Source: Anaerolineales bacterium (lineage in GTDB: Bacteria; Chloroflexota; Anaerolineae; 4572-78; J111). Taken from it: a DNA stretch of 64,000 bases. Below are positions 1 to 64,000 of the stretch, piece by piece (position 1 is the first letter of the stretch; each line of letters opens with the position of its first letter). A model generated the notes under the pieces. That model had not been told where the DNA came from and did not search any database. It saw only the letters and a program-made list of their open reading frames with translations. Both the position numbers and the translations under genes were made by a program. Location of the stretch: NCBI GenBank assembly GCA_015075405.1, contig JABTUK010000005.1:620001-684000 (forward strand), in the 5' to 3' direction.

Positions 1-140
1 TGCCGGGCCAGCCCGATGGTCCGCTGCAACAGGCTGCGACTCAAATCAACACGTTCAGCCGCCGGTAAGACTCCCGCCAGCCGCGTTTTTGACTTGCCGA
101 ACGGTTTAACTGGAATGATAACAAATATGTTGCTATCCAT
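1..140 (-). CDS. cofC: 2-phospho-L-lactate guanylyltransferase, N-terminal part
   Basis: Partial gene running off the left edge; only the first 46 codons are in the window, starting at an ATG read on the minus strand at 140. The N-terminus contains the string VIIPVKPFGKSKTRLAGVL, the nucleotide-binding start typical of CofC (PVK..GK.RL). CofC activates 2-phospholactate or a related C3 acid with GTP in coenzyme F420 biosynthesis, a cytoplasmic step. The family call rests on this motif alone because the catalytic remainder lies outside. No strong Shine-Dalgarno is visible before the ATG, so the start could shift slightly. A MobA-like nucleotidyltransferase of another kind is the main alternative. 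Confidence 0.7.
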   Translation of the reverse strand, partial: MDSNIFVIIPVKPFGKSKTRLAGVLPAAERVDLSRSLLQRTIGLAR

Positions 141-156
141 CTGTTTCACGATTAAG

Positions 157-263
157 CATGTCATTTCGAGCGACGATAGGAGCGACGCGAAGCGTCTCTC
201 AAAACTACTCTTGCCAGACGAGGTATTAGGGATTTCTCCCTCCGCTCCGGTCGAAATGACATG
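157..263. repeat. CATGTCATTTCGA inverted-repeat element, copy 1
   Basis: MITE-like element with inverted ends CATGTCATTTCGA and TCGAAATGACATG and an inner GGGATTTCTCCC-type arm. Related copies lie at 4472-4565, 26818-26936, 46858-46959, 51835-51890 (half) and 61049-61149, always between genes. It carries no coding capacity. Confidence 0.85.
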
Positions 264-283
264 ACCGTGTAAATCCCGCAATT

Positions 284-1384
284 TTATTGAGGCTCTTCCT
301 CAAAAATCTCCAAAACCGGCTGTCCATCCCAATTGGTGGGGATAGGCAGGCCAAAAGCCGCCAATGCGGTAGCAGCGGTATCATAGGTGATAATTTTACT
401 TTGCAAAACTTTGCCGGCGGGCGCCCCCGGCCCAACCGCCAGCCAGGGAACAGTCATATCTTCGGGCGAGTCGCTGCCATGTTTGATCCCACTGCCGCCG
501 TGATCGGCGGTGATAATCAGCAGGGTTTGGTCAAGATAGCCCTCCGTTTCAAGGGCGCTCACCACTTCGCCGATTAAACGATCCGTTAAGCTCACCGCCA
601 ACAACTGCCCCAACGACATCCAGCCCAGCGCGTGTCCAGCCGAGTCCACGTCGGGCAAGTGAATAAACAACAGCGCCGGCATGTCGCTTTGGATCACCGC
701 CAACGCTTCGTTGACTACCTGCCGGTCGGTAAAACCGGCATAAATGTAGCTATCCACCGAACCCGGCAAAACCAGATGCTCCAGCTTGGGTTTGCCCACC
801 ACCATCGCTGTGCTCAAACCGGCCTCGTGAACCACGCTAAAGAGCGTTGGGCCTTGCACTTTGCCCAATTCCGGGTCATTGGAATTCCAGAAAATACCGT
901 GCTTCTCCGGCGACATCCCACTCACCATCGAGGCGTGACTTACCAAGGTGACGCTCGGCAGGACCGTTTGGGCGGCGGGCTGGTACGCTCCCTGGGCGCG
1001 CAGCGCGTCGAGCGTGGGGGTATCGGCCTCTTCCAGGGCGTCGGGCCGCAAGCCATCAATGCTAATGATGACCACATGACTGATAGGGCAGGGACACCCG
1101 GCTGTTGCCGGGGTGGGTATGGGAGTCAAGGTGGACGAAGTGGGAACGGTTGCCGTCGGCTCCGGGGTGGCGGCGGCCAGAGGTGGTGAAGGCTTTGGTT
1201 TGGTGGGAGTGGCTGTAGCTGGAGGCAGGTCGGTTATGGCAGCCGTAGATGAGGCTACAGGCACGGTCGGAGGCAGGGTGGAAGGCAGCGGCGCGCTGGC
1301 TGCTCCGCTGGCGCAACCGGTTAACAACAGGATTAAAGCCAGCAGCGCGATATTGAAAATAGCTTGACTTTTGCGATAACTCAT
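284..1384 (-). CDS. Lipoprotein type I phosphodiesterase / nucleotide pyrophosphatase family
   Basis: 366-residue exported enzyme of the alkaline phosphatase superfamily. The first ~25 residues form a signal peptide ending in the lipobox LLTGC, so the mature protein should be lipid-anchored outside the membrane. A Pro/Thr-rich linker follows to about residue 95. The catalytic domain shows the first metal motif IISIDGLRPD, the nucleophile region LPSVTLVSHASM (Thr), HLPDVDSAGH, and the late metal-binding TADHGGSGIKHG, all hallmarks of PF01663 proteins that cleave phosphodiester or pyrophosphate bonds. The substrate cannot be read from the sequence. It stands alone, followed by repeats on both sides. 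Confidence 0.85.
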   Translation of the reverse strand: MSYRKSQAIFNIALLALILLLTGCASGAASAPLPSTLPPTVPVASSTAAITDLPPATATPTKPKPSPPLAAATPEPTATVPTSSTLTPIPTPATAGCPCPISHVVIISIDGLRPDALEEADTPTLDALRAQGAYQPAAQTVLPSVTLVSHASMVSGMSPEKHGIFWNSNDPELGKVQGPTLFSVVHEAGLSTAMVVGKPKLEHLVLPGSVDSYIYAGFTDRQVVNEALAVIQSDMPALLFIHLPDVDSAGHALGWMSLGQLLAVSLTDRLIGEVVSALETEGYLDQTLLIITADHGGSGIKHGSDSPEDMTVPWLAVGPGAPAGKVLQSKIITYDTAATALAAFGLPIPTNWDGQPVLEIFEEEPQ

Positions 1385-1424
1385 AGAGCGTCATTGTAAT
1401 CTGAAATCGAGGGCAAAACAAAAT

Positions 1425-1510
1425 GAGGAGACTTTCTTATTGGGGAAGTCTCCTCAAAACGTCTTGCGTCTTGCGTGTTCCCTTTATGTTACGTAAGACG
1501 CAAGACGGGT
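1425..1510 (-). terminator. Terminator hairpin of the kinase gene plus heptamer repeat
   Basis: Arms GAGGAGACTT (1425-1434) and AAGTCTCCTC (1446-1455) form a stem. On the minus strand it is followed by ATTTTGTTTT, fitting an intrinsic terminator for the kinase gene that ends at 1535. Positions 1460-1510 hold inverted copies of a CTTGCGT-type heptamer, a repeat also seen near 29280, 37870 and 63455. Confidence 0.65.
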
Positions 1511-1534
1511 CGAATAATTGCTTTCCTGGAACTA

Positions 1535-2809
1535 CTATTTAGAAATGTCGGCGTGAAATTCCAGCTCGATTTGACCCACGCGAATTACATCGCCGTTCTT
1601 GATTTTTTTCTTTTGGTGGGGAGCGACTTTGGCCCCGTTGATAAAGGTGCCGTTGGTGCTGCCCAAATCTTCCACCGACCAGTCATCGCCCTGGCGCACC
1701 AACTTGCTGTGCAGACGGGAAACGCCGGCCTGGCTGCCGCCATACGGTCCCAAATCAATATCGGGTTTAGAATCTTTGTGCGTGCGGCCAATAATCAGTT
1801 CGGTTCGGCCGGCGGTTGAAATTTCTTTACCGCTGGCTGGAAGTTTCAGCCGGACCTTGACCTCTTGCAGACTGTTTATTTCGTCAGTATCAATGAGGCT
1901 GGTGATCTCTTCTTTTTTGGGCCGCTGCCGGGAGGGCGGCGGCTGGGTAGAAAAAGAGCCGCTGAGTTCATAACGCGCTTCGAGTAAAGCCTGAGAAAAC
2001 TCTTCCATCGTCTGGTAGCGGTCGCCGGGTTCTTGGGCCAAAGCTTTATCGAGAATGGGCACAAACACCGGCGACACCCTGGGATTGGCCGTGAGCAGCG
2101 GGATGGGCGGGTCGGTCAGGCGGGCCATTAAGAAATCAAAGGGGGTTTGGCCCTGAAAAGGCAGCTTACCGGTCAAAAGATGATAGAGCACAATTCCCAG
2201 CGAGTAAATATCGGCCCGGCCGTCAATGGCGGTGCTTTCTTGAATTTGCTCCGGGGCGGCGTAAGCCATTGTGCCCAAAACCTGGCCGGGCATGGTCAGG
2301 TTGGGTGTGGTTGAGTGCTGCATTTTAGCCAGACCAAAGTCGGCCAGCAGCGGCACATCCTCGCGCAGCATCAAAATATTGGCCGGTTTGATATCGCGGT
2401 GAATAACGCCCTGTTTATGGGCAAAGGCCAGCGCTTTTGAAACCGGAATAATGATGGTGAGAGCCTCTTCCCAGGAAAATGGTTCGTTGGGCTGCATCAT
2501 TTTCTCCAGCGAACCTTTGGGGACAAACTCCATAATAATGTAAGCCCACCCGCCATCCCTATCTTCGCCGTAACCGTATATGGTCAAAATGTTGGGGTGG
2601 CGTAGGGCTGCAATGGCCTGCGCTTCCTGTCGAAAGCGGGCCAACATCTTTTCCTCATTGTCACCCGAGGCCATAATTGGCAAAACTTTGATCGCAACCC
2701 AGCGTGACAGCTTCTCATCAAAAGCTTTATAAATACTGGCCATGCCCCCGGCGCCGACCAATTCCTTTAATTCATATCCGCCGAAGGAGCGACCAATCAG
2801 GTCTTCCAT
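1535..2809 (-). CDS. Ser/Thr protein kinase with C-terminal FHA domain
   Basis: Eukaryotic-type (PknB-like) kinase of 424 residues. I start it at the ATG at 2809 because AGAGGA precedes it; an upstream GTG at 2824 adds five residues. The glycine loop GAGGMAS is at 19-25, the ATP lysine at 41, the catalytic HRDIKPAN around Asp139 and DFG at 157-159. A polar linker of about 50 residues leads to an FHA domain (about 330-420) with the phosphothreonine-binding SRLH and DLGSTNGTFING motifs. No membrane segment is seen, so it should be cytoplasmic and could recruit its own or a partner's phosphorylated threonine. Substrates are unknown. A second FHA protein lies at 33226-33816. Confidence 0.93.
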   Translation of the reverse strand: MEDLIGRSFGGYELKELVGAGGMASIYKAFDEKLSRWVAIKVLPIMASGDNEEKMLARFRQEAQAIAALRHPNILTIYGYGEDRDGGWAYIIMEFVPKGSLEKMMQPNEPFSWEEALTIIIPVSKALAFAHKQGVIHRDIKPANILMLREDVPLLADFGLAKMQHSTTPNLTMPGQVLGTMAYAAPEQIQESTAIDGRADIYSLGIVLYHLLTGKLPFQGQTPFDFLMARLTDPPIPLLTANPRVSPVFVPILDKALAQEPGDRYQTMEEFSQALLEARYELSGSFSTQPPPSRQRPKKEEITSLIDTDEINSLQEVKVRLKLPASGKEISTAGRTELIIGRTHKDSKPDIDLGPYGGSQAGVSRLHSKLVRQGDDWSVEDLGSTNGTFINGAKVAPHQKKKIKNGDVIRVGQIELEFHADISK

Positions 2810-2901
2810 AACTTTTCCTCTCACAACCCTCAGTTGTATTCCGCCCTATTATTATAACATAGCTGGCAGTCGAGTTCAAAAGGAAATATGTACCGGATGG
2901 C

Positions 2902-3597
2902 TTAACGGCCACGATTGCCGACGGGCCAGGTTTTGAAGAAAAACCATTCGCCAAAGGCCACGTCGGCCCGGCTGGGGGGAACGCCGAGGTTGGTAATATC
3001 GGTACGTGACAGGGCATAGAGGCAGCCGCCCGTAGGATCGTCACGCGCTTTGATTACCTGCCGGGCGATATCCATAAATTCCTTGCTGGGCGACATATCT
3101 GGCCGGTAGCCAAAAAACCCGTGCGAGACCACCGCGTAAGTGTCGCCATAGCTGGGATGCAGCAACCGGTTCTTGGCCACCCAACCGACCATATAGGCTG
3201 CCTCCTTATCCCCCGGCGACTCACCTTGCATAATCCGAGCCAGATCGAGCACCGTCAATTTGGGAACCTGGAAAGGCATCGGCAAGCCTGGCAGCGAGGT
3301 GGCGCGGGGAGTATAAATACGGGTAGGAACCAGCCCATCAAAGGCCAGGGTTGAGGTAGCCGTAGGGATAATTTCACGAGTGGGGCTGGGCGTCCAGGTG
3401 GGGGGCAGCACAAAACCGCGCGTAGCCGCCATTTCGACAATGATCGGGGCCAGGACAACGGGCATAGGCCGCTTGGTTAACAGCGGCAAAAAGAGAAAGG
3501 CGATGATCCAGATAAAAACAATGAAGCCAAAAAGGCCCAGAAACAGAAATACCCCTTCGGGGGTTAATTTTTTACCTCGCTTCGGACTGTAACCCAT
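2902..3597 (-). CDS. Membrane-anchored SleB-like cell-wall hydrolase domain protein
   Basis: 231 residues. One membrane segment (about 15-40) follows a short basic N-terminus, then a Thr/Pro-rich linker (TWTPSPTREIIPTATS) and a domain from about residue 115 with LARIMQGESPGDKEAAYMVG and VAKNRLLHP. The pattern of an E within ..GE.., then VAxxxxNR, resembles the SleB / cell-wall hydrolase family, which act as lytic transglycosylases on peptidoglycan. The match is by motif only and the tail is divergent, so the enzyme call is tentative. Its ATG at 3597 abuts the stop of the upstream glyoxalase-like gene with no gap, so the two are probably co-transcribed and translationally coupled. Confidence 0.6.
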   Translation of the reverse strand: MGYSPKRGKKLTPEGVFLFLGLFGFIVFIWIIAFLFLPLLTKRPMPVVLAPIIVEMAATRGFVLPPTWTPSPTREIIPTATSTLAFDGLVPTRIYTPRATSLPGLPMPFQVPKLTVLDLARIMQGESPGDKEAAYMVGWVAKNRLLHPSYGDTYAVVSHGFFGYRPDMSPSKEFMDIARQVIKARDDPTGGCLYALSRTDITNLGVPPSRADVAFGEWFFFKTWPVGNRGR

Positions 3598-4440
3598 TCA
3601 AGCGATCACCCCTAATTTGACCCCCTTGAGCCGGCCCGGATCGAACCAGGCGACCGGGCGGCCAAACCAATCGGCTGGAGAAATCAAGTCAAACTCTCGT
3701 TGGGCGGTTTCAAAATCGTTTGTGCCCAATAAATAAGCGCAAGGCGATGGGCCAAACCGGGCCAGACGGACCGCCAGCCAGTCATCTTTAACCAATGAGG
3801 CGGCCAGCGTAACCGGCGTTCCGGCGAAATGGGCCAGCCTGGCCTGAAAAACGCTGTCGTCTCGCAGTTGGGGCGCGGACCAACCGTACACCCGGCGGAA
3901 AAGATCAATCGAGTCGGCCAGATGGGCCACCCCCAGGATGACCTGGGCTACCCCGCTCAAGCGGCCGGCCACGCTGGCCGAGGGCTGCACCCGCCACTCG
4001 CGGGGCGTAATATCTTTAATCATAAACGGCAGCGTCGCGCCGGCTCCTTCGTCGCCCAAAAAAGCCAGGTCCCACTCAATCAATAGGCCATCAGGACGGC
4101 GGCGGTGCATATACTCCGGCCCTTTCACCGTAACGCCTAGAGCTTCCAGCCGAGCTGCTTCGGCGGCCACGTCATCGCTTTGAATGGCCCAGGCGCATGG
4201 GCCGCCGTTGCCGGCAATGTGCTCACCCCAAAAGATGGTTTCTTTTAACCCCGGTTCCAGCGAAGAGATCAACTCGATATAGGAGCCATCGGCAAAACCC
4301 AACAAGGCCATGTGGGTGACTCCATTGGAATGAGTCCCCCCGTAATCCGTCGGCAGCCCCACCCCGGCAAAAGCCTGCTCCAACGGGGCCAGGGCCGGCC
4401 CGGCGATGGTGACGTGATCAATAGCGAGGATAGTTGGCAT
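3598..4440 (-). CDS. Glyoxalase-like domain protein
   Basis: 280-residue cytoplasmic protein beginning ILAIDHVTIAGP with later GVTHMALLGFADGSYIELIS, a layout typical of the glyoxalase-like group (PF13468) in the vicinal oxygen chelate superfamily. A second half-domain (GVAQVILGVAHLADSIDLFRR, about 165-185) supports a two-module fold with a metal site formed by His and Glu residues (His8, Glu near 56). The substrate is not predictable. The stop codon directly touches the start of the wall-hydrolase-like gene downstream, indicating a two-gene operon on the minus strand. Confidence 0.75.
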   Translation of the reverse strand: MPTILAIDHVTIAGPALAPLEQAFAGVGLPTDYGGTHSNGVTHMALLGFADGSYIELISSLEPGLKETIFWGEHIAGNGGPCAWAIQSDDVAAEAARLEALGVTVKGPEYMHRRRPDGLLIEWDLAFLGDEGAGATLPFMIKDITPREWRVQPSASVAGRLSGVAQVILGVAHLADSIDLFRRVYGWSAPQLRDDSVFQARLAHFAGTPVTLAASLVKDDWLAVRLARFGPSPCAYLLGTNDFETAQREFDLISPADWFGRPVAWFDPGRLKGVKLGVIA

Positions 4441-4471
4441 GGGTTATGCAGCCTCTAAAATATTGCACAGG

Positions 4472-4565
4472 CATGTCATTTCGACCGAAGGGAGAAATCC
4501 CTAATACGTTACTTTTACATGTTGCGTCCTGGGGATTTCTCGACCTTCGGTCTCGAAATGACATG
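4472..4565. repeat. CATGTCATTTCGA inverted-repeat element, copy 2
   Basis: Same MITE-like family as 157-263, with ends CATGTCATTTCGA and TCGAAATGACATG. It lies between the glyoxalase-like gene and the first cohesin-LysM gene. Confidence 0.85.
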
Positions 4566-4585
4566 AGCCTGAGTAGTTCCCTTTT

Positions 4586-5815
4586 CTAATAACACGAGCC
4601 GGGGCAGGGTGGCGGCCAAACGGAAGGGGGACCGACCTGGGGATAGGGATAGCGTGAGGGCGGGGCAAAGGGTGGTCGGGGGATAATCAACGTTCCAATT
4701 CCTTCCAAATTGGCATCCTCGGCCAGGCCGTTGACATAGGCTAACAAATCCACCTTCATCTGGCACTGCTCGGCAATCCCGACCAGGGTATCCCCGGCTT
4801 GAACAACATACACATTCGGCCCATCGCCATAAGCCTGGGGAATGAACAAGACCTGCTGGGGATAAATGTATCCTGGCGGGTGCAAATCGTTGGCCAGGCT
4901 GATAAAACCGGGATCGGGCAAGTTGCAGAAGCGGGTATCCACCGCGCACTTGTTGCCCAGGTTGGCCAGGCTTTCTCCCGGCTGCACTCGATAGCAAAAA
5001 CCCTGTGTTGCCCCCGGCGGAATCTGGGCGACCATTGCGGCCGGGGTGTTGGTCGGCGCCGGCAGCGGGGTTGGGGTTAGCGTTGGGATGGGGGTGGCTG
5101 TGACCACAAACAGGGTCGGCGTTGGCGTGGCGCCGGCCGGGATGAAGGTGGGGGTCGAAGTCGGCGTGACGGGCTGCGGGGTGAAAACAGGAGAAGGTTG
5201 ACCGGCTACGGCGTTGACCGTAATCTCAGCCGGCTGAGCGGCGACCGGCTCCAGGGAGTTTTCTTCATCGGCCAGCTCGGCCACAGCAAACGATAGGCTG
5301 GTACTGCCTGGGTTAACGGCGCGAAAGATGATGTTCGCCAGCAGGCCGCTCCCGTTGGTAATCTCGGGCAAAGCGTAGTAGCGAATAATCCCGGCCCCGT
5401 TATCTACCTGGTTGTTGCCGACATAATCGGCGCTAAAAAAGTCGCCCGGTTGAATTTGGACGCCTTCTGTCCCGGAGTCGCTGTCCTGGATTTCAATGAT
5501 ACCGGGGGTAAAACGCAGTTCAAGGTTCACTTCGGTCAGGTTGAGGGCATTATCCAGGCGCAGTTGAAACGTCGCCGTCTCGCCGACATTCAACTGCCGT
5601 GATGATGGCTCCAGCCGAAGCTGTCCGCTAACCTGAGCTACGGCTACCGGCGGGTTGAATTGATCAATATCGGCGGCCTGGCCGGCGGGCCGGCTTATTT
5701 CACAGCCGGTCAGCAGCAATGCTGACAAGGCTATCAGCAAAAACCCGTAAACTACGGTTAATCTGGACACGAAGCTTCCTCGACTTCTAAGAAAATAGGA
5801 ACTGAGGGAACTCAT
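4586..5815 (-). CDS. Cohesin-domain lipoprotein with two LysM modules (paralogue 1)
   Basis: 409 residues. A signal peptide ends in the lipobox LLLTGC near residue 38. A cohesin-type beta domain follows (about 68-205: LRLEPSSRQLNVGETATFQLRL, ELRFTPGIIEIQD), then a Pro/Thr-rich linker and two LysM-like modules (YRVQPGESLANLGNKC and YVVQAGDTLVGIAEQC). LysM binds glycan chains such as peptidoglycan; the cohesin fold suggests an extracellular scaffold or adhesion role. It closely matches the adjacent gene at 5931-7205, and the LysM parts are almost identical at the nucleotide level while the cohesin parts diverge. The 5' region (5816-5930) contains inverted copies of a GGAACTCGTA decamer. Confidence 0.85.
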   Translation of the reverse strand: MSSLSSYFLRSRGSFVSRLTVVYGFLLIALSALLLTGCEISRPAGQAADIDQFNPPVAVAQVSGQLRLEPSSRQLNVGETATFQLRLDNALNLTEVNLELRFTPGIIEIQDSDSGTEGVQIQPGDFFSADYVGNNQVDNGAGIIRYYALPEITNGSGLLANIIFRAVNPGSTSLSFAVAELADEENSLEPVAAQPAEITVNAVAGQPSPVFTPQPVTPTSTPTFIPAGATPTPTLFVVTATPIPTLTPTPLPAPTNTPAAMVAQIPPGATQGFCYRVQPGESLANLGNKCAVDTRFCNLPDPGFISLANDLHPPGYIYPQQVLFIPQAYGDGPNVYVVQAGDTLVGIAEQCQMKVDLLAYVNGLAEDANLEGIGTLIIPRPPFAPPSRYPYPQVGPPSVWPPPCPGSCY

Positions 5816-5930
5816 CGGAACTCGTAGGAACTACTGCTGAGTTCCCCGAGTTCCTACGAGTTCCTACGATTTTCATTACGTGTGCCCGCAAGGGTATTGG
5901 CGACATGCCCCAAGTTCGTGCCCCTCGTTT

Positions 5931-7205
5931 CTAGTAACCGCACGAGCCGGGGCAGGGTGGCGGCCAAACGGAAGGGGGACCGACCTGGGGATAGGGATAG
6001 CGTGAGGGCGGGGCAAAGGGCGGTCGGGGGATAATCAACGTTCCAATTCCTTCCAAATTGGCATCCTCGGCCAGGCCGTTGACATAGGCTAATAAATCCA
6101 CCTTCATCTGGCACTGCTCGGCAATCCCGGCCAGGGTGTCCCCGGCCTGGACGACATAGACATTGGGTCCACTGCCATAGGCGCGTGGGATGAACAGGAC
6201 CTGCTGGGGATAAATGTACCCCGGCGGGTGCAAATCGTTGGCCAGGCTGATAAAACCGGGATCGGGCAGATTGCAGAAACGGGTATCCACCGCGCACTTG
6301 TTGCCCAGGTTAGCCAGGCTTTCTCCCGGCTGCACTCGATAGCAAAAACCCTGCGTTGCCCCCGGCGGAATGTATACCTGCGGTCCCGGCGGCGTGTTGG
6401 TCGGGATCGGCGTCGGCAGGGGGGTAAAGGTGGGCAGGGGTGTGGCGGTCGGGGGGATGGGGGTCAGGGTAGGCGTGTCGGGGGGTAGAATAGGGGTAAA
6501 GGTAGCAGTTGGTTCCCCCGGTATGAGGGTGCTGGTTGGCGTGGGCGTAAATTCCGGCTCGCCCTGGCCGACAATAATCTGGCCGGTCTGGCTGGTTGCC
6601 GGGATAGGTTGGGCCTGGCTGTCGGCCAGGAGAGTGCGGGTAAAATTAAGATTACCGGTTCCGTTGGCAATGGCTCGAAAGGTAACTCGCGCTAACACGC
6701 CGCTGCCACTTACGGCCTGGGTGGCTAACTGCCGGATTGCCTCTTCCAGGCTGCGAATATTGGAGAAATCGCCGCCCTGGGCCTGAGAGCCTAACTGGAC
6801 CACTGCATATTGCAAGGTACCTTCCGTATTGGAAGCCTCGTTGAGCGCCACAAAATCGGGCTGGGGAAAATCGCCCGGTTGGATCTGAACGCCTTCTCGA
6901 TCAAGATCGGCGTCAACCACTTGCAGCACCGCCGGGTTGAACTGAACCTGTATTTCGGCCCCGGTCATATTGGTGACGTTGTCAATGACAATTTCAATTG
7001 TTTGGGTCGCCCCTACGCTGAGCTGCGTTGTGGCCGGGTTAAAGCGGATTATGGTTTCGGTCTGGGCCGCCGCCGCTGCCCCTGCTGCTGCCGGCGGGGC
7101 GAATTGGTCAATATCCCCGGCGGCCTGCTCATCGCGGTCAATATCGCACCCCAGCAGCATCAGCCCCACAACCACCAGGCAAATCCAGGCGATGAACCTG
7201 TTCAT
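5931..7205 (-). CDS. Cohesin-domain lipoprotein with two LysM modules (paralogue 2)
   Basis: Start set at the ATG at 7205 (MNRFIAWICL...) because AAGAGG lies about 8 nt upstream and the lipobox LMLLGC then falls about 20 residues in; an ATG at 7223 is possible and the longer open frame to 7325 is unlikely. The product has about 424 residues: lipobox, cohesin-type domain (FNPATTQLSVGATQTIEIVI), Thr/Pro linker and two LysM modules. It is a tandem duplicate of the downstream gene at 4586-5815. The last ~140 codons are nearly identical in the two genes, pointing to recent duplication or gene conversion, while the cohesin domain has diverged and gained an insert (GSQAQGGDFSNIRSLEEAIRQ). Probable role: extracellular wall-bound scaffold. 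Confidence 0.85.
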   Translation of the reverse strand: MNRFIAWICLVVVGLMLLGCDIDRDEQAAGDIDQFAPPAAAGAAAAAQTETIIRFNPATTQLSVGATQTIEIVIDNVTNMTGAEIQVQFNPAVLQVVDADLDREGVQIQPGDFPQPDFVALNEASNTEGTLQYAVVQLGSQAQGGDFSNIRSLEEAIRQLATQAVSGSGVLARVTFRAIANGTGNLNFTRTLLADSQAQPIPATSQTGQIIVGQGEPEFTPTPTSTLIPGEPTATFTPILPPDTPTLTPIPPTATPLPTFTPLPTPIPTNTPPGPQVYIPPGATQGFCYRVQPGESLANLGNKCAVDTRFCNLPDPGFISLANDLHPPGYIYPQQVLFIPRAYGSGPNVYVVQAGDTLAGIAEQCQMKVDLLAYVNGLAEDANLEGIGTLIIPRPPFAPPSRYPYPQVGPPSVWPPPCPGSCGY

Positions 7206-7228
7206 AGCATACCTCTTAGCCATAAAAA

Positions 7229-7253
7229 ACACTATGTCAACTTGACATAGTGT
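7229..7253. promoter_or_regulatory. Perfect palindrome upstream of paralogue 2, operator candidate
   Basis: ACACTATGTCAA (7229-7240) and TTGACATAGTGT (7242-7253) are exact complements around one base. It sits 23 nt before the 7205 start and contains TTGACA, so it could be an operator overlapping the promoter. There is no T-run that would suggest a terminator in the gene's direction at that position. Confidence 0.5.
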
Positions 7254-7436
7254 AACATAATTGATACAGGACAATTTCCAAACGGCTGTTTTGTCCTGAC
7301 AGCCCGATTTATCATCAAATAACACTATGCCCTGCTACGATGATACATTATGTTTAGTATTTTTGCAAGGGGCTGGCCTAAAGGCTGGCCCTTTTTATTT
7401 TTGGGGCTTGTCAGCCAGCAAAAAGATATGATACAA

Positions 7437-8533
7437 TAGAGTCAATTCACAATAAGAGTGGTTATGATAAAATAGGTGTTTCACTGTTAATGGCAGGGAG
7501 GAACACCTATGAAAATTACCGAAGAAACACATCGGGCAGATCCCAGTAGGCTTCCCTTGTTAATGGGACTACCCGCCGACTGCTTTTGGGAACTGATCGA
7601 AGCGGTCAAAACCGCCTATCCGAGCTATGAACAGCAGCGCCATGAACGGCCCGGTGGCAAACGAGCGGTCGGTGGAGGGCGGAAATGTGATTTACCCTTG
7701 GTCATTCGAGTGGCGCTGGTCCTGACTTATCTGCGCTTGCACGTCATCCAAACGCTGGTGGCTAAATTCTTTGGGGCCAGCCAATCAGATGTGTCCCGCG
7801 AGTTGCGGCGTTTAGGATCGTTACTCAAACAAGTGTTACCCTGCCCGGAGGTGTGGGAGTTGGTCGAAAGCGAACAACCCTTGAGCGCAGAACAACAGTT
7901 GAAACTGAGGGATTTAGCCGATGGTCAGGTCTTGATTGATGCCACTGAGCAACAAGTCTATCGCTCCAAAGACAGCGCCACCCGCAAAGCCGATTACTCG
8001 GGAAAAAAAACAGTTTACCCGCAAAACTCAATTTGTGACCGATGGCGACCATCACATCAAAGCCATTAGCCAGCACGTGCCGGGGGTCAAAAGCGACAAA
8101 AAACTGAGAGATGAGACCAAAATCGTGGGCCGTTTGCCGGATGAGTGTCACGGCAAAGCCGATAAAGGCTACCAGGGCTTGGCCCACCAGGTGGCGCTGG
8201 TCACCCTGCTCAATCCTGAAACGGCTGAGCTAACCCAAATCCCTCGTTTGACCTTGGAGACCCCCTTTAAGAAGCCAAAAGGGGGCGAGTTGACCCAGGA
8301 GCAGGTTGAATTCAACCACTCGTTGAATTCCATTCGGGTTCGCATTGAACATTGTATCGGCTGGGTCAAGAACTGGAAGATTATCGGCTCTCGCTTTGGC
8401 TGTGCCCGGCAAATTTATACGCCCCTGAGGCAAATCGTGGCTGGCTTAGTCAACTGGCAAACTCAACGCTGGCAGCAGGCTAAAGCTCAGATGACCACTT
8501 AATTTACCCGTTTTTTATTGTGCATAGACTCTA
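7437..8533 (+). mobile_element. IS5-family-like insertion sequence
   Basis: About 1.1 kb element with imperfect inverted ends. The left end begins TAGAGTC with CACAATAA a few bases in. The right end read inward begins TAGAGTC with CACAATAA at the same spacing. The whole interior is one transposase split by a frameshift. It ends 25 bp before the small membrane protein of the DGR locus. A duplicated TA is possible but the exact target duplication is not certain. Confidence 0.8.
7509..8502 (+). CDS. IS5-like DDE transposase, expressed through a frameshift
   Basis: Two overlapping frames encode one protein. Frame 1 (7509-8069) has the N-terminal helical domain (LPLVIRVALVLTYLRLHVIQTLVAKFF) and the first catalytic Asp (VLIDATEQQVYR). 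Frame 2 (7936-8502) continues with QFTRKTQFVTDGDHHIKAI, the second Asp (HGKADKGYQG) and the late Glu region (RVRIEHCIGWVKNWKI). The switch occurs at a run of eight A at 8003-8010, where a +1 shift (or loss of one A by slippage) joins both halves. Such A-runs are used for programmed frameshifting in several IS families, so the element may still be active, but a simple inactivating indel cannot be excluded. RBS GGGAGG before 7509. Confidence 0.85.
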
Positions 8534-8557
8534 CTATAATTTGATGGGAGGGATTCT

Positions 8558-8899
8558 ATGGACACCTTATCCGTTATCGCCCTGATCGTCATCGCCCTGG
8601 TGATCCTGGCGGTGATTATCGCCTTCCGGCAAAAGATCAGCCTGACCTTGAAAGCCTGGGGTATTGACTTGAGTCTGTCGGGCCAGAACCCGGCCCCCCG
8701 CCCGCCCGCTCGACCGGCTGTGCCGCCCCCGGCCGGAGTTGATGTCAAAGGACTTGAATCGCGTAAAGGCGGTATTGTCATTGAAGAAGGCCGTTCTCAG
8801 ACTGGCCCTGGCATCAAGGCCGAAGACCTCAACGCCGATGGCGATATCCTCATTGGCAAAGGTGAAAGCGGCGACCCAAAAGCCCCACCCCCGGCGTAG
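8558..8899 (+). CDS. Small single-pass membrane protein of the DGR locus
   Basis: 113 residues, RBS GGGAGG before the ATG. An N-terminal hydrophobic helix (about 4-24, VIALIVIALVILAVIIAF) is followed by a basic stretch, a Pro-rich linker (about 45-60) and a polar Gly-rich tail (VKGLESRKGGIVIEEG, ILIGKGESGD) that could form short repeated beta turns. I do not recognise a family. It ends 23 nt before the NACHT gene on the same strand and is likely co-transcribed, so it may anchor the NACHT protein to the membrane or serve as its effector or signal partner. That role is inference from position only. Confidence 0.65.
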   Translation: MDTLSVIALIVIALVILAVIIAFRQKISLTLKAWGIDLSLSGQNPAPRPPARPAVPPPAGVDVKGLESRKGGIVIEEGRSQTGPGIKAEDLNADGDILIGKGESGDPKAPPPA

Positions 8900-8922
8900 G
8901 GTCGGGGGGCGGCGGCCAATCT

Positions 8923-11646
8923 ATGCGGGCCGAAAATTTGCGAACTGAATATGGCAATATCATTCTGACCCAACAAACGCTCACCGCGCCGCCCGATCCG
9001 ATTGAGCAGCTCCGCCTCTATCGAGCCTGGGTTATTAGCCAATATCGCAAATTACCGCTCATCAAGCTAGACCCGCAACCCGGCCGGAGCAGCGACGGCA
9101 TTACGCTGGGTGATCTTTACATCGGCCTCAATGTGAAAGATACGCCCCTGGCGGTAACTTTGGAGGGACAGCCCGGCCAGGCCAATGCGGCCCTGGCCTA
9201 CGCCGACCGCTGGTCGCGCCTGGTGGTTAAAGGCGACCCCGGTTCCGGCAAATCCACCTTGCTCAAATTTTTGGCCGTCTACCTGGCTCAGGCCGGCCTG
9301 CAGCCCGATGGCGATTGGCCAGAGCGGTTACGCTGGCCGGTTTATCCTCGGGCCAATCAGCGCGAGTTTTTGGGACGCGACCAAGCTGAAAAGCTGCTGG
9401 GCTACGCCGCCTGGCGCAATCCCGCCCTGACCCCGGTCTTTATCACCCTGCGCGATTTTGCGGCGGCCACGTTTAACCCCAAAGACCCGCTGGCCCTGTG
9501 GCGCTTTTTTGAAAGCTACCTGGCCCAACAAGCCCTGGCCGAAGCCGCGCCGGCCGTGTTTGATAAGCTGCGCCGGGGTGAGGGTATCTTTCTGTTCGAC
9601 GGCGTAGATGAAGTGCCGCTGGGCCAACGCCCCCAGGTATGGCGCGCTCTGGCGGCCCTGCGCGATGGCCCCCTGGCCGACTGCCGCTGGATTGCTACCT
9701 GCCGCGTTCTTTCTTATAACGAAAGTGAGGCCGCTCCGGCCGCCCCCGCCCAGGTGGTCGAACTGGCCCGCTTGAGTAAGGACCAGATTGAAACGTTTGT
9801 TGAACTGTGGTACGCCGCCTTGCAGCGTGAAGGCGAAATTGAACCGGCCCTGCTGCCCGGCCGGGCCGCTCGCCTGCGCCGGGCGGCCACCGGCAAGCTG
9901 CGCCCCCTGGCCGAAAACCCCATGCTGCTGACCATTATGGCCCTGGTTGACCGCAGCCAGGCCACCCTGCCCGAAGAGCGGGTGCGCCTCTACCTGGCCT
10001 GCGTCGAAACGCTCCTGTTCCGCTGGCAGCGCCACAAAGAAAACGTGGAAGATGAACTGCCTTTGGAATTAACCGCTTTGGGCTTGAAGCCGGATACGCT
10101 CAAAGCCCTGCTGGCTGAAATTGCCTGGCAGGCCCACCAAAAAGACCGATCAACCGGCTCTCGCGCCGAAGCCGCCGCCGATATTCCGGCCGGGCTGGCC
10201 CTGGCCCTGGCCGAAAAGCACCTGGGCAGCCACGAGAAAGCGCACCTCTTTTTGAACTATACCGAGCAGCGGGCGCACCTGCTGATTGGCCGGGGCGGGC
10301 AAACGGAGTGGCAATACACCTTCCCTCACCGCACCTTTCAAGAGTACCTGGCCGCCCGCCATTTGCTGAGCCAGGCCGATCTGGGCGAGCAAGCCGGCCG
10401 TCTGGCCGAACGGGGCGATTACTGGCGAACGGTGCTGCTGCTGGCCGCCGAAGAACTGGTTCACAACGGCGGCCCGGCCGGGCCAAACACCCTGCTGCGC
10501 GAGTTGAGAGACATCCTGCCTTCTGCTCAACCGGCGCCGGGCGATGTTCCCGGCTGGCAGCGCGTCTGGCGGGCCGGCGAAATGTTGGCCGCGCTGGGGC
10601 CAGAGCGGGCCAGCGCCAGTGAGCGCGGCCAGGCCCTGCTCAAACGCCTGCAAACTGATTTGGCCGCCCTCCTGACCAACGGCGAATTGACTCCACCGGA
10701 ACGGGCCGAAGCCGGGCAGGCGTTGGCCCTGCTGGGCGATTTCCGCCCCGGCGTCAATCTGAATCCCCCTCTCCCGGGGGGAGAGGGGTTAGGGGAGAGA
10801 GCTTGGCCCGATATCCTCTGGCGCAGTGTGCCCGCCGGTGAATTTATTATGGGCGACGACGAAGGAGATGAGCAGTACGGAGAAAAACCGGCCCATCGAG
10901 TTAATTTGCCCGCCTTTCAAATTAGCCAATTTCCCATTACGAATATACAATTCAGCGCCTTTGTTAAAGATGGTGGTTACCAAAATGAAGCCTACTGGCC
11001 GGAAGCTAAAAAAGAGGGCTACTGGCAGACAGGCCAATTTCGGGGAAGATTTGATAATGAGGGACGTGACCGGCCCTACGATTTTGGCTCCCCTTACAAC
11101 CTGCCCAACCACCCGGTCGTTGGGGTCAGTTGGTACGAAGCGGTGGCTTTTTGCCGGTGGTTGAGTGACAAATTAGGCCGCCTGGTGCGCCTGCCGACCG
11201 AGGCCGAGTGGGAGAAAGCGGCGCGGGGTCCTGTATCGGAAGACCTGTCAGGTTTTGAAAACCTGACAGGTCTGGTTGGACGCAAATACCCCTGGGGCAA
11301 TGAGGAAGAAACTGCCGCCCGCTGCAATATGCGCGATACCGGCATCAATGCCACCAGCGCCGTCGGTATGTTCCCTGATGGAGCCAGCCCTGGTTACGGG
11401 GTGATGGACATGAGCGGCAACGTCTGGGAGTGGTGCAGCACCATCTGGAACGAAGAGGCATATCCGTTTAAGGTTCAGGACGAGTGGACAGAGGCTTATC
11501 TGGATAGAACAAATGTTCACCGTGTCTTGCGCGGCGGCGCTTTCTTCTATGGAGCCTACTCTGTGCGCTGCGCGGCTCGCTACAGGAACTTCCCGGACGA
11601 CGGGAACGACAACTACGGTTTTCGGGTTGTTCTCCCCCCCAAGTAG
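8923..11646 (+). CDS. NACHT ATPase with C-terminal FGE-sulfatase domain: DGR variable target protein
   Basis: 907 residues. An N-terminal region of ~95 residues of unknown fold precedes a NACHT-type STAND ATPase: Walker A GDPGSGKST (104-112), Walker B IFLFDGVDEV (222-231) and a sensor-like WIATCR (256-261). A helical middle follows to about 620. The C-terminal domain from about 630 is a formylglycine-generating-enzyme / sulfatase-modifying-factor fold (GEFIMGDDEGDEQYGEKPAHRV, RLPTEAEWEKAARG, YGVMDMSGNVWEWCS), a C-type-lectin-like fold. Its last 41 codons (866-906) are the DGR variable repeat. Known DGR targets commonly end in this fold, and STAND ATPases sense ligands and oligomerise. I infer a sensor whose ligand-binding face is rewritten by the retroelement. 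A palindromic insertion (11241-11273) adds 11 codons in the FGE domain and a GC-rich palindrome near 10765 another short stretch. It is the first large gene of the DGR operon. Confidence 0.93.
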   Translation: MRAENLRTEYGNIILTQQTLTAPPDPIEQLRLYRAWVISQYRKLPLIKLDPQPGRSSDGITLGDLYIGLNVKDTPLAVTLEGQPGQANAALAYADRWSRLVVKGDPGSGKSTLLKFLAVYLAQAGLQPDGDWPERLRWPVYPRANQREFLGRDQAEKLLGYAAWRNPALTPVFITLRDFAAATFNPKDPLALWRFFESYLAQQALAEAAPAVFDKLRRGEGIFLFDGVDEVPLGQRPQVWRALAALRDGPLADCRWIATCRVLSYNESEAAPAAPAQVVELARLSKDQIETFVELWYAALQREGEIEPALLPGRAARLRRAATGKLRPLAENPMLLTIMALVDRSQATLPEERVRLYLACVETLLFRWQRHKENVEDELPLELTALGLKPDTLKALLAEIAWQAHQKDRSTGSRAEAAADIPAGLALALAEKHLGSHEKAHLFLNYTEQRAHLLIGRGGQTEWQYTFPHRTFQEYLAARHLLSQADLGEQAGRLAERGDYWRTVLLLAAEELVHNGGPAGPNTLLRELRDILPSAQPAPGDVPGWQRVWRAGEMLAALGPERASASERGQALLKRLQTDLAALLTNGELTPPERAEAGQALALLGDFRPGVNLNPPLPGGEGLGERAWPDILWRSVPAGEFIMGDDEGDEQYGEKPAHRVNLPAFQISQFPITNIQFSAFVKDGGYQNEAYWPEAKKEGYWQTGQFRGRFDNEGRDRPYDFGSPYNLPNHPVVGVSWYEAVAFCRWLSDKLGRLVRLPTEAEWEKAARGPVSEDLSGFENLTGLVGRKYPWGNEEETAARCNMRDTGINATSAVGMFPDGASPGYGVMDMSGNVWEWCSTIWNEEAYPFKVQDEWTEAYLDRTNVHRVLRGGAFFYGAYSVRCAARYRNFPDDGNDNYGFRVVLPPK
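11241..11273. repeat. In-frame 33-bp palindrome inside the FGE domain
   Basis: AGACCTGTCAGGTTTT and AAAACCTGACAGGTCT are exact complements around one base. It encodes DLSGFENLTGL between WEKAARG and KYPWGNE, motifs that are normally close together in FGE folds, so it is an insertion that preserves the frame. A relative with the same core lies at 27696-27729. Confidence 0.85.
11517..11642 (+). repeat. DGR variable repeat (VR)
   Basis: Aligns without gaps to the template repeat 13319-13444 (offset 1802). There are 16 mismatches in 126 positions and all lie at template adenines: nine A to T, five A to G, two A to C. None of the other template bases is changed. The changes affect 13 codons (875-877, 879, 880, 887, 890, 892-894, 896, 898, 906) and always at codon positions 1 or 2. 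The invariant 3' part GGTTTTCGGGTTGTTCTC is the likely initiation-of-mutagenic-homing region. Confidence 0.97.
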
Positions 11647-11815
11647 TTGGAGAATCTGGCCTCTGTTTTCTCTGGCCTCTGACCCCCTCCCCCTCTCAGG
11701 GGGAGGGTTGGGGAGGGGGTGGGGTTTTGTCTTTACAAAAAATGGTCAAGAGAAGATGCTTGTATTTAATCCTCTGGAATCCCGCGTCAGCGGGTCGCCG
11801 CAAAATTTTAAAAAA

Positions 11816-12871
11816 ATGACCCTCTACGATCAGATTACCAGTTGGGATAACTTACGTTTAGCCTATAAAAAGGCGGCCAAAGGCAAGCGCGGCAAAGGCC
11901 CGGCGGCCCGGTTTGAATACCGGCTGGAAGATAATCTGGCCGCTTTGCAGCGGGAGCTGCTAAACAAAAGCTATCAACCCGGCCAGTATGCCAGCTTTTA
12001 CATCCACGAACCGAAGCGGCGGCTGATTTCGGCGGCGCCGTTTCGGGATCGAGTAGTTCATCACGCGCTGTGCAACCTCATTGAGCCAATCTTTGAGCGC
12101 AGCTTTATCGAAGACAGCTACGCCAACCGCGTCGGCAAGGGCACGCATCGCGCTTTGGATCGCTGCCAAACTTTTGCCCGGCGTTTTCCTTATGTTTTAA
12201 CCTGTGATTTAAAACAATACTTTCCGAGCATTGACCATCAAATTCTGCGTCGCATCCTGGCCCGCAAAATTAACTGCCTGGATACCCTCTGGCTCATTGA
12301 TGGGATTTTAGCCAGCGGCATCGGGGTATTGGCCGAAGAATATGAAATGGTCTGGTTTCCGGACGATGATTTGCTGGCGGCAACGCGGCCGCGTGGTTTA
12401 CCCATTGGCAATTTGACCTCGCAGTTCTGGGCCAACTGTTATCTCAACGATTTCGATCATTTTGTCAAGCGCATCTTGCGCTGCCGGGGTTATGTCCGCT
12501 TTGTGGATGATTTTTTGCTCTTTGCCGCGGATAAAGCTACTCTCAGGCAGTGGCGGGAGTCAGTAACCGGATACTTGGCCCAATTGCGTTTGACCTTGCA
12601 TTTGAACAAGGCGCAAATTCGCCCGGTGTCTGAGGGTATTCCTTTTTTGGGCTTTGTCGTTTATCCGCAGCGCCGGCGGGTCAAGGGGCGTAAGGTGGTT
12701 CATTTTCGGCGGCGGTTGCGTCAGCGGCTGGCCGACTATCGGGCGCGACGCATCTCGCTGGATCAGGTAGACTCTTCGGTGCAGGGATGGGTTAATCACG
12801 TGCGTTATGGCAATACGGTGGCATTGCGTCGAGTCACATTTGACAGCTTGCCGATTGTTGCGCCGGGGTGA
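11816..12871 (+). CDS. DGR reverse transcriptase
   Basis: Open from 11513, but that frame overlaps the variable repeat with low-complexity sequence, so I start at the ATG at 11816 (MTLYDQITSWDNLRLAYKKA, 351 aa); an ATG at 11756 is also possible. The palm domain shows CDLKQYFPSIDH (first catalytic Asp), the DGR-type IGxxxSQ motif in LPIGNLTSQFWANCYLNDFD, and the catalytic box YVRFVDDFLLF. The enzyme copies the template RNA with errors at adenines and the cDNA replaces the variable repeat. Its length and the IGNLTSQ signature separate it from group II intron enzymes. The avd gene follows after 9 bp, suggesting one transcript. Confidence 0.95.
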   Translation: MTLYDQITSWDNLRLAYKKAAKGKRGKGPAARFEYRLEDNLAALQRELLNKSYQPGQYASFYIHEPKRRLISAAPFRDRVVHHALCNLIEPIFERSFIEDSYANRVGKGTHRALDRCQTFARRFPYVLTCDLKQYFPSIDHQILRRILARKINCLDTLWLIDGILASGIGVLAEEYEMVWFPDDDLLAATRPRGLPIGNLTSQFWANCYLNDFDHFVKRILRCRGYVRFVDDFLLFAADKATLRQWRESVTGYLAQLRLTLHLNKAQIRPVSEGIPFLGFVVYPQRRRVKGRKVVHFRRRLRQRLADYRARRISLDQVDSSVQGWVNHVRYGNTVALRRVTFDSLPIVAPG

Positions 12872-12880
12872 GGTATTTTC

Positions 12881-13267
12881 ATGGCCTCAGAAATGGTCAT
12901 TTTTACCCGCACTTATGATTTTATCAGTTGGCTGATCCCCCGGCTGGAGAGCTTTCCCCGCAGCCAACGTTTTGGCGTCACCAGGCGGCTGCAAGACGCT
13001 GCCCTGGACTTCTATGAGACCATCACGGTGGCCAACAACAGTCGGGGTGAAGAGCGGCGGCAGTTGCTGCGTCGGGCCGATAGTCACCTGGACAAAGTGC
13101 GTTTTTATCTTCGTCTGGCCGTACAGTGGGCCTGGCTCAACGAAGGCCAATACCAACATGCCGCGCAGATGGTGGCTGAAATTGGCCGACTTTTGGGCGG
13201 CTGGCGGAAAAATCCAGATGGTAGCGATAGAGCTGAAGGATCCCCCAGGGCCTTCGGCTCTGCCTAA
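12881..13267 (+). CDS. avd: Avd-like four-helix-bundle accessory variability determinant
   Basis: 128 residues with a helical pattern of basic and aromatic residues: FTRTYDFISWLIPRLESFPR, VTRRLQDAALDFYETITVA, RRQLLRRADSHLDKVRFYLR and ALEW-like WAWLNEGQYQHAAQM. This is the four-helix-bundle layout of Avd, which forms a basic pentamer that binds the reverse transcriptase and template RNA and is required for mutagenic homing. It lies 9 bp after the RT gene and 52 bp before the template repeat. The last ~20 residues (PDGSDRAEGSPRAFGSA) are low complexity and probably not conserved. Confidence 0.9.
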   Translation: MASEMVIFTRTYDFISWLIPRLESFPRSQRFGVTRRLQDAALDFYETITVANNSRGEERRQLLRRADSHLDKVRFYLRLAVQWAWLNEGQYQHAAQMVAEIGRLLGGWRKNPDGSDRAEGSPRAFGSA

Positions 13268-13318
13268 AATATGACAACTCGCGCCGTTTGGCGTTAGAGT
13301 TGTGGGGCCAGGCCGAGG

Positions 13319-13444
13319 TCACCGTGTCTTGCGCGGCGGCGCTTTCAACAATGAAGCCAACAATGTGCGCTGCGCGGCTCGCAACAGGAACAACCCGAAC
13401 AACAGGAACAACAACAACGGTTTTCGGGTTGTTCTCCCCCACAA
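13319..13444 (+). repeat. DGR template repeat (TR)
   Basis: 126 bp copy of the variable repeat, rich in AAC/AAT triplets (13 Asn codons when read in the target frame). It contains 34 adenines, 16 of which differ in the variable repeat. AAY codons can mutate at their two adenines without ever giving a stop codon, the usual DGR template design. It lies downstream of avd and in the same orientation as the target gene. An open frame through it is not a real gene. Confidence 0.97.
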
Positions 13445-13572
13445 TTTTCAGCAAGGTCTAGGGTTGGCAATGTGGTGTGGCTACGGCTGCGCCGCCGAAA
13501 TCTTAGAAAATTGGCGGGCCTGCGCCCTGGCCGCGCCCTAAACTATTTCGCAGGGCCGGGCGAATATCAACC

Positions 13573-13627
13573 GGGCCGCTTCCAGGCTGCTATCCAGTCT
13601 CGAAGCGGCCCATCTGTTTTGTTTTTA
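13573..13627 (+). terminator. Intrinsic terminator ending the DGR transcript
   Basis: GGGCCGCTTC (13573-13582) pairs exactly with GAAGCGGCCC (13602-13611), followed by ATCTGTTTTGTTTTT. It closes the DGR cassette 130 bp after the template repeat. Confidence 0.85.
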
Positions 13628-13649
13628 GACCCTCCCACCGCTCTCAAAA

Positions 13650-13766
13650 ACTACCCATTTGGGTAGTTACAATCCCCACAAATTATCCTACAATACGCCC
13701 CCAATGCCATACTTGCGCACCAAACCCCCAACCGCGCCACCTGGATGTGGCCCGGCGGGGTGTTTT
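13650..13766 (+). promoter_or_regulatory. Conserved glt leader, copy A (upstream of first gltB)
   Basis: Shares two blocks with 20600-20721: a 5' block CCCATTYGGGT followed by ACA and CCCC, and a 3' hairpin. In the hairpin ACCCC (13724-13728) pairs with GGGGT (13757-13761) and CCAC pairs with GTGG inside, followed by GTTTT. The distance from block 1 to the hairpin is 70 nt here and 72 nt in copy B. This could be an attenuator or ligand-sensing leader. TACAAT at 13689 could be a -10 element. The gltB start lies 320 nt further, with a dispersed repeat in between. Confidence 0.55.
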
Positions 13767-13793
13767 GTGTCACAAGTTTAAACCCACCCTTAC

Positions 13794-13898
13794 TAAACGT
13801 CTAAAATTTGTTTCCCGTTTTGAGTTCCTATGAGTTCCTTTAGTTTCCTGGGAACTCGTAGGAACTTGAGGGAACTTATTTTTGGACAATCACTTACT
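13794..13898. repeat. ~105-bp dispersed element with GTTCCTA/GGAAC arms, copy 1
   Basis: Runs from TAAACGTCTAAAATTT through inverted GAGTTCCTATGAGTTCC / GGAACTCGTAGGAAC arms to TGGACAATCACTTA. Two further copies lie at 30561-30667 (inverted) and 43829-43935. No coding capacity. The stretch 13899-14070 holds no gene and ends in GTCTACC heptamers (14038-14065) just before the gltB RBS. Confidence 0.85.
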
Positions 13899-14084
13899 TA
13901 TTCCCAGCCTGCTACAAAGTAGTAGCTCAGACCGGGCTATCTTTGAATCATCTCACAGAGACGTATTTACGAATCTGTGGCATGTCACTAACAATGAAAA
14001 GGTAGCATGTAGCAGAGTAGCAGAGCCGTTTATTCCCTGTCTACCGTCTACCGTCTACCGTCTACTATTTTCAAGGAGTATCAC

Positions 14085-17000
14085 ATGCCAACCGACGACT
14101 GCTCCAAAAGCACCAAACCTGCCGGCTTGCCGCCCAAGCAGGGATTGTATGACCCCCAATTTGAACACGATGCCTGTGGCGTCGGCTTTGTGGTTAACAT
14201 CAAAGGCCACAAATCGCACCAGCTTGTCCAGCAGGGCTTGACCATTCTGCGGCATTTAACTCACCGTGGCGCGTGCGGCGCCGAACCCAATACCGGCGAT
14301 GGGGCCGGTATTTTGCTGCAAATGCCCGATGCGTTTTTGCGCCAGGTCTGCGCCGAGTTAAATATTACTCTGCCCGCGCCCGGTTGGTACGGCGTGGGCA
14401 TGGTCTTCGCCCCGGTGGATGAGGCCGCCCGCCGCGCCTGCGAAGCGCGTTTTGACCAGATTGTGGCCGCAGAAGGGCAGCAGGTGCTCGGCTGGCGTAC
14501 CATCCCCACCGACAACAGTTCGCTGGGCCAGACAGCGCTGCTGGCCGAGCCGGTCATGCGCCAGGTCTTTATCGGGCGGGGGGAGGGCCTGGCGGACGAG
14601 ATGGCCTTTGAGCGCAAGCTGTACGTCATCCGCAAACGGGCCGAGCAAGAAATTCGTTATGGCGGCTTTCCGGGCGGGGCGTCGTTTTATATCTCCAGCC
14701 TGTCTTATAAAACGCTGATCTACAAAGGCATGCTCATGTCGGAGCAGGTCGAGGCGTACTATCCCGACCTGTCCAACCCGGCGATGGAGACCGCCCTGGC
14801 GGTGGTCCACTCCCGCTTCAGTACCAACACCTTCCCCAGTTGGGAGCGCGCTCACCCCTACCGCTACCTGATCCACAATGGCGAAATCAACACCCTGCGT
14901 GGCAATGTCAACTGGCTCTACGCCCAGCAGACCCGCTTCCAATCCAAACTTTTTGGCGATGACCTGCCCAAAATCCTGCCGGTCATCAACCCCGATGGCA
15001 GTGACTCGGCCATGTTCGACAACTGCCTGGAGTTCCTGGTGCTGGCCGGTCGCTCTCTGCCCCACGCGGTCATGCTGATGATCCCCGAACCCTGGTCCAA
15101 GCACGAAAGCATGAGCGACGAAAAGCGGGCCTTTTACGAATATCACAGCACCCTGATGGAGCCGTGGGACGGCCCCGCCTCCATCGGCTTTACCGACGGT
15201 ATCCGCGTCGGCGCGGTGCTGGACCGCAACGGCCTGCGCCCTTCCCGCTACTACGTGACCAAAGATGATTTGGTGATTATGGCCTCGGAGGTGGGTGTGC
15301 TCGACGTTCCGCCGGAGCAGGTGCTCTACAAAGGCCGGCTCGAACCGGGCCGCATGTTCCTGGTGGATACCGAACAGGGCCGGATCATCAGCGACGAGGA
15401 GCTAAAACAGCAGATGGCCACCGCCCAGCCCTACCGGGAATGGCTGAACAAGTTTCTGGTCAAGCTGGAAGACCTGCCGAGTCCGGGGATTAGTAGTCAG
15501 AAGTCAGTAGTCAGTAATCAGAATGGTCACTCAACCCCGGTCTCCGGTCTCCCGTCTCCGGTCAATGGGAACGGGGCGCACGCGAGTCTCGCAGGCCATG
15601 AAAACCTGACCCAGTTGCAGCAGGCCTTTGGCTACACCTTTGAGGATTTACGCATGCTCCTGGTCCCGATGGGTAAAGACGGGGTTGAGGCCCTGGGTTC
15701 GATGGGCAACGACGCGGCGCTGGCGGTGCTGTCGGAGCGGCCGCAACTGCTTTACAACTACTTCAAGCAGCTTTTTGCCCAGGTAACAAACCCGCCGATT
15801 GACGCCATCCGCGAAGAGTTGATTACCGCCACCGAGGTCATGATCGGCTCGGAGCAAAACCTGTTAGAGCCGCGCCCGGAAAACTGCCGCCAGATCAAAC
15901 TCAAGCACCCCATCCTGACCAATGAAGAGCTGGCTAAACTGCGCTACATCAGCCTGCCCGATTTCAAAGCCGTCACCCTGCCGATTTTGTTCAAAGCGGC
16001 TGATGGAGCGGCGGGCCTGGAGCGGGCGCTGGAAGAGTTGTACCGCCAGGCTGACCAGATCCTGGCCGCTAACGAGGCCAATATCCTGATTCTGTCCGAC
16101 CGGGGCGTTGACCAGGAAAATGCCCCCATCCCGGCGCTACTGGCCGTGTCGGGGCTGCACCATCACCTCATCCGCGAGGGGACGCGCACGCACGCCGGCC
16201 TGGTGCTGGAATCGGGCGAGCCGCGCGAGGTTCACCACTTTGCTACCCTGCTGGGCTATGGCGTCACCGCCATCAATCCCTACCTGGCCTACGAGACGCT
16301 CGGCCAGATGATAGAAGAAGGACTGCTGCCCGGCGTCACCCCGGCCGAAGCGGCCAAAAATTACGTCAAGGCGGTGGTCAAAGGGGTGGTTAAAGTGATG
16401 TCCAAAATGGGCATCTCGACCATCCAGAGCTACTGCGGGGCGCAGATTTTTGAGGCGTTGGGCTTGAGCCAGGAGTTTGTAGATCGCTATTTCACCTGGA
16501 CGCCCTCGCGGATTGGCGGCGTCGGCCTCGACGTGATTGCCGCCGAAGCTCAGGCCCGCCACAGCCACGCCTTCCCGGAGCGACAGGTCAATGGCCGCAC
16601 CCTGGCCGTCGGCGGCCATTACCAGTGGCGGCAAGACGGCGAGCATCACCTGTTCAACCCGCAGACCATTCACCTGCTCCAGCAGGCCTGCCGCACCAAC
16701 AATTACAAGATTTTCCAGAAATACGCCGAGCTGATCAACGACCAGTCGAAGCAGTTAGCCACCCTGCGCGGCCTGCTGGACTTTAAGTTTGCCGCCGAAC
16801 CGATTCCCCTGGAAGAGGTCGAATCGGTCGAGTCCATCTGCCGCCGCTTCAAAACCGGGGCCATGTCCTACGGCTCGATCAGTCAGGAGGCCCACGAAAG
16901 CCTGGCCATTGCCATGAACCGCCTCGGCGGCAAGAGCAACACCGGCGAAGGCGGCGAAGACCCGGCCCGTTACGAACTGGACGAAAACGGCGACTCGCGC

Positions 17001-18803
17001 AACAGCGCCATCAAACAGGTCGCTTCGGGCCGTTTTGGCGTGACCAGTAACTACCTGGTCAATGCCCAGGAGCTGCAAATCAAGATGGCCCAGGGGGCCA
17101 AACCCGGCGAAGGCGGCCAACTGCCGGGCCGCAAGGTTTACCCCTGGATTGCCAAAGTGCGCCACTCGACGCCCGGCGTGGGCTTGATTTCGCCGCCGCC
17201 GCACCACGATATTTACTCTATCGAAGATTTGGCCGAGCTGATCCACGACCTCAAAAATGCCAACTCGCGGGCGCGGATCAACGTCAAGCTGGTTTCGGAG
17301 GTGGGGGTGGGCACGATTGCCGCCGGGGTGGCCAAAGGTCACGCCGATGTGGTGCTGATCAGCGGCCACGACGGCGGCACCGGCGCGTCGCCCCAGACCA
17401 GCATCAAGCATGCCGGCCTGCCCTGGGAACTGGGCCTGGCCGAAACCCACCAAACCCTGGTGCTGAACAACCTGCGCAGCCGGATTGTGGTCGAAACCGA
17501 CGGCCAGCTCAAAACAGGCCGCGATGTGGTCATCGCCGCGCTGCTGGGGGCAGAGGAGTTTGGCTTTGCCACCGCGCCGCTGGTGGCGCTGGGCTGCGTG
17601 ATGATGCGGGTCTGCCATCTGGATACCTGTCCGGTCGGCGTGGCGACCCAGAACCCGGAACTGCGCAAAAAGTTTACCGGCGACCCGGCCCACGTGGTCA
17701 ACTTTATGCGTTTTATCGCCCAGGAAATGCGCGAATGGATGGCCAAACTCGGCTTCCGCACCGTTGACGAGATGGTGGGCCGCACCGACCGGCTGGAAGT
17801 GAATGAGGCGGTGGCGCATTGGAAGGCCAAAGGACTCGATTTTTCCAGCATCCTCTACCAGCCTGATGTGCCGCCCGAAGTGGGCCGCACCTGCCAGATG
17901 GCCCAGGATCATGGGCTGGATAAAGCGCTTGACAATCAAGTGCTGCTGGATTTGTGCCGCCCAGCTTTGGAAGACGGCGAGCCGGTGGCGGCGACCCTGC
18001 CGATTCGCAATCTCAACCGGGTGGTGGGAACTATCCTGGGCAGCGAAGTAACCCGGCGTTACGGCCCGGACGGCCTGCCCGAAGATACCATCCGGCTGCG
18101 CTTTATCGGCTCGGCGGGCCAGAGCTTTGGGGCGTTTATTCCCCGTGGCCTGACCCTGGCCCTGGAAGGCGATGCCAATGATTACTTTGGCAAGGGCCTA
18201 TCAGGCGGTAAGCTTATTGTTTACCCGCCCGAAGGGTCAACTTTTGCAGCCGAAGAAAATATCATTATCGGCAATGTGGCTTTTTATGGGGCCACCAGCG
18301 GCGAGGCGTACATTCGCGGGGTGGCCGGGGAGCGTTTCTGCGTCAGGAACAGCGGTGTTCATGCGGTGGTGGAAGGCGTGGGCGATCACGGCTGCGAGTA
18401 TATGACCGGCGGGCGGGTGGTGGTGCTGGGCCGCACCGGGCGCAACTTTGCCGCCGGCATGTCGGGCGGTATTGCTTACGTGCTGGATGAGGCCGGCGAT
18501 TTTCCGCGCCATTGCAACCAGGAGATGATTGAGTTGGAACGGCTGGAAGACGCGGCTGAAATCGTCGAGGTCAAAGCGATGATCCAGCGCCATCTTGACT
18601 ACACCAACAGCGCCCTGGCCGAGCGGGTTCTGGCTCGCTGGGACAAGTTGGCCCCCAAGTTCGTCAAGGTCATGCCCAAGGATTACAAGCGCGTGCTGGC
18701 CGCCTTCCGCGAAGTCGAAGCCGCCGGTTTGAGCGGCGAAGAGGCAGTTATGGCCGCCTTTGAGCAAAACAAAAATGACCAGGCCCGCGTGAGCGGAAAT
18801 TAA
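14085..18803 (+). CDS. gltB: Glutamate synthase large subunit (first copy)
   Basis: 1572 residues. Converts glutamine and 2-oxoglutarate to two glutamates. RBS AAGGAG precedes the ATG. After a ~30-residue propeptide, HDACGVGF supplies the N-terminal nucleophile Cys31 of the class II glutamine amidotransferase domain (to about 430). The central and FMN-binding synthase domains follow ([31 protein letters not shown]-like region HDGGTGASP). The 3Fe-4S cysteines are C1171, C1177 and C1182 in [12 protein letters not shown]. The GXGXG domain ([11 protein letters not shown]) ends the protein. About 40 residues near 465-505 come from heptamer repeats inserted in the interdomain linker. gltD follows after 91 bp, so together they should form NAD(P)H-dependent synthase. 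Confidence 0.97.
15484..15590. repeat. In-frame heptamer-repeat insertion in gltB copy 1
   Basis: Tandem AGTCAGT/AGTAATC-type units followed by CCGGTCTCC units add a Ser/Gly/Asn-rich linker in the protein. Similar words occur in intergenic hairpins elsewhere in the window. Confidence 0.7.
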
Positions 18804-18805
18804 GA

Positions 18806-18882
18806 AGTAGACGGGTAAACGGTAGACAGTAGACAGGGAGAAGATATTCCCCCGTCTACCGTCTACTGTCTACCGTCTACCG
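18806..18882. repeat. GTCTACC heptamer hairpin between gltB and gltD
   Basis: Inverted tandem copies of GTAGACG/GTAGACA and GTCTACC can fold into a long hairpin in the gltB-gltD gap. It may modulate or separate expression of the two genes. Confidence 0.75.
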
Positions 18883-18894
18883 AAATGAGGAAAA

Positions 18895-20466
18895 ATGGCT
18901 AAACCTACCGGATTTATGGAATATCAACGCGAACTGCCGCCCGATCGCGCCCCGCTGGAACGGATTAACGATTGGCAGGAGTTCCACCTGCATCTGGCCG
19001 AGAGCAAACTCCAGCAGCAGGGGGCGCGCTGTATGGACTGCGGCATCCCCTTTTGCCACACCGGAACCTTGCTGAGCGGCATGGCCTCCGGCTGCCCGAT
19101 CAATAACCTGATCCCGGAATGGAATGACCTGGTTTATCGCGGGCTGTGGCGGCAGGCTTTGGACCGGCTGCTCAAAACCAACAACTTCCCCGAATTTACC
19201 GGACGCGTCTGTCCCGCGCCGTGCGAAGGGTCATGCACCCTGGGCATCCACGAGCCGCCGGTCACGATCAAGAACATCGAGTGTACGATCATTGACAAAG
19301 GCTTTGCAGAAGGCTGGCTGGTTCCCACCCCGCCGGCCAAACGAACCGGCAAAAAGGTGGCCGTGGTCGGCTCCGGCCCATCGGGGCTGGCCTGCGCCGC
19401 CCAGCTCAACACCGCCGGCCATTGGGTGACGGTCTTCGAGCGGGCCGACCGCATCGGCGGCTTGCTGATGTACGGCATCCCCAATATGAAGCTGGATAAG
19501 CAGATTGTCCAGCGCCGGGTTGACCTGATGGCCGCCGAAGGGATCACCTTTATTACCAACACCGAGGTCGGCAAAGATTACCCCGCCGAAAAACTACTGC
19601 AAGAGTTCGACGCTGTCGTGCTGTGCGGCGGCGCAACCAAGCCCCGTGACCTGCCCATCGAGGGCCGCAACCTCAAAGGGATCCATTTTGCGATGGAATT
19701 TTTGCATGGCAATACCAAGTGCCTGTTGGATGGGGGCGAGGACGCGAGGCGAGGAGGCGAGGAGGCGAGGAGGCGAGGAGAAGAAAAATTCATCGCGTCC
19801 TCGCCTCGCGAGTCCTCGCCTCATCTTTCCTCGCCTCCCATCTCTGCCGCAGGCAAGGACGTCATCGTCATCGGCGGGGGCGATACCGGCACGGACTGCG
19901 TGGGCACGGCGCTGCGACAGGGCTGCCGGAGCGTCACCCAAATCGAAATTTTGCCTCAGCCGCCCCTGACGCGCCAGCCCGATAATCCCTGGCCGGAATG
20001 GCCCAAAGTTTACAAATTGGATTACGGCCAGGAAGAGGCCAAAGCCCTGTATGGGGCTGACCCACGCCGCTATCTATACACGCCTACCCATTTTGTGGGC
20101 GATGAGAACGGCTGCGTCAAAGAGGTGCATGCCGTGCAGGTCGAGTGGGTGAAGGGCAATAACGGCGGCCCGCCCTCGCCTCAAAAAATTGCCGGCACCG
20201 AAAGAGTCTGGCCGGCCCAACTGGTGCTGCTGGCGATGGGCTTTTTGGGGCCGGAAGATACCCTTCTCGCCCCGCTGGGGGTGGAGCGTGACCAACGCAG
20301 CAACGCCAAAGCCGAATACGGCCGGTTCGCCACCAACATCCCCGGTGTTTTTGCCGCCGGCGACATGCGCCGCGGCCAAAGCCTGGTGGTCTGGGCCATC
20401 AACGAGGGGCGCGGCGCAGCCCGCGAGTGTGACCGGTATCTAATGGGCCTGACTCATCTGCCCTAA
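18895..20466 (+). CDS. gltD: Glutamate synthase small subunit, NAD(P)H-oxidising
   Basis: 523 residues; RBS GAGGAA. Transfers electrons from NAD(P)H through FAD and 4Fe-4S clusters to the large subunit. The N-terminal ferredoxin-like region has C46, C49, C54, C67 ([13 protein letters not shown]) and then C106, C110, C114 (CPAPCEGSC). FAD binding is GSGPSG (159-164) and the second dinucleotide fold is [15 protein letters not shown]. Between the two folds, where the family has a short loop, sits an Arg/Glu/Ser-rich insert of ~35 residues (about 281-318) translated from a GAGGCGAG octamer hairpin (19738-19850). The frame is kept, so the protein is probably functional. It lies between two gltB genes and could serve both. 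Confidence 0.96.
19738..19850. repeat. In-frame octamer hairpin insertion in gltD
   Basis: Tandem GAGGCGAG units on the left and their complement CTCGCCTC on the right can form a hairpin of roughly 50-bp arms inside the coding sequence, between the FAD and NAD(P)H domains. Confidence 0.8.
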
Positions 20467-20599
20467 CGCCAAGATTTTTATTTCAGCTAATTGATAAAAC
20501 CTGATGCGTGATACGTGATGCGTGAAAAATTCTCACGTATCACGCATTATCTGCCAAACAGTACCTCTATGTCGAAACAAAATCCCTGCTTACCCTAAA

Positions 20600-20721
20600 A
20601 TGGCCCATTCGGGTGATGACATAAGCCCCAAAATCAATTAAAATCTCACAACATTATTTTTATTCTATCCATTAAACCCCAAACCGGCGCCGCCGTGACG
20701 TGGCCCGGCGCGGGGTGTTTT
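20600..20721 (+). promoter_or_regulatory. Conserved glt leader, copy B (upstream of second gltB)
   Basis: CCCATTCGGGTGATGACA at 20604 and, 72 nt later, the hairpin ACCCC (20676-20680) with GGGGT (20712-20716), inner GCGCC/GGCGC, then GTTTTGC. It matches copy A at 13650-13766. Here the hairpin sits only 15 nt before the ribosome-binding site (AAAGGGGG) of gltB copy 2, so folding could control translation as well as termination. Confidence 0.55.
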
Positions 20722-20743
20722 GCTATCTATAAAGGGGGTAGCT

Positions 20744-23700
20744 ATGCCCGACCCATACCAGCAAACCCTATACCACCCCGAATTTGAACACGACGCCTGT
20801 GGGGTAGGTTTCATCGCCCGCACGACAGGCCGGGCGGGACACGATATTGTCCAAATGGCCCTGCAAGCCGTCGGCGCGATGAAACACCGCAGCGGTATTG
20901 ACGCCGACGGCCGCTCCGGCGACGGCGCAGGCGTGATGACTCAAATCCCGCACCGCCTCCTCTCCGCCGAAATAGCCGACCTGCCCCAACCGGGCGATTA
21001 TGCGCTGGGCATGCTCTTCTTGCCACGACCGGAGACCGGAGACCGGGGACCAGAGACAGACAGAGCAATCGAGTTGGTGGAAACAACTTTCAACCAACTG
21101 CTTGAAACTGAAAATCGTAAATCGGAAATCGGAAATCGGAAATCGAAAATCCTCTGGCGTTCCGTGCCGGTCAACTCGGCGGCCCTCGGCCCGACGGCGC
21201 AGCGAAGCTGTCCGCAGATCAAACAAGTCATCATTCCTCGCCCGGCGGAAATTGAGCGGGGCCTGGCTTTTGAGCGCTTTTTGTATACAGCCCGCAAGCG
21301 TCTCGAAGCCGCCGCGCGCCAGGCGGGTCTGGCTGATTTTTATGTCGTTTCACTTTCGGCCACTACGGTGGTCTACAAAGGCTTGATGCTCTCGCCCTAC
21401 CTGGCCGATTTTTATCTGGATTTAGCCAATCCCCTTTACGAAACGGCCCTGGCGACCCTGCACACTCGTTACAGCACCAATACCACCTCCAATTGGCAGC
21501 GGGCGCAGCCCTTCCGTCTGGTGGCCCACAACGGCGAAATCAATACCATTCAAGGCAACGTCAACTGGATGCGGGCCAGAGAGTCCATGCTGGACTCGCC
21601 GTTTTGGCCCGGCCACCTGGATGATTTGCGGCCCGTCATTGATCCCGCCGGCAGCGACTCGGCCATGCTGGACAATGTGCTGGAGTTGTTGGTCCACGCC
21701 GGGCGCGACATTCATCATAGCATGGCCATGTTGGCTCCCGAAGCCTGGGAAAACCTGGTTGACCTTGACCCCGACCGGCAGGCTTTCTATCGCTACCACG
21801 CCGCGCTGATGGAGCCGTGGGACGGGCCGGCGGCGGTTGTCTTTAGTGATGGCCGGCGAGTGGGCGCTACCCTTGACCGTAACGGCCTGCGCCCCATGCG
21901 TTATCTGACCACCAACACCGATCTGGTCATTGCCACCTCCGAAGCGGGCGTTGTGACCGTAGACGAAGGGACGATTGTGACCAAAGGGAAACTCGGCCCC
22001 GGCCAGATGATTTTGGTGGATTTGGAGCGGCAGCTTTTTTTGACCAACGATCAGGTTAAAAACGAGCTGGCCCGCCGCCTGCCCTACGGAGAGTGGGTCG
22101 AAGGTCTCAAACCCGTGCCCACCGAAACCCGCCCGGCCTACTTCTCGCTGGAGCCGGCCGCCTCTCGACCGTTGCCGCCCAAAGTCAATACGACCCATCA
22201 ATGGCTGGCGCGGTTGCAGGCCGCTTTTGGCTATACCCACGAAGAGCTGATTGTGCTGGTGCGGCCCATGGCCGACGAGGGCAAAGAACCGACCGGCTCG
22301 ATGGGCGATGACACGCCTCTGGCGGTGATGTCGCCGCGGGCCAGGCCGCTGTTCCATTACTTCAAGCAGCGCTTTGCTCAAGTGACCAATCCACCGATTG
22401 ACCCGCTGCGCGAAACCTTTGTCATGTCGCTGACCATCCGCCTGGGGGCGCATCCCAATTTGTTGGAGGAGACCCCCAAACACGCTCACCTGGTCGAACT
22501 GGCCAGCCCGGTGCTAAGCGACGCCGATTTGGTAGCTTTGAAAAGTCTGGGCGACCCGCGCTTTGCCCACCACACCATCGCCATGCGCTACCCGGTGGCC
22601 CAGCGCGCCGACGGCCTGCGCCGGGCGCTCGACCGGTTGGGCAAAATGGCCGAAGACGCCATTGACGCGGGCAAAACCATCCTGATTCTGAGCGATTTAG
22701 GCATCAACGAGCAGTACGCGCCGATTCCCAGCCTGTTAGCCGTTGGAGCGGTTCACCATCATCTGGTGCGGCGCGGCAAGCGCATGCAGGTCAGTTTGGT
22801 GGTCGAGAGCGGCGAGGCGCGCGAAGTCCATCACCTGGCCTGTCTGATTGGTTACGGGGCCAACGCCGTCAATCCTTACCTGGCCCTGGCTTCGGTGGAA
22901 GATTTGGTGACGGCGGGCAAAGTCAAGCTGGAGGTGGCCGAGGCTAAACTCAATTTTGTGCGGGCGCTGGAAGCCGGGCTACTTAAAATTATGTCCAAAA
23001 TGGGCATCTCAACCGTAGATAGCTACTGCGGGGCGCAGATTTTTGAGGCAGTCGGCCTGGGCCAGCCCTTGATTGACGAATTTTTCACTGGCACGGTCTC
23101 TCGGCTGGGCGGGATTGGCCTGCCGGAGATTGCCGCCGAGGTCCAGCGCTGGCATCGCGCCGGCTTTGCCGACCCACAGCGGCCCGAAATCCAAAGTCCC
23201 GGCTTTTATAAATACAAGCGCGAGGGTGAAACCCACGCCTACGATCCGGCCATCGTCAAAGCCTTGCAAACGGCGGTGCGGATGGAAGGGGTGTTGAGTG
23301 GGGAAGCCAGTGAACAGAGGCCAGTAATCAGTAATCAAATGTCAGTAGCCGGTAGTCAGAGGTCAGTAGCCAGTAGTCAGATATCAGAGGTCAATGGCCA
23401 CCATTATGTCAATGGAACTGCCAATGGACAACTGATAACCCATAATGGACATCCCCGGTCTTCGGTCCCCGGTCTCCGGTCGTTTCTCGGCCCTAACTTT
23501 GCCGCCGGCTACCGGGCCTACCAGGAGTTTGTCCAATTGACCCGCCAGCGCCCGGCGATTGACCCGCGCCACATGTTCGATTTTGTTTCGACCGGCCGGC
23601 CCCGGCTTGATCTGGCCGAGGTGGAACCATTGGAAGCGCTTTTTGTCCGTTTTTCCACCGGGGCGATGTCGCATGGGGCGTTGAGCAGCGAAGCGCACGA

Positions 23701-25591
23701 AACATTGGCCATTGCGCTCAACCGGCTGGGGGCGATGAGCAACAGCGGCGAGGGCGGGTCGGCCCAGGAGCGTTTTGGGACCGAAAAGAATGACCGAATT
23801 AAGCAGGTCGCTTCGGGCCGGTTTGGGGTTAGTCCTGCCTACCTGATGTCGTCGGATGAGCTGCAAATCAAAATGGGCCAGGGGGCCAAGCCCGGCGAGG
23901 GCGGCCAACTGCCCGGCAGCAAAGTGACTGCCGAGATTGCGGCCATCCGCCACACCACTGCGGGAACGACGCTGATTTCTCCGCCGCCGCACCACGATAT
24001 TTACAGCATTGAAGATTTGGCCCAACTTATTTACGATCTAAAGCAGATCAACCCGGCGGCAAAGGTTTCGGTGAAGCTGGTGGCGGAAGCCGGGGTGGGC
24101 ACGGTGGCGGCGGGTGTGGTCAAAGGCGGCGCGGACGTGGTGCATATTGCCGGGCACGCCGGCGGCACCGGCGCGGCGGCCTGGAGCAGTATCAAATGTG
24201 TCGGCTTGCCCTGGGAAGTGGGCCTGGCCGAAACTCACCAAACCCTGGTATTGAACGACCTGCGCGGGCGGGTGAAGCTGCGTACCGACGGCGGTTTGCA
24301 GACGGGCCGTGATGTGGTTATCGCTGCGATTTTGGGCGCGGACGAGTTTAGCTTTGGCACCGTCACCCTGGTGGCCGAGGGCTGTTTGCTGGCCCGCGCC
24401 TGCCACAGCAACACCTGCCCCGTCGGGGTGGCGACGCAGGATCCCAAACTGCGGGCCAAATTTGCCGGCACCCCGGAACACGTGATGGCCTATCTGCACT
24501 ACGTGGCCCAGGAAGTCCGCGAAATCCTGGCCGAGTTGGGCTTTTGCCGTCTGGACGAGGTCATTGGCCGCACCGAACTGCTGCGGCAAGTCTCCACCGG
24601 CAACGCGATGGCCGACACGTTAGACTTGTCGCCGTTGTTGGCTAAGGCAGACCGGAGACCGGAGACCGGAGACCGGGGAGGCCAAATCCAACCCTCCAAC
24701 CTTCCAACCTTCCAACCTTCCAACCTTCCAACCTTCCAACCCTCTATCACAGCCCTGGGCGACCTCAATCAACTCTTACTCCGCCAGGCCCAACCCGCCC
24801 TGGAGATCGGCGAGCCGGTGCAGTTGAACCTGCCCATTGATAGTACCGATCGCGCCGTAGGAGCTACATTGGCGGGGGCGATTGCCCAACGCTGCGGCGA
24901 CCGGGGGCTGCCGGAAGGGACGGTGCAGGTGACGTTTTTGGGCAGCGCCGGCCAGAGTTTTGGGGCATTTAATGCGCCAGGCGTCCATCTAACTCTGATT
25001 GGCGAGGCTAATGACTACGTGGGCAAGGGCATGGCCGGCGGCCAGATTGTCGTCCGGCCTTCGCTTAAGTCGCAGTTGGCGGCGGCGGATCACGTGATTA
25101 TGGGCAACACGGTCCTCTATGGGGCCATAGGCGGCAGCATGTATGTGGCCGGCCAGGCCGGCGAGCGCTTTGCCGTGCGCAACAGCGGCGCGGTGGCGGT
25201 GGTTGAAGGGGTGGGTGATCACGGCTGCGAATATATGACCGGCGGGGTGGTGGTGGTGCTGGGCCGCACCGGCTATAACTTTGGGGCCGGCATGAGCGGC
25301 GGGCTGGCTTTTGTGCTGGACGAAGGGCATCACCTCGGCCAGCGGCTCAACCCGGATATGGTCCAGTTGGTGCGCGTCACTAACGACCAGGATGCGGCGC
25401 TGCTCAAACTTTTGATTACCCGGCATGTCCGCCTGACCGGCAGCGTCCGCGGCCAGGCGATTTTGGACAATTGGACCACCCGGCTGGCCCTCTTTTGGAA
25501 GGTTGCGCCCAAAGGCACTATCGGCGCAACCGGGAAACTGCTCACCCATCTGCCGATGATGGAGGAGCTAAGCCGGCACGTGGCGGGGTAA
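20744..25591 (+). CDS. gltB: Glutamate synthase large subunit (second copy)
   Basis: 1615 residues from the ATG at 20744, chosen because AAAGGGGG lies just upstream and Cys19 (HDACGVGF) then falls at the usual position for the processed amidotransferase nucleophile; the ATG at 20720 lies in the leader. Domain order matches the first copy; 3Fe-4S cysteines are C1214, C1220, C1225 (CLLARACHSNTC), and [11 protein letters not shown] marks the GXGXG domain. The copy is well diverged from 14085-18803, so this is an old duplication or a separate acquisition. Three in-frame repeat insertions (near 21029, 23305 and 24648) make it longer than usual. It may pair with the single GltD or use ferredoxin; the sequence does not settle this. 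Confidence 0.95.
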   Translation: MPDPYQQTLYHPEFEHDACGVGFIARTTGRAGHDIVQMALQAVGAMKHRSGIDADGRSGDGAGVMTQIPHRLLSAEIADLPQPGDYALGMLFLPRPETGDRGPETDRAIELVETTFNQLLETENRKSEIGNRKSKILWRSVPVNSAALGPTAQRSCPQIKQVIIPRPAEIERGLAFERFLYTARKRLEAAARQAGLADFYVVSLSATTVVYKGLMLSPYLADFYLDLANPLYETALATLHTRYSTNTTSNWQRAQPFRLVAHNGEINTIQGNVNWMRARESMLDSPFWPGHLDDLRPVIDPAGSDSAMLDNVLELLVHAGRDIHHSMAMLAPEAWENLVDLDPDRQAFYRYHAALMEPWDGPAAVVFSDGRRVGATLDRNGLRPMRYLTTNTDLVIATSEAGVVTVDEGTIVTKGKLGPGQMILVDLERQLFLTNDQVKNELARRLPYGEWVEGLKPVPTETRPAYFSLEPAASRPLPPKVNTTHQWLARLQAAFGYTHEELIVLVRPMADEGKEPTGSMGDDTPLAVMSPRARPLFHYFKQRFAQVTNPPIDPLRETFVMSLTIRLGAHPNLLEETPKHAHLVELASPVLSDADLVALKSLGDPRFAHHTIAMRYPVAQRADGLRRALDRLGKMAEDAIDAGKTILILSDLGINEQYAPIPSLLAVGAVHHHLVRRGKRMQVSLVVESGEAREVHHLACLIGYGANAVNPYLALASVEDLVTAGKVKLEVAEAKLNFVRALEAGLLKIMSKMGISTVDSYCGAQIFEAVGLGQPLIDEFFTGTVSRLGGIGLPEIAAEVQRWHRAGFADPQRPEIQSPGFYKYKREGETHAYDPAIVKALQTAVRMEGVLSGEASEQRPVISNQMSVAGSQRSVASSQISEVNGHHYVNGTANGQLITHNGHPRSSVPGLRSFLGPNFAAGYRAYQEFVQLTRQRPAIDPRHMFDFVSTGRPRLDLAEVEPLEALFVRFSTGAMSHGALSSEAHETLAIALNRLGAMSNSGEGGSAQERFGTEKNDRIKQVASGRFGVSPAYLMSSDELQIKMGQGAKPGEGGQLPGSKVTAEIAAIRHTTAGTTLISPPPHHDIYSIEDLAQLIYDLKQINPAAKVSVKLVAEAGVGTVAAGVVKGGADVVHIAGHAGGTGAAAWSSIKCVGLPWEVGLAETHQTLVLNDLRGRVKLRTDGGLQTGRDVVIAAILGADEFSFGTVTLVAEGCLLARACHSNTCPVGVATQDPKLRAKFAGTPEHVMAYLHYVAQEVREILAELGFCRLDEVIGRTELLRQVSTGNAMADTLDLSPLLAKADRRPETGDRGGQIQPSNLPTFQPSNLPTFQPSITALGDLNQLLLRQAQPALEIGEPVQLNLPIDSTDRAVGATLAGAIAQRCGDRGLPEGTVQVTFLGSAGQSFGAFNAPGVHLTLIGEANDYVGKGMAGGQIVVRPSLKSQLAAADHVIMGNTVLYGAIGGSMYVAGQAGERFAVRNSGAVAVVEGVGDHGCEYMTGGVVVVLGRTGYNFGAGMSGGLAFVLDEGHHLGQRLNPDMVQLVRVTNDQDAALLKLLITRHVRLTGSVRGQAILDNWTTRLALFWKVAPKGTIGATGKLLTHLPMMEELSRHVAG
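21029..21153. repeat. In-frame heptamer insertions in gltB copy 2, site 1
   Basis: CGGAGAC units (21029-21055) and AATCGGA units (21116-21150) encode polar low-complexity loops within the amidotransferase domain (RPETGDRGPETD, ENRKSEIGNRKS). Confidence 0.75.
23305..23482. repeat. In-frame heptamer insertion in gltB copy 2, site 2
   Basis: Tandem AGTAGTC/CAGTAAT/AGAGGTC-type units then GGTCTCC units encode about 55 residues of Ser/Gln/Val/Asn-rich sequence between the central and FMN domains. Confidence 0.75.
24648..24742. repeat. In-frame repeat insertion in gltB copy 2, site 3
   Basis: CGGAGAC heptamers followed by about six CCAACCTT octamers, read as repeated NLPTFQPS residues, placed between the FMN and GXGXG domains. 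Confidence 0.8.
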
Positions 25592-25605
25592 AGAAGATTG
25601 CTTTC

Positions 25606-25641
25606 AGGAGTGCAAAGGCTTAAGCCTTTGCACTCCTTTTT
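25606..25641. terminator. Bidirectional terminator between gltB and a convergent gene
   Basis: AGGAGTGCAAAGGCTT and AAGCCTTTGCACTCCT are exact complements with no loop base, followed by TTTTTAATTT on the plus strand. It overlaps the stop of the convergent gene at 25640. Confidence 0.85.
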
Positions 25642-26686
25642 AATTTATCTCCACCTGTCCAAACGTATGCTCTAAAATTCGTACCGTATTCTCCGACAAC
25701 CGGCAACCCGGCGAGACAACGCACTGCATCTCCTTGTAGCGAGGCTCACGGGTTGGGTCGGTATCATTGCCGACTTGCACGGCAAAGCGTTCTACGTCTT
25801 CGTCGGTCGCTTCGACAATCTCGACTGCATCAAAATCAAACAACTCGCGGCGGGCGGACCAACTCACCCGAACTACGCCTTCTTGTTGCATAGGCTCGGC
25901 TCCCATCCGGCTGTCCAATACAGCCACAGCCTTGCCCTCTAAATAGTTCCGGTTCTGGCGGCAGATGCGGCAGCCGTAGTAGGTGTGGCTGCTCCACCAG
26001 GAAAATTCCCAGGTGTGCGGGCCAAAACGGGTTAAACAGTTGGGGCATAACAACCAGGACGCGCGATGCGCCAGCCGCCGGGCGCTTTCTTCGATTATAT
26101 CACGGAGTAAGCGTGAGGCCACTTCTCCCAGAGCCTCGCTCCCCAGGGCTGGATGCAGCTTTGGGATCGCTTCTGTGCCGCCGGCGACAACAACCGGATA
26201 CGCTTCGGCCAGAGAGGCCAGCAGGTTCATCAGCGACTCTAAAAATTTTACATCCTGAATCACCCCTCGCTGTTCGTAATAAATCGGGGCGCAGCCGGGT
26301 TCAGCCTTGATTTTTTCTTGTAACCCATAGGGCAAGCTGGGCAGGGCAAAGCGATCAAGCGCTTCTTCAAAGGAGAGGACGTGTTGTTCAGCCGGCCGGC
26401 GATGGGCAAACAGCTCCAGCCGGGTGTAGGTGACGCTGCTTTTGCCCTGGCTTTTTTCAATGGTTTCCAGTTTGAGCGAGTGGCCGCGGTAGCTGCCGGT
26501 GACATAAGCGCCGCTGCTAAAAAAATCATCATTGGGGATGAACTCTAGTTTATGAGCCGCCGCCAATCGCTGCCAGGCGGCTTTTTGTTTTTCCCGGTTT
26601 TGCTTAGAGGCAACGGAGAAGACCAGGGCGATGATGCCAATAATGAAAATCCAGAGAAATGGAAAGCTCAAAAATGAAGGGTCCAT
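25640..26686 (-). CDS. Membrane-anchored protein of unknown function with a zinc-ribbon-like pair
   Basis: 348 residues; I do not recognise the family. One N-terminal membrane helix (about 8-26, FLWIFIIGIIALVFSVASK) is followed by a basic segment and a mostly alpha/beta cytoplasmic part. Residues near 213-245 contain CPNC and CRIC spaced ~28 residues apart, which could bind a zinc ion. The segment LEFIPNDDFFSSGAYVTGSYRGHSLKLET resembles the start of proteins that carry a PH-like beta domain, but that is weak. It stands alone on the minus strand, convergent with gltB. Confidence 0.65.
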   Translation of the reverse strand: MDPSFLSFPFLWIFIIGIIALVFSVASKQNREKQKAAWQRLAAAHKLEFIPNDDFFSSGAYVTGSYRGHSLKLETIEKSQGKSSVTYTRLELFAHRRPAEQHVLSFEEALDRFALPSLPYGLQEKIKAEPGCAPIYYEQRGVIQDVKFLESLMNLLASLAEAYPVVVAGGTEAIPKLHPALGSEALGEVASRLLRDIIEESARRLAHRASWLLCPNCLTRFGPHTWEFSWWSSHTYYGCRICRQNRNYLEGKAVAVLDSRMGAEPMQQEGVVRVSWSARRELFDFDAVEIVEATDEDVERFAVQVGNDTDPTREPRYKEMQCVVSPGCRLSENTVRILEHTFGQVEIN

Positions 26687-26817
26687 GTTAATTCTTCCTC
26701 TGGTAAGAGTCTAACCACAAATAGACTAGCAGGCAATGGTACTTAATTGTTGTAAGCTGACTACCAAAAGTTGTAACCTGCCGAAATTGGGGCAAGATTA
26801 TAAGCAGGAGATTGAAG

Positions 26818-26936
26818 CATGTCATTTCGAGACCGAAGAGCCTGCCCTGAGCGAAGCCGAAGGGTCGAGAAATCCCCAGGGCACAACACGTAAAAGTAGG
26901 GTGTCGGGGATTTCTCCCTGCGGTCGAAATGACATG
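26818..26936. repeat. CATGTCATTTCGA inverted-repeat element, copy 3
   Basis: Same family as 157-263, between two divergently transcribed genes. It includes a CCCTGAGCGAAGCCGAAGGG insertion, a word that recurs near 34150 and 54310. Confidence 0.85.
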
Positions 26937-26958
26937 GTTGAGCAGTTATGATTAGAGT

Positions 26959-28167
26959 ATGTTCGCAGTCTTGTTAATTGCTCTGGGCCTGGGCCAACTG
27001 ATTTCAACCCACCTCGGCTGGCGAGCGGCTTCGCTGGTGGGGCCGAGGCGGGGCCTGGGCTACGGTTTGGGGCTGCTGCTGCTGGCAACCGGCGCGGCGC
27101 TGCTGCCGCCATCCTGGTGGGTGTTGCTGTGGACGCCCCTGGCCGGACTCTTGACCCTGGGGCTGCTGCTGCTGGCCGGCTCCTTTATTGATCCGCCGCC
27201 TCACCCCGACAGCCTCTTTGAGCCGGCCCACCCCGCTCACGGAAGCTGCCGCCGGGTGCAAATTCCCGACGGCGACTCCCTGATACCGGGCTACTTGCTC
27301 AGCCCGCCTACCCCCGCCTACCCCCCCCTTTCAGGGGGGGGAGTAAAAGAGGAGCCAACCCTCTACCCTTCCAACCCTCCACCCTTCCAATCCTCCAACC
27401 CTCCAACCCTCCCGACGGCAGCCGTCCTGGTCGTCCACGGCGCAGGCGATACCAAAATCTCTTACAAATGGCGGCTGGTCAAAGCTTTGCTGGCCGAAGG
27501 CTTGACCGTGCTGACCATTGACCTGCCCGGCCACGGCGATTACCGCCACCGCCCTCTGGCCTACCCCGACTGCCTTTCGGCGATACCGGCGGCGCTACGC
27601 TTTCTGCAAGCGCAGCCGGGAGTGGAACGGGTGGGGCTGGTGGGCATTAGCCTGGGCAGCGCCCTGGCAATAGCGAGTTTGGCTCACAATCCAAAAGACC
27701 CTAAAGGTTTTGAAAAACCTTTAGGGTCTATCCACGTTGACGCCTTCGCCGCGCTGGAAACGCCTATTGAACTGCGTTACAGCCGGAGTATGTATTATGG
27801 GGAAATGTGGCACGCCTATCGCGCGCCGGTGTTGTCGCTGTTTAGCGAGGTGTCGGTCAAGCAGTTGCGGCAGAGCTGGTTTACCGGCGGCTATGTCAGC
27901 CGGCACAAAAACACCGCCGAAGTGATAGACCTGTTAAATCCGCCGGCCAATATTGCCTGCTTACGGGAGACGCCCATCCTGCTGGTCCACGGTGGGCGAG
28001 ATGCCATTGCGCCTCCGGCAGCAGGCGAAGCGCTGCGGCAGGCTGCGCCTCAGGCCGAATTGTGGAAGGTAAAAGGGGCCAGTCATGTAACTTTAACCTT
28101 GATGACCTCTATCAATCGGCAGATAGCCCGCTGGTTGCGGGAAAAGCTGGAGGATGGTAGATGGTAG
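26959..28167 (+). CDS. Alpha/beta hydrolase with N-terminal membrane helices
   Basis: 402 residues. The first ~80 residues hold three hydrophobic helices, so the catalytic part is membrane-tethered. The hydrolase core has VLVVHGAGDTK (oxyanion loop), DLPGHGDYRHR, the nucleophile elbow GISLGS, a late Asp in LLVHGGRDAIAPP and His in KGASHVTL. The substrate is unknown; dienelactone-hydrolase or acyl-peptidase-like relatives are possible. Two repeat-derived inserts are visible: a CCAACCCTCC-type linker (27340-27415) before the core and a 34-bp palindrome (27696-27729) after the nucleophile strand. The C-terminal LEDGRW is read from GATGGTA heptamers. Confidence 0.8.
   Translation: MFAVLLIALGLGQLISTHLGWRAASLVGPRRGLGYGLGLLLLATGAALLPPSWWVLLWTPLAGLLTLGLLLLAGSFIDPPPHPDSLFEPAHPAHGSCRRVQIPDGDSLIPGYLLSPPTPAYPPLSGGGVKEEPTLYPSNPPPFQSSNPPTLPTAAVLVVHGAGDTKISYKWRLVKALLAEGLTVLTIDLPGHGDYRHRPLAYPDCLSAIPAALRFLQAQPGVERVGLVGISLGSALAIASLAHNPKDPKGFEKPLGSIHVDAFAALETPIELRYSRSMYYGEMWHAYRAPVLSLFSEVSVKQLRQSWFTGGYVSRHKNTAEVIDLLNPPANIACLRETPILLVHGGRDAIAPPAAGEALRQAAPQAELWKVKGASHVTLTLMTSINRQIARWLREKLEDGRW
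27696..27729. repeat. In-frame palindrome inside the alpha/beta hydrolase gene
   Basis: AGACCCTAAAGGTTTT and AAAACCTTTAGGGTCT are complementary around a two-base centre. It shares the AGACC....AGGTTTT.AAAACCT....GGTCT plan with 11241-11273 and adds about 11 codons (KDPKGFEKPLGS) without breaking the frame. Confidence 0.85.
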
Positions 28168-28193
28168 ATGGTAGATTATAGTAGAATATACTC

Positions 28194-28281
28194 AGTAGAT
28201 CCAAATTTGAGGAGCCAGCACGCCCACGTGCGGCTCCGTTCGGCACGTGGGCGTGCCTCACTCCTCGATAATTGGATCTAC
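28194..28281. repeat. AGTAGATCC inverted-repeat element with CCCACGTG core, copy 1
   Basis: Ends AGTAGATCCAAATT and AATTGGATCTACT flank nested GCACGCCCACGTGC / GCACGTGGGCGTGC arms. The second copy, inverted, is at 51686-51776. Confidence 0.85.
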
Positions 28282-28312
28282 TTATACTATCTTCTATCCT
28301 CTATCCTCATTC

Positions 28313-28624
28313 TTAATAGTGCGTCGAGCCGTCGGGCATGATGGCCCCGCGGAATCTAACACCTTCGAGGTTGGCCCCGTCCAGGTCTGCACCGCGGAGG
28401 TTGGCGTTACGCAAATCGGCCCCGGAGAGGTTGGCCCCGGTCAGGCTGGCCCCTTCCAAATCAGCGCCGCGCAGATCGGCCCCGCTCAGATTGCTCCAGG
28501 CCAGATCGGCGTCCCGCAAGCCGGCCCGGCTCAGGTTGGCCCGGCTCAAATCAGCGCCGACCAGCCAGAGCGGGCTGCGGGACAGGTTTATCAGTTGATA
28601 TAATTCTTTTTGCGTAAATTCCAT
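28313..28624 (-). CDS. Pentapeptide repeat protein
   Basis: 103 residues. From about residue 20 on it is an uninterrupted A(D/N)Lxx pentapeptide series ([23 protein letters not shown]... ANLEGVRF), about 14 repeats, predicting a right-handed quadrilateral beta helix. Function within this family is rarely predictable; some members mimic DNA and protect gyrase, many are of unknown role. The ATG at 28624 directly follows the stop of the 2H phosphoesterase gene, so the two are likely one operon. Confidence 0.9.
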
Positions 28625-29185
28625 TCAAACATTCCCCTCCACCCTTTCCCGCCGCGCCCGGCCGGCGACGGTGGCTTTTAGGCTGAACTTCATTTCGACG
28701 CGCCAGGGCTGGCCGCTTTCTGCTCGCTGCCACAACTCCAGCCGGCTGACCCTAAAAATAAACTGCGGCTCAAACCCTTTCAACGCGGTTTTGGCTTGCT
28801 CCAAAGCCGTCAAGCCGGCAAGGCGGCCAAACACCACATGCGGCTGGTAAGACTTCCCGCTGCCGGCCAAAGAGCCAAGCGGGCCGGTCGCCAGCTCCCG
28901 CCGCAGCGCAATCAGTTCCGCCTGACCGGCAGTCATGGGCAGTTGAAGCTGGTACTCTTTGCCTTCGTGGACGTGCCAGCCGACCAGGAAAACTTTGATC
29001 GGGGCGTGGACCTCGCCAATATCACTTAGATGGGCGTAAAGCTGCGGCGGCGGCAGGCTGAACTGGAAAGGATCGAGCAGAGAAATGTGGGGCGGAGACA
29101 ACCGGGCCAGCGGGTCATATTTTTGACGGTAAGGTTCAATGGCAACAGCTAAATTTTCGGGCACCGGCGCAACGATAGTGTACAT
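28625..29185 (-). CDS. 2'-5' RNA ligase superfamily (2H phosphoesterase) protein
   Basis: Start at the ATG at 29185 (MYTIVAPVPENLAVAIEPYR); an upstream in-frame ATG at 29248 would add 21 residues without a clear signal. The product has ~186 residues with the two 2H motifs: PPHISLL (first His) and a second His in YQPHVVFGRL. These enzymes act on 2'-5' or cyclic phosphodiester RNA ends. The context, an abutting pentapeptide gene, does not narrow the substrate. Confidence 0.8.
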   Translation of the reverse strand: MYTIVAPVPENLAVAIEPYRQKYDPLARLSPPHISLLDPFQFSLPPPQLYAHLSDIGEVHAPIKVFLVGWHVHEGKEYQLQLPMTAGQAELIALRRELATGPLGSLAGSGKSYQPHVVFGRLAGLTALEQAKTALKGFEPQFIFRVSRLELWQRAESGQPWRVEMKFSLKATVAGRARRERVEGNV

Positions 29186-29323
29186 AGCAAGTTCATTTAC
29201 CCCCCTCAGATCAGGCGCATTATAATATAAAATTTGAAAATGGGCCATCTTGGGGGCGAGTCTAAGATTTGTTAAAACGTCTTGCGTCTTACAAACGGAA
29301 CACGCAAGACGAATATAGACCCC

Positions 29324-30034
29324 CTACGGTACCGACACCCAGCCCTGCGAGATAGCATACGCGGAAAAGAGGGCCACGCTGTTGGTGAGCATGTGCATCA
29401 AGATGGCCGGCCAGATGGAGCCGGAGCTTTGATACAAAAAGGCAAAAATTAGCCCCAGGATAAAGATAGGTAAGAGGGAGGTTGGTATCACGTGGACCAG
29501 GGCAAACAGAAAGGCGCTGGCCAGGGCTGCCCGTGGCCAGCCCCAACGCTCGCGCCAGCCGGCAAAGACAAAGCCGCGAAAGAAGACTTCTTCGACAAAG
29601 GGGGCGACAATGGCCCCGCCAAAAAACAGCACCAGCGGAAAATCGGTGCCCTGAAAGATCTGCTGGATCTCCGGCTGAATTTGCAGATCAAACTGGGCCA
29701 GCAGCAGGCCATACCCCAGGTTGACCAGCAGCGAAGCGGTCATCAAGCCGCAGCCCAGCCCCACCGCCCGCGGGGGAAAAGGCCGCAGCCCCAAATCGGC
29801 CCAACTTGCGCCGTATTTGTGGATGGTAAAGTACCAGGCCGGTAGCAGCAAAATGGCCTCGCCAAACACAATTACCGCCCCAGTATCGAGCGGCAGTTCC
29901 AACTGCGCCCCGGCCAGGCCGACCGCCAGAAAAAAGACAATCCACAGCCCAAACACCAGCAAGCCCCAGGCCACATCGCGCGGCGTCCAGGGCACAGGCG
30001 GGGGAGAAGGATGGGGTGAAGGTAGATTAGTCAT
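29324..30034 (-). CDS. CPBP-family intramembrane metalloprotease
   Basis: 236 residues with six to seven membrane helices. The CAAX-prenyl-protease / bacteriocin-processing motifs are present: EEVFFR (E148, E149, R153) and FALVHVIP (His181), with a third motif region NSVALFSAY. Such proteases cleave within the membrane, are used in bacteriocin self-immunity or stress processing, and their partner here is unknown. It is a single gene flanked by heptamer hairpins (29280-29315 and 30071-30134). Confidence 0.9.
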   Translation of the reverse strand: MTNLPSPHPSPPPVPWTPRDVAWGLLVFGLWIVFFLAVGLAGAQLELPLDTGAVIVFGEAILLLPAWYFTIHKYGASWADLGLRPFPPRAVGLGCGLMTASLLVNLGYGLLLAQFDLQIQPEIQQIFQGTDFPLVLFFGGAIVAPFVEEVFFRGFVFAGWRERWGWPRAALASAFLFALVHVIPTSLLPIFILGLIFAFLYQSSGSIWPAILMHMLTNSVALFSAYAISQGWVSVP

Positions 30035-30738
30035 AAAAATAGTCGTAACTACTCAAGGGTAGCTATATTAAAGGCTAAGGCTGAGTCTGAGGCTAAGGGT
30101 TGAGATCAAGCTTAGCCTCAGCCTTAGCCTTGAAATGAGTGAGCAGTTACAAATAGTGAATAGAATAGTACCATATTTTGTAGTAGGGGGAAAGTTAAGT
30201 AAACCTCAGAGGTTTTCAAAGGCTATGAGGTTTGTCTTTTAAGGAGAATGAAAGCGTTCGGGAACTATTTCGTCTGACTGGCCCGCCCCGGCATGCATGC
30301 CAGGGCTATCGAGCAGCGCCGGGTCAATCCGGCTTTAGCCCAATTTATCGGGCGCTGTTGGATAGTCCGGCGACTTCATCGCCGGACGAGAGCCGTTGGC
30401 AAGGTTGCCTCCGGGGTTTCTGATGCTCTTGAATGGGAGAATCGGCACATTGGGGCAGCCGGATGGTCATGTTAAAATAGAAATCATCAAGGGCCGGCAG
30501 CACATCACCCATACGAAGCATGAAAATCTGACCGAAGACCGCACCTCCTCCCTTTCCCTATTAGTGATTGTCCAAAAATAAGTTCCCCCAAGTTCCTACG
30601 AGTTCCCAGGGAACTAAAGGAACTCGTAGGAACTCAAAACGGGAAGTAAATTTTAGACGTTTACTTAGGGGGAGGGTTAGGGTGGGGGTCCCCGGTCTAT
30701 TCTCAGAAAAGTAGAAACAGCTTCGGGAGGAGTTCGAT
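30035..30738. other. Gene-free stretch rich in hairpins
   Basis: Contains a GGCTAAG/CTTAGCC heptamer hairpin (30071-30134), a decayed AAACCTC...GAGGTTT palindrome (30203-30237) and the dispersed 105-bp element at 30561-30667. I see no gene in 30240-30550. Confidence 0.6.
30561..30667. repeat. ~105-bp dispersed element, copy 2 (inverted)
   Basis: Inverse orientation of the element at 13794-13898, starting AGTGATTGTCCA and ending AAATTTTAGACGTTTA. Confidence 0.85.
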
Positions 30739-32205
30739 TTGAAAAACAGCAGCACCATATTAATTGTAGACGATGCCCCGGAAGGGCGCGTCCTGTTGGA
30801 AAGGCTCTTGACCGCCGAAGGCTACGACCTGGCCTTTGCCGGCGACGGCATCGAAGCCCTGGCCAAAGCGGCGGCGCTGACCCCCGATTTGATCCTGATG
30901 GATGTGATGATGCCCCACATGAACGGTTTTGAGGTCTGCCAGCGCATGCGGGCCGACCCGCTGCTGGCCCAGGTGCCGGTGATTTTGATTACCGCCCTCG
31001 ACGACCGGGCTTCGCGGCTGCATGGCCTGGAGTTGGGGGCCGACGACTTTGTAACCAAACCGTTTGACCAGACCGAACTGCTGACCCGCGTCCGCAGCAT
31101 CACCCAGATCAACCGTTACCGCCAGCTTCTGTTGGAGCGGGCCAAGTTTGAGTGGGTGGTTGAAAACACTGACGACGGCTATCTCATCGTCAATGCCGGC
31201 GACGATGTGCTTTACGCCAACCCCCAGGCCCGGCTCTACCTGGGCCTGCCGGCGGATCAAAATGAGCTGATTGCTCTGCCTTTTCTGGAACTGGCGGCCA
31301 AAAAGTATCAGCGCCGGCCCGAAGCAGCCTGGCAAACCTGGCCTGCCCAGTTGGGGCAGGCCGCCCCCCGCTATCTGATGCAGCCGGAAACGGCTTCGGC
31401 CCACGCTTTTTGGCTGCAAGTGGATGTTTTTCCCGCCGAAGCGGAGCGAAGCTGGGTAGTGCGGCTGCGCGACGTGACCCGCGAGGTGGCCTCGCAGCGC
31501 GATATGCGCGGCTTTCATGAGATGGTCAGGCACAAGCTGCGCACCCCGCTGCTGGGTATGCAGGGCAGCCTGGAAATCCTGACCCGCCACGCCGCCAAAT
31601 TGACCGCCGACGAGGTGGCCGAAATTTCGGGCCGCGCCCTGCGCGCCGCCCAACGGCTGCAAGGGCAAATTGACGATATTGTGCAGTATCTCACCGCCCC
31701 CGGCCTGGTCCGCCCCGAAACCAGCTTTGACCTGGCCCTGCTGCCCACCCTGGCCGTCGAGATTGGGGCCGATTTGGGGTTACAGAACGTGCGGGTCTCC
31801 GGGCAGCAGGAGTTGGACGAAGCGCACATCGCCCTCTCGCGCCAGGCCGTCGAGTTGATGGTGCGCGAAATTTTGGAAAACGCCCAAAAGTTTCATCCTG
31901 ACCACGCGCCCAGCGTCGAGATTTCCGCCGTCTGTCTCCTCTCTAACGAGGCCCGCCTGCGCTTTGCGGATAACGGCATGACCCTCTCCCCGGAGCAGTT
32001 GGCCCAGGTCTGGACGCCCTATTATCAGGGCGAAAAGGACTTCACCGGCGAAGCGCCCGGCATGGGCCTGGGCCTGCCCCTGGTCATCTCCCTGGTGAGC
32101 GAGGCCGGAGGAACGGCCAACCTCTACAACCGCGACGACGGGCCGGGCGTGGTGGTCGAGCTAACCGTGCCGTTGGTCTGGCCGGAGGAATCCGGCAGTG
32201 ATTGA
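30739..32205 (+). CDS. Response regulator-PAS-histidine kinase hybrid
   Basis: 488 residues, start TTG with GGGAGGAG 8 nt upstream. The N-terminal receiver has the acidic pair near D11-D12, phospho-acceptor D55 (LILMDVMMPHMNG) and late Lys (TKPFD). A PAS-like sensor follows (about 135-245), then a HisKA-like box with H265 in VRHKLRTPLLG and an ATPase domain (ILENAQKFHPD N-box, DNGM, GMGLGLPLV G-box). This architecture is a cytoplasmic phosphorelay kinase controlled by its own receiver. No cognate partner is adjacent. A GC-rich hairpin follows at 32244-32269. Confidence 0.92.
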   Translation: MKNSSTILIVDDAPEGRVLLERLLTAEGYDLAFAGDGIEALAKAAALTPDLILMDVMMPHMNGFEVCQRMRADPLLAQVPVILITALDDRASRLHGLELGADDFVTKPFDQTELLTRVRSITQINRYRQLLLERAKFEWVVENTDDGYLIVNAGDDVLYANPQARLYLGLPADQNELIALPFLELAAKKYQRRPEAAWQTWPAQLGQAAPRYLMQPETASAHAFWLQVDVFPAEAERSWVVRLRDVTREVASQRDMRGFHEMVRHKLRTPLLGMQGSLEILTRHAAKLTADEVAEISGRALRAAQRLQGQIDDIVQYLTAPGLVRPETSFDLALLPTLAVEIGADLGLQNVRVSGQQELDEAHIALSRQAVELMVREILENAQKFHPDHAPSVEISAVCLLSNEARLRFADNGMTLSPEQLAQVWTPYYQGEKDFTGEAPGMGLGLPLVISLVSEAGGTANLYNRDDGPGVVVELTVPLVWPEESGSD

Positions 32206-32243
32206 GCAACATCTGCTCCACTCTCCCTCCCAAATCATGGCAA

Positions 32244-32269
32244 GAGGGGCGCATCCAGGTGCGCCCCTC
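32244..32269 (+). terminator. Hairpin after the hybrid kinase
   Basis: GAGGGGCGCA pairs with TGCGCCCCTC across a 6-nt loop. The T-run after it is weak, so it may be a factor-independent or a stabilising 3' hairpin. Confidence 0.5.
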
Positions 32270-32430
32270 GCTTTCACCGGCCCTCACCGCAAAAAATTCG
32301 CCTAATCATTTAGAAAAATTGGGGCACTTTTTGGGTAGTTGTGATAAAATGGAGGGGGTCTTTGATAAGATCTTGGGGTATATAAATCAATGTCCAAAGC
32401 AATGATACTGAACCCTATAGGAATCAGATT

Positions 32431-33219
32431 ATGATAAGATCAGATTTGTGGACACGTGAACAATTATTACTTGTGCTGAATCTGTATCACAAAATACCTT
32501 TTGGGCAATTTGATCATCGCAATCCCAAGGTAATTAGATTAGCTGAGGCGATTGGCCGCACGCCTGGTGCAGTGTCAAGGAAGTTAGGAAATTTTGCTTC
32601 TCTTGATCCCTATCATCAGAATCGAGGGGTTAAAGGTCTGAGTAATGCAGGTAAAGCTACTGAGGATATCTGGAAAGAATTTTATGATAACTGGGATCAG
32701 CTTGTTCCAGAAAGTGAGGCATTATTTGAGGCTCTTACAGATACAACAAAGGAAGACATAAAACTTGGTCAGGGTGAAAACGCTCAAATTTTAGATCAAG
32801 AACTTGAAAGATTAACTGAAATAGAACGGTCAGTCAAGGTACGAATGGGACAACGGTTTTTTCGCCAGACAGTTATGGCAAGCTACCATTGGCATTGTTG
32901 TGTATGTGGTATTCCTATTCCTGAATTGCTGATTGCTAGTCATATTATCCCCTGGAAGGATCGTGAAGATTTACGCTTAAACCCTCATAACGGTTTATGT
33001 CTATGTGCTTTACATGATAAGGCGTTTGATAGAGGATTTATGACTATTAACTCTGACTATATGGTATTAATTAGCCCGGTGATTTATCATCATTTGCCGC
33101 AAGAGGCGTTGAATAGCGGCCTGATAGCTTATCAAAACTGCAAAATATTGCTACCAGATAGGTTTTTACCTGATAAAAATTTTTTAGAAGTTCACCAGCA
33201 CCAGTATTTTTTACATTAG
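32431..33219 (+). CDS. HNH endonuclease
   Basis: 262 residues. The N-terminus (WTREQLLLVLNLYHKIPFGQ, GRTPGAVSRKLGNFASLDP) is a helix-turn-helix-like region common to a family of HNH restriction-type nucleases. The C-terminal HNH site is complete: CCVCGIPI, the catalytic SHIIPW and NGLCLCALHDKAFD. It is markedly AT-rich compared with its neighbours, pointing to recent horizontal gain. No methyltransferase lies next to it, so a restriction-modification role would need a partner elsewhere; a solitary defence nuclease is an alternative. The convergent FHA gene ends 6 bp away. Confidence 0.88.
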   Translation: MIRSDLWTREQLLLVLNLYHKIPFGQFDHRNPKVIRLAEAIGRTPGAVSRKLGNFASLDPYHQNRGVKGLSNAGKATEDIWKEFYDNWDQLVPESEALFEALTDTTKEDIKLGQGENAQILDQELERLTEIERSVKVRMGQRFFRQTVMASYHWHCCVCGIPIPELLIASHIIPWKDREDLRLNPHNGLCLCALHDKAFDRGFMTINSDYMVLISPVIYHHLPQEALNSGLIAYQNCKILLPDRFLPDKNFLEVHQHQYFLH

Positions 33220-33225
33220 GGGCCA

Positions 33226-33816
33226 TCAAATCCAATAAGCCATGACCCACCCCACGACCTGACTGCTGCCCATATACAACCCCAGCACCAGGGCCAGGAT
33301 GAACAGCAGGGCAATAATCACCACGGCCATACAGCCGAGCAGCATCCACAGCGGGGTGCTGGCTTCGGGCAGGAGACCGGCCAGGGGGGGCATGGCCGGC
33401 TGGGAAACAGCGGCAGCAGCGGGCATGGGTACGGCGGCGGGGCGGTCGGGCGGGGCGGTCAGGTCGGGCTGGCCCAGGGTAAAGAGAAAGGTGGTGTCGC
33501 CCAGGGTCAGCCGGTCGTGGTGTTTGAGGCGGGTCGGCTGGCCGATTTGGACGCCATTCAGATAGGTGCCGTTGGCGCTGCCCTGGTCGGTCAGGATAAA
33601 GGTGTTGTCAATGGGGGTCATGCTGGCGTGGCGGCGCGATACTTTCTGGTCGGCCACCACAATGCCGTTTTCTTTATCCCGGCCCAGGTGAACCTCGCCG
33701 CGCAAGGGGAAGGCGTGGCTGGGCCGTCCGCCCACCAACAGCACCAGATAAGCCGAAGCGGGCGCTTCGTGCATTGTTTTAAAGTCTTCTTCGCTTTCGG
33801 CGATATAGCGTACCAA
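33226..33816 (-). CDS. FHA-domain protein with C-terminal membrane helix
   Basis: 196 residues. The FHA fold (about 30-115) keeps GEVHLGRDKENGIVV, VSRRHASM and GSANGTYLNGVQI, the phosphothreonine-recognition motifs. An Ala/Pro-rich linker follows and a hydrophobic helix (about 155-182, MLLGCMAVVIIALLFILALVLGLYM) anchors it. It probably reads phosphorylation by Ser/Thr kinases such as the one at 1535-2809, although the two are far apart. Confidence 0.88.
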   Translation of the reverse strand: MVRYIAESEEDFKTMHEAPASAYLVLLVGGRPSHAFPLRGEVHLGRDKENGIVVADQKVSRRHASMTPIDNTFILTDQGSANGTYLNGVQIGQPTRLKHHDRLTLGDTTFLFTLGQPDLTAPPDRPAAVPMPAAAAVSQPAMPPLAGLLPEASTPLWMLLGCMAVVIIALLFILALVLGLYMGSSQVVGWVMAYWI

Positions 33817-33913
33817 AGGCAGGTCATCCTTTTGTCAGTAAGATAGGGCTATTATAGCACAAGTGGCGGGGGAAATCTATAGGACGACCGCCGACCACCG
33901 ACGGCAGACCGCT

Positions 33914-34043
33914 GCCTAACGCCTCGGCATAACCCGCTCGACGGACGGGCACAGATTGCAACAACAAAAAGTGATGTTGCCAGCAAAACACCTTCAATAA
34001 AAAGCGCGGTAGTCAAGTCGGGTTCATGCCGTTGTTGTTAATA
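33914..34043 (-). other. attC-like site 1 (integron cassette recombination site)
   Basis: On the minus strand it ends GCGTTAGGC, matching the GTTRRRY consensus. Its arms CGGCATGAACCCG (left) and CGGGTTATGCCG (right) are complementary with one extra G in the left arm, the extrahelical base typical of attC. TAAC boxes flank unpaired spacers of 4-5 nt. The element spans about 130 bp, within the usual size range. No integrase gene is in the window. Confidence 0.65.
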
Positions 34044-34481
34044 TGTCAAAAGATAAGCACCCGATCAGAATCGGGAAAACAACTTTACGAAACGTGACCT
34101 ATTGGGGTATCCTACCCTTACGTTGTGAATAGGGCGGGGACACTGGGGAAACGTGCCCTTCGACAAGCTCAGGACAGGCTCGGGCTGGCTCGGAGCCGCC
34201 TATGGGATAATTAAGCCCGGCTTGTCCCACAGGGAGGCTTCGCACTTGTTTGAGTTAGTCACTTGTAGTACTCAGATCGACAAAAGATTGTCGATAAAAG
34301 GGTTGTCTAAACAGCGACACCGAGGATAAGGAGTAAAGCCCGCATCTCGGTTTGCACTTTACCATATTGCAGATCAAGGTCAGTCTGAGGCTGGGGGTTG
34401 GGTTCGCTTTTGGGCTTGGTCACGCTGGCTAAAACGGGTTTAATGACCTTCTCGCGTAAAGTCAGTAAGGCAGCCATGATT
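34044..34481. other. Gene-free stretch inside the putative cassette region
   Basis: No gene is recognised. It contains a CCCTTCGACAAGCTCAGG word also seen in other repeats and the 3' side of the decayed gene that follows. Confidence 0.4.
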
Positions 34482-35940
34482 TTAAGAGCGCTGGTTTCGA
34501 CTTGATAGCGGCGGGCTGAACCAATTTTGTGGACCCAGTTTTGCCGCGCAGTTTTTGAGATCGTAAGCCGCGTGGCGAGGCTGATACTGACTTTCGGGCC
34601 AGCCTAACAGGACTGGACCTGCTGGGCTAATTGGGAGACGCTGAAGCCTCCCGGCGTTATGGCTAAAGCAAGCACGGCTTGAGTACGGCCCGCAGCCGAG
34701 GCTGGTTGAGGCCCAGACCCGCGGTGGGGTTGAACCGACCTGACCCCGCTGGCCTAAGGTATCCAGGGTGTCATCGGTACAAAGGCTTGATCCAGGGCAT
34801 AGAGTTGGTTGAAAGCGCTCCAGGATTTGCTGGAACTGGACGATCAGTTCAGGAAATTGATCCAGGCGGCGGGGACCAGACCAGGCGCGGGCGTTATGCA
34901 GCATCACTTCAGCCCGGAGAACAGCCTCGCCTTTGGTGTACAACTTGAGGGTCAAGGGGCAAAATGGCCTGAAAATGGTCAAGTCGTACTCAGGTCGCTC
35001 GAGGTTTCGTTCTAGTTTGAGCCGGCGGCCCTTAGGACTGCCTTTGAAGTGAGGCCGGCGCTTGCGGCCAAAGATGGTCATGATCTGCCTAAGGTCCAGT
35101 CGAGCGCGGGTCCGATCAATCAGGGCTTCGAACACCTGCTCCATTTGAGCCGGACGCCGAAACAGCAGGTTGCGCGAGTACTCCACCTGAAACAACGAAC
35201 AACGGTATTCGAAACCACTCCGCAGTCGTTCGCTTTCGGGCAGGGCAAAATGGAGACAACTGTTGAGCCAGCGGTGGCAGACCTGACCCAGTTGCCCTTT
35301 GGTGGGTAGCTCCCACGAGGTCTCTGCAAGCCAGGTCAAGTCTGCGGGGTTCATTATACCGCTAAAACAGTTACTGGTCAGTTCTAACACTCGCCCGGCC
35401 TGATGGGCCTGACGAGCCAAATATTCGTGCCCATTGAGAATAACCATGGCCGCGAACGGCGGATGGCTGCTGATACGGAGGGTGACGTGGCCCCATTCCG
35501 GGTCCATGATGTGAAAGAAAATGTGGTTGATCATCCGATAATGCTTGCTCAAACTGTGAACTCGACCCTCTGGGCTACGTTTGACATCCCAGACTGCTCC
35601 CGATGCCCGACTGATGATGATCAGAAACAGCCCAACAAAAGCTGGGTCGTCTGGTTTGTATTGTTCAGCCAAGTCATGTTTACGCTCCTCTAATGGACCC
35701 TCAACACTGGAATGTCGTGTTTGTTCGCGTAAGCTTTGACCCGCCGATGGCCCGACCCGACAATCGGATCAGATGCGTTTTGTCCAGGTTCTCATCGCTG
35801 CCATACAGCCGTCGCCACCAGTAACGAAAGCCGCCCGCCGAGGAGGCCAGCCGATGGTAGGCGGTCAGGACAATCCGGTCTGGGCAATCATAACTCCCCT
35901 GCAAATAATCGGCGTAGGCTGCGCTCAACTGGTCAACCAT
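34482..35940 (-). pseudogene. Decayed ~500-residue transposase-like or hypothetical gene
   Basis: The N-terminal piece (35940-35701: YADYLQGSYDCPDRIVLTAYHRL, WWRRLYGSDENLDK) and the main piece (35672-34482: AEQYKPDDPAFVGLFLIII, HIMDPEWGHVTLRISSHPPF, NGHEYLARQAHQ) lie in different frames. A third frame between them still reads RRVKAYANKHDIPVL and then breaks, so at least two frameshifts separate them. The last ~100 residues also look scrambled. I recall this protein type as a widespread, poorly named, probably mobile family, but cannot name it with certainty. It lies inside the attC-bounded region and in the same strand as the toxin-antitoxin pair. Confidence 0.6.
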
Positions 35941-36053
35941 TGTATCCTCTCCTTCATCTCGCTGATGAAGTGAGCTTAATCAAAATACTTCAATCTTGTC
36001 AAATGCCCGCAGGGCTGTTTTTGCTGAGCGCAGTCTCAGCAAATGGGTAGGGT

Positions 36054-36162
36054 TTATCGGAAATAGGAATACCTCTCGCCAAGGCGCAAAGAACGCCAAG
36101 TTTTTAAGAGAAAAAACCTTTGCGACTTTGCGTCTTGGCGTGAAAAAAGTTATTTCCGATAA
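36054..36162. repeat. MITE-like element with TTATCGGAAATA ends
   Basis: TTATCGGAAATA and TATTTCCGATAA flank nested GCCAAGGCGCAAAG / CTTTGCGTCTTGGC arms. Single copy here. The stretch 36163-36470 has a short open frame (36172-36420) without recognisable motifs and broken upstream frames, so I do not call a gene. Confidence 0.7.
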
Positions 36163-36472
36163 TGTCTATTTATGACCTGCTCGAACCGTTGGTCGAAGGG
36201 GTGGTGGTCTGCCATCGACCGCCGGGCTGAACCGCAACAAGTGGCTCGCTATTTCATCCGCTGGGGACGCCAACTGCGGGTCAAGTCCACCATGGGCCTC
36301 AAGGCCAGCGAATTTGCCCGTCAGCAGTTAGATCGCCTGGAGTTAGGCCAGGAGTTGGAGCGGGCGCCTTATGGCACTGTAACCTACTGCCTGCCGCCCC
36401 CGGCGACGACCGCGACCTGAGCGAACTTGGCTATTTTTATAATTTTAAGGTTCTGCTATACCCAACGCATTT

Positions 36473-36542
36473 CAAAATTTCCGTAGCTGACGCATCCCCA
36501 TGCGTCAGCTACGGCATAGGGATACCATCCTACGGAAATTTT
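36473..36542. repeat. MITE-like hairpin with AAAATTTCCGTAG ends
   Basis: AAAATTTCCGTAG and CTACGGAAATTTT flank a nested GTAGCTGACGCAT / ATGCGTCAGCTAC hairpin. Confidence 0.75.
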
Positions 36543-36657
36543 AGCGTGCGCTTAGTATACTTGACAACTGTATATCATCGGTAGGCGGCTTTTACGAACT
36601 AACGCCTACTCCAATTGCACAACCGACGCTGCCATACATTTTTCTACACCTAACACT

Positions 36658-37044
36658 TTAGGCCGATTGTCTGACTTGGGCTATCCGTTCCTTCAATCGA
36701 ATAACCGCTTCGGACTTTAATTCTGGTTCCGCTTCGATTGGCTCCCTGTTTGATAGATATCTCTCCACCTCTTCATCGCTCGCGGCTTGACCTAACCTAG
36801 ATAATAAGGCTTCAAATGCTTCCCTTTGTTTAGCCACTTGTTCAGGTGGAGTGAGTTCGACATTGGCTAGAAACTTTTCCTGCTCCGGGGTCAATCTTTT
36901 GCCCTCCAAGCCCAATTTTTCTATCGTCACCTTTTGGGTTAAAGCATAAATGATATATTGATTGAGCGAGATACCCTCGTCTCTGGCCAAAACCTCTAAC
37001 TCATTATGCAGGGTTTTGGGAATACGCAAGCTAAATCTACCCAT
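36658..37044 (-). CDS. Ribbon-helix-helix antitoxin-like protein
   Basis: 128 residues. The N-terminus MGRFSLRIPKTLHNELEVLARDEGISLNQYIIYAL is a ribbon-helix-helix DNA-binding motif, as in HicB- or CopG-type antitoxins. The rest is a charged helical tail that probably wraps the toxin. It is the second gene of the pair, 10 bp after the PIN gene, an order in which the toxin comes first. Such antitoxins usually bind and repress their own promoter. Located within the attC-bounded region. Confidence 0.8.
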   Translation of the reverse strand: MGRFSLRIPKTLHNELEVLARDEGISLNQYIIYALTQKVTIEKLGLEGKRLTPEQEKFLANVELTPPEQVAKQREAFEALLSRLGQAASDEEVERYLSNREPIEAEPELKSEAVIRLKERIAQVRQSA

Positions 37045-37054
37045 TCTTCATTCC

Positions 37055-37483
37055 TTAGCTACTCATTAATTGGTTGACAAACTCAACTGGCGACAGCACC
37101 GACAAGCCGACTTCCTCTTTGGCTTTTCTGAAATCCCGTACATTGGCGGTGATGACAGTGGCATTGGCATTGAGAGCACAATCAATCACGTGTTCATCAC
37201 TGGGGTCGGGTGAGAGAGGCCGCCAACTGTAATAAATGGGCACAAATTGGACGTGGCTTAAGATTCTCCGCAAGATAGGTTTAGTTTGCTGCCAGCGGGT
37301 TGGTGATAGTTTATTGGAGAGAGTACTTTCATATTCATAAGCCAGGCCATTGGAGACATAGACATTTAACAAACCTGCCAGCCAAGCGGAAACGATTAAA
37401 TCGGCAGCCGAACCTTGTTTGGTTAAGCCTTCAAAGAGCACATTAGTATCAATCACAATCGGTCGGCTAAAAATGTCTGTCAC
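37055..37483 (-). CDS. PIN-domain toxin (VapC-like)
   Basis: 142 residues. The PIN ribonuclease acidic residues appear as D12 (VIDTNVLFEGL), a Glu in AYEYEST near 48-52, and Asp residues in DPSDEHVIDCALNA and TANVRDF. VapC-type toxins cleave tRNA or rRNA and are neutralised by the partner antitoxin. The partner here is the ribbon-helix-helix protein downstream. Being inside an attC-flanked segment fits the frequent occurrence of toxin-antitoxin pairs in sedentary integron cassettes. Confidence 0.85.
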   Translation of the reverse strand: MTDIFSRPIVIDTNVLFEGLTKQGSAADLIVSAWLAGLLNVYVSNGLAYEYESTLSNKLSPTRWQQTKPILRRILSHVQFVPIYYSWRPLSPDPSDEHVIDCALNANATVITANVRDFRKAKEEVGLSVLSPVEFVNQLMSS

Positions 37484-37565
37484 CAGATTATTATAGCACC
37501 GTATATGACATCATAAAAATGAAAATAGAGGAAATTCACTGCGTATCCCAAAACTTTCTTCCGCC

Positions 37566-37689
37566 GCCCAACGCTTAAGTTAAGCCGCACCGGGTCAGGC
37601 GCACAAAGACACACTCACCCTGAGCTTGGCCAGCAAGTCAAGGTGGTTATTCTTCATGTCCAGGTGTCGGCTTCAACGATTTGTTCGAG
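37566..37689 (-). other. attC-like site 2 (integron cassette recombination site)
   Basis: On the minus strand the right end is GCGTTGGGC, exactly GTTRRRY. The inner arms GTTGAAGCCG (left) and CGGCTTAAC (right) are complementary except for an extrahelical G, closely resembling attC sites of aadA-type cassettes. The left outer box CTCGAAC is degenerate. It lies 83 bp upstream of the PIN gene and in the same orientation as site 1. Confidence 0.65.
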
Positions 37690-37966
37690 GAAACCGGGTC
37701 TCTATGGGGGGTGCTCGCCTTTTACCCCGTCAGTTCGGCGTTGGGGCGCGGTTCAGAACGAACTGTTTCTCCCTTTTTTATGATCGGCTTTGCCTGACAA
37801 CGGCCTCCTTTAACCCTTGGTTACTTACCTCTTTTAAGGCAGTTCCAACAAAATAGTTATTCAATTCGTATTACGTGTTGCGTCTTGTGTAAAGACAAAC
37901 GGAACACGCAAGACGCAACACGTTTTGACTGATTTAAATCTTGGAACAGCCTAATTCTTATATTTC

Positions 37967-38434
37967 CTACTGGCTAAACAGCAGTTTGGCGCAAGCGTCG
38001 GCCACCTGACGATCAGCTTTGGCCTCACCCGCCATCGTCGCCCAGCCCTGTGTTTCAACATACCCCCCACGCTTGTAAACGCTCATATCTTTCAATTCGG
38101 TGAGCTTTTGCGCTTTATCCGGGTCCTGATTAAACTGGTCAACACACATCGGAGCCAGGCGCTGGACTACCGCATTTCTGGCGCTAAGCTCGGCCATTTT
38201 TTGGGCCGTCCCTCCGGTAACCCAGCCGCCCCAATTGAAACCGACAATCATGGTTAGAATACTGGCGGCCAGCAAGGACCAGAAAACAATCGTTTTGGTC
38301 GGTCGGGTTTTAGCCCACCGTTGTCCAAAACTTTCCTTTTTCTCAACCTGGGCCATGGTTTTCCTCGCCCCGTCGGCTTCAGACCACACATTTTTGCCAA
38401 CATCACTTAACCTGCTTACATTATCCTGTTCCAT
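37967..38434 (-). CDS. Small membrane protein of unknown function, stress-associated context
   Basis: Start at 38434 (MEQDNVSRLSDV), preceded by a good GGAGGA six nt away. The product has 155 residues: a polar N-terminus, one membrane helix (about 53-75, IVFWSLLAASILTMIVGFNWGGW) and a periplasmic or cytoplasmic alpha-helical tail with CVDQFNQDPD and a final CAKLLFSQ. I recall similar hypothetical proteins in Proteobacteria but no function. Its promoter region (38496-38592) carries a sigma-B-like motif repeated before two other small stress proteins, which suggests induction by general stress. Confidence 0.75.
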   Translation of the reverse strand: MEQDNVSRLSDVGKNVWSEADGARKTMAQVEKKESFGQRWAKTRPTKTIVFWSLLAASILTMIVGFNWGGWVTGGTAQKMAELSARNAVVQRLAPMCVDQFNQDPDKAQKLTELKDMSVYKRGGYVETQGWATMAGEAKADRQVADACAKLLFSQ

Positions 38435-38495
38435 TTGTATTCCTCCGTGAGCCAATATATTTAAATCCGAAACTCTTGACTAATGCTAATTCTAA

Positions 38496-38592
38496 GCATA
38501 CCCGATCCGAGTTTAGAAAACTATCAGCAGAATGCTGATTGTGGGGTAGGATTTAGCCTGATGCGCTTGTCAGTATTTACCCTACGGTTTGG
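38496..38592 (-). promoter_or_regulatory. Repeated block with sigma-B-like promoter, copy 1
   Basis: On the minus strand GTTTTC (38521-38516), 12 nt, then GGGTAT (38503-38498), close to the sigma-B consensus GTTT(N12-14)GGGTAT. It lies 64 nt before the start at 38434. About 95 bp are shared with 46651-46747 and 55866-55967. Confidence 0.55.
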
Positions 38593-38850
38593 AGGTTTGG
38601 GAGGCGAAGTTAGGCACTTAGGCATTCACATCGACAAAAAAATTATCGATCCTTTTTGCGAATGGCGAATGGCGAATGATGATTCTGATTCGCCATTCGC
38701 CCATTCGCCATTCTTTTCCAAGCGCAGTCTTGGAAAAAACTTAGATACTAAGTTCCCGACGAAGGCATATAAAATCAACCAGATCGCCTCGATTGAGCGT
38801 CTCTCGGCAATGACTATTTACCATCACGGGAATCTTGTAGCAGATAGCAA

Positions 38851-40059
38851 TCAAGGTTCAGCCGGCAGAGCGGTCCTCTGAAGAGAGTCTTCGACTTGCA
38901 GAACGGGTTCAGCTTTCTCAATCAGACCGGTGAGCCGCTGCATGCTGCTGGTCACCAATGGCACAGGTGGTTCATCCATCGCCTTTATCGCCGCCCACAC
39001 CCGGGCTTGCCGCTCTTTGAGATCTGAAACCTGGGCCGCAGCTCCTAAAACAGCCCGGTGGCTGACCAGGTGGCTCCACAGGATTTGACATGCAGCAGAT
39101 AAAGGGGGCGCTACGATAATACCGATGAGACCCAACGCGTCGGCCAGGGCCATCATGATGACGATGGTCAAAATGGGATTGTACTGCCGGCGGTTGAAAA
39201 GGCGTGGCTTGACCCCTACTTTCAGGGCAATCAAGACAAGGAGCGTATAGAGGGCTGTAAACAGGCTAAGCTGGACACTGGTCAACAGGCCCACCAAAAG
39301 AGGGGGGATCAGCGCCAGAGCCGGCCCAACCAGGGGGATCAGGCATATCAAAGCGCCGGCCAGCGCCAATAGCACCGGGTAGGGCGACCCGAGCGCCCAG
39401 TAACCCAGGCCCAACAGCAGCCCGGCCAGAAGACTTTGGACGACCTCGCTGCGGATGTAAGCGCCGATGTCTGGCTCGACGGCCCGCCAAATATCACGCG
39501 CTTGTTTACGCTGCCCCGCTGGCAGCAGCGAGAGCCAGAGCCGTTCAAATTGAATTTGATGTATACTCCAATAGAGGCTCAAAAACAGAACGACGAATCC
39601 ACCGCTTACTACGGCGGCAATGCCCTGGGTGAAGCCAAGGATGGCCGGCAGGACGAGCTGCCCCTGGTCGCCGGTAAATTCTTTAAAGAGATCACCCGGC
39701 GACGGCAGCCGGCCGGCCAGCGCCTGTTCAAGCGAGCTGCCCTTCAACCCTTCCGGCAGCCGCCACTCATCCTGTACTGCTACCCTCTGGGCCAACTGCT
39801 GAATCTCACCGCTCGCGGACACACTGCCCAGGAAGAGTAAGAAACCGAAGCTGCCCAGAACCACCAGAAAGAGTAAAATCAAGACCAGGCGCATTATGAA
39901 ACCCCGCCTGACCCAGCGCTGAACCAAGGGACGTACCGTCGCCGCCAGCGCCAGTGAGAGCAGGACATAAATGACGACCAGGTGGAACTGCCACAGCGCC
40001 ACCAGGGCCAGCAGCGTGGTCATGACCGCCGTACCGAACCAGACCAACTGCTTCGTCAT
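38851..40059 (-). CDS. AI-2E family transporter (second gene of pair)
   Basis: 402 residues with about seven to eight membrane helices arranged in the AI-2E (PerM-like) pattern: MKQLVWFGTAVMTTLLALVALWQF start, paired helices, and a conserved region ALICLIPLVGPALALIPPLLVGLL followed by KPRLFNRRQYNPILTIVIMMA. Family members export small molecules (AI-2, osmolytes or ions); the substrate is not predictable. Its start overlaps the stop of the upstream paralogue by 4 nt, so the two are translationally coupled and may form a heteromeric complex. Confidence 0.88.
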   Translation of the reverse strand: MTKQLVWFGTAVMTTLLALVALWQFHLVVIYVLLSLALAATVRPLVQRWVRRGFIMRLVLILLFLVVLGSFGFLLFLGSVSASGEIQQLAQRVAVQDEWRLPEGLKGSSLEQALAGRLPSPGDLFKEFTGDQGQLVLPAILGFTQGIAAVVSGGFVVLFLSLYWSIHQIQFERLWLSLLPAGQRKQARDIWRAVEPDIGAYIRSEVVQSLLAGLLLGLGYWALGSPYPVLLALAGALICLIPLVGPALALIPPLLVGLLTSVQLSLFTALYTLLVLIALKVGVKPRLFNRRQYNPILTIVIMMALADALGLIGIIVAPPLSAACQILWSHLVSHRAVLGAAAQVSDLKERQARVWAAIKAMDEPPVPLVTSSMQRLTGLIEKAEPVLQVEDSLQRTALPAEP

Positions 40060-41330
40060 GGCGCCCCTGCACGATCAATCTGGGCCAGCAGCGAATCAAG
40101 GTCAGTGGTAATGGCCTCAATCTCATCCAGCATCTGGTCGGTCTGTTTGATCCTTAGATCCGAGCCTCCCTTCTTGAGCCGCGCCTGCCCGCGCAGGTCT
40201 TGCGCCAGGTCTTGCGCTTCATAGCGCAGCCGGCTGGCATAGTCACGGCCGGTCGAGACCTCCGGCTCGATGGCTTTTGGACCAAAGACAAAGTGATTAA
40301 GTAAGAGCTGAATAAGCGCCGCCATGGGAATCGCCATGAGCGCCCCGGCAAAGCCGAGTAAAGAGCTAAAGGCAAAAAGCGCCAGCAGGGAGACGAAAGG
40401 ATTGACCCCGACCGCCTTACGCATGACGCGAGGCACCAGCAGGCTGTTTTCCAACTGCTGAATAACCACCGTAGCGACGATGACCCAAACCAGCTTGTCA
40501 GGTCCTAAAGACAGGCCAACCAGCGCCGCCGGAATGGCCCCCAGCAGCGGCCCGATGAGCGGTACAGCCTCCATCACCCCGGCAATAAACGCCAGCACCA
40601 GAACATTGGGCAAGCCAATAAGCCAATAGGCCACCAGCGCCATAAGGCCGACGATCAGGCAAAGGATGGCTTGTCCGGCCACGTAGGAACCGACCTTTGT
40701 TTCCATGGCTGAAATAAGTTCGCGGCTGCTCTCACGCCGGCCCACGGGGACCAGCGCCAACAATGAGCGGATGGTGCGCGGCCCATCGAGCGTCCAATAA
40801 AAAGCCAACAACAGCAGAGCCGTGAGCGTAAAGATGACTTGAGCCGCCGAGGAGGCGTAACCCAGCACCTGCCCGACTGAATCCAGCATCTGTTGTCCCG
40901 TTTGCTGAACCGACCCCTGGCCGGAGAGAGTCATGGGCAGGAACTCGCCTAAGCGCCGGAGCCATTGGTTGGGATAATTGACGATCCACTCGCGCAGGCT
41001 TTGGTAGTAGCCCGGCACGGCGGCTGCAATCGTTACACCTTGCTCGGCAATCAACGGGAATAACAACAGCCCGAAACCAATGAGCAAGGCGAGTAGCAGG
41101 GTGTAGACAAGAATGACACCCCCAATCCGGGGCAGTCCTCGCCGATGCAGCCAGGCTACGGCAGGCCTGATGACCGTACCCATGACGATGGCGATAAACA
41201 AGATAAAAACCACCTGGTAAAACCGGTAGAGCAGCCAGAAGCTAAAAGCGACAGAAACCAGGACGAGCGTCGCCCACGCGACCCGCCGAAAGGTCCAGTT
41301 ATATAGTTGCGAAGATGGATCAAGCGCCAT
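40056..41330 (-). CDS. AI-2E family transporter (first gene of pair)
   Basis: 424 residues with eight predicted membrane helices and the family segment FIAGVMEAVPLIGPLLGAIPAALVGLSLGP. The C-terminal tail after about 350 is a charged helical extension with coiled-coil character (DEIEAITTDLDSLLAQIDRA). Paralogue of the next gene, overlapping it by 4 nt. The operon sits among small membrane and stress proteins, so a role in osmotic or envelope stress is plausible. Confidence 0.88.
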   Translation of the reverse strand: MALDPSSQLYNWTFRRVAWATLVLVSVAFSFWLLYRFYQVVFILFIAIVMGTVIRPAVAWLHRRGLPRIGGVILVYTLLLALLIGFGLLLFPLIAEQGVTIAAAVPGYYQSLREWIVNYPNQWLRRLGEFLPMTLSGQGSVQQTGQQMLDSVGQVLGYASSAAQVIFTLTALLLLAFYWTLDGPRTIRSLLALVPVGRRESSRELISAMETKVGSYVAGQAILCLIVGLMALVAYWLIGLPNVLVLAFIAGVMEAVPLIGPLLGAIPAALVGLSLGPDKLVWVIVATVVIQQLENSLLVPRVMRKAVGVNPFVSLLALFAFSSLLGFAGALMAIPMAALIQLLLNHFVFGPKAIEPEVSTGRDYASRLRYEAQDLAQDLRGQARLKKGGSDLRIKQTDQMLDEIEAITTDLDSLLAQIDRAGAP

Positions 41331-41354
41331 GCTTTCCCTAACGGATTTTAATCA

Positions 41355-41801
41355 CTATTGTATCGTAACATCGGGTGGTTCCCACCAGTTATCGGCATAT
41401 TTTGTCCAAGTTTTCTCACTGCCTTTTTTCGCCCAAGCTGAATGATCATTTTCTTTGGTTTGAATGGCTATCTGGGACTCCCAGGCACGCCCACTATGCA
41501 GGCCATAAACCCAGCCGGTGCTGCTGGCTGCATAGTTAGCGGAAAGAGCGCCGACTATTCTGACACAAGCGTCAAGTTCGACGTTGAAGGTGGGGTCGGT
41601 GATCCTATCAGGGTTAGCCGTAAGATTTGGCTCTTTATATATCAGACAAGGGCCTTGATTAACCACAAATAATCCGCTGGCCTTAGCCTCAAATGTATCT
41701 ATGGCTCTGACAGCCAGGGTCAGGACAAACAGTAAGACAATAAAGCTGACTATCCCCTGCCCCTGGTTACGGACTTTGGCAATCACTGTTTTCGTATTCA
41801 T
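41355..41801 (-). CDS. Secreted or membrane-anchored protein with SH3-like features, unknown
   Basis: Start at the ATG at 41801 (MNTKTVIAKVRNQG). The product has 148 residues. One N-terminal helix (about 18-38, IVSFIVLLFVLTLAVRAIDTF) is followed by an exported domain with CLIYKEPNLTANPDRI, VELDACVRIVGALS and GWVYG, the spacing of a bacterial SH3-like beta barrel with a probable Cys-Cys disulfide. SH3-like domains often bind wall peptides. The family is not certain. Confidence 0.6.
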   Translation of the reverse strand: MNTKTVIAKVRNQGQGIVSFIVLLFVLTLAVRAIDTFEAKASGLFVVNQGPCLIYKEPNLTANPDRITDPTFNVELDACVRIVGALSANYAASSTGWVYGLHSGRAWESQIAIQTKENDHSAWAKKGSEKTWTKYADNWWEPPDVTIQ

Positions 41802-41928
41802 AGTTTCACCTTCATCCTGATGCACTTTAGAGGCGTCAACCTTATACGAACTCTGGTTGCCGCCTCGCAGAAGACGGATAACGACGATTCCTACACGACT
41901 GACCGTTCATCCGCATAGTGTGGGTCAA

Positions 41929-42072
41929 TTAGGCGCGGCGGCCTTGCAACAGGTTCACTGCAATTACGATCAACGCGAGCACCAACAGGATGTGAACAAG
42001 CCCCCCACCGATATTACCCATGAAGCCCAGCAGCCACAGAATCACCAGAACTACTGCAATTGTCCATAACAT
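41929..42072 (-). CDS. lmo0937-type tiny membrane protein
   Basis: 47 residues with RBS GGAG upstream. Two hydrophobic helices flank a Gly-rich turn: MLWTIAVVLVILWLLGFMGN, GGGLVHILLVLALIVIAVNLL, ending QGRRA. This is the compact layout of lmo0937-family (DUF5670) proteins found in many bacteria, usually in stress gene clusters. The function is unknown. Confidence 0.85.
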   Translation of the reverse strand: MLWTIAVVLVILWLLGFMGNIGGGLVHILLVLALIVIAVNLLQGRRA

Positions 42073-42157
42073 TGTAAATCTCCTTATAGTGTTTAGTGTG
42101 AAAATTATAAATTGTAATACCGCAGATCCGGTTCGCGCCGAGTCGTCCTAAGGCTCG

Positions 42158-42637
42158 TCAGTGAGCAATCTGAGAATGGGTCAGGTGGTAACTTGAGTTA
42201 CGATATAACCCATACAGATTAGATAGCCGATCTACGGCAGCCGGATCACTTCGCGCCAGCAGCGTGATGATCTCATCACGTTGGCTAAACAGCAGTTGGA
42301 CTTCCTCTCTTTGCGCCGGTGAGAGGGCCGTATCATCCCCCCTGTCAATTTCTGCCCGTAAGAAAGTAAAAAAGTCACTGGCAGCTTGACGGGCTGGCTC
42401 ATAATCGCCCAGGCGCGCATCAATGAAGGCGGAGACAAGGGCATTCTGTGTCCTGGCCAGGTTTAATTGGCGCTCGGCCTCAGAAAGAGTACGGGAACAT
42501 TGACGAAACTTGAGCCACATGGGGACGAAGCCGAGCAGGAAGGCGACGAGCAGCAGGTCCGTATAGAAGATGATCCGCCGCATCAAGGGCGTAGATGTGA
42601 CCGGTTTAGGTGGTGCGTCTGCGTTCACTGCGTTCAT
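42158..42637 (-). CDS. Membrane protein of unknown function
   Basis: 159 residues. One membrane helix (about 20-43, IIFYTDLLLVAFLLGFVPMWL) is followed by a helical domain of ~110 residues (SRTLSEAERQLNLARTQNAL, AQREEVQLLFSQRDEIITLLA) with coiled-coil-like heptads. I do not recognise the family. It sits in the cluster of small membrane proteins and is probably co-regulated with them. Confidence 0.7.
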   Translation of the reverse strand: MNAVNADAPPKPVTSTPLMRRIIFYTDLLLVAFLLGFVPMWLKFRQCSRTLSEAERQLNLARTQNALVSAFIDARLGDYEPARQAASDFFTFLRAEIDRGDDTALSPAQREEVQLLFSQRDEIITLLARSDPAAVDRLSNLYGLYRNSSYHLTHSQIAH

Positions 42638-42670
42638 AAGTAACTCCTTTGGACGAGTAATAACTGCAAT

Positions 42671-43303
42671 CTACAGCTTGGCCAGCACTTGCGCTTTCTG
42701 CTGCTGGAATTCTTCTTCCGTCAATAGGCCCTGTCCCCGCAAATTGTCTAACTGCTCAATCGGCCCGGCGATATCTACCTCTGAGCGATGCCCCAAGCCC
42801 GCCTGACCGTGTTCCAGTTTCTCTTTGGCATTCAGCATCGCCGTCTTCAAGCGGATCGGCTGCCCGACGTAAGTGAACCGGTTGACCCCCAACTCGCTGG
42901 CGGTCAGAATTTCAAGGTCTCCATAATCCAACAACCGCCCTAAAAAGGATTGTTCCAGTTTGACGTCATTGACCTTTTCCAAAGAGGAATCCGTCACCTC
43001 TTTGCTGAATACCCCGGAGATTTGGATCACCCGCCAGTCGGTGACGATATATTGCCGGCTGGTCCAGATGATAACATTCCACAGCAGCCCCACTAAGGGC
43101 AGGATGAGCAAGAAGTAGGCCAGGGGAACCAGCGGCGACTGGGGCAGCCAGATGCGCCAGATGAGGGTAACCAGGACGGCCAGGCCCAGGGCCAGTACGC
43201 TTTTGGCCAGGATTTGATCGAGCAGAATTAGCCAATGTTGGCGGGTAACGAAGATAATGTGTTCATTTTTCCCCAGCATGTTCTTAAGATAATTATCTGC
43301 CAT
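42671..43303 (-). CDS. PH-domain membrane protein with SHOCT tail
   Basis: 210 residues. Two membrane helices (about 28-70) precede a bacterial PH-like domain (YIVTDWRVIQISGVFSKEVTDSSLEKVNDVKLEQS..., typical of bPH2 / DUF304). The last ~30 residues are a SHOCT motif (IEQLDNLRGQGLLTEEEFQQQKAQVLAKL), a short helical oligomerisation tail. It probably acts at the inner face of the membrane. The partner is unknown. Confidence 0.85.
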   Translation of the reverse strand: MADNYLKNMLGKNEHIIFVTRQHWLILLDQILAKSVLALGLAVLVTLIWRIWLPQSPLVPLAYFLLILPLVGLLWNVIIWTSRQYIVTDWRVIQISGVFSKEVTDSSLEKVNDVKLEQSFLGRLLDYGDLEILTASELGVNRFTYVGQPIRLKTAMLNAKEKLEHGQAGLGHRSEVDIAGPIEQLDNLRGQGLLTEEEFQQQKAQVLAKL

Positions 43304-43346
43304 TTTGGTTTACCTCTTTACTCCTTAATTTCTGCGCCCGGATCGG

Positions 43347-43457
43347 CTAACGGGGAGCAACGCCGGTCTTGCGGGCCGTTTGCTTCACCCGCCGCATGTG
43401 GGCACGCCATCCTTTGGACAATCGTTTCGGTTTAGTCTTGCCGGTCTTGTCTACCAT
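43347..43457 (-). CDS. Very small basic protein
   Basis: 36 residues with AGGAG nine nt upstream: MVDKTGKTKPKRLSKGWRAH then MRRVKQTARKTGVAPR. It is strongly basic and lacks hydrophobic segments, so it may bind nucleic acid or another acidic partner. It lies between two members of the small-protein cluster. Its shortness makes coding status uncertain, but the RBS and the long run of codons with the local GC pattern support it. Confidence 0.5.
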   Translation of the reverse strand: MVDKTGKTKPKRLSKGWRAHMRRVKQTARKTGVAPR

Positions 43458-43496
43458 ATGGTGTCAACTCCTTAAATTCTGTTTGACGCTTCTCTG

Positions 43497-43796
43497 TCAA
43501 TCGCCCCTGTGCGCCACAGCTCGATTGCCAGCCGTCGGCTGATCTTTTGCCTCAGCCTCAAGCAGATCCAGGCGGGTGTAGTAGTCTTGAATCTCTTTCA
43601 GGTGCGCCCATGCAATTTTTCCGGTGAGCACCAGGTCATCACCGGTCACATTGGTCCCCGGGTCAATCGCGCCATGTTCTAGCTCTACCTCAAGCCCACG
43701 CCGAAACTGCTCCAGGTCAATTTTTGTCCAGTCAAGCCCGAGCTGCGTTCCTACTGCGCGAGCTTCTTGAGCCGAGAATTGTCGTTTGTTGCTCAT
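43497..43796 (-). CDS. DUF5661-type small protein
   Basis: 99 residues. It contains FRRGLEVELEHGAIDPGTNVTGDDLVLTGKIAWAHLKEIQDYYTRLDLLE, which I recognise as the DUF5661 pattern, mainly helical and soluble. The function is unknown. RBS-like AAGGTAAG lies before the ATG. It is the last gene before the interrupted bacterioferritin. Confidence 0.75.
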   Translation of the reverse strand: MSNKRQFSAQEARAVGTQLGLDWTKIDLEQFRRGLEVELEHGAIDPGTNVTGDDLVLTGKIAWAHLKEIQDYYTRLDLLEAEAKDQPTAGNRAVAHRGD

Positions 43797-43828
43797 GTGA
43801 TTCTTACCTTTCTTTATCTGTCTTACTT

Positions 43829-43935
43829 AAGTAAGCGTCCAAAATTTACTTCCCGTTTTGAGTTCCTACCAGTTCCCTTAGTTCCCTGGGAACTCATAGG
43901 AACTTGGGGGAACTTATTATTGGACAATCACTAAG
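43829..43935. repeat. ~105-bp dispersed element, copy 3
   Basis: Same element as 13794-13898 and 30561-30667, in the first orientation, from TAAGCGTCCAAAATTT to TGGACAATCACT. Confidence 0.85.
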
Positions 43936-44359
43936 TTTCATTTAGCCCCCTGGGTCTGGTTGGTCAGGTAGTTCTCCAGGCCCATCTGCTTAATCTGCGT
44001 CCGCTGCTTCTCTGCCCAATCGCCATGCCCCTCTTCCATCTTGAGAATATCAGTCAGCAAGTCGGCGGTGGCCTGATCGTCCACCTCATGCGCCAGGCGG
44101 ATGGCGGCATTGTAGGCCCGTGCTGCCGCCAGCTCGGCCTCCTGATCATGGCCGATCATTTCTAACACGGTCTGGCCGATTTGGATCGGGTTGAGCTTGG
44201 AGACGACCGGCGCACCTTCCAGGAAGATGATCCGTTGAATGAGCCACTCGGCATGGCGCATCTCGTCGCGCGCTTGCTGCTCAATGACTTGGTGAAGTTT
44301 ATCGTAGCCCCAATTGTCGCACATCTCTGAGTGGACCATATATTGGCTGATGGCAGTTA

Positions 44360-45514
44360 TACTGGAAACGGGTTAAAACTGGACTTTTTTGACGTGATCA
44401 ATAATATCCTCAAGTAGTCTGAAGGCTATGTATCGGCCAATGATAGGGAGCGGAAAGTGATCACGATAGAATTTAGTCCAGCCGACATCGAAGCTTTGGA
44501 ATACGAACGGTATCGTCATCCTCACCCCAAAGTTCAAAAGAAAATGGAAGCGGTGTACTTGAAAAGTCAGGATGTTAAACCCGGCCAAATTTGTCGGCTC
44601 TGCCGTATCTGCAAAACGACCCTGACAACCTATTTGGATCAGTACCAAGCTGGTGGCTTAGAACGGCTCAAAGAACTGGAGTATCAGGTCAACCCAGTGA
44701 ATTGAACCAACACAGCACTACCCTGGAAGCCTACTTTAAGGAACACCCACCCGCAGCACCGCCGAAGCCCAAGCTGCAATTGAAAAACTGACCGGTCTCA
44801 AACGCAATCCGACCCAGGTTCAAGCCTTTATGAAGCGTTTAGGACTAAAATGCCGCAAAGTGGGCTTTGTGCCCGGGCGAGCGACGGATCCGGACAAACA
44901 GGCCGAGCAGGAAAGCTTCCGGGTCAATCTGTTGGAGCCGCGCCTACAGCAAGCCCAGGCTGGACAACGAGTGGTTTTGTTTATGGATGCCGCCCACTTT
45001 GTCTACGGCGTCTTCTTGGGCCTGGTTTGGTGTTTTGTCCGCTTGTTTATGCCCTCGCCCGCAGGTCGCAAGCGGTTCAATGTCTTGGGGCCCATTAACG
45101 CTGTGACCAAAGAAGTCTTGACCGTGACTAATGAAACCTATATCAATGCCGAAAGCGTCTGTTTGTTGCTGTCCGACATTGCCCAACGCTATGGACCCAT
45201 TCCGATCACCCTGGTCTTGGACAATGCCCGTTATCAAAAGTGTGCTTTGGTTTTGGATCACGCCGCCTCCTTGAAGATCGAATTGTTGTTTTTACCCGCC
45301 TATTCGCCTCAGTTGAACTTGATCGAACGCTTGTGGCGTTTTGTGCGTAAAGAGTGTTTGTACTCCAAGTATTATGCCGATTTCGCCACTTTCAAACAGG
45401 CCATTGCCACTTGTATTGAAACCGCCCACACTGAGCATCGAGAAGAACTGGACACCCTGTTGGCCTGGAACTTTCAGTCTTTCAAAAAAGTCCAATTCTT
45501 ACCCGTTTAGAGTA
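44360..45514 (+). mobile_element. IS630-family insertion in bfr
   Basis: 1155-bp element flanked by a TA duplication (44358-44359 and 45515-45516). The 33-bp inverted ends share AAACGGGT and TGGACTTTTTTGA and differ at five positions. Preference for TA targets is typical of IS630/Tc1. Confidence 0.93.
44457..45510 (+). pseudogene. IS630-type DDE transposase with two frameshifts
   Basis: The N-terminal helix-turn-helix part (44457-44705: FSPADIEALEYERYRHPHPKV) runs into a second frame (near 44690-44760, PSELNQHSTTLEAYFKEHPP) and then a third (from ~44750, TAEAQAAIEKLTGLKRNPTQV) before 45510. The last part carries the catalytic residues: Asp in VLFMDAAHFVYG, Asp in LVLDNARYQ and Glu in LNLIERLWRF. 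Two shifts suggest a mutated copy, although one may be programmed. A transposase of another copy could still mobilise it. Confidence 0.8.
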
Positions 45515-45643
45515 TAGCTCATCCGCCAGGAGTTGGTTTAGCACCGTCAATAGCTTTTCGTTGCCTTTCATTGTTCGTTCCTTTTCTATATTCTTGGATC
45601 AAGAAACTCACCTAACCGTATCTTACGGCGATATTCTCCGGGA

Positions 45644-45955
45644 TCAACCAGCAGCTTCAACAACTCTATCTTTGCTCTGGCTTACTGCTTGGATGAGGCT
45701 GTCTTTACTACGGCTGATGGCGTCGGTCACTGCTTGACCTTTTTCTTGCCAGGCGTCAACCTGTGCTTGAGCACGGTTACCCGCCTCGGTAAGGCTCTCG
45801 GTAGCCCCGGCTTTTAACTCAAGGCTTTTATCTCTTATTTGGCTGCGTGTCTCCTCACCCGATTGGGGAGCCAGGAGTAAAGCCAAACTTGCTCCTACCA
45901 CCCCTCCCATTACCAATCCGGCAAAAAATAAGGCGCCCCTGTTTTGACTTGACAT
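45644..45955 (-). CDS. YtxH-domain general stress protein
   Basis: 103 residues. An N-terminal membrane helix (about 7-31, GALFFAGLVMGGVVGASLALLLAPQSG) with the YtxH motif is followed by a helical, Ala/Gln/Lys-rich tail (EETRSQIRDKSLELKAGATESL, QAQVDAWQEKGQAVTDAISRSKD), likely coiled coil. YtxH proteins are general stress membrane proteins of unknown mechanism. Positioned between the IS630 insertion and the GlsB-like gene. Confidence 0.85.
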   Translation of the reverse strand: MSSQNRGALFFAGLVMGGVVGASLALLLAPQSGEETRSQIRDKSLELKAGATESLTEAGNRAQAQVDAWQEKGQAVTDAISRSKDSLIQAVSQSKDRVVEAAG

Positions 45956-46140
45956 AGTTCATTTCTCCTTCATAGAATACTTAATTACGATTTGTTCGTC
46001 GCCGCGTTTAAGAACTCCGGGTGACATTTTTCCCTGCGCCAGCTTTCGCGTCGGATCGTTTGCCACCCGGATTGCTCTGCCTGCTTATTCAGTTGGGCCT
46101 ACCTGGATCACGCCGGTTTGCCGGACCGCGTGACAGACCA

Positions 46141-46413
46141 TTAGCGAGAATATCTTCGGCCCCGGAAGAGACTGACAACAAATAGCAGAATGACCGCACC
46201 CCCCACTGACACCAGCAGGGCCGGCAGGCTGAAGTTGTTCTGGTTGATCGTGCCGATACCCAACAACGGGGTCAATACAAGACCGGCTACGAACGCGCCA
46301 ACAATGCCCACGATGACATTGAGCAGGATGCCCTGTTGTGCATTCGTCTTCATGATGATACTGGCCACCCAACCGACGAGACCCCCAACAATAAGCCAGA
46401 TAATAAAGTTCAT
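46141..46413 (-). CDS. GlsB/YeaQ/YmgE family stress membrane protein
   Basis: 90 residues: two hydrophobic helices with MNFIIWLIVGGLVGWVASII start and MKTNAQQGILLNVIVGIVGAFVAGLVLTPLL. This is the canonical transglycosylase-associated / GlsB pattern. The C-terminal third (SLPALLVSVGGAVILLFVVSLF) adds another helix. Its expression region at 46651-46747 carries a sigma-B-like motif. Confidence 0.92.
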   Translation of the reverse strand: MNFIIWLIVGGLVGWVASIIMKTNAQQGILLNVIVGIVGAFVAGLVLTPLLGIGTINQNNFSLPALLVSVGGAVILLFVVSLFRGRRYSR

Positions 46414-46650
46414 TTTGTTTGCTCCTTATAGTTTAAGATCACGGCTCAGCCGTGTTTGTGCGACGATTTGCTTTAGGACCTCTCCTGCTATCAATGGGAA
46501 TCGGGTGGTTACTTTACTTGGCGTAATAATGTTGGGTTCACCTCCCTTCAGCTACGGCAACTCTCCCCACAACCCACCCGTTCTCGGTGAGGCGGGGTCT
46601 TGCCGATTGACCCACTTGGTTTATCTCTAACCTTAATTTCTCTATAAGGA

Positions 46651-46747
46651 TACCCGATCCGAGGGCGGAAAACTATCAGCGGAATGCTGATAGTTGGGTA
46701 GGATTTAGACTGATGCGCTTGTCGGGATTTGCCCTACAACTTGGCAG
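46651..46747 (-). promoter_or_regulatory. Repeated block with sigma-B-like promoter, copy 2
   Basis: On the minus strand GTTTTC (46674-46669), 12 nt, GGGTAT (46656-46651). The whole ~95 bp matches copy 1 closely. It drives towards the GlsB-like gene 238 nt away. Confidence 0.55.
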
Positions 46748-46857
46748 AGGATTGGGACCGCAAGGGAGCGGGGTGGCAGGCTGTGTCCTGCGACCAGAGG
46801 GAGTGTCGAAGGGGGAACGGGAGGGAATAGGAGCAAGAATTGTAACTGCTCAGGTAT

Positions 46858-46959
46858 CATGTCATTTCGACGAGCCTGCGAGGAGAAATCTTCCAGGTTG
46901 ATGCTTGAATAGCCTGCGAGCGGGGAAGATTTCTCGGCCTACGGCCTCGAAATGACATG
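46858..46959. repeat. CATGTCATTTCGA inverted-repeat element, copy 4
   Basis: Nearly identical, including the TAACTGCTCAGGTAT flank, to copy 6 at 61049-61149. Intergenic, before the response regulator. The remainder of 46414-47074 shows no gene. Confidence 0.88.
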
Positions 46960-47074
46960 TCTGAGTTGTTACCAAGAATTAAAATCTACAGACTGCGAAG
47001 GAAACGCGCAGATTTTTATTGTTATCTGCGCGTTTCGCGTCTTATGGACCAATTTAACCGGGTGGGGTGAGGCG

Positions 47075-47707
47075 TTACTCAATCAAGCCGTGATCGAGGG
47101 CGTAACGCATCAAATCGGCGTTGGTTTTCAAATTCAGCTTTTCCATGAGACGGGTGCGGTAGGTGCTAACGGTTTTGGCGCTCAGCGACAGTTCCTCGGC
47201 AATTTCGGCGAGCGTTTTGCCCCTGGCCATTAGTTGCATCACCTGGAACTCGCGGTCGGACAACGTTTCGTGCCGGGGCCGGTCAGAGGCCGCATCCAGT
47301 CCCAGGGCCAGCGTTTCGGCCAGTCTGGGGCTGATGTATCTGCCGCCGCTGACCACTTTGCGAATGGCCTTGACCAGTTCCTCCGGGGCGTTTTCTTTGG
47401 TTAAATAGCCCGATGCGCCGGCTTTCAGCGCCCGCACGGCCAGTTGTTCTTCGGCGTGGATGCTGAGCACCAACACCGGCAGGTCGGGCTGCTCGTGTTT
47501 GAGTTCCTTAAGGATGTCGAAGCCGCTGCGGCCGGGCATAGTGATGTCCAGCACCAGCACATCCCACCCCCCCACCCGCACCTGGCGCAGAGTTTCCTGG
47601 CTGTTGACGGCCTCCCCGGCGACCTCCATATCAGGGATACCCGCCAGAATCTGGCGCAAGCCCTGGCGCACAATCGGGTGATCATCGGCGATGAGGACTT
47701 TGATCAT
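47075..47707 (-). CDS. NarL/FixJ-type response regulator
   Basis: 210 residues. Receiver with acidic residues D8/D9 and phospho-acceptor D54 (LVLDITMPGRSG), then Lys in YLTKENA. The C-terminal LuxR-type helix-turn-helix is RETLSDREFQVMQLMARGKTLAEIAEELSLSAKTVSTYRTRLMEKLN. It is the usual partner of the histidine kinase encoded just upstream (47752-49014), with a 44-bp gap. DNA targets cannot be read from the window. Confidence 0.94.
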   Translation of the reverse strand: MIKVLIADDHPIVRQGLRQILAGIPDMEVAGEAVNSQETLRQVRVGGWDVLVLDITMPGRSGFDILKELKHEQPDLPVLVLSIHAEEQLAVRALKAGASGYLTKENAPEELVKAIRKVVSGGRYISPRLAETLALGLDAASDRPRHETLSDREFQVMQLMARGKTLAEIAEELSLSAKTVSTYRTRLMEKLNLKTNADLMRYALDHGLIE

Positions 47708-47751
47708 TGGTTCCTCCGTGACAAACGTATCAATGATGGTCTGATAACTGA

Positions 47752-49014
47752 TTACTGTTCACTGTTGACTGTTGTTAAGGGCAGCCGGACGGTCACTGTC
47801 GTTCCCCGGCCCGGACTCCCAGACAAATGGACCTCGCCCCCGCGCAGCCGAGCGCGCTCCTGCATGCCCAGCAGCCCGATGGATTTGGGGTTGTCAATCT
47901 CGCTTGCCGTAATGCCTCGCCCGTTATCGCGCACCTGGAGCGTCAGAAAGGCGGCGGTCTCTTCGAGCGTCACCTCAACCTGGGTCGCTTCGGCATGCCG
48001 GACGACGTTGGTGAGTATTTCTTGAAAGATGCGATAGACCGCCGTGGACCTGTCGTCGTCCAGCGTCGTCTCCTCCGGGGCGCTGATGAGGTGAGTCTCA
48101 ATGCCGGTGCGGGTTTGAAATTCCTGGAGCTGCCATTCAATCGTCGCCACCAGGCCCAGGTCCAGAATACCGGGCCGCAACTCGGTGGAAATGCGGCGCA
48201 CCGTCTGGATGGTGGTATCAATTAACCCGGACATCGCCTGCATTTTGGCCAGCAGGGCCGGCTGCGGCGGCTCCAGATGCCCTTGCAGCCAGGCCACGTC
48301 CATTTTCAGGCCGGTCAAGGTCTGGCCCAGTTCGTCGTGGATGGCGCGGGAGATGCGGGTGCGTTCCTCCTCGCGGACAGACTGCAAGCGGGCGGATAGC
48401 TCGCGCAGTTGTTCGGTTAAACGGGCCAGTCGCTCCGACTCGTGCAGCATGGCCTCTGCCCGCACTCGCTCGGTGATATCGCCCACGGTAATACGACTCT
48501 GCGTGAACCGGCCCGCTTGATCATAGGCGGCTATACCTTCCAATTGGGCATGGAACGGAGCGTCAGCCTGCCTGACCAGCTTGATTTCGATCCGCTGCGG
48601 CTCCTCGCTTTGGCCCAGCCGCACCCGGTAAACCGCATACTTATCCCAATCTTCTTTGGCCACAAAGCGGGCCAGGGGCGCTCCGATCAAGTCGCTTCTG
48701 GTTACGTTCAGCAGCGTTGCGCCGGTCAGGTTGGCTTCGACAATGGCTCCATTCACGTCCAGGGTGAAATAGCCGACCGGGGCAAAGTTGTACAAATCCG
48801 CATAGCGGTTACGGGCGGCCTGGAGCTCCAGTTGCGCCCGGCGCAACTCTTCATTTTGCAGCTCCAATTCAAGCTGGTGAACCTGTAGGTTGTGGATCAA
48901 GGCTTGAATATCTGCCGGAGACAGATCGGACAGGTCGGCCGGCTGGCCGCGCAGAATCGTTTCGGCTTGCTGCCGGAGCATCGCAAATTTGTCGTCAGCC
49001 ATTTCCTGGGTCAT
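47752..49014 (-). CDS. PAS-domain histidine kinase of the NarX/DesK (HisKA_3) type
   Basis: 420 residues. A helical N-terminus and a coiled-coil segment (LQVHQLELELQNEELRRAQLELQAARNRY, ~45-73) precede a PAS domain (NFAPVGYFTLDVNGAIVEANL). The dimerisation histidine is in RISRAIHDELGQTLTGLKMD. The ATPase domain shows RIFQEILTNVVRHAEATQV (N-box), DNGRG and GLLGMQERARLRGGEVHLSG. No membrane helix is seen, so it senses a cytoplasmic signal. It is the first gene of a two-gene unit with the NarL-type regulator. The stop lies inside an ACTGTTG-type heptamer repeat. Confidence 0.94.
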   Translation of the reverse strand: MTQEMADDKFAMLRQQAETILRGQPADLSDLSPADIQALIHNLQVHQLELELQNEELRRAQLELQAARNRYADLYNFAPVGYFTLDVNGAIVEANLTGATLLNVTRSDLIGAPLARFVAKEDWDKYAVYRVRLGQSEEPQRIEIKLVRQADAPFHAQLEGIAAYDQAGRFTQSRITVGDITERVRAEAMLHESERLARLTEQLRELSARLQSVREEERTRISRAIHDELGQTLTGLKMDVAWLQGHLEPPQPALLAKMQAMSGLIDTTIQTVRRISTELRPGILDLGLVATIEWQLQEFQTRTGIETHLISAPEETTLDDDRSTAVYRIFQEILTNVVRHAEATQVEVTLEETAAFLTLQVRDNGRGITASEIDNPKSIGLLGMQERARLRGGEVHLSGSPGRGTTVTVRLPLTTVNSEQ

Positions 49015-49057
49015 TCGTGCCTCCTGAGAAAATAGTAGCCAGATGTCAGTAGTCGGT

Positions 49058-49225
49058 CAATGTCGTTAAGTTAGCAGCATCCTGAGTAGGTGAGCGAAGC
49101 GAACCGTATCGAAGGGTGCTGCAATGTCAGGAAATCGCCGCCAACCTGCACCCTTCGATACGCGCTCCACTTTGTTTCGCGCTACTCAGGATGCGGTTTT
49201 CTGGCTTAACTTAATGACATTGAGT
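49058..49225. repeat. ~165-bp hairpin-rich element, copy 1
   Basis: GTCGTTAAGTTAGCAGCATCC start and GGCTTAACTTAATGACATTGA end with internal CTGAGTAG / CTACTCAG arms. The second copy is in the groES-groEL gap at 54178-54366. Confidence 0.85.
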
Positions 49226-49260
49226 AGTCAGTAGACGTTAGACAGGGAAATCATACGACT

Positions 49261-49360
49261 TTGCAACCCTGCAACCTGCAACCTGCAACCTGCTACCTGC
49301 AACCTGCTACCTGCTACCCTGCAACCTGCTACCCTGCAACCTGCTACCCCTGCAACCTTG
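49261..49360. repeat. TGCAACC / TGCTACC heptamer array
   Basis: About 13 tandem TGCAACC or TGCTACC units with occasional one-base changes. No CRISPR-like spacers. It precedes the PAS fragment stop. Confidence 0.85.
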
Positions 49361-51543
49361 CTACTTGTCCACTCCTTCTATCCCCAGGAGAATCAGCGGT
49401 GGCTGTCCGCCGGCTGGTTCAATTTGACGGGCATTCAGGCGCAGTCGTTTTGGCCCAAGCGCCGGGAAATCAAATTCAAGCTCGAAGTTTTCCAGGGCTG
49501 CCTGCCGAGGGATAATCTCTTCCAACAACTCTCGCAGCTCGGGCTTGTCCCAATGGCCCTGGCCCAGGTCATAAATCAATTGCCCCACCGTCTCCTCGGG
49601 CGTGGTCTGGAACGTGGCGTAAAAAGCCAGATTAGCGGAGACCACCCGCAGGTCTCTATCCAGCACCAGGAGCGGGTCGCGCATCATGTTGACAATATTT
49701 TCCGCCAGGTTACGCGCCACCTGAGCCGTGGCCCGGGCCTGGCTGAGCTGCGTTTGAACCGCTTTTTGCTCGGTGATGTCGTTAAAAGTCAGCATCACCC
49801 CTTCAATAATATTGTCTACCGTCCGATAGGGCCGGATGCGTATAAAGTACCAGCGTCCATCCTGGCTTTGTACCTCTGCTTCCTGCGGGGCCAGGCTGTC
49901 GAGAACCTCCTGCGCCGCCTGCACCAGATGCTCGTAGCGCAAGTTGGAGACAATATGGCCGATGGGCCGGCCAATATCACTCTCGATCAAATTGCTGATC
50001 CGTGTTGCGGCCGGGTTAAAGCGGCGAATGCGCAGCCGGCTGTCCAGAAAGATGATACCCACGTCAATTCGGGTTAACACGTGGGTCAAATCATTGTTAA
50101 CCTGGGGCGCCAAGCGCCCAAAAACAAAAAACCGCCTGGGTTCAGGGCGTAATGAAAAAGGGACATCACCTTTTTTTGCAGGGTTGGCTCTAAATAGATC
50201 AGCAGGTCGCGACAACTGATCAGATCCACTTTGGAGAAGGGCGGCTCCTTGATCACACTTTGCACGGCAAAGACCACCATGCTCCGGATCTGTTCCGCTA
50301 CCTGATAAAGCTCTTCTCCCCGGACAAAAAAGCGCTCCAGGCGTTCCGGCGAAACATCGGCAGCAATGCTCAGCGAGTATTGGCCCCGCCTGGCCTGTTC
50401 GATGGCCCCGGCATTGATATCGGTGGCAAAGAGCTGGACTTTGAACTCCCGCTTGAGAGCATCCATACATTCCCGCAGCAAAATAGCCAGGGAATAAGCC
50501 TCTTCGCCGCTGGCGCAGCCCGGTACCCACACCCGCAGCGTGTCGCCCGGTTCCCGCTGCTCAAACAGACGGGGAATGACCTCTTGTTCCAGCGCGGCAA
50601 AGGCAGCCGGATCACGGAAGAAGTTGGTCACGCCAATCAACAATTCTTTAAACAGGGTATCCACTTCGGCGGGGGGTTGCTGGAGATAGCGATAATATTC
50701 TTCAATTCGCTCAATTTGCTGCAAGGCCATGCGCCGTTCGATCCGGCGGGCCACCGTCTTTTGTTTATACAGTGAAAAATCGTGACCGCTCTGGCTGCGC
50801 AGCAGGATATAAATCTTGCGCAGCCAGTCTACCGCCGGCGCAGCCAGCGAAGGAATGGCGGTGGGGGTCTGAACATAGGGCTGCTTGAGGTAGGCCAGCA
50901 GTTGCCCCGGCAGTTGTTCCGGCGGCAGCACGTAATCCACCAGGCCGGTGGCAATGGCGCTGCGAGGCATACCGTCGTACCCCGCCGAAGCCGGGTCCTG
51001 CACCATGGTCAACCCTCCTTCCCCTTTGAGGGCCGTCAGGCCCAGGGTCCCATCACTGCCGGTGCCCGACAGGATGATACCCACAGCCTTGTCCCCCTGA
51101 TCCTGGGCCAGGGAGCGAAAAAAGGAGTCAATCGGCAGGTGCAGACCCCGCGCCGCTGCCCGTTCCAGCAGGTAGAGCCGGCCCTGTAACATGGCCAGGT
51201 TTCGATTGGGCGGAATGACGTAAATGCAGTTGGGTTCAACCCGCATGCCGTCCTGGACTTGCCAGACCCGGAGCGGGGTGTAGCGTTGCAGCAACTCGAC
51301 CAGAATACTTTTGTGCGTGGGGTCCAGGTGCTGGATAACCACAAAAGCCAGGCCGCTATCCCCTGGCAGATGGGCAAAGAACTTCTCAAAGGCCTCCTGC
51401 CCGCCCGCCGAAGCGCCAATACCGACAATGATCAAGCCCTGGTCCGGGGGAACAGGCGGCTCCGCTGGAACCTTGTGGGAGTCTAAGTTAGTCTCCATCA
51501 CCGGAGGGGAAGGATTTTTGGGGGAGGGTTTCTTTTTTGCCAT
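49361..51543 (-). pseudogene. CheB-CheR-PAS fusion gene disrupted near its middle
   Basis: Start 51543 (MAKKKPSPKNPS). The CheB methylesterase domain reads GIGASAGGQEAFEKFF, IQHLDPTHKS and LSGTGSDGTLGLTALK; the CheR methyltransferase domain reads WVPGCASGEEAYSLAILL, LFATDINAGAIEQARRGQYS and LISCRDLLIYLEP. This frame closes at 50086 shortly after HYALNPGGFLFLG. The PAS part continues in another frame from about 50150 (NDLTHVLTRIDVGIIFLDS, NDITEQKAVQTQLSQARATAQ) to 49361. Intact family members carry the CheR end and a long coiled coil between these points, and that segment is absent here, with a GGGCGCTTGGCGCCC palindrome at the junction. This suggests a deletion with frame loss. The two pieces may still be made separately. 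Such fusions act as sensory methylation-linked signalling proteins. Confidence 0.75.
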
Positions 51544-51685
51544 ATTGGGTCCACCATTAGGGGAAAAGCGGCTTTTATAAGTAAGGATAGCACCAAAATT
51601 TAAGCGAAGCAAAAGAATTGAGGGTTCTTTCAGAGCGCCGCGGGCAAAGGACAGCCTCTGCTGAGCCGACTCGCCAGCTAGTTTC

Positions 51686-51776
51686 AGTGGATCCAATTTT
51701 CGAGGAGTGCGGCACGCCCACGTGCCGCACAGAGCCGCACGTGGGCGTGCTGGCTCCTCAAATTTGGATCTACTGA
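51686..51776. repeat. AGTAGATCC inverted-repeat element, copy 2
   Basis: Inverted relative to 28194-28281: starts GTGGATCCAATTTT and ends AATTTGGATCTACT, with the same CACGCCCACGTGC arms. Confidence 0.85.
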
Positions 51777-51834
51777 GTTTTGCTCTGACTGAACTATTCA
51801 CGCCCTAATGGGTTTTGATTTGTAATTGCTCAGC

Positions 51835-51890
51835 CATGTCATTTCGACCGCAGGGAGAAATCCTCTACAACCTTAACTTTTACATGTTGC
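51835..51890. repeat. CATGTCATTTCGA element, half copy 5
   Basis: One end only of the MITE-like family (CATGTCATTTCGACCGCAGGG, then AAATCC) with the AATTGCTCAGC flank. The other end is absent. The short region up to 52089 holds no gene. Confidence 0.7.
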
Positions 51891-52088
51891 CATTCGACCG
51901 GTCAGATGAATTTTCCGGGTTGCCAGTGTTGATGCAAGTTGAGATCGAACTGCTCAATCTCTTGGGAGATCTGGGGTTCAGGGTAATAAGTCGGGACTAA
52001 AATTGTCTGATACATCGTACCTTCCTTAAAACTTATTCAATCAAGGCAATCGCGGTTGGTGGCAGGTCGGGTAAACGAACTTGTAACC

Positions 52089-52436
52089 TCAACTCGCCCC
52101 GCTCGACTCACCATGATGTCCGCTTCCAATCTGCGCCAGAAGATCCTGGCGGGCCACAGGATTCTTGGCTGCTTCAGCCAAAGATTGCAGACATGCCCCA
52201 ACTTGCGGGTCATTACATAACTTGTAGCGATTCCCTACGCGGTCTATCAGACCTACCCCGTGTAAATCATTGAGAATTTCCTCTACCAAGGTCAGATGCC
52301 CCAGATACAATTGATTAGCTAACTGCTGGCTGGTGCCAACCAGTTTTGGATGTTGGTGGAGGAACAGCAGGATATACAACTTTTGGACCGAGTCTATCTG
52401 CCTGGCTCGAATGAAATCGCCAACTATATTATTCAT
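52089..52436 (-). CDS. Winged-helix-like small protein downstream of groEL
   Basis: 115 residues. The centre KLYILLFLHQHPKLVGTSQQLANQLYLGHLTLVEEILNDLHGVGLIDRVGNRYKL has the helix-turn-helix plus wing layout of MarR/ArsR-like regulators, but no family name can be given. The N-terminus is short. It follows groEL by 55 bp on the same strand and may be co-transcribed, hinting at a role in heat-shock regulation, though that is only positional. Confidence 0.6.
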   Translation of the reverse strand: MNNIVGDFIRARQIDSVQKLYILLFLHQHPKLVGTSQQLANQLYLGHLTLVEEILNDLHGVGLIDRVGNRYKLCNDPQVGACLQSLAEAAKNPVARQDLLAQIGSGHHGESSGAS

Positions 52437-52491
52437 CGTTGGTTTCCCTCCCCTACCCCTAAAAGAGAGAGGGGTAGGGGGAGAGTAAAAA

Positions 52492-54366
<1,875 letters not shown>

Positions 54367-54385
54367 GACTGAGCACTGGCAACTG

Positions 54386-54673
54386 TTATTGGACGATGGC
54401 CAGGACATCAGTTTCTTTAAAGATAAGATATTTCTTGTTTTCAAGTTTGACTTCGATGCCGGCATACTTGGCGTAGAGGATGGTGTCGCCTATGCTCACA
54501 TCCATGACAATACGCGAACCATCCTCCTTGCGCGCGCCGGGACCGACCGCCAGGACTTTACCCTGCATCGGTTTCTCTTTAGCGGTTTCGGGCAGCACAA
54601 TGCCGCTGGTGGTCATTTCTTCTTGCTCGATAGGCTCAACAATTAACCTATCACCCAGGGGTTTGAGATTCAT
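54386..54673 (-). CDS. groES: Co-chaperonin GroES
   Basis: 95 residues, canonical size. Sequence [44 protein letters not shown] contains the GroES start and mobile loop, and [33 protein letters not shown] the rest. It caps GroEL. RBS GAGGAGGTA. No CIRCE inverted repeat is seen upstream, so heat-shock control may use another mechanism. Confidence 0.98.
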
Positions 54674-55143
54674 AGTTTACCTCCTCAGTAAGAATATAAG
54701 GGTGTCCAGAAAAATTCTTTCCCAACAATCAAGGTAGCACGGTAGCAAAGTAGCAATTTGTTACCTGCTACCCTACTACTTGCTACCTGTTTCGGTGGCG
54801 AAAATGAGATACTTCTCATCGGCGCGTACGGCGTGGGGAAGCTGCGAGAATTTTCCCCCAAGCCCCCCACGCCATAAGCGACTGGTTTACGAGTAAACCT
54901 GGCTCAAGCTGCCTGACTCACTTGAACCAGTCCAACGGGTGAACCGGCGGAGTGTCTCCGGTTTTGACTCTCATCGGATTGATAATAGGTGCAGGGCCAG
55001 ACGGTAGTTATACCTGGCCCTGGTCGTATCTTTCCAGAAAATGGGCTTCCGGCGCTTCGATAACCCCGGCTGCGCCCATCGCCGCTGGCCTCACGACGCA
55101 GGCCGGCGGCGACTTCATCCACATTGTTGGAGATGGATACCCG
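54674..55143. other. Region upstream of groES: heptamers only
   Basis: GGTAGCA and TACCTGC heptamers near 54735-54790 form a hairpin. Several open frames on both strands lack motifs, and I see no gene before the GYD gene. Confidence 0.5.
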
Positions 55144-55464
55144 TTACTGTCCAGGAGAGCGATAACTGGGCGTCTTTTTCGTGGCTGCATCAATCTCCTC
55201 TGCATTCAGGAGCACCGTGATCTTGGCGGTGGCAGTCCCAGCGGCATTGACTGTCAGGGAGAGTGCCGCCGCGGTGACGTTGTCCGGTACATCCGCGATG
55301 ATGAAAAGATCGGTATCACCAAAGGCATAGTAAAAGGCCTCTATCCTGGCCCCGACCGACCCAAACAGCTTTTCGACGGCTGCGAGGCGACTGGAGCCAC
55401 CCTCTTTGAGCAACCCCTTGAGTCCTTCACCGACATAGTTGGCTTGAACGAGATACTTTGGCAT
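55144..55464 (-). CDS. GYD-domain protein
   Basis: 106 residues. MPKYLVQANYVGEGLKGLLKEGGSSRLAAVEKLFGSVGARIEAFYYAFGDTDLFIIADVPDNVTAAALSL is the GYD pattern (named for a Gly-Tyr-Asp motif; here GDTD follows YAF). It is a small ferredoxin-like alpha/beta protein of unknown function. RBS AAGGAG. A repeated block with a sigma-B-like motif (55866) points towards it from 400 nt upstream. Confidence 0.9.
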   Translation of the reverse strand: MPKYLVQANYVGEGLKGLLKEGGSSRLAAVEKLFGSVGARIEAFYYAFGDTDLFIIADVPDNVTAAALSLTVNAAGTATAKITVLLNAEEIDAATKKTPSYRSPGQ

Positions 55465-55865
55465 TTGAAACTCCTTTTCATGAAGCGCAGAACTACAAGA
55501 TGACCTCTGCCACGACCGGTTCGATCTTCGTCATCTTGTAATCTCTGGATATGATGGGTGTGTGCTTGGCAGGAGGCACACGAACGATATTTGGCGATAA
55601 CTGGCAAGCTTTTTGACTTATAGGCACTTCTCCTTAATGTCTGGATCATTACCTGAACCTGCGTTCGTTCTCGTGTCGCGCCAACTTTATGAGGCATGGG
55701 GTGATAAGGCCAACTGGCACAACGGCCCAACTTTGAAGTAGTCAGGAACTCGCCGTATTGGATTCGCAGGTGTCCCTATTTTGCCACGATTTCCTCTTGA
55801 TTTTCAGCATTATCGGGAAACCGAAATAAAAAACAGGGCTTTAGATAATAAGAGAGATTATCATC

Positions 55866-55967
55866 ATAACCGATCCGAGTTCTGAAAACTGTCAGGGGAA
55901 CTCTGAGCTCTGGGTAGGGATTAGGCTGATTTGCTTGTCAGTATTTGCCCTACAACTTGGGGGATGG
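55866..55967 (-). promoter_or_regulatory. Repeated block with sigma-B-like promoter, copy 3
   Basis: On the minus strand GTTTTC (55889-55884), 12 nt, GGTTAT (55871-55866), one base from the GGGTAT seen in the other copies. It is followed by the shared TTGCCCTACAACTTGG end. Directed towards the GYD gene. Confidence 0.45.
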
Positions 55968-56041
55968 GAGGGCAGAGGAGCGGGTAGAACAGAGGATTTA
56001 CTCAAGGTTGAGGCCACGCCGTCCAGGTTAAAGGCCCAGGT

Positions 56042-56126
56042 CTGGGTTAGCTTGTAGGGCAAATACCGACAACCGAACAGGAAAATCCCTGATTGATAGG
56101 GTCAGGGTAATCGGGTATCCTGAAAG
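56042..56126 (+). promoter_or_regulatory. Inverted partial copy of the repeated block before the glycosyltransferase gene
   Basis: Opposite orientation: TTGTAGGGCAAATACCGACA then, after a diverged middle, ATCGGGTATCC ending 14 nt before the ATG. The GGGTAT is kept but no GTTT is found at the right spacing, so promoter function here is doubtful. Confidence 0.35.
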
Positions 56127-56127
56127 G

Positions 56128-58512
56128 ATGGAACAACAACAAAAATCAAATGTAAGTCGAATTGCGTTCATTGGTAACTATCTGCCCCGCCAGTGTGGGA
56201 TTGCTACCTTTACTACGGACCTGTGCCAGGCTGTGGCCGCCGAGTACCCCGAAGCTACCTGCCTGGCCGTGCCGGTTAATGACACCCCGGCCGGCTACGC
56301 CTATCCGGCGGAAGTCCGCTTTGAGTTGGTGGAACAGGAGTTAGCCTCTTATCAACGGGCGGCCGATTTTCTGCACGTCAACAATGTGGACTTCGTCTGC
56401 TTGCAGCACGAATACGGCATCTTTGGTGGGCCGGCGGGCAGCCATATTTTGGCCTTGCTGCGAGAATTGCGTATGCCCATCGTGACCACCCTGCATACCG
56501 TCCTGCGCGAACCTGATCCCAACCAACGCCGGGTGCTGGAGGAACTGGCTACCCTGTCGGATCGGCTGGTGGTCATGAGCCATCGCTCCGCCGACTTCCT
56601 GCAAACTATTTACGGTGTACCGGCCGCAAAAATTGACTTAATCCCGCACGGCATCCCGGATGTGCCTTTCGTCGACTCCAATTTTTACAAGGATAAGTTT
56701 GGGGTGGAGGGCAAAATGGTGTTGTTGACCTTTGGCCTCCTTTCCCCTAACAAAGGCCTCGAAAACGTGATTGCCGCGCTGCCGGCTATTCTAGAACAGT
56801 ACCCTGACGTCGTTTACATGGTGCTGGGCGCGACCCATCCCCACGTCAAGAAGCACGATGGCGAAACCTATCGTCTGAGTTTGCAGCGCTTAGCCCAGGA
56901 AAAAGGGGTCAGCCAGCACGTCATTTTTCATAATCGTTTTGTCAGCCTGCCTGAACTGGTTGAGTTTATTGGCGCGGCCGATATCTATCTGACCCCCTAT
57001 CTTAACCCGGCCCAAATTACCTCCGGCACGCTGGCTTATACGGTTGGGGCTGGCAAAGCGGTCATCTCTACCCCCTATTGGTACGCCGAAGAGCTGCTGG
57101 CCGAAGAGCGAGGTCTCCTGGTCCCTTTTGGCGACTCTCAGGCAATTGCCGATCAGGTGCTCAACCTGCTAGAAAATGAGACCGAACGGCACGCCATGCG
57201 CAAACGCGCTTACCTGTTTGGGCGCGACATGCTCTGGCCCGAAGTGGCCCGCCGCTACATGCAGAGTTTTGAAAAGGCCCGCCTGGAGCGGCGATATCAG
57301 TCCCGACCTGTCTTGAAAGCCCGCACTTTGGATCGGGAGCAAGGCCAACTGCCGCTGTTAGACCTGGCTCACTTGCAGCGCCTGACCGACGACACCGGGC
57401 TGCTCCAGCATGCCATCTTTAGCGTGCCCAACTACGCCGAGGGCTATACCACCGACGACAATGCCCGCGCCCTGATTTTGACGATTTCACTGGAAGAACT
57501 CAATGGCGAGATGCCGGCCGGGGTAGAACTCCTGGCCTCGCGCTACCTGGCTTTTCTGTGGCACGCCTTCAATAGGGAGGCCCGCCGGTTTCGCAATTTC
57601 TTTGCTTACGAACGGCGCTGGTTGGAAGATACCGGCTCCGAAGATAGCCATGGCCGGGCCCTGTGGAGTTTAGGTCTGGTGCTGGGGCGCTCGCAAAACC
57701 CGGGGCTGCGCGACACGGCCAGCCGGCTGTTTGAGTTGGCCCTGCCGGTCGTATCAGAATTTACCAGCCCCCGCGCCTGGGCTTTTAGCCTGGTCGCCAT
57801 TCACGAATATTTCCGCCGTTTCTCCGGCGATCGGGTGATGCAGGACATGCGGGTGATGTTGGCTGAACGGTTGTTGGATTTGTATCAGCGCTGCCATACT
57901 GAGAACTGGCTGTGGTATGAAGACAGCATGAGCTACGCCAATGCCCTGTTACCCCAGGCCATGCTGCTCTGCGGGCAGTGGCTGGAGCGCAGCGATATGG
58001 CCGAAGTGGGCCTGGCCTCGCTCACATGGCTGGCGGCGCTGCAACACTCTCCCGAAGGCCACTTTGTGCCCATCGGCAGCGACGGGTTTTACCGGCGTGG
58101 AGGGGCCAAAGCGCGCTTTGATCAGCAGCCGATTGAAGCCAGTACGATGGTTTCGGCCTGTCTGGAAGCGTACCGCATGACCGGTGAAGAGAGTTGGTAT
58201 CAGGAAGCCCGGCGCAGCTTTGAGTGGTTCCTGGGGCGCAACGACCTGGGCTTGCCTCTGTACGATCCTACCACCGGCGGCTGCCGTGATGGCCTGCACC
58301 CTGACCGGGTGAATCGCAACCAGGGCGCTGAATCAACCCTGGCCTTTCTGCTGGCTCGGTCAGAAATGCAGTTGGCCGAGAATATGATTAACGCTTCAAC
58401 CCCTGAGGCGGGAACTTCGACTAATGGTCGCCCTCATTTCATCGCAGATGCCGTCCCCAAATTGACCCTGGCAGCGGATCGGATTGCTGCCGACATCATG
58501 GGAGACTTTTAA
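56128..58512 (+). CDS. GT4-type glycosyltransferase with C-terminal catalytic-like helical domain
   Basis: 794 residues. The N-terminal ~400 residues form a GT-B fold: RIAFIGNYLPRQCGIATFTTDL, nucleotide-sugar region LLTFGLLSPNKGLENVIAALP and the acidic motif near ADIYLTPYLNPAQITSGTLAYTVGAGKAV. From about 430 an alpha/alpha-toroid-like helical domain follows (GYTTDDNARALILTISLEEL, YGRALWSLGL-like HGRALWSLGLVLG, CRDGLHPD), as seen in proteins paired with GH130 enzymes. I infer mannose or similar glycan handling, because the next gene is a GH130 family member 1 bp downstream. The enzyme is cytosolic, without a signal peptide. Confidence 0.85.
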   Translation: MEQQQKSNVSRIAFIGNYLPRQCGIATFTTDLCQAVAAEYPEATCLAVPVNDTPAGYAYPAEVRFELVEQELASYQRAADFLHVNNVDFVCLQHEYGIFGGPAGSHILALLRELRMPIVTTLHTVLREPDPNQRRVLEELATLSDRLVVMSHRSADFLQTIYGVPAAKIDLIPHGIPDVPFVDSNFYKDKFGVEGKMVLLTFGLLSPNKGLENVIAALPAILEQYPDVVYMVLGATHPHVKKHDGETYRLSLQRLAQEKGVSQHVIFHNRFVSLPELVEFIGAADIYLTPYLNPAQITSGTLAYTVGAGKAVISTPYWYAEELLAEERGLLVPFGDSQAIADQVLNLLENETERHAMRKRAYLFGRDMLWPEVARRYMQSFEKARLERRYQSRPVLKARTLDREQGQLPLLDLAHLQRLTDDTGLLQHAIFSVPNYAEGYTTDDNARALILTISLEELNGEMPAGVELLASRYLAFLWHAFNREARRFRNFFAYERRWLEDTGSEDSHGRALWSLGLVLGRSQNPGLRDTASRLFELALPVVSEFTSPRAWAFSLVAIHEYFRRFSGDRVMQDMRVMLAERLLDLYQRCHTENWLWYEDSMSYANALLPQAMLLCGQWLERSDMAEVGLASLTWLAALQHSPEGHFVPIGSDGFYRRGGAKARFDQQPIEASTMVSACLEAYRMTGEESWYQEARRSFEWFLGRNDLGLPLYDPTTGGCRDGLHPDRVNRNQGAESTLAFLLARSEMQLAENMINASTPEAGTSTNGRPHFIADAVPKLTLAADRIAADIMGDF

Positions 58513-58513
58513 G

Positions 58514-59530
58514 ATGATCGCCAGCCATCATCACTATGAAATACTTTTTCATCGCCACCCGCGCAATCCCATTTTGACAGCGGCGGACTGGCCCTATCCG
58601 GTTAACAGCGTCTTTAATGCCGGGGCAATCCGGTTGCCAGATGGGACCACCCTGCTCTTATGTCGGGTCGAGGACCGGCGCGGCCACTCCCACTTGTGCG
58701 CCGCTCGCTCGGCCAATGGGATTGACGGCTGGCAGATTGACCCCCAACCCACCTTACTGCCCGATCCCACCAATTATCCGGAGGAAGTCTGGGGTATCGA
58801 AGACCCCCGGATTACCTTTGTCCCCGAACTGAAAAAGTATGCCATTACCTATACCTCTTTCTCGCGTAGCGGTCCTGGTGTTTCCCTGGCGCTGACCGAG
58901 GATTTCCGCAGCTTTGAACGCCTGGGAGTGGTGATGCCCCCTGATGATAAGGATGCCGCCTTATTACCCCATCGCATTGGCGATTACTGGGCGCTCATCC
59001 ACCGGCCGGTAACGGGTGCGGGCGCTCATATCTGGATTTCGTATTCGGCCGATCTGCGCCACTGGGGCAGCCAGCAGCTTATACTGGAAGCCCGGCGGGG
59101 GGCCTGGTGGGACGCCAATAAGATTGGCCTCTCGCCTCCTCCGATCGAGACTGCCGCAGGTTGGCTGATGATTTATCACGGAGTGCGGCAAACGGCCGCC
59201 GGTTCACTTTATCGCCTGGGTCTGGCCCTGTTCGATCTGCGCACCCCGGAACACTGCCTGCGGCGCGGCGAAAGTTGGGTGTTTGGGCCGGAAGCGCCTT
59301 ATGAGCGGGAAGGGGATGTCGCCAATGTTGTTTTCCCCTGTGGCTACACCATTGGCCCCGATGATGATACCCTCAACCTATACTATGGCGGGGCAGACAC
59401 TTGCATTGCTCTGGCTACAGGGAGTATTCGCGTTCTGTTAGATTGGTTAAATCGGCATGGACAGCCTGATCGCAGCGGCTGGCGTGAGCAAAACGAGACC
59501 CACGGCCGGCGAGATTTGAGAGTGGCTTAG
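58514..59530 (+). CDS. GH130-type glycosidase / beta-mannoside phosphorylase-like protein
   Basis: Start at 58514, one base after the glycosyltransferase stop, giving 338 residues; a longer in-frame start at 58484 overlaps that gene. GH130 signatures include NSVFNAGAIRLPDGTTLLLCRVEDRRGHSH, EDPRITFVPELKKYAITYTSFS, DKDAALLPHRIG and the late IGLSPPPIETAAGWLMIYHGV. Enzymes of this family phosphorolyse or hydrolyse beta-mannosides. The tandem arrangement with the GT4-type gene suggests synthesis and recycling of one mannose-containing glycan. Substrate specificity is not resolvable. Confidence 0.88.
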   Translation: MIASHHHYEILFHRHPRNPILTAADWPYPVNSVFNAGAIRLPDGTTLLLCRVEDRRGHSHLCAARSANGIDGWQIDPQPTLLPDPTNYPEEVWGIEDPRITFVPELKKYAITYTSFSRSGPGVSLALTEDFRSFERLGVVMPPDDKDAALLPHRIGDYWALIHRPVTGAGAHIWISYSADLRHWGSQQLILEARRGAWWDANKIGLSPPPIETAAGWLMIYHGVRQTAAGSLYRLGLALFDLRTPEHCLRRGESWVFGPEAPYEREGDVANVVFPCGYTIGPDDDTLNLYYGGADTCIALATGSIRVLLDWLNRHGQPDRSGWREQNETHGRRDLRVA

Positions 59531-59552
59531 TTATATGAGCTTGCCAACACGC

Positions 59553-59775
59553 TTACGCTTGTGGGCCCTCGTTATTAGGCAACTCCAAGAAAATAATTAG
59601 CCAAAGTCCGTGAAACGTGATGCCGTCACCTTTTATCGCTTTTTGGCTACATCGCGGGCAGTTGAAAATCGAAAGTTGAGTGGGCTGAATGACTGGTATT
59701 TCATCATTATCATCATCAACTTTTGGTGGCGGGTGGCATATCCTTCGGGTCAATATCTTCAGACAGAGACGACAT
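59553..59775 (-). pseudogene. Small zinc-ribbon-like gene, frameshifted
   Basis: A perfect GGAGGT lies before an ATG at 59775 reading MSSLSEDIDPKDMPPATKS, then a stop. The other frame continues VDDDNDEIPVIQPTQLSIFNCPRCSQKAIKGDGITF. A single shift near 59715 would join them into one 70-residue protein with a CPRC zinc-binding pair. It is short and the evidence is limited. Confidence 0.35.
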
Positions 59776-59834
59776 AGCTCACCTCCGCCGAACAGGGGGG
59801 ATTTTTTTGTGGAGTTTGGGTTAGGGCAGGGGCA

Positions 59835-61013
59835 TCAAGAAGTTTTATAAACTGGCCCATTAGTCAGCGTAAAGTGAACCTTCGCCGCCGCCAATTCTGC
59901 CACCAGCCGCTCGAAGAGAGACCCCACGATCACCTGCTCCGGCGTCAGCAGACCGCGCTCGGCTACCTCGCCCCGGCCGACCAAACGGGCCACAATCGCC
60001 CCCGTAAAGGCGGTCGTCCGAGCCATCGAGGTGAAGCCTTCCGCTTCGTCGTAATAATCCACCATTTCGGCCTGGCAGCGGCATAGCCGGCCCGCTTTCT
60101 GCCCACTGACCTCCACCCGCAGCACGGTTATATCCCGCTCGCCTTCCTTCATTGCTACCTGGGGATAGAGCAGCGCGTCGAGTAGCTTTTTGGGCGCAAC
60201 CTTGACCCCCTCTACCTCGACCGGCTCCAGGCTCAACAGCCCCAGCTCTTTAAGCACCGTCACTTTGGCGGCATAGCCGGGCCAGCGGATGGTTTTTTGC
60301 GTGCCGCTTTTCAGATTTTTAAGGATGGGCAAATCCAACAGCCAGGGCATAAAGGTTTCGTGCCAGGCTTCCAGTTTGCCCACGCCGGGAAAGATCACGG
60401 TTTCGACGCCGGAATAACGCGCTACAAACTTAAGCTGACCGTCTTCGACCATGCGCCCATCCTGTTCGCGCAGCGGCAACTGCTTGCCGCCAAAGACAAT
60501 TTTGTAACTCAGCGGCCCGCTGGGCGCGGCAGGGATGCCCCCGCATTTGATATGCAGTTCGTCCACCCGGTCCAACTGCTCGGCCAGATGGCGGGCCAGA
60601 ATTTCGGTCAGCCCCGGCTCGACGCCACAGCCGGGGACAATCAGCCCACCCGCCGCTTCGACTTCCTGGCCCAGCCCCGGCATATGCTCGTCGGCGGGCC
60701 AGGTTAAATCAACCAGGGGCACACCCGCCCGCAGCGCGGCCCGGATGCCCAAAATGCTGACCGGCCGGGGCAGCGCAGCCACAACAGCCTGGCAGCCGGC
60801 CATCACTTCGACAGCAGCAGCCTGATCGTTCAGATCAAGCTGAACCGGGCTGAGTTTAGCCGCACCCGGTTTTCCGGCCAGACGGCGCATGGCCGCATCC
60901 AGTTGGCCTGGGTCGGTGTCGGCCAGAAAAACCTGGGCCACTTCCGGGTCGGCTATGGCGTTAAAAGCGGCGGCTGGACCCATCAAGCCGCTGCCTAAAA
61001 TGAGGATTTTCAT
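59835..61013 (-). CDS. Saccharopine dehydrogenase-like protein
   Basis: 392 residues. An N-terminal Rossmann fold (MKILILGSGLMGPAAAFNAIADP) binds NAD(P) and the C-terminal catalytic part has GCGVEPGLTEILARHLAEQLD and HIKCGGIPAAP. The layout is typical of saccharopine dehydrogenase / lysine 6-dehydrogenase-like proteins of about 380-400 residues. The substrate could be a lysine-derived or polyamine precursor; the window gives no pathway partner. Start ATG 61013. Confidence 0.85.
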   Translation of the reverse strand: MKILILGSGLMGPAAAFNAIADPEVAQVFLADTDPGQLDAAMRRLAGKPGAAKLSPVQLDLNDQAAAVEVMAGCQAVVAALPRPVSILGIRAALRAGVPLVDLTWPADEHMPGLGQEVEAAGGLIVPGCGVEPGLTEILARHLAEQLDRVDELHIKCGGIPAAPSGPLSYKIVFGGKQLPLREQDGRMVEDGQLKFVARYSGVETVIFPGVGKLEAWHETFMPWLLDLPILKNLKSGTQKTIRWPGYAAKVTVLKELGLLSLEPVEVEGVKVAPKKLLDALLYPQVAMKEGERDITVLRVEVSGQKAGRLCRCQAEMVDYYDEAEGFTSMARTTAFTGAIVARLVGRGEVAERGLLTPEQVIVGSLFERLVAELAAAKVHFTLTNGPVYKTS

Positions 61014-61048
61014 TGTTTTTATGCCCTTGTTTGTAACTGCTCAGGTAT

Positions 61049-61149
61049 CATGTCATTTCGACGAGCCTGCGAGGAGAAATCTTCCAGGTCGGTGCTTGAA
61101 TAGCCTGCGAGCGGGGAAGATTTCTCGGCCTACGGCCTCGAAATGACAT
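61049..61149. repeat. CATGTCATTTCGA inverted-repeat element, copy 6
   Basis: Almost identical to copy 4 (46858-46959), suggesting recent spread within the genome. Located between the saccharopine dehydrogenase-like gene and tex. Confidence 0.9.
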
Positions 61150-61221
61150 ATCCGTAACGAGCGAACTGTAGCGAGCGAATTTGAATCCGTCACGGTTTAG
61201 GATAGCGTCATCAGCGTTCCC

Positions 61222-63411
61222 TCAACCCGCCTCTTTGATACTCAACCCAATTCGCCCGCGTTGGGCGTCAATTTTGATAACCTTCACCTTAACCACATCG
61301 CCGACGCTGACCACTTCAAAGGGGCTTTTGATGTAGCGGTCGGCCAGGTGGCTAATGTGGACCAGCCCATCCTGCTTGACCCCAATATCCACAAACGCGC
61401 CAAAATCTACCACGTTGCGCACGGTGCCGCTCAAAACCATGCCTTCCTTCAAATCTTCCAGCTTCAGCACATCCTGGCGCAGCAGCGGCGCGGGCAGTTC
61501 ATCGCGGGGGTCGCGGCCCGGCTTGGCCAGCGACTCCAGAATATCGGCCAGGGTTGGCTCGCCGACCTCCAGTTGGCGGGCCAATTCTTTTATGTTGCCC
61601 TTGCGCAGCGTTTCGATTTTGCCGGGCAGCTCTTTCTCATCGCCGCGCACGCGGAGGTGAGCAAACAGCCGCTCGACCACCGGATAACTTTCGGGGTGGA
61701 TAAAGGTATTGTCCAGGGGATGGTCGCCGCCGGGGATTTTGAGAAAACCCACGGCTTGCTGGTAGGTTTTGTCGCCCAGTCCCTTGATTTTGCGCAGCGC
61801 CTCGCGGCGGCGGAACGGCCCGTTTTCTTCTCGATGTTTCACAATGGCATCGGCTACCCGCCGGCTCACCCCGGCGACGTAGCTCAGCAGCGGCGCGCTG
61901 GCGGTGTTGACATCCACCCCAACGTGGTTAACCGCGCTCTCGACCACCGTATCCAGCGTTTCGGCCAGTTGCTTCTGGTTCACATCGTGCTGGTACAGCC
62001 CCACGCCGATGGATTTGGGGTCAATTTTGACCAGTTCGGCCAGCGGGTCTTGCAGCCGCCGGGCGATGGAGATAGCCCCGCGCATGCTCACGTCCAAATC
62101 GGGAAATTCGGCGCGGGCCAGATCGCTGGCGGAGTAGACCGACGCCCCGGCTTCGTTGACGATGACGTAGGAGGGAGGAGATTGGAGATTGGAGACATTG
62201 TGCCCTTGTGGTATTCGAGATTTGGCCTCGCCGATGATTTCAGCGGCGAGGGCTTCGGTTTCACGGCTGGCGGTGCCGTTGCCGATGGCAATCACGTCGG
62301 CCCCCTGCTCGATGAGTTTGAGCAAAATTTGTTTGGCCTCGTTCCATTTTTTCTGTGGTTCGTGCGGATAAATCGTCGTGCCGCCCAGAAATTTGCCGGT
62401 GGGGTCTACCAGGGCGACCTTGCAGCCGGTGCGGAAGCCGGGGTCAATGCCGATGATGGTTTTGCCTTTGAGCGGCGGCTGTAGCAAGAGTTGGCGCAGG
62501 TTGGCGGCAAAGGTGTTGATGGCGTGCTCGTCGGAGGTGTCGGTTAATTCGCCGCGCAGCTCGTTTTCAATCGAAGGGGCCAGCAGCCGTTTGTAACCAT
62601 CGGCGATGGCCTGGCGCAGATAGGTGGTAAAAACGGAGCGGGGATTTTTGACCATGCGGGCCTGGATCGTTTGGATCAGTTCGTCGTCCGGCCCATCGAA
62701 TTTGACCTTGAGCACTCCTTCCCGCTCGCCCCGGTTGATCGCCAGCAGCCGGTGCGGCGGGATGGCGCTCAGCTTTTCGCGGTAGTCGTAATAAACTTCG
62801 TACACGCCGCGCTCATCTTTGGCCTTGTCGGCCACACTGACCGCCAGCCAGGCTTCCTTACGGGTGCGCTCGCGGACGCCGGCGCGGGTATCCGCGTCTT
62901 CAGCTACGCTTTCGGCGATGATGTCGCACGCGCCGGCAAAAGCGACCTCGGCGGTTGGCACGTCGTCGCTGAGGTAGGCTGCGGCAATCTCCTCCAAATT
63001 GCCTTTGGTTAGCTCTTGGGCCAGTATAGCCTGAGCCAGCGGTTCCAGGCCGCGTTCACGGGCGATAGTAGCGCGGGTGCGACGTTTGGGTTTGTAGGGC
63101 AAGTACAAATCTTCGACGGCTTGCAGGGTGTCGGTCGACTCGATGCGTTGGCGCAGTTCGTCGGTTAGCTTGCCCTGCTCGGCGATGCTGCGCAGCACAG
63201 TTTCCTTGCGGGCTTCGAGGTTGCGCAGGTAGGTCAGCCGTTCCAGGATGGTGCGGAGTTGGGCCTCGTCCAGCCCGCCGGTCACTTCTTTGCGGTAGCG
63301 GGCCACAAAAGGCACGGTGTTTTCATTGTCAAACAGTTCAATCGAGCGGGCGGCCTGCTGGCGCTGAATCCCCAGCTCGGCGGCAATGATTTGGGCAAAA
63401 TCAATGGACAT
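61222..63411 (-). CDS. tex: Tex-type transcription accessory protein with S1 domain
   Basis: 729 residues. Tex N-terminal region (ELGIQRQQAARSIELFDNENTVPFVARYRKEVTGGLDEAQLRTI), YqgF-like domain (IGIDPGFRTGCKVALVD), helix-hairpin-helix region (VSRRVADAIVKHREENGPFRRREALRKIKGLGDKTYQQ) and a final S1 RNA-binding domain (EGMVLSGTVRNVVDFGAFVDIGVKQDGLVHISHL). Tex binds nucleic acid and influences transcription and stress tolerance. About 16 residues (SRIPQGHNVSNLQSPPS, near 400-415) come from GAGATTG heptamers inserted in frame. It is transcribed alone. Confidence 0.96.
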   Translation of the reverse strand: MSIDFAQIIAAELGIQRQQAARSIELFDNENTVPFVARYRKEVTGGLDEAQLRTILERLTYLRNLEARKETVLRSIAEQGKLTDELRQRIESTDTLQAVEDLYLPYKPKRRTRATIARERGLEPLAQAILAQELTKGNLEEIAAAYLSDDVPTAEVAFAGACDIIAESVAEDADTRAGVRERTRKEAWLAVSVADKAKDERGVYEVYYDYREKLSAIPPHRLLAINRGEREGVLKVKFDGPDDELIQTIQARMVKNPRSVFTTYLRQAIADGYKRLLAPSIENELRGELTDTSDEHAINTFAANLRQLLLQPPLKGKTIIGIDPGFRTGCKVALVDPTGKFLGGTTIYPHEPQKKWNEAKQILLKLIEQGADVIAIGNGTASRETEALAAEIIGEAKSRIPQGHNVSNLQSPPSYVIVNEAGASVYSASDLARAEFPDLDVSMRGAISIARRLQDPLAELVKIDPKSIGVGLYQHDVNQKQLAETLDTVVESAVNHVGVDVNTASAPLLSYVAGVSRRVADAIVKHREENGPFRRREALRKIKGLGDKTYQQAVGFLKIPGGDHPLDNTFIHPESYPVVERLFAHLRVRGDEKELPGKIETLRKGNIKELARQLEVGEPTLADILESLAKPGRDPRDELPAPLLRQDVLKLEDLKEGMVLSGTVRNVVDFGAFVDIGVKQDGLVHISHLADRYIKSPFEVVSVGDVVKVKVIKIDAQRGRIGLSIKEAG
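62166..62212. repeat. In-frame heptamer insertion in tex
   Basis: GGAGATT/GGAGACA units between the YqgF-like and central domains. The frame is preserved. Confidence 0.7.
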
Positions 63412-63581
63412 ACGTTCTCCGATTTACGATTTACGATTAGAATAGTATCAACGGAACACGCAACACGCAACACATCTCTTTTAGACGAAAAGCTTCTTCA
63501 TCTGGACATCTATAGTATCCATTTTGACCCGCCGGGCAAATGGTGGTAAGGTGTAATAAATTGGCTAAAATGGAGGCAGCG

Positions 63582-63818
63582 ATGATAAAGATTTATGACT
63601 TAAGCAACAATACCCTCGTCGGCGAAATCAGCGAGGAGCAGTTCCAGTTTCTGCACGAGCACTTTGAGGAAGAGTCGCTGGACGACCGCGATTATTACCT
63701 TAACCAGGTGACGGTGGATGCCCTGGCCGAGGCCGGCGCTGACCCCGGCCTGATTGCGGTTTTGAGCCAGGCGCTGGGCGGCCGGGAGGAGATGGATATT
63801 CGCTGGACCCGTGAGTAA
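63582..63818 (+). CDS. Small acidic protein of unknown function
   Basis: Start at 63582 (MIKIYDLSNNTLVGEI) with GGAGG just upstream. The product has 78 residues, acidic, with a likely alpha/beta fold (EEQFQFLHEHFEEESLDDRDYYLNQVTVDALAEAGADPGLIAVLSQALGG). No membrane segment and no recognised family. It is followed by GTGAATG/TTGTGAA heptamers that can form a hairpin. Confidence 0.6.
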   Translation: MIKIYDLSNNTLVGEISEEQFQFLHEHFEEESLDDRDYYLNQVTVDALAEAGADPGLIAVLSQALGGREEMDIRWTRE

Positions 63819-63903
63819 TTGTGAATTGTGAATGGTGAATGGTTAATAGTGAATGAAATTCCAATTCGCAATTCACAATTGGTTATTCACAATTCACAAT
63901 TGG

Positions 63904-64000
63904 TTATACCACAGCCGGCAGTTCGTTGCCAGCTTCGGTGATGGCTTTTTTGACGTCGGTCAGGGCGAGGAGGATCAGCCCGACGACGAAGAAAATAATC
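63904..64000 (-). CDS. C-terminal end of a membrane protein (partial)
   Basis: The window ends inside this gene. The last residues read IIFFVVGLILLALTDVKKAI then TEAGNELPAVV and a stop at 63904-63906. A hydrophobic segment at the C-terminus indicates a membrane protein; the family cannot be named from 32 residues. Confidence 0.6.
   Translation of the reverse strand, partial: IIFFVVGLILLALTDVKKAITEAGNELPAVV

What the first reader, a model, noticed from the sequence alone, without database searches (positions are those of the whole stretch)
8923..11646. Diversified surface on a NACHT (STAND) ATPase: a candidate hypervariable immune or conflict sensor
The variable codons form the end of a C-type-lectin-like FGE fold attached to a NACHT ATPase with intact Walker A and B. 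STAND ATPases sense ligands and oligomerise, and many bacterial ones act in anti-phage defence or multicellular conflict. Diversifying the sensor domain by a DGR would let a lineage change its ligand specificity. NACHT or AAA ATPases fused to DGR-variable folds have been reported as a group, so the novelty lies in this particular architecture with its membrane partner.
Basis: partly seen in the sequence, partly recalled or inferred. Interest (0 to 1): 0.9.

Follow-up and report, generated by a model that had tools for sequence, protein, structure and literature searches.

The report
Hypervariable immune-like sensor fused by frameshifting
A bacterium appears to make a membrane-anchored, immune-receptor-like protein whose recognition tip is continually rewritten by a built-in mutation machine, and joins the anchor to the receptor by a programmed slip of the ribosome, a trick for setting protein ratios that I did not find reported for bacterial immune receptors.

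Summary
ORF 8923-11646 encodes a NACHT ATPase with a C-terminal FGE (C-type-lectin-like) domain. The last 126 nt are a DGR variable repeat: 16 mismatches to the template at 13319-13444, all at template adenines (16/34 A, 0/92 other). An RT (11816-12871) and Avd (12881-13267) complete the DGR. The FGE catalytic cysteine pair is absent. Same-class relatives carry the same DGR-NACHT-FGE kit, sometimes with TIR, caspase or DUF4062 domains fused N-terminally. This kind of system is already described (Doré 2024; Kaur 2021).

All eight strong members of this small single-TM protein family, window included, carry an in-frame slippery heptamer C_CCA_AAA just before their stop codon, then a GC hairpin. 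The -1 frame is open straight into the downstream gene (a STAND ATPase in at least six). CCCAAAA occurs at no other of ~770 comparable -1 junctions examined. A ninth locus uses A_AAA_AAA. So the target is most likely made as a 1029-aa TM-NACHT-FGE fusion by -1 programmed frameshifting, beside a short TM protein. A second, distant locus has the complete set including its own DGR. Function and frameshifting are inferred, not tested.

The parts
8558..8899 (+). 0-frame ORF (113 aa): short single-pass membrane protein, TM residues 4-22, proline-rich linker, then two imperfect beta-type motifs (VDVKGLESRKGGIVIEEG and GIKAEDLNADGDILIGKG); start of the predicted frameshift fusion
   Evidence: ORF; one TM, N-out/C-in by positive-inside rule; seven strong homologues, e.g. 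55% identity in G006; no Pfam/PADLOC/NCBIfam/PHROG family above cut-off
8875..8881 (+). Slippery heptamer C_CCA_AAA in the 0 frame
   Evidence: Conserved in 8/8 strong members of the partner family, A_AAA_AAA in a ninth locus; absent from all other -1 junctions examined
8888..8908 (+). GC-rich stem-loop 6 nt after the heptamer: CCCCCGGC / GTAGG / GTCGGGGG; the stop codon TAG 8897-8899 lies in the loop
   Evidence: Stem at similar spacing (3-7 nt) in 9/9 loci, combined shuffle p about 8e-9
8881..11646 (+). -1 frame portion of the predicted fusion (921 codons; whole fusion 1029 aa): junction PKSPTPGVGSGGGGQS, third beta-type motif (MRAENLRTEYGNIILTQQ), NACHT, FGE
   Evidence: Frame open from 8866
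8923..11646 (+). NACHT-FGE ORF if started at its first ATG (907 aa)
   Evidence: Pfam NACHT and FGE-sulfatase
10810..11643 (+). FGE / C-type-lectin-like sensor domain, catalytic cysteine pair absent
   Evidence: Pfam E 2e-54; phmmer to human FGE and to T. denticola TvpA (2y3c); Foldseek E 3e-13 to FGE structures, model pTM 0.75
11517..11642 (+). DGR variable repeat (VR), codons 866-906
   Evidence: 16 A-specific mismatches to TR
11816..12871 (+). DGR reverse transcriptase (351 aa; LPIGNLTSQ and FVDD motifs)
   Evidence: RVT_1, PHROG RT 1e-122, translation; only copy in the genome
12881..13267 (+). Avd accessory protein
   Evidence: bAvd PF22296 3e-19, DivGenRetAVD NF033474 96 bits against cut-off 80
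13319..13444 (+). DGR template repeat (TR)

Best explanation
This is a DGR-diversified STAND sensor system in which one operon yields two products. Most ribosomes make the short TM protein with two beta motifs. A fraction slip -1 at C_CCA_AAA, helped by the following hairpin, and make a 1029-aa fusion: TM anchor, three beta motifs, NACHT switch, hypervariable FGE tip. The membrane-tethered fusion faces the cytoplasm. When the variable FGE surface binds its ligand, the NACHT domain would oligomerise, clustering the TM/beta segments. The abundant short protein, which carries the same TM and motifs, would be recruited as the effector that disturbs the membrane. The RT/Avd/TR rewrites the binding face, so a lineage can change specificity without touching the switch. 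Shown by sequence: the DGR and its A-specific changes, loss of FGE catalytic cysteines, the conserved slippery site plus hairpin plus -1 frame, and recurrence with other STAND sensors. Inferred: that slippage happens, its frequency, motif-driven co-assembly, and a membrane-directed conflict function.
For: DGR: 16/16 mismatches at A; RT, Avd; variability concentrated at TR-A codons. Frameshift: (8/8 partner-family members have C_CCA_AAA 3 or 15 nt before the stop, with the -1 frame open through it; ninth locus A_AAA_AAA); the codon choice CCA+AAA after an xxC codon has joint probability about 10^-14 under each locus's own codon usage, and a GC stem follows in 9/9 loci (combined p about 8e-9). 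CCCAAAA sits just before the stop in 7 of 776 -1 junctions, all of them these loci, and in 0 of 825 +1 junctions; no ATG precedes the third motif in six relatives; a covariance model of the junction finds only these loci above 31 bits; a distant locus (L287) has TM partner, slippery site, NACHT-FGE in -1 frame, RT, Avd and a VR/TR pair with 19/19 mismatches at A. Effector slot: related DGR-FGE targets carry TIR, caspase, DUF4062, metallophosphatase or fused TM segments N-terminally.
Against: No ribosome profiling, proteomics or reporter data. In the window an in-frame ATG (8923) follows the junction, and in L214 an ATGA overlap would allow ordinary coupled initiation. The hairpin arms are conserved in sequence, so there is almost no covariation (L219's CCCTCC/GGAGGG is the one compensated stem, seen by eye). 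The shared motif between partner and NACHT is clear in some loci but weak in the window itself (p about 0.05; rank 9 of 908; hhalign P 0.01 but probability 4%). One frameshift-family member (L288) is followed by a short non-STAND ORF. No meaningful defence-library match.
Confidence: 0.62

Rival explanations
1. Two separate proteins. The TM/beta protein and the NACHT-FGE protein are translated independently (coupled initiation) and meet through matching beta motifs, as in bacterial amyloid-signalling effector/NLR gene pairs.
For: Adjacent NACHT-partner pairs in other loci share near-identical motifs across the two genes: L112 (alignment score 102), L087 (91), L099 (79), each p<1/300. ATG 8923 is available in the window; L214 has an ATGA overlap.
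Against: It does not explain the invariant C_CCA_AAA and hairpin, the constant -1 frame, or the lack of an ATG before the motif in six relatives.
Confidence: 0.18
2. The DGR-diversified sensor is real but its role is not defence: for example kin or neighbour recognition, or environmental ligand sensing in a filamentous or aggregating bacterium.
For: No defence-library hit; no phage data; the ligand is unknown.
Against: Related targets in the class carry TIR, caspase and DUF4062 domains, typical cell-death effectors, and published clade-mates are embedded in conflict systems (PMC10907252).
Confidence: 0.25
3. The 8558/8923 split is a decayed or mis-sequenced single gene, not programmed frameshifting.
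For: The junction lies in C/G homopolymer runs; one relative (L104) has a probable homopolymer frameshift elsewhere in its FGE.
Against: The same -1 split with the same heptamer occurs in seven other loci, plus one with A_AAA_AAA, from different genera and families.
Confidence: 0.03
4. The FGE domain is an active formylglycine-generating enzyme acting on a sulfatase.
For: Strong family match.
Against: The loop that holds both catalytic cysteines in human FGE is shorter here and lacks them, and it coincides with the hypervariable codons.
Confidence: 0.01

Closest known systems
DGR-diversified NACHT/nSTAND1-CLec(FGE) targets, RT clade 5D (Dore et al. 2024 PNAS, PMC10907252)
   Same: C-terminal FGE/CLec domain hypermutated by a DGR, central STAND NTPase, multicellular-type bacteria including filamentous Chloroflexi, proposed antigen sensor
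   Different: The paper's main text mentions neither frameshifting nor amyloid motifs (the latter only in a reference title). It reports N-terminal extensions without known domains; here the extension is a TM/beta module supplied by a -1 frameshift
STAND NTPase-FGS systems with EAD, bDLD or effector domains (Kaur et al. 2021, PMC8195603; 2020, PMC7159879)
   Same: NACHT joined to FGS/FGE domain with an interchangeable N-terminal effector or adaptor slot
   Different: The N-terminal slot here is a single TM helix plus beta motifs in a different reading frame
Bacterial amyloid signalling (BASS) effector/NLR pairs (Dyrka et al. 2020, described in PMC8086366 and PMC12261475)
   Same: Adjacent genes; short beta motif at the effector C-terminus and the NLR N-terminus
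   Different: Partner is a single-TM protein, not shown to be a Bell domain; motif match in the window is weak; the sensor is made as a fusion
Gag/Gag-Pol and dnaX-type -1 programmed frameshifting (general knowledge)
   Same: X_XXY_YYZ heptamer, short spacer, stem-loop, two products with a common N-terminus
   Different: Not seen reported for STAND/NLR-like sensors in the papers searched

Membership tests
Diversity-generating retroelement | VR/TR pair with changes confined to template adenines | tested here: met
   16/16 mismatches at A
Diversity-generating retroelement | DGR-type reverse transcriptase and Avd next to TR | tested here: met
Diversity-generating retroelement | Active mutagenic homing in living cells | not testable with these tools
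   only one genome sequence of this species
NACHT-FGE antigen sensor of DGR RT clade 5D (Dore 2024) | STAND NTPase domain plus C-terminal CLec/FGE carrying the VR | tested here: met
NACHT-FGE antigen sensor of DGR RT clade 5D (Dore 2024) | RT falls in clade 5D | not tested
   reference RT sequences of the clades were not gathered here
Formylglycine-generating enzyme | Catalytic cysteine pair (C336/C341 of human FGE) | tested here: not met
   alignment
-1 programmed ribosomal frameshifting | X_XXY_YYZ heptamer in the 0 frame, conserved | tested here: met
-1 programmed ribosomal frameshifting | Stimulatory stem-loop a few nt downstream | tested here: met
   spacers 3-7 nt, 6 nt in the window; covariation not shown
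-1 programmed ribosomal frameshifting | Frameshift product made in cells | not testable with these tools
   needs reporter or proteomics
BASS amyloid signalling pair | Matching motif at effector C-terminus and NLR N-terminus | tested here: inconclusive
   strong in L112, L087, L099; weak in the window
BASS amyloid signalling pair | Match to a published BASS1-10 profile or amyloid formation | not testable with these tools
   profiles not held
bNACHT/Avs anti-phage defence | Match to a catalogued defence protein | tested here: not met
   PADLOC shows no STAND defence hit; NCBIfam EruA only 22.6 bits against cut-off 1000

The most novel reading that the evidence does not exclude
Bacterial NLR-like sensors use programmed -1 frameshifting to set the ratio between a small membrane effector and its sensor-tethered form, in the manner of Gag/Gag-Pol. 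This frameshift module is shared between NB-ARC-TPR sensors and DGR-hypermutated NACHT-FGE sensors, so translational recoding and targeted hypermutation meet in one adaptive immune-like receptor.
Probability: 0.5. Interest if true: 0.88.

Novelty: new variant of a known kind. Interest (0 to 1): 0.75.

Why it matters
DGR-diversified STAND proteins are proposed as adaptive immune sensors of multicellular bacteria, but how they reach an effector is mostly unknown because many of their N-terminal regions lack recognised domains. Here the missing link seems to be supplied by ribosomal frameshifting onto a membrane-anchored beta-motif protein. That gives a concrete, testable wiring: sensor tip, NACHT switch, membrane effector, with sensor-to-effector stoichiometry encoded in mRNA. 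It also shows why annotation would miss such fusions: the gene is split at a stop codon.

Tried and rejected
The one genome-contig scan with the 113-aa partner gave only an antisense chance hit in Thalassospira. No Pfam-known domain fits the partner (only Flp1_like at 0.015, below cut-off). I first treated the CCCCCG..CGGGGG palindrome at the junction as a dispersed repeat; it proved to be the conserved stem after the slippery site. The junction covariance model was used to look for the same signal in unrelated genes; the next-best hits I inspected were terminator-like hairpins, a CRISPR array and other non-STAND sites. Comparison with the same-genus genome G001 showed gltB at 80% identity but no DGR module upstream, so the module is accessory; no clean empty site could be read. 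The FGE model is too uncertain in the VR to map exposure. The paralogue at C2:427476 is a NACHT-FGE relative without a DGR of its own, not shown to be a second target. Rfam found nothing in the locus.

Full report
1. The observation. The ORF at 8923-11646 is real and encodes a NACHT ATPase (PF05729, E 2.1e-7) with a C-terminal FGE-sulfatase domain (PF03781, residues 635-903, E 2.3e-54). Its last 126 nt (11517-11642) repeat at 13319-13444. All 16 mismatches are at adenines of the downstream copy (16/34 A, 0/92 other bases), at first or second codon positions. The RT (11816-12871) and Avd (12881-13267) lie between VR and TR. This is a complete DGR. The RT is the only one of its kind in the 9-Mb genome, and no second target was found; a 70% DNA match to the TR lies in the FGE of a paralogous NACHT-FGE without a DGR.

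2. The sensor domain. Foldseek and phmmer place residues 630-907 with FGE structures, and phmmer also hits Treponema denticola variable protein 1, a solved DGR variable protein. In the alignment to human FGE the loop that carries the catalytic cysteine pair is shorter and lacks both cysteines; it coincides with hypervariable codons 875-880. Across 22 class-level homologues, codons with a TR adenine at position 1 or 2 have mean entropy 2.92 bits, other VR codons 1.04 and the rest of the domain 1.49. The FGE scaffold is therefore kept while its former active-site face varies. I could not show exposure directly, since the AlphaFold model is low-confidence in the VR.

3. Relatives. Of 100 relatives, 35 genomes have an RT match. 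Most close RT relatives sit beside an FGE target with A-specific VR/TR pairs. N-terminal to NACHT or FGE these and other STAND-FGE or FGE proteins of the class carry TIR (2), caspase (1), DUF4062 (3; a TIR-like NADase family per the abstract of PMC13174449 shown), metallophosphatase (1) or TM segments (4). This effector slot supports a conflict or cell-death role. The same-genus genome G001 lacks the module.

4. The membrane partner. The 113-aa ORF at 8558-8899 has one TM helix (residues 4-22, N-out/C-in), a Pro-rich linker and two beta-type motifs. It has a 55% homologue right upstream of a NACHT-FGE in G006 and six more strong homologues in the class. The downstream genes differ: NACHT-FGE (window, G006, G341), NB-ARC-TPR (G143, G171, G148), a short non-STAND ORF (G005), and one contig that ends too early (G038).

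5. The frameshift signal. In all eight strong members the 0-frame ORF reads through C_CCA_AAA (then G) and stops 3 or 15 nt after the heptamer; the -1 frame is open across it and continues into the downstream ORF. In the window: heptamer 8875-8881, stem 8888-8895/8901-8908, stop TAG 8897-8899 in the loop. The fusion is 1029 aa with junction ...GDPK|SPTPGVGSGGGGQSMRAENL.... A ninth locus (L054, the closest RT relative, with an unrelated helical partner) has A_AAA_AAA and the same kind of stem. Codon usage in these loci makes xxC-CCA-AAA improbable (product 10^-14 over eight loci, assuming independence), and stems at 3-7 nt spacing occur in 9/9 (combined p 8e-9). As a control, among 776 -1 junctions in all fetched DNA CCCAAAA occurs within 24 nt of the stop only at these loci (7), and among 825 +1 junctions never. 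A covariance model scores these loci 36-48 bits; the next hits (30.6 and below) that I inspected are not at STAND junctions. In six relatives no ATG is available before the third motif. Covariation is essentially absent because the stem is conserved in sequence.

6. A second complete locus. L287 (G341, another family) has the TM partner, C_CCA_AAA, stem CCCTCC/GGAGGG, a 915-codon NACHT-FGE in the -1 frame, RT, Avd, and VR 3826-3951 with TR 5741-5866 on the other strand: 19 mismatches, all at A (19/36), none at 90 other positions. The combination is therefore not a one-off.

7. The shared beta motif. Adjacent partner/NACHT pairs in L112, L087 and L099 share near-identical motifs. A leave-one-out profile of the partner's second motif finds its best match within the first ~20 residues after the slip site in six of nine loci (combined p 0.017, since the window and others are weaker). 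I treat motif-driven co-assembly as plausible but unproven.

8. Mechanism. Most likely a two-product operon: abundant short TM/beta protein, and a minor TM-NACHT-FGE fusion that senses a ligand with a DGR-varied face and nucleates membrane assembly of the short form. The DGR is shown; the frameshift signal is shown at sequence level; slippage, ligand and effect are inferred.

9. Novelty. DGR-diversified STAND-FGE sensors are known (PMC10907252, PMC8195603, PMC7159879). I found no report of programmed frameshifting in STAND or NLR-like systems in the papers searched (the library lacks most subscription journals). New variant of a known kind.

Noticed in passing
window 11241-11273 and 10764-10795: Short palindromic elements inserted in frame inside the NACHT-FGE coding sequence: a perfect 16-bp inverted repeat inside FGE (seven places of its kind in the genome), and a C/G-rich repeat in the linker before FGE that recurs at 11688. 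L054 and L006 carry similar repeats inside theirs.
   Followed up: partly
window 7509-8502: Transposase-like ORF pair directly upstream, split at an A-run (GGGAAAAAAAACAG near 8003), as in IS elements that use frameshifting; no NCBIfam hit for the first ORF.
   Followed up: no
L112, L087/L115, L099/L120: NACHT-FGE genes whose upstream neighbour ends with nearly the same beta motif as the NACHT N-terminus (e.g. GSGAIAQGEGAVAAGAGGVAVGGSV / GPGAIAQVGGVAAGAGGVAVGRDI): candidate amyloid-signalling pairs without a slippery site.
   Followed up: partly
L117, L118, L114: DUF4062-NACHT-FGE proteins; L117 and L118 lie beside DGR RT and Avd: a possible TIR-like NADase with a hypervariable sensor.
   Followed up: partly
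L284, L285, L286: TM partner plus C_CCA_AAA junction in front of NB-ARC-TPR proteins: the frameshift module is not restricted to DGR systems.
   Followed up: yes
window 4586-5815 and 5931-7325: Tandem related secreted proteins with LysM (and one cohesin) domains on the minus strand, with near-identical C-terminal LysM regions.
   Followed up: no

Follow-up and report, generated by a model that had tools for sequence, protein, structure and literature searches.

The TA-specific cut-and-paste mechanism is already known from ISY100 of Synechocystis, which, according to the part of its description considered here (PMC2170065), inserts almost only at TA, duplicates this dinucleotide, moves by cut and paste and has inverted repeats of 24 bp. 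The inverted repeats of the element described in this work are about 33 bp long inside the element, and the comparison with ISY100 is based on this description. In a plasmid collection the best matches of the transposase are Acaryochloris elements, at about 60% identity. Among them is the nearest named element found, ISAcma14 of Acaryochloris marina, whose transposase and that of the intact copy are 60.5% identical in amino acids over 99% of the latter. The present element is distinct from ISAcma14 by sequence, and the transposase frame of the copy studied is broken. The interrupted gene belongs to the same family model as the bacterioferritin (Bfr) of E. coli (TIGR00754, PDB 1bcf), but is split by the element. 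In the literature on bacterioferritin and insertion sequences or Chloroflexi, searched by title and abstract opening, no such insertion was found in this group. The element is of a known kind and its insertion into this accessory gene is nothing unusual; such events are well known and only the instance is new. It settles no open question; its value lies in showing cleanly how an insertion sequence that has recently multiplied can disable an accessory gene for iron storage.

Insertion of an IS630-family element into bfr

The window, that is the whole stretch of 64,000 nucleotides analysed, carries an IS630-family insertion sequence of 1155 bp on the plus strand (44360-45514), which separates codon 19 from codon 20 of a bacterioferritin gene (bfr) on the minus strand. 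Its boundaries are common to six genomic copies, and its assignment follows from the IS630 transposase model. The flank table of the six copies places one copy of the TA target on the left (44358-44359) and one on the right (45515-45516), in agreement with the TA duplication at both junctions reported in the first-pass annotation. The element ends in an imperfect inverted repeat, detected as one pair of 38-nt arms with 84% complementarity (44355-44392 and 45482-45519). On each side the outer five bases of these arms are the TA and three flanking bases, and the paired end motif supports terminal repeats at 44360-44392 and 45482-45514.

When the flanks are joined in silico (43938-44359 to 45517-45571, one TA dropped), a frame of 477 bases without any gap is obtained, encoding 158 residues and a stop. 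The earlier statement that removal of 44360-45514 and one TA restores an exact frame of 158 residues thus holds to the base. The 5' part of the gene (45515-45571, minus strand) encodes residues 1-19, starts with an ATG at 45571 and ends in the target TA, as read from the minus-strand translation and the joined flanks; the matches of relatives also start at residue 1. The 3' part (43938-44357, minus strand), defined by the open reading frame list, the joined flanks and the relatives, encodes residues 20-158 and the stop, its 139 codons being open up to the junction. Its first ATG is internal, at 44339, and there the ORF caller starts a protein of 133 amino acids, the misplaced start that had been pointed out before. 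This is a warning for automatic annotation, which would place the start of a shortened bfr here. Together, the restored frame, the TA duplication, the IS630 transposase model and the Pfam domain bear out the original proposal of an IS630 insertion disrupting bfr.

Sister copies and age of the element

The 8.98-Mb genome, which judging from named relatives belongs to Chloroflexota, class Anaerolineae, contains six full-length copies of the element including that of the window, the other five being 99% identical. Since these six full-length matches, at about 99% identity or more, are all flanked by TA on both sides and have different flanks, the insertion site is not due to chance. A search with a 16-base end pattern allowing at most one mismatch found paired ends at seven places (14 sites) and one lone site; at two mismatches ten more sites appeared, against ten over all mismatch classes for the backwards control. 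The seventh copy, on contig C2 (G000:C2:1872417-1872929), is internally deleted and is covered by two matches that lie side by side (query 1-191 and 833-1159). This IS630 derivative keeps both ends and is possibly non-autonomous.

Seven peptides from the flanks of four other full copies (L005, L006, L007 and L009) were scanned, and three of the seven had no match at E 0.01, including the one peptide tested for L006. L005 is flanked by a histidine phosphatase, L007 by a D12-type adenine methyltransferase (21.3 bits, slightly below the Pfam cut-off of 22) and L009 on either side by parts of an FGE-sulfatase domain, the smaller of which scored 20.6 bits, under the cut-off of 23.3. Several reading frames thus seem to have been hit by this element, as would be expected from its need for nothing more than TA.

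The suggestion that the insertion may be recent gains indirect support from the near-identical sister copies, from Bfr fragments free of further stops or frame shifts and from the absence of the element in 80 of 80 named relatives. Judged from such comparisons, the element has probably multiplied recently in this genome and the insertion is probably recent too. The window copy is not the youngest-looking one: compared with the intact copy L005 it has four substitutions and has lost two single bases, a G and a C, from base runs, and these two losses split its transposase frame. Element DNA outside its own genome reached at best 68% identity (G054); with at most four candidates scored per genome, matches were present in six of the 100 genomes, its own included, and none of those elsewhere was near-identical.

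We consider it nearly certain that an IS630-type element, apparently multiplied recently in this genome, inserted at a TA and split bfr, which would very probably make the gene a pseudogene, and that other ferritins can explain why this is tolerated. In mechanistic terms, a cut-and-paste element of the IS630/Tc1-mariner type would have inserted at the TA between codons 19 and 20, and the loss of bfr would be tolerated through redundancy, as the genome still has a non-haem ferritin and a small protein related to Bfr. A mixed population is one alternative: many cells would still have an intact bfr although the consensus displays the occupied site. The genome is listed at 6.38% contamination in 7 contigs, and a multicopy element with near-identical copies may still be moving; both junctions are clean, however, and show the TA duplication that a genuine insertion would leave, and the assembly holds no second allele of this bfr, so that we regard a mixed population as unlikely.

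The two pieces of bacterioferritin

The joined protein scored 149.2 bits against TIGR00754 (cut-off 125.55) over residues 1-153, and over the same residues it matches solved Bfr chains including that of E. coli. Positions 18, 25, 51, 52, 54, 94, 127 and 130, which we take to be haem or ferroxidase ligands of E. coli Bfr or their neighbours, with Met52 as the haem ligand, read EYEMHEEH in the joined frame. All eight are thus intact, and the same residues are found at these positions in 77 of 80 named relatives. Glu18, presumably a ferroxidase residue, is located on the 5' piece, and as the split falls directly after residue 19, it is separated from the rest of the four-helix bundle. In the occupied state the minus-strand frame encodes 19 Bfr residues followed by ten foreign residues and a stop. 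The products would therefore be limited to a stub of 29 residues and a piece shortened at its N-terminus, which is without most of helix A and has neither Glu18 nor Tyr25; for this reason the interrupted bfr is very probably a pseudogene that would have lost its function.

It might be supposed that the truncated product of 133 residues is still made and useful, the gene being reshaped rather than destroyed, since the 3' part is open and has no further stops or frame shifts. Such a product, however, would lack residues 1-25, including position 18 (E in all 80 named relatives) and position 25 (Y in 78 of them); alone it scores 115.4 bits, under the TIGR00754 cut-off, and no promoter-like site at the end of the element points into the 3' part. 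We hold this to be very improbable. An outward promoter at the element end driving truncated bfr was also rejected, as the whole stretch searched contains one site (minus strand, 45395-45368) against 1.3 expected from shuffles.

Empty site and distribution of bfr in relatives

A contig scan found 193 relatives, of which the best 80 were used for comparison of the site. All 80 run continuously through residues 15-60 in one segment, and their identity is at most 89%. An insertion common to relatives was not seen: the same-genus genome (G001) is without a close bfr, and all 80 of these named relatives are uninterrupted. As G001 is the only same-genus genome among those compared, the empty site is deduced from homologues of no more than 89% identity. 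We give scarcely any credence to the idea that the element serves as a switch of bfr, strain-variable or reversible, with empty and occupied alleles coexisting under changing iron or oxygen supply.

Among 100 genomes including its own, 63 have a match of some kind, and 19 of the 100 contain 20 full-length places which are at least 54% identical and extend without a break from residue 1 to residue 154 or beyond. One of these 20, in G071, has an internal TGA. In one relative, an additional bfr copy (G044:C944:1093-1425) is matched at residues 1-52 and 90-154 but not between them, which looks like a deletion of the central part. Within the family, the 11 remaining genomes show no match above 32% identity, so none of them holds this bfr; in G001 the best match is 29% identical and lies elsewhere in the genome. 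On these matches, the bfr of the window appears to be a patchily distributed accessory gene. Its six best relatives are from Chloroflexi (89% and 82%), KSB1 (81%), Gemmatimonadetes (80%), Dadabacteria (80%) and Caldilineaceae (80%), a spread over phyla which suggests that bfr may have moved horizontally.

G001 keeps parts of the neighbouring cluster of the window without bfr, namely the histidine kinase and response regulator, YtxH, Transgly_assoc and the gene for a 162-aa protein. Either bfr was lost in G001 or it was gained in the lineage of the window. Elsewhere, 12 of 112 loci combine a bfr with matches to one or more further genes of the window cluster, in some of them a weak response-regulator match only; in this count at least one contig is included twice (L061 and L158). 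It thus appears that bfr is part of a stress-type gene neighbourhood of changing composition. Much of the two-component and stress cluster occurs twice in G001 with matching identities (G001:C1:944000-961000 and G001:C8:394000-405000), once near a contig end, which is either a duplication or an assembly repeat.

Remaining ferritins

A search of its own genome for ferritin domains gave three places: the interrupted bfr, a non-haem ferritin of 175 amino acids (G000:C2:931914-932321) and a small Bfr-related protein of 141 amino acids (G000:C5:208713-209108). The closest solved chain to the 175-aa protein is 'Probable bacterioferritin BfrB | Ferritin BfrB' (6.6e-39), and its best NCBIfam match is a non-haem ferritin model, under the cut-off of that model. 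For the 141-aa protein the nearest matches are a 'Sigma B operon' chain and a bacterioferritin of 139 amino acids. Neither of the two remaining proteins passes TIGR00754, their scores being 19.6 and 35.7 bits against 125.55. The second copy of bfr that had been envisaged is thus not found in this genome, which has two other ferritin-type genes instead. At least one ferritin-domain gene is present in 11 of the 12 genomes of the family, its own included. As the non-haem ferritin is retained, complete loss of iron storage is unlikely; altered iron storage is possible and would probably be buffered by the other ferritins.

The transposase

The transposase coding region lies antisense to bfr on the plus strand (44457-45510), as defined by alignment with the intact 351-aa copy, and two open reading frames remain in it (44457-44705 and 44830-45510). 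L005, located on contig C1, has a single uninterrupted frame of 351 amino acids. Against the NCBIfam IS630 model NF033545 (cut-off 100) the L005 transposase scored 179.8 bits and the 226-aa ORF of the window 119.4, and the intact copy scored 91.1 bits for the Pfam domain DDE_3 (PF13358, cut-off 28.6). The window copy has no intact transposase frame, which bears on its autonomy and not on its family. Each of the other four full copies has small indels of its own, many of them in base runs, and across copies indels are at least as frequent as substitutions, again often in base runs. This pattern looks like that of long-read errors in repeated elements, and the assembly was probably made from long reads, judging from its seven contigs. 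The frame shifts of the window copy may be either real decay or long-read error; in a probable long-read assembly, multicopy elements with small indels can look as if their transposases were dead. Programmed frameshifting is known in some families of insertion sequences, but that it accounts for the two frame shifts of the window copy is hardly conceivable and was rejected, given the open 351-aa frame of a sister copy and the small indels, many in base runs, that are specific to each of the other copies.

Other loci of the window

Two further features of the window were recorded. One is a pair of full genes for the glutamate synthase large subunit (14085-18803 and 20720-25591) within 12 kb, each with four Pfam domains of the enzyme. 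The other is a canonical diversity-generating retroelement (8923-13541). Its target is a protein with NACHT and FGE domains (8923-11646), the 3' end of whose gene (11517-11642) is the variable repeat of the template at 13319-13444; a reverse transcriptase ORF ends at 12871, and a bAvd protein is encoded at 12881-13267. All 16 differences between variable repeat and template are at template adenines.
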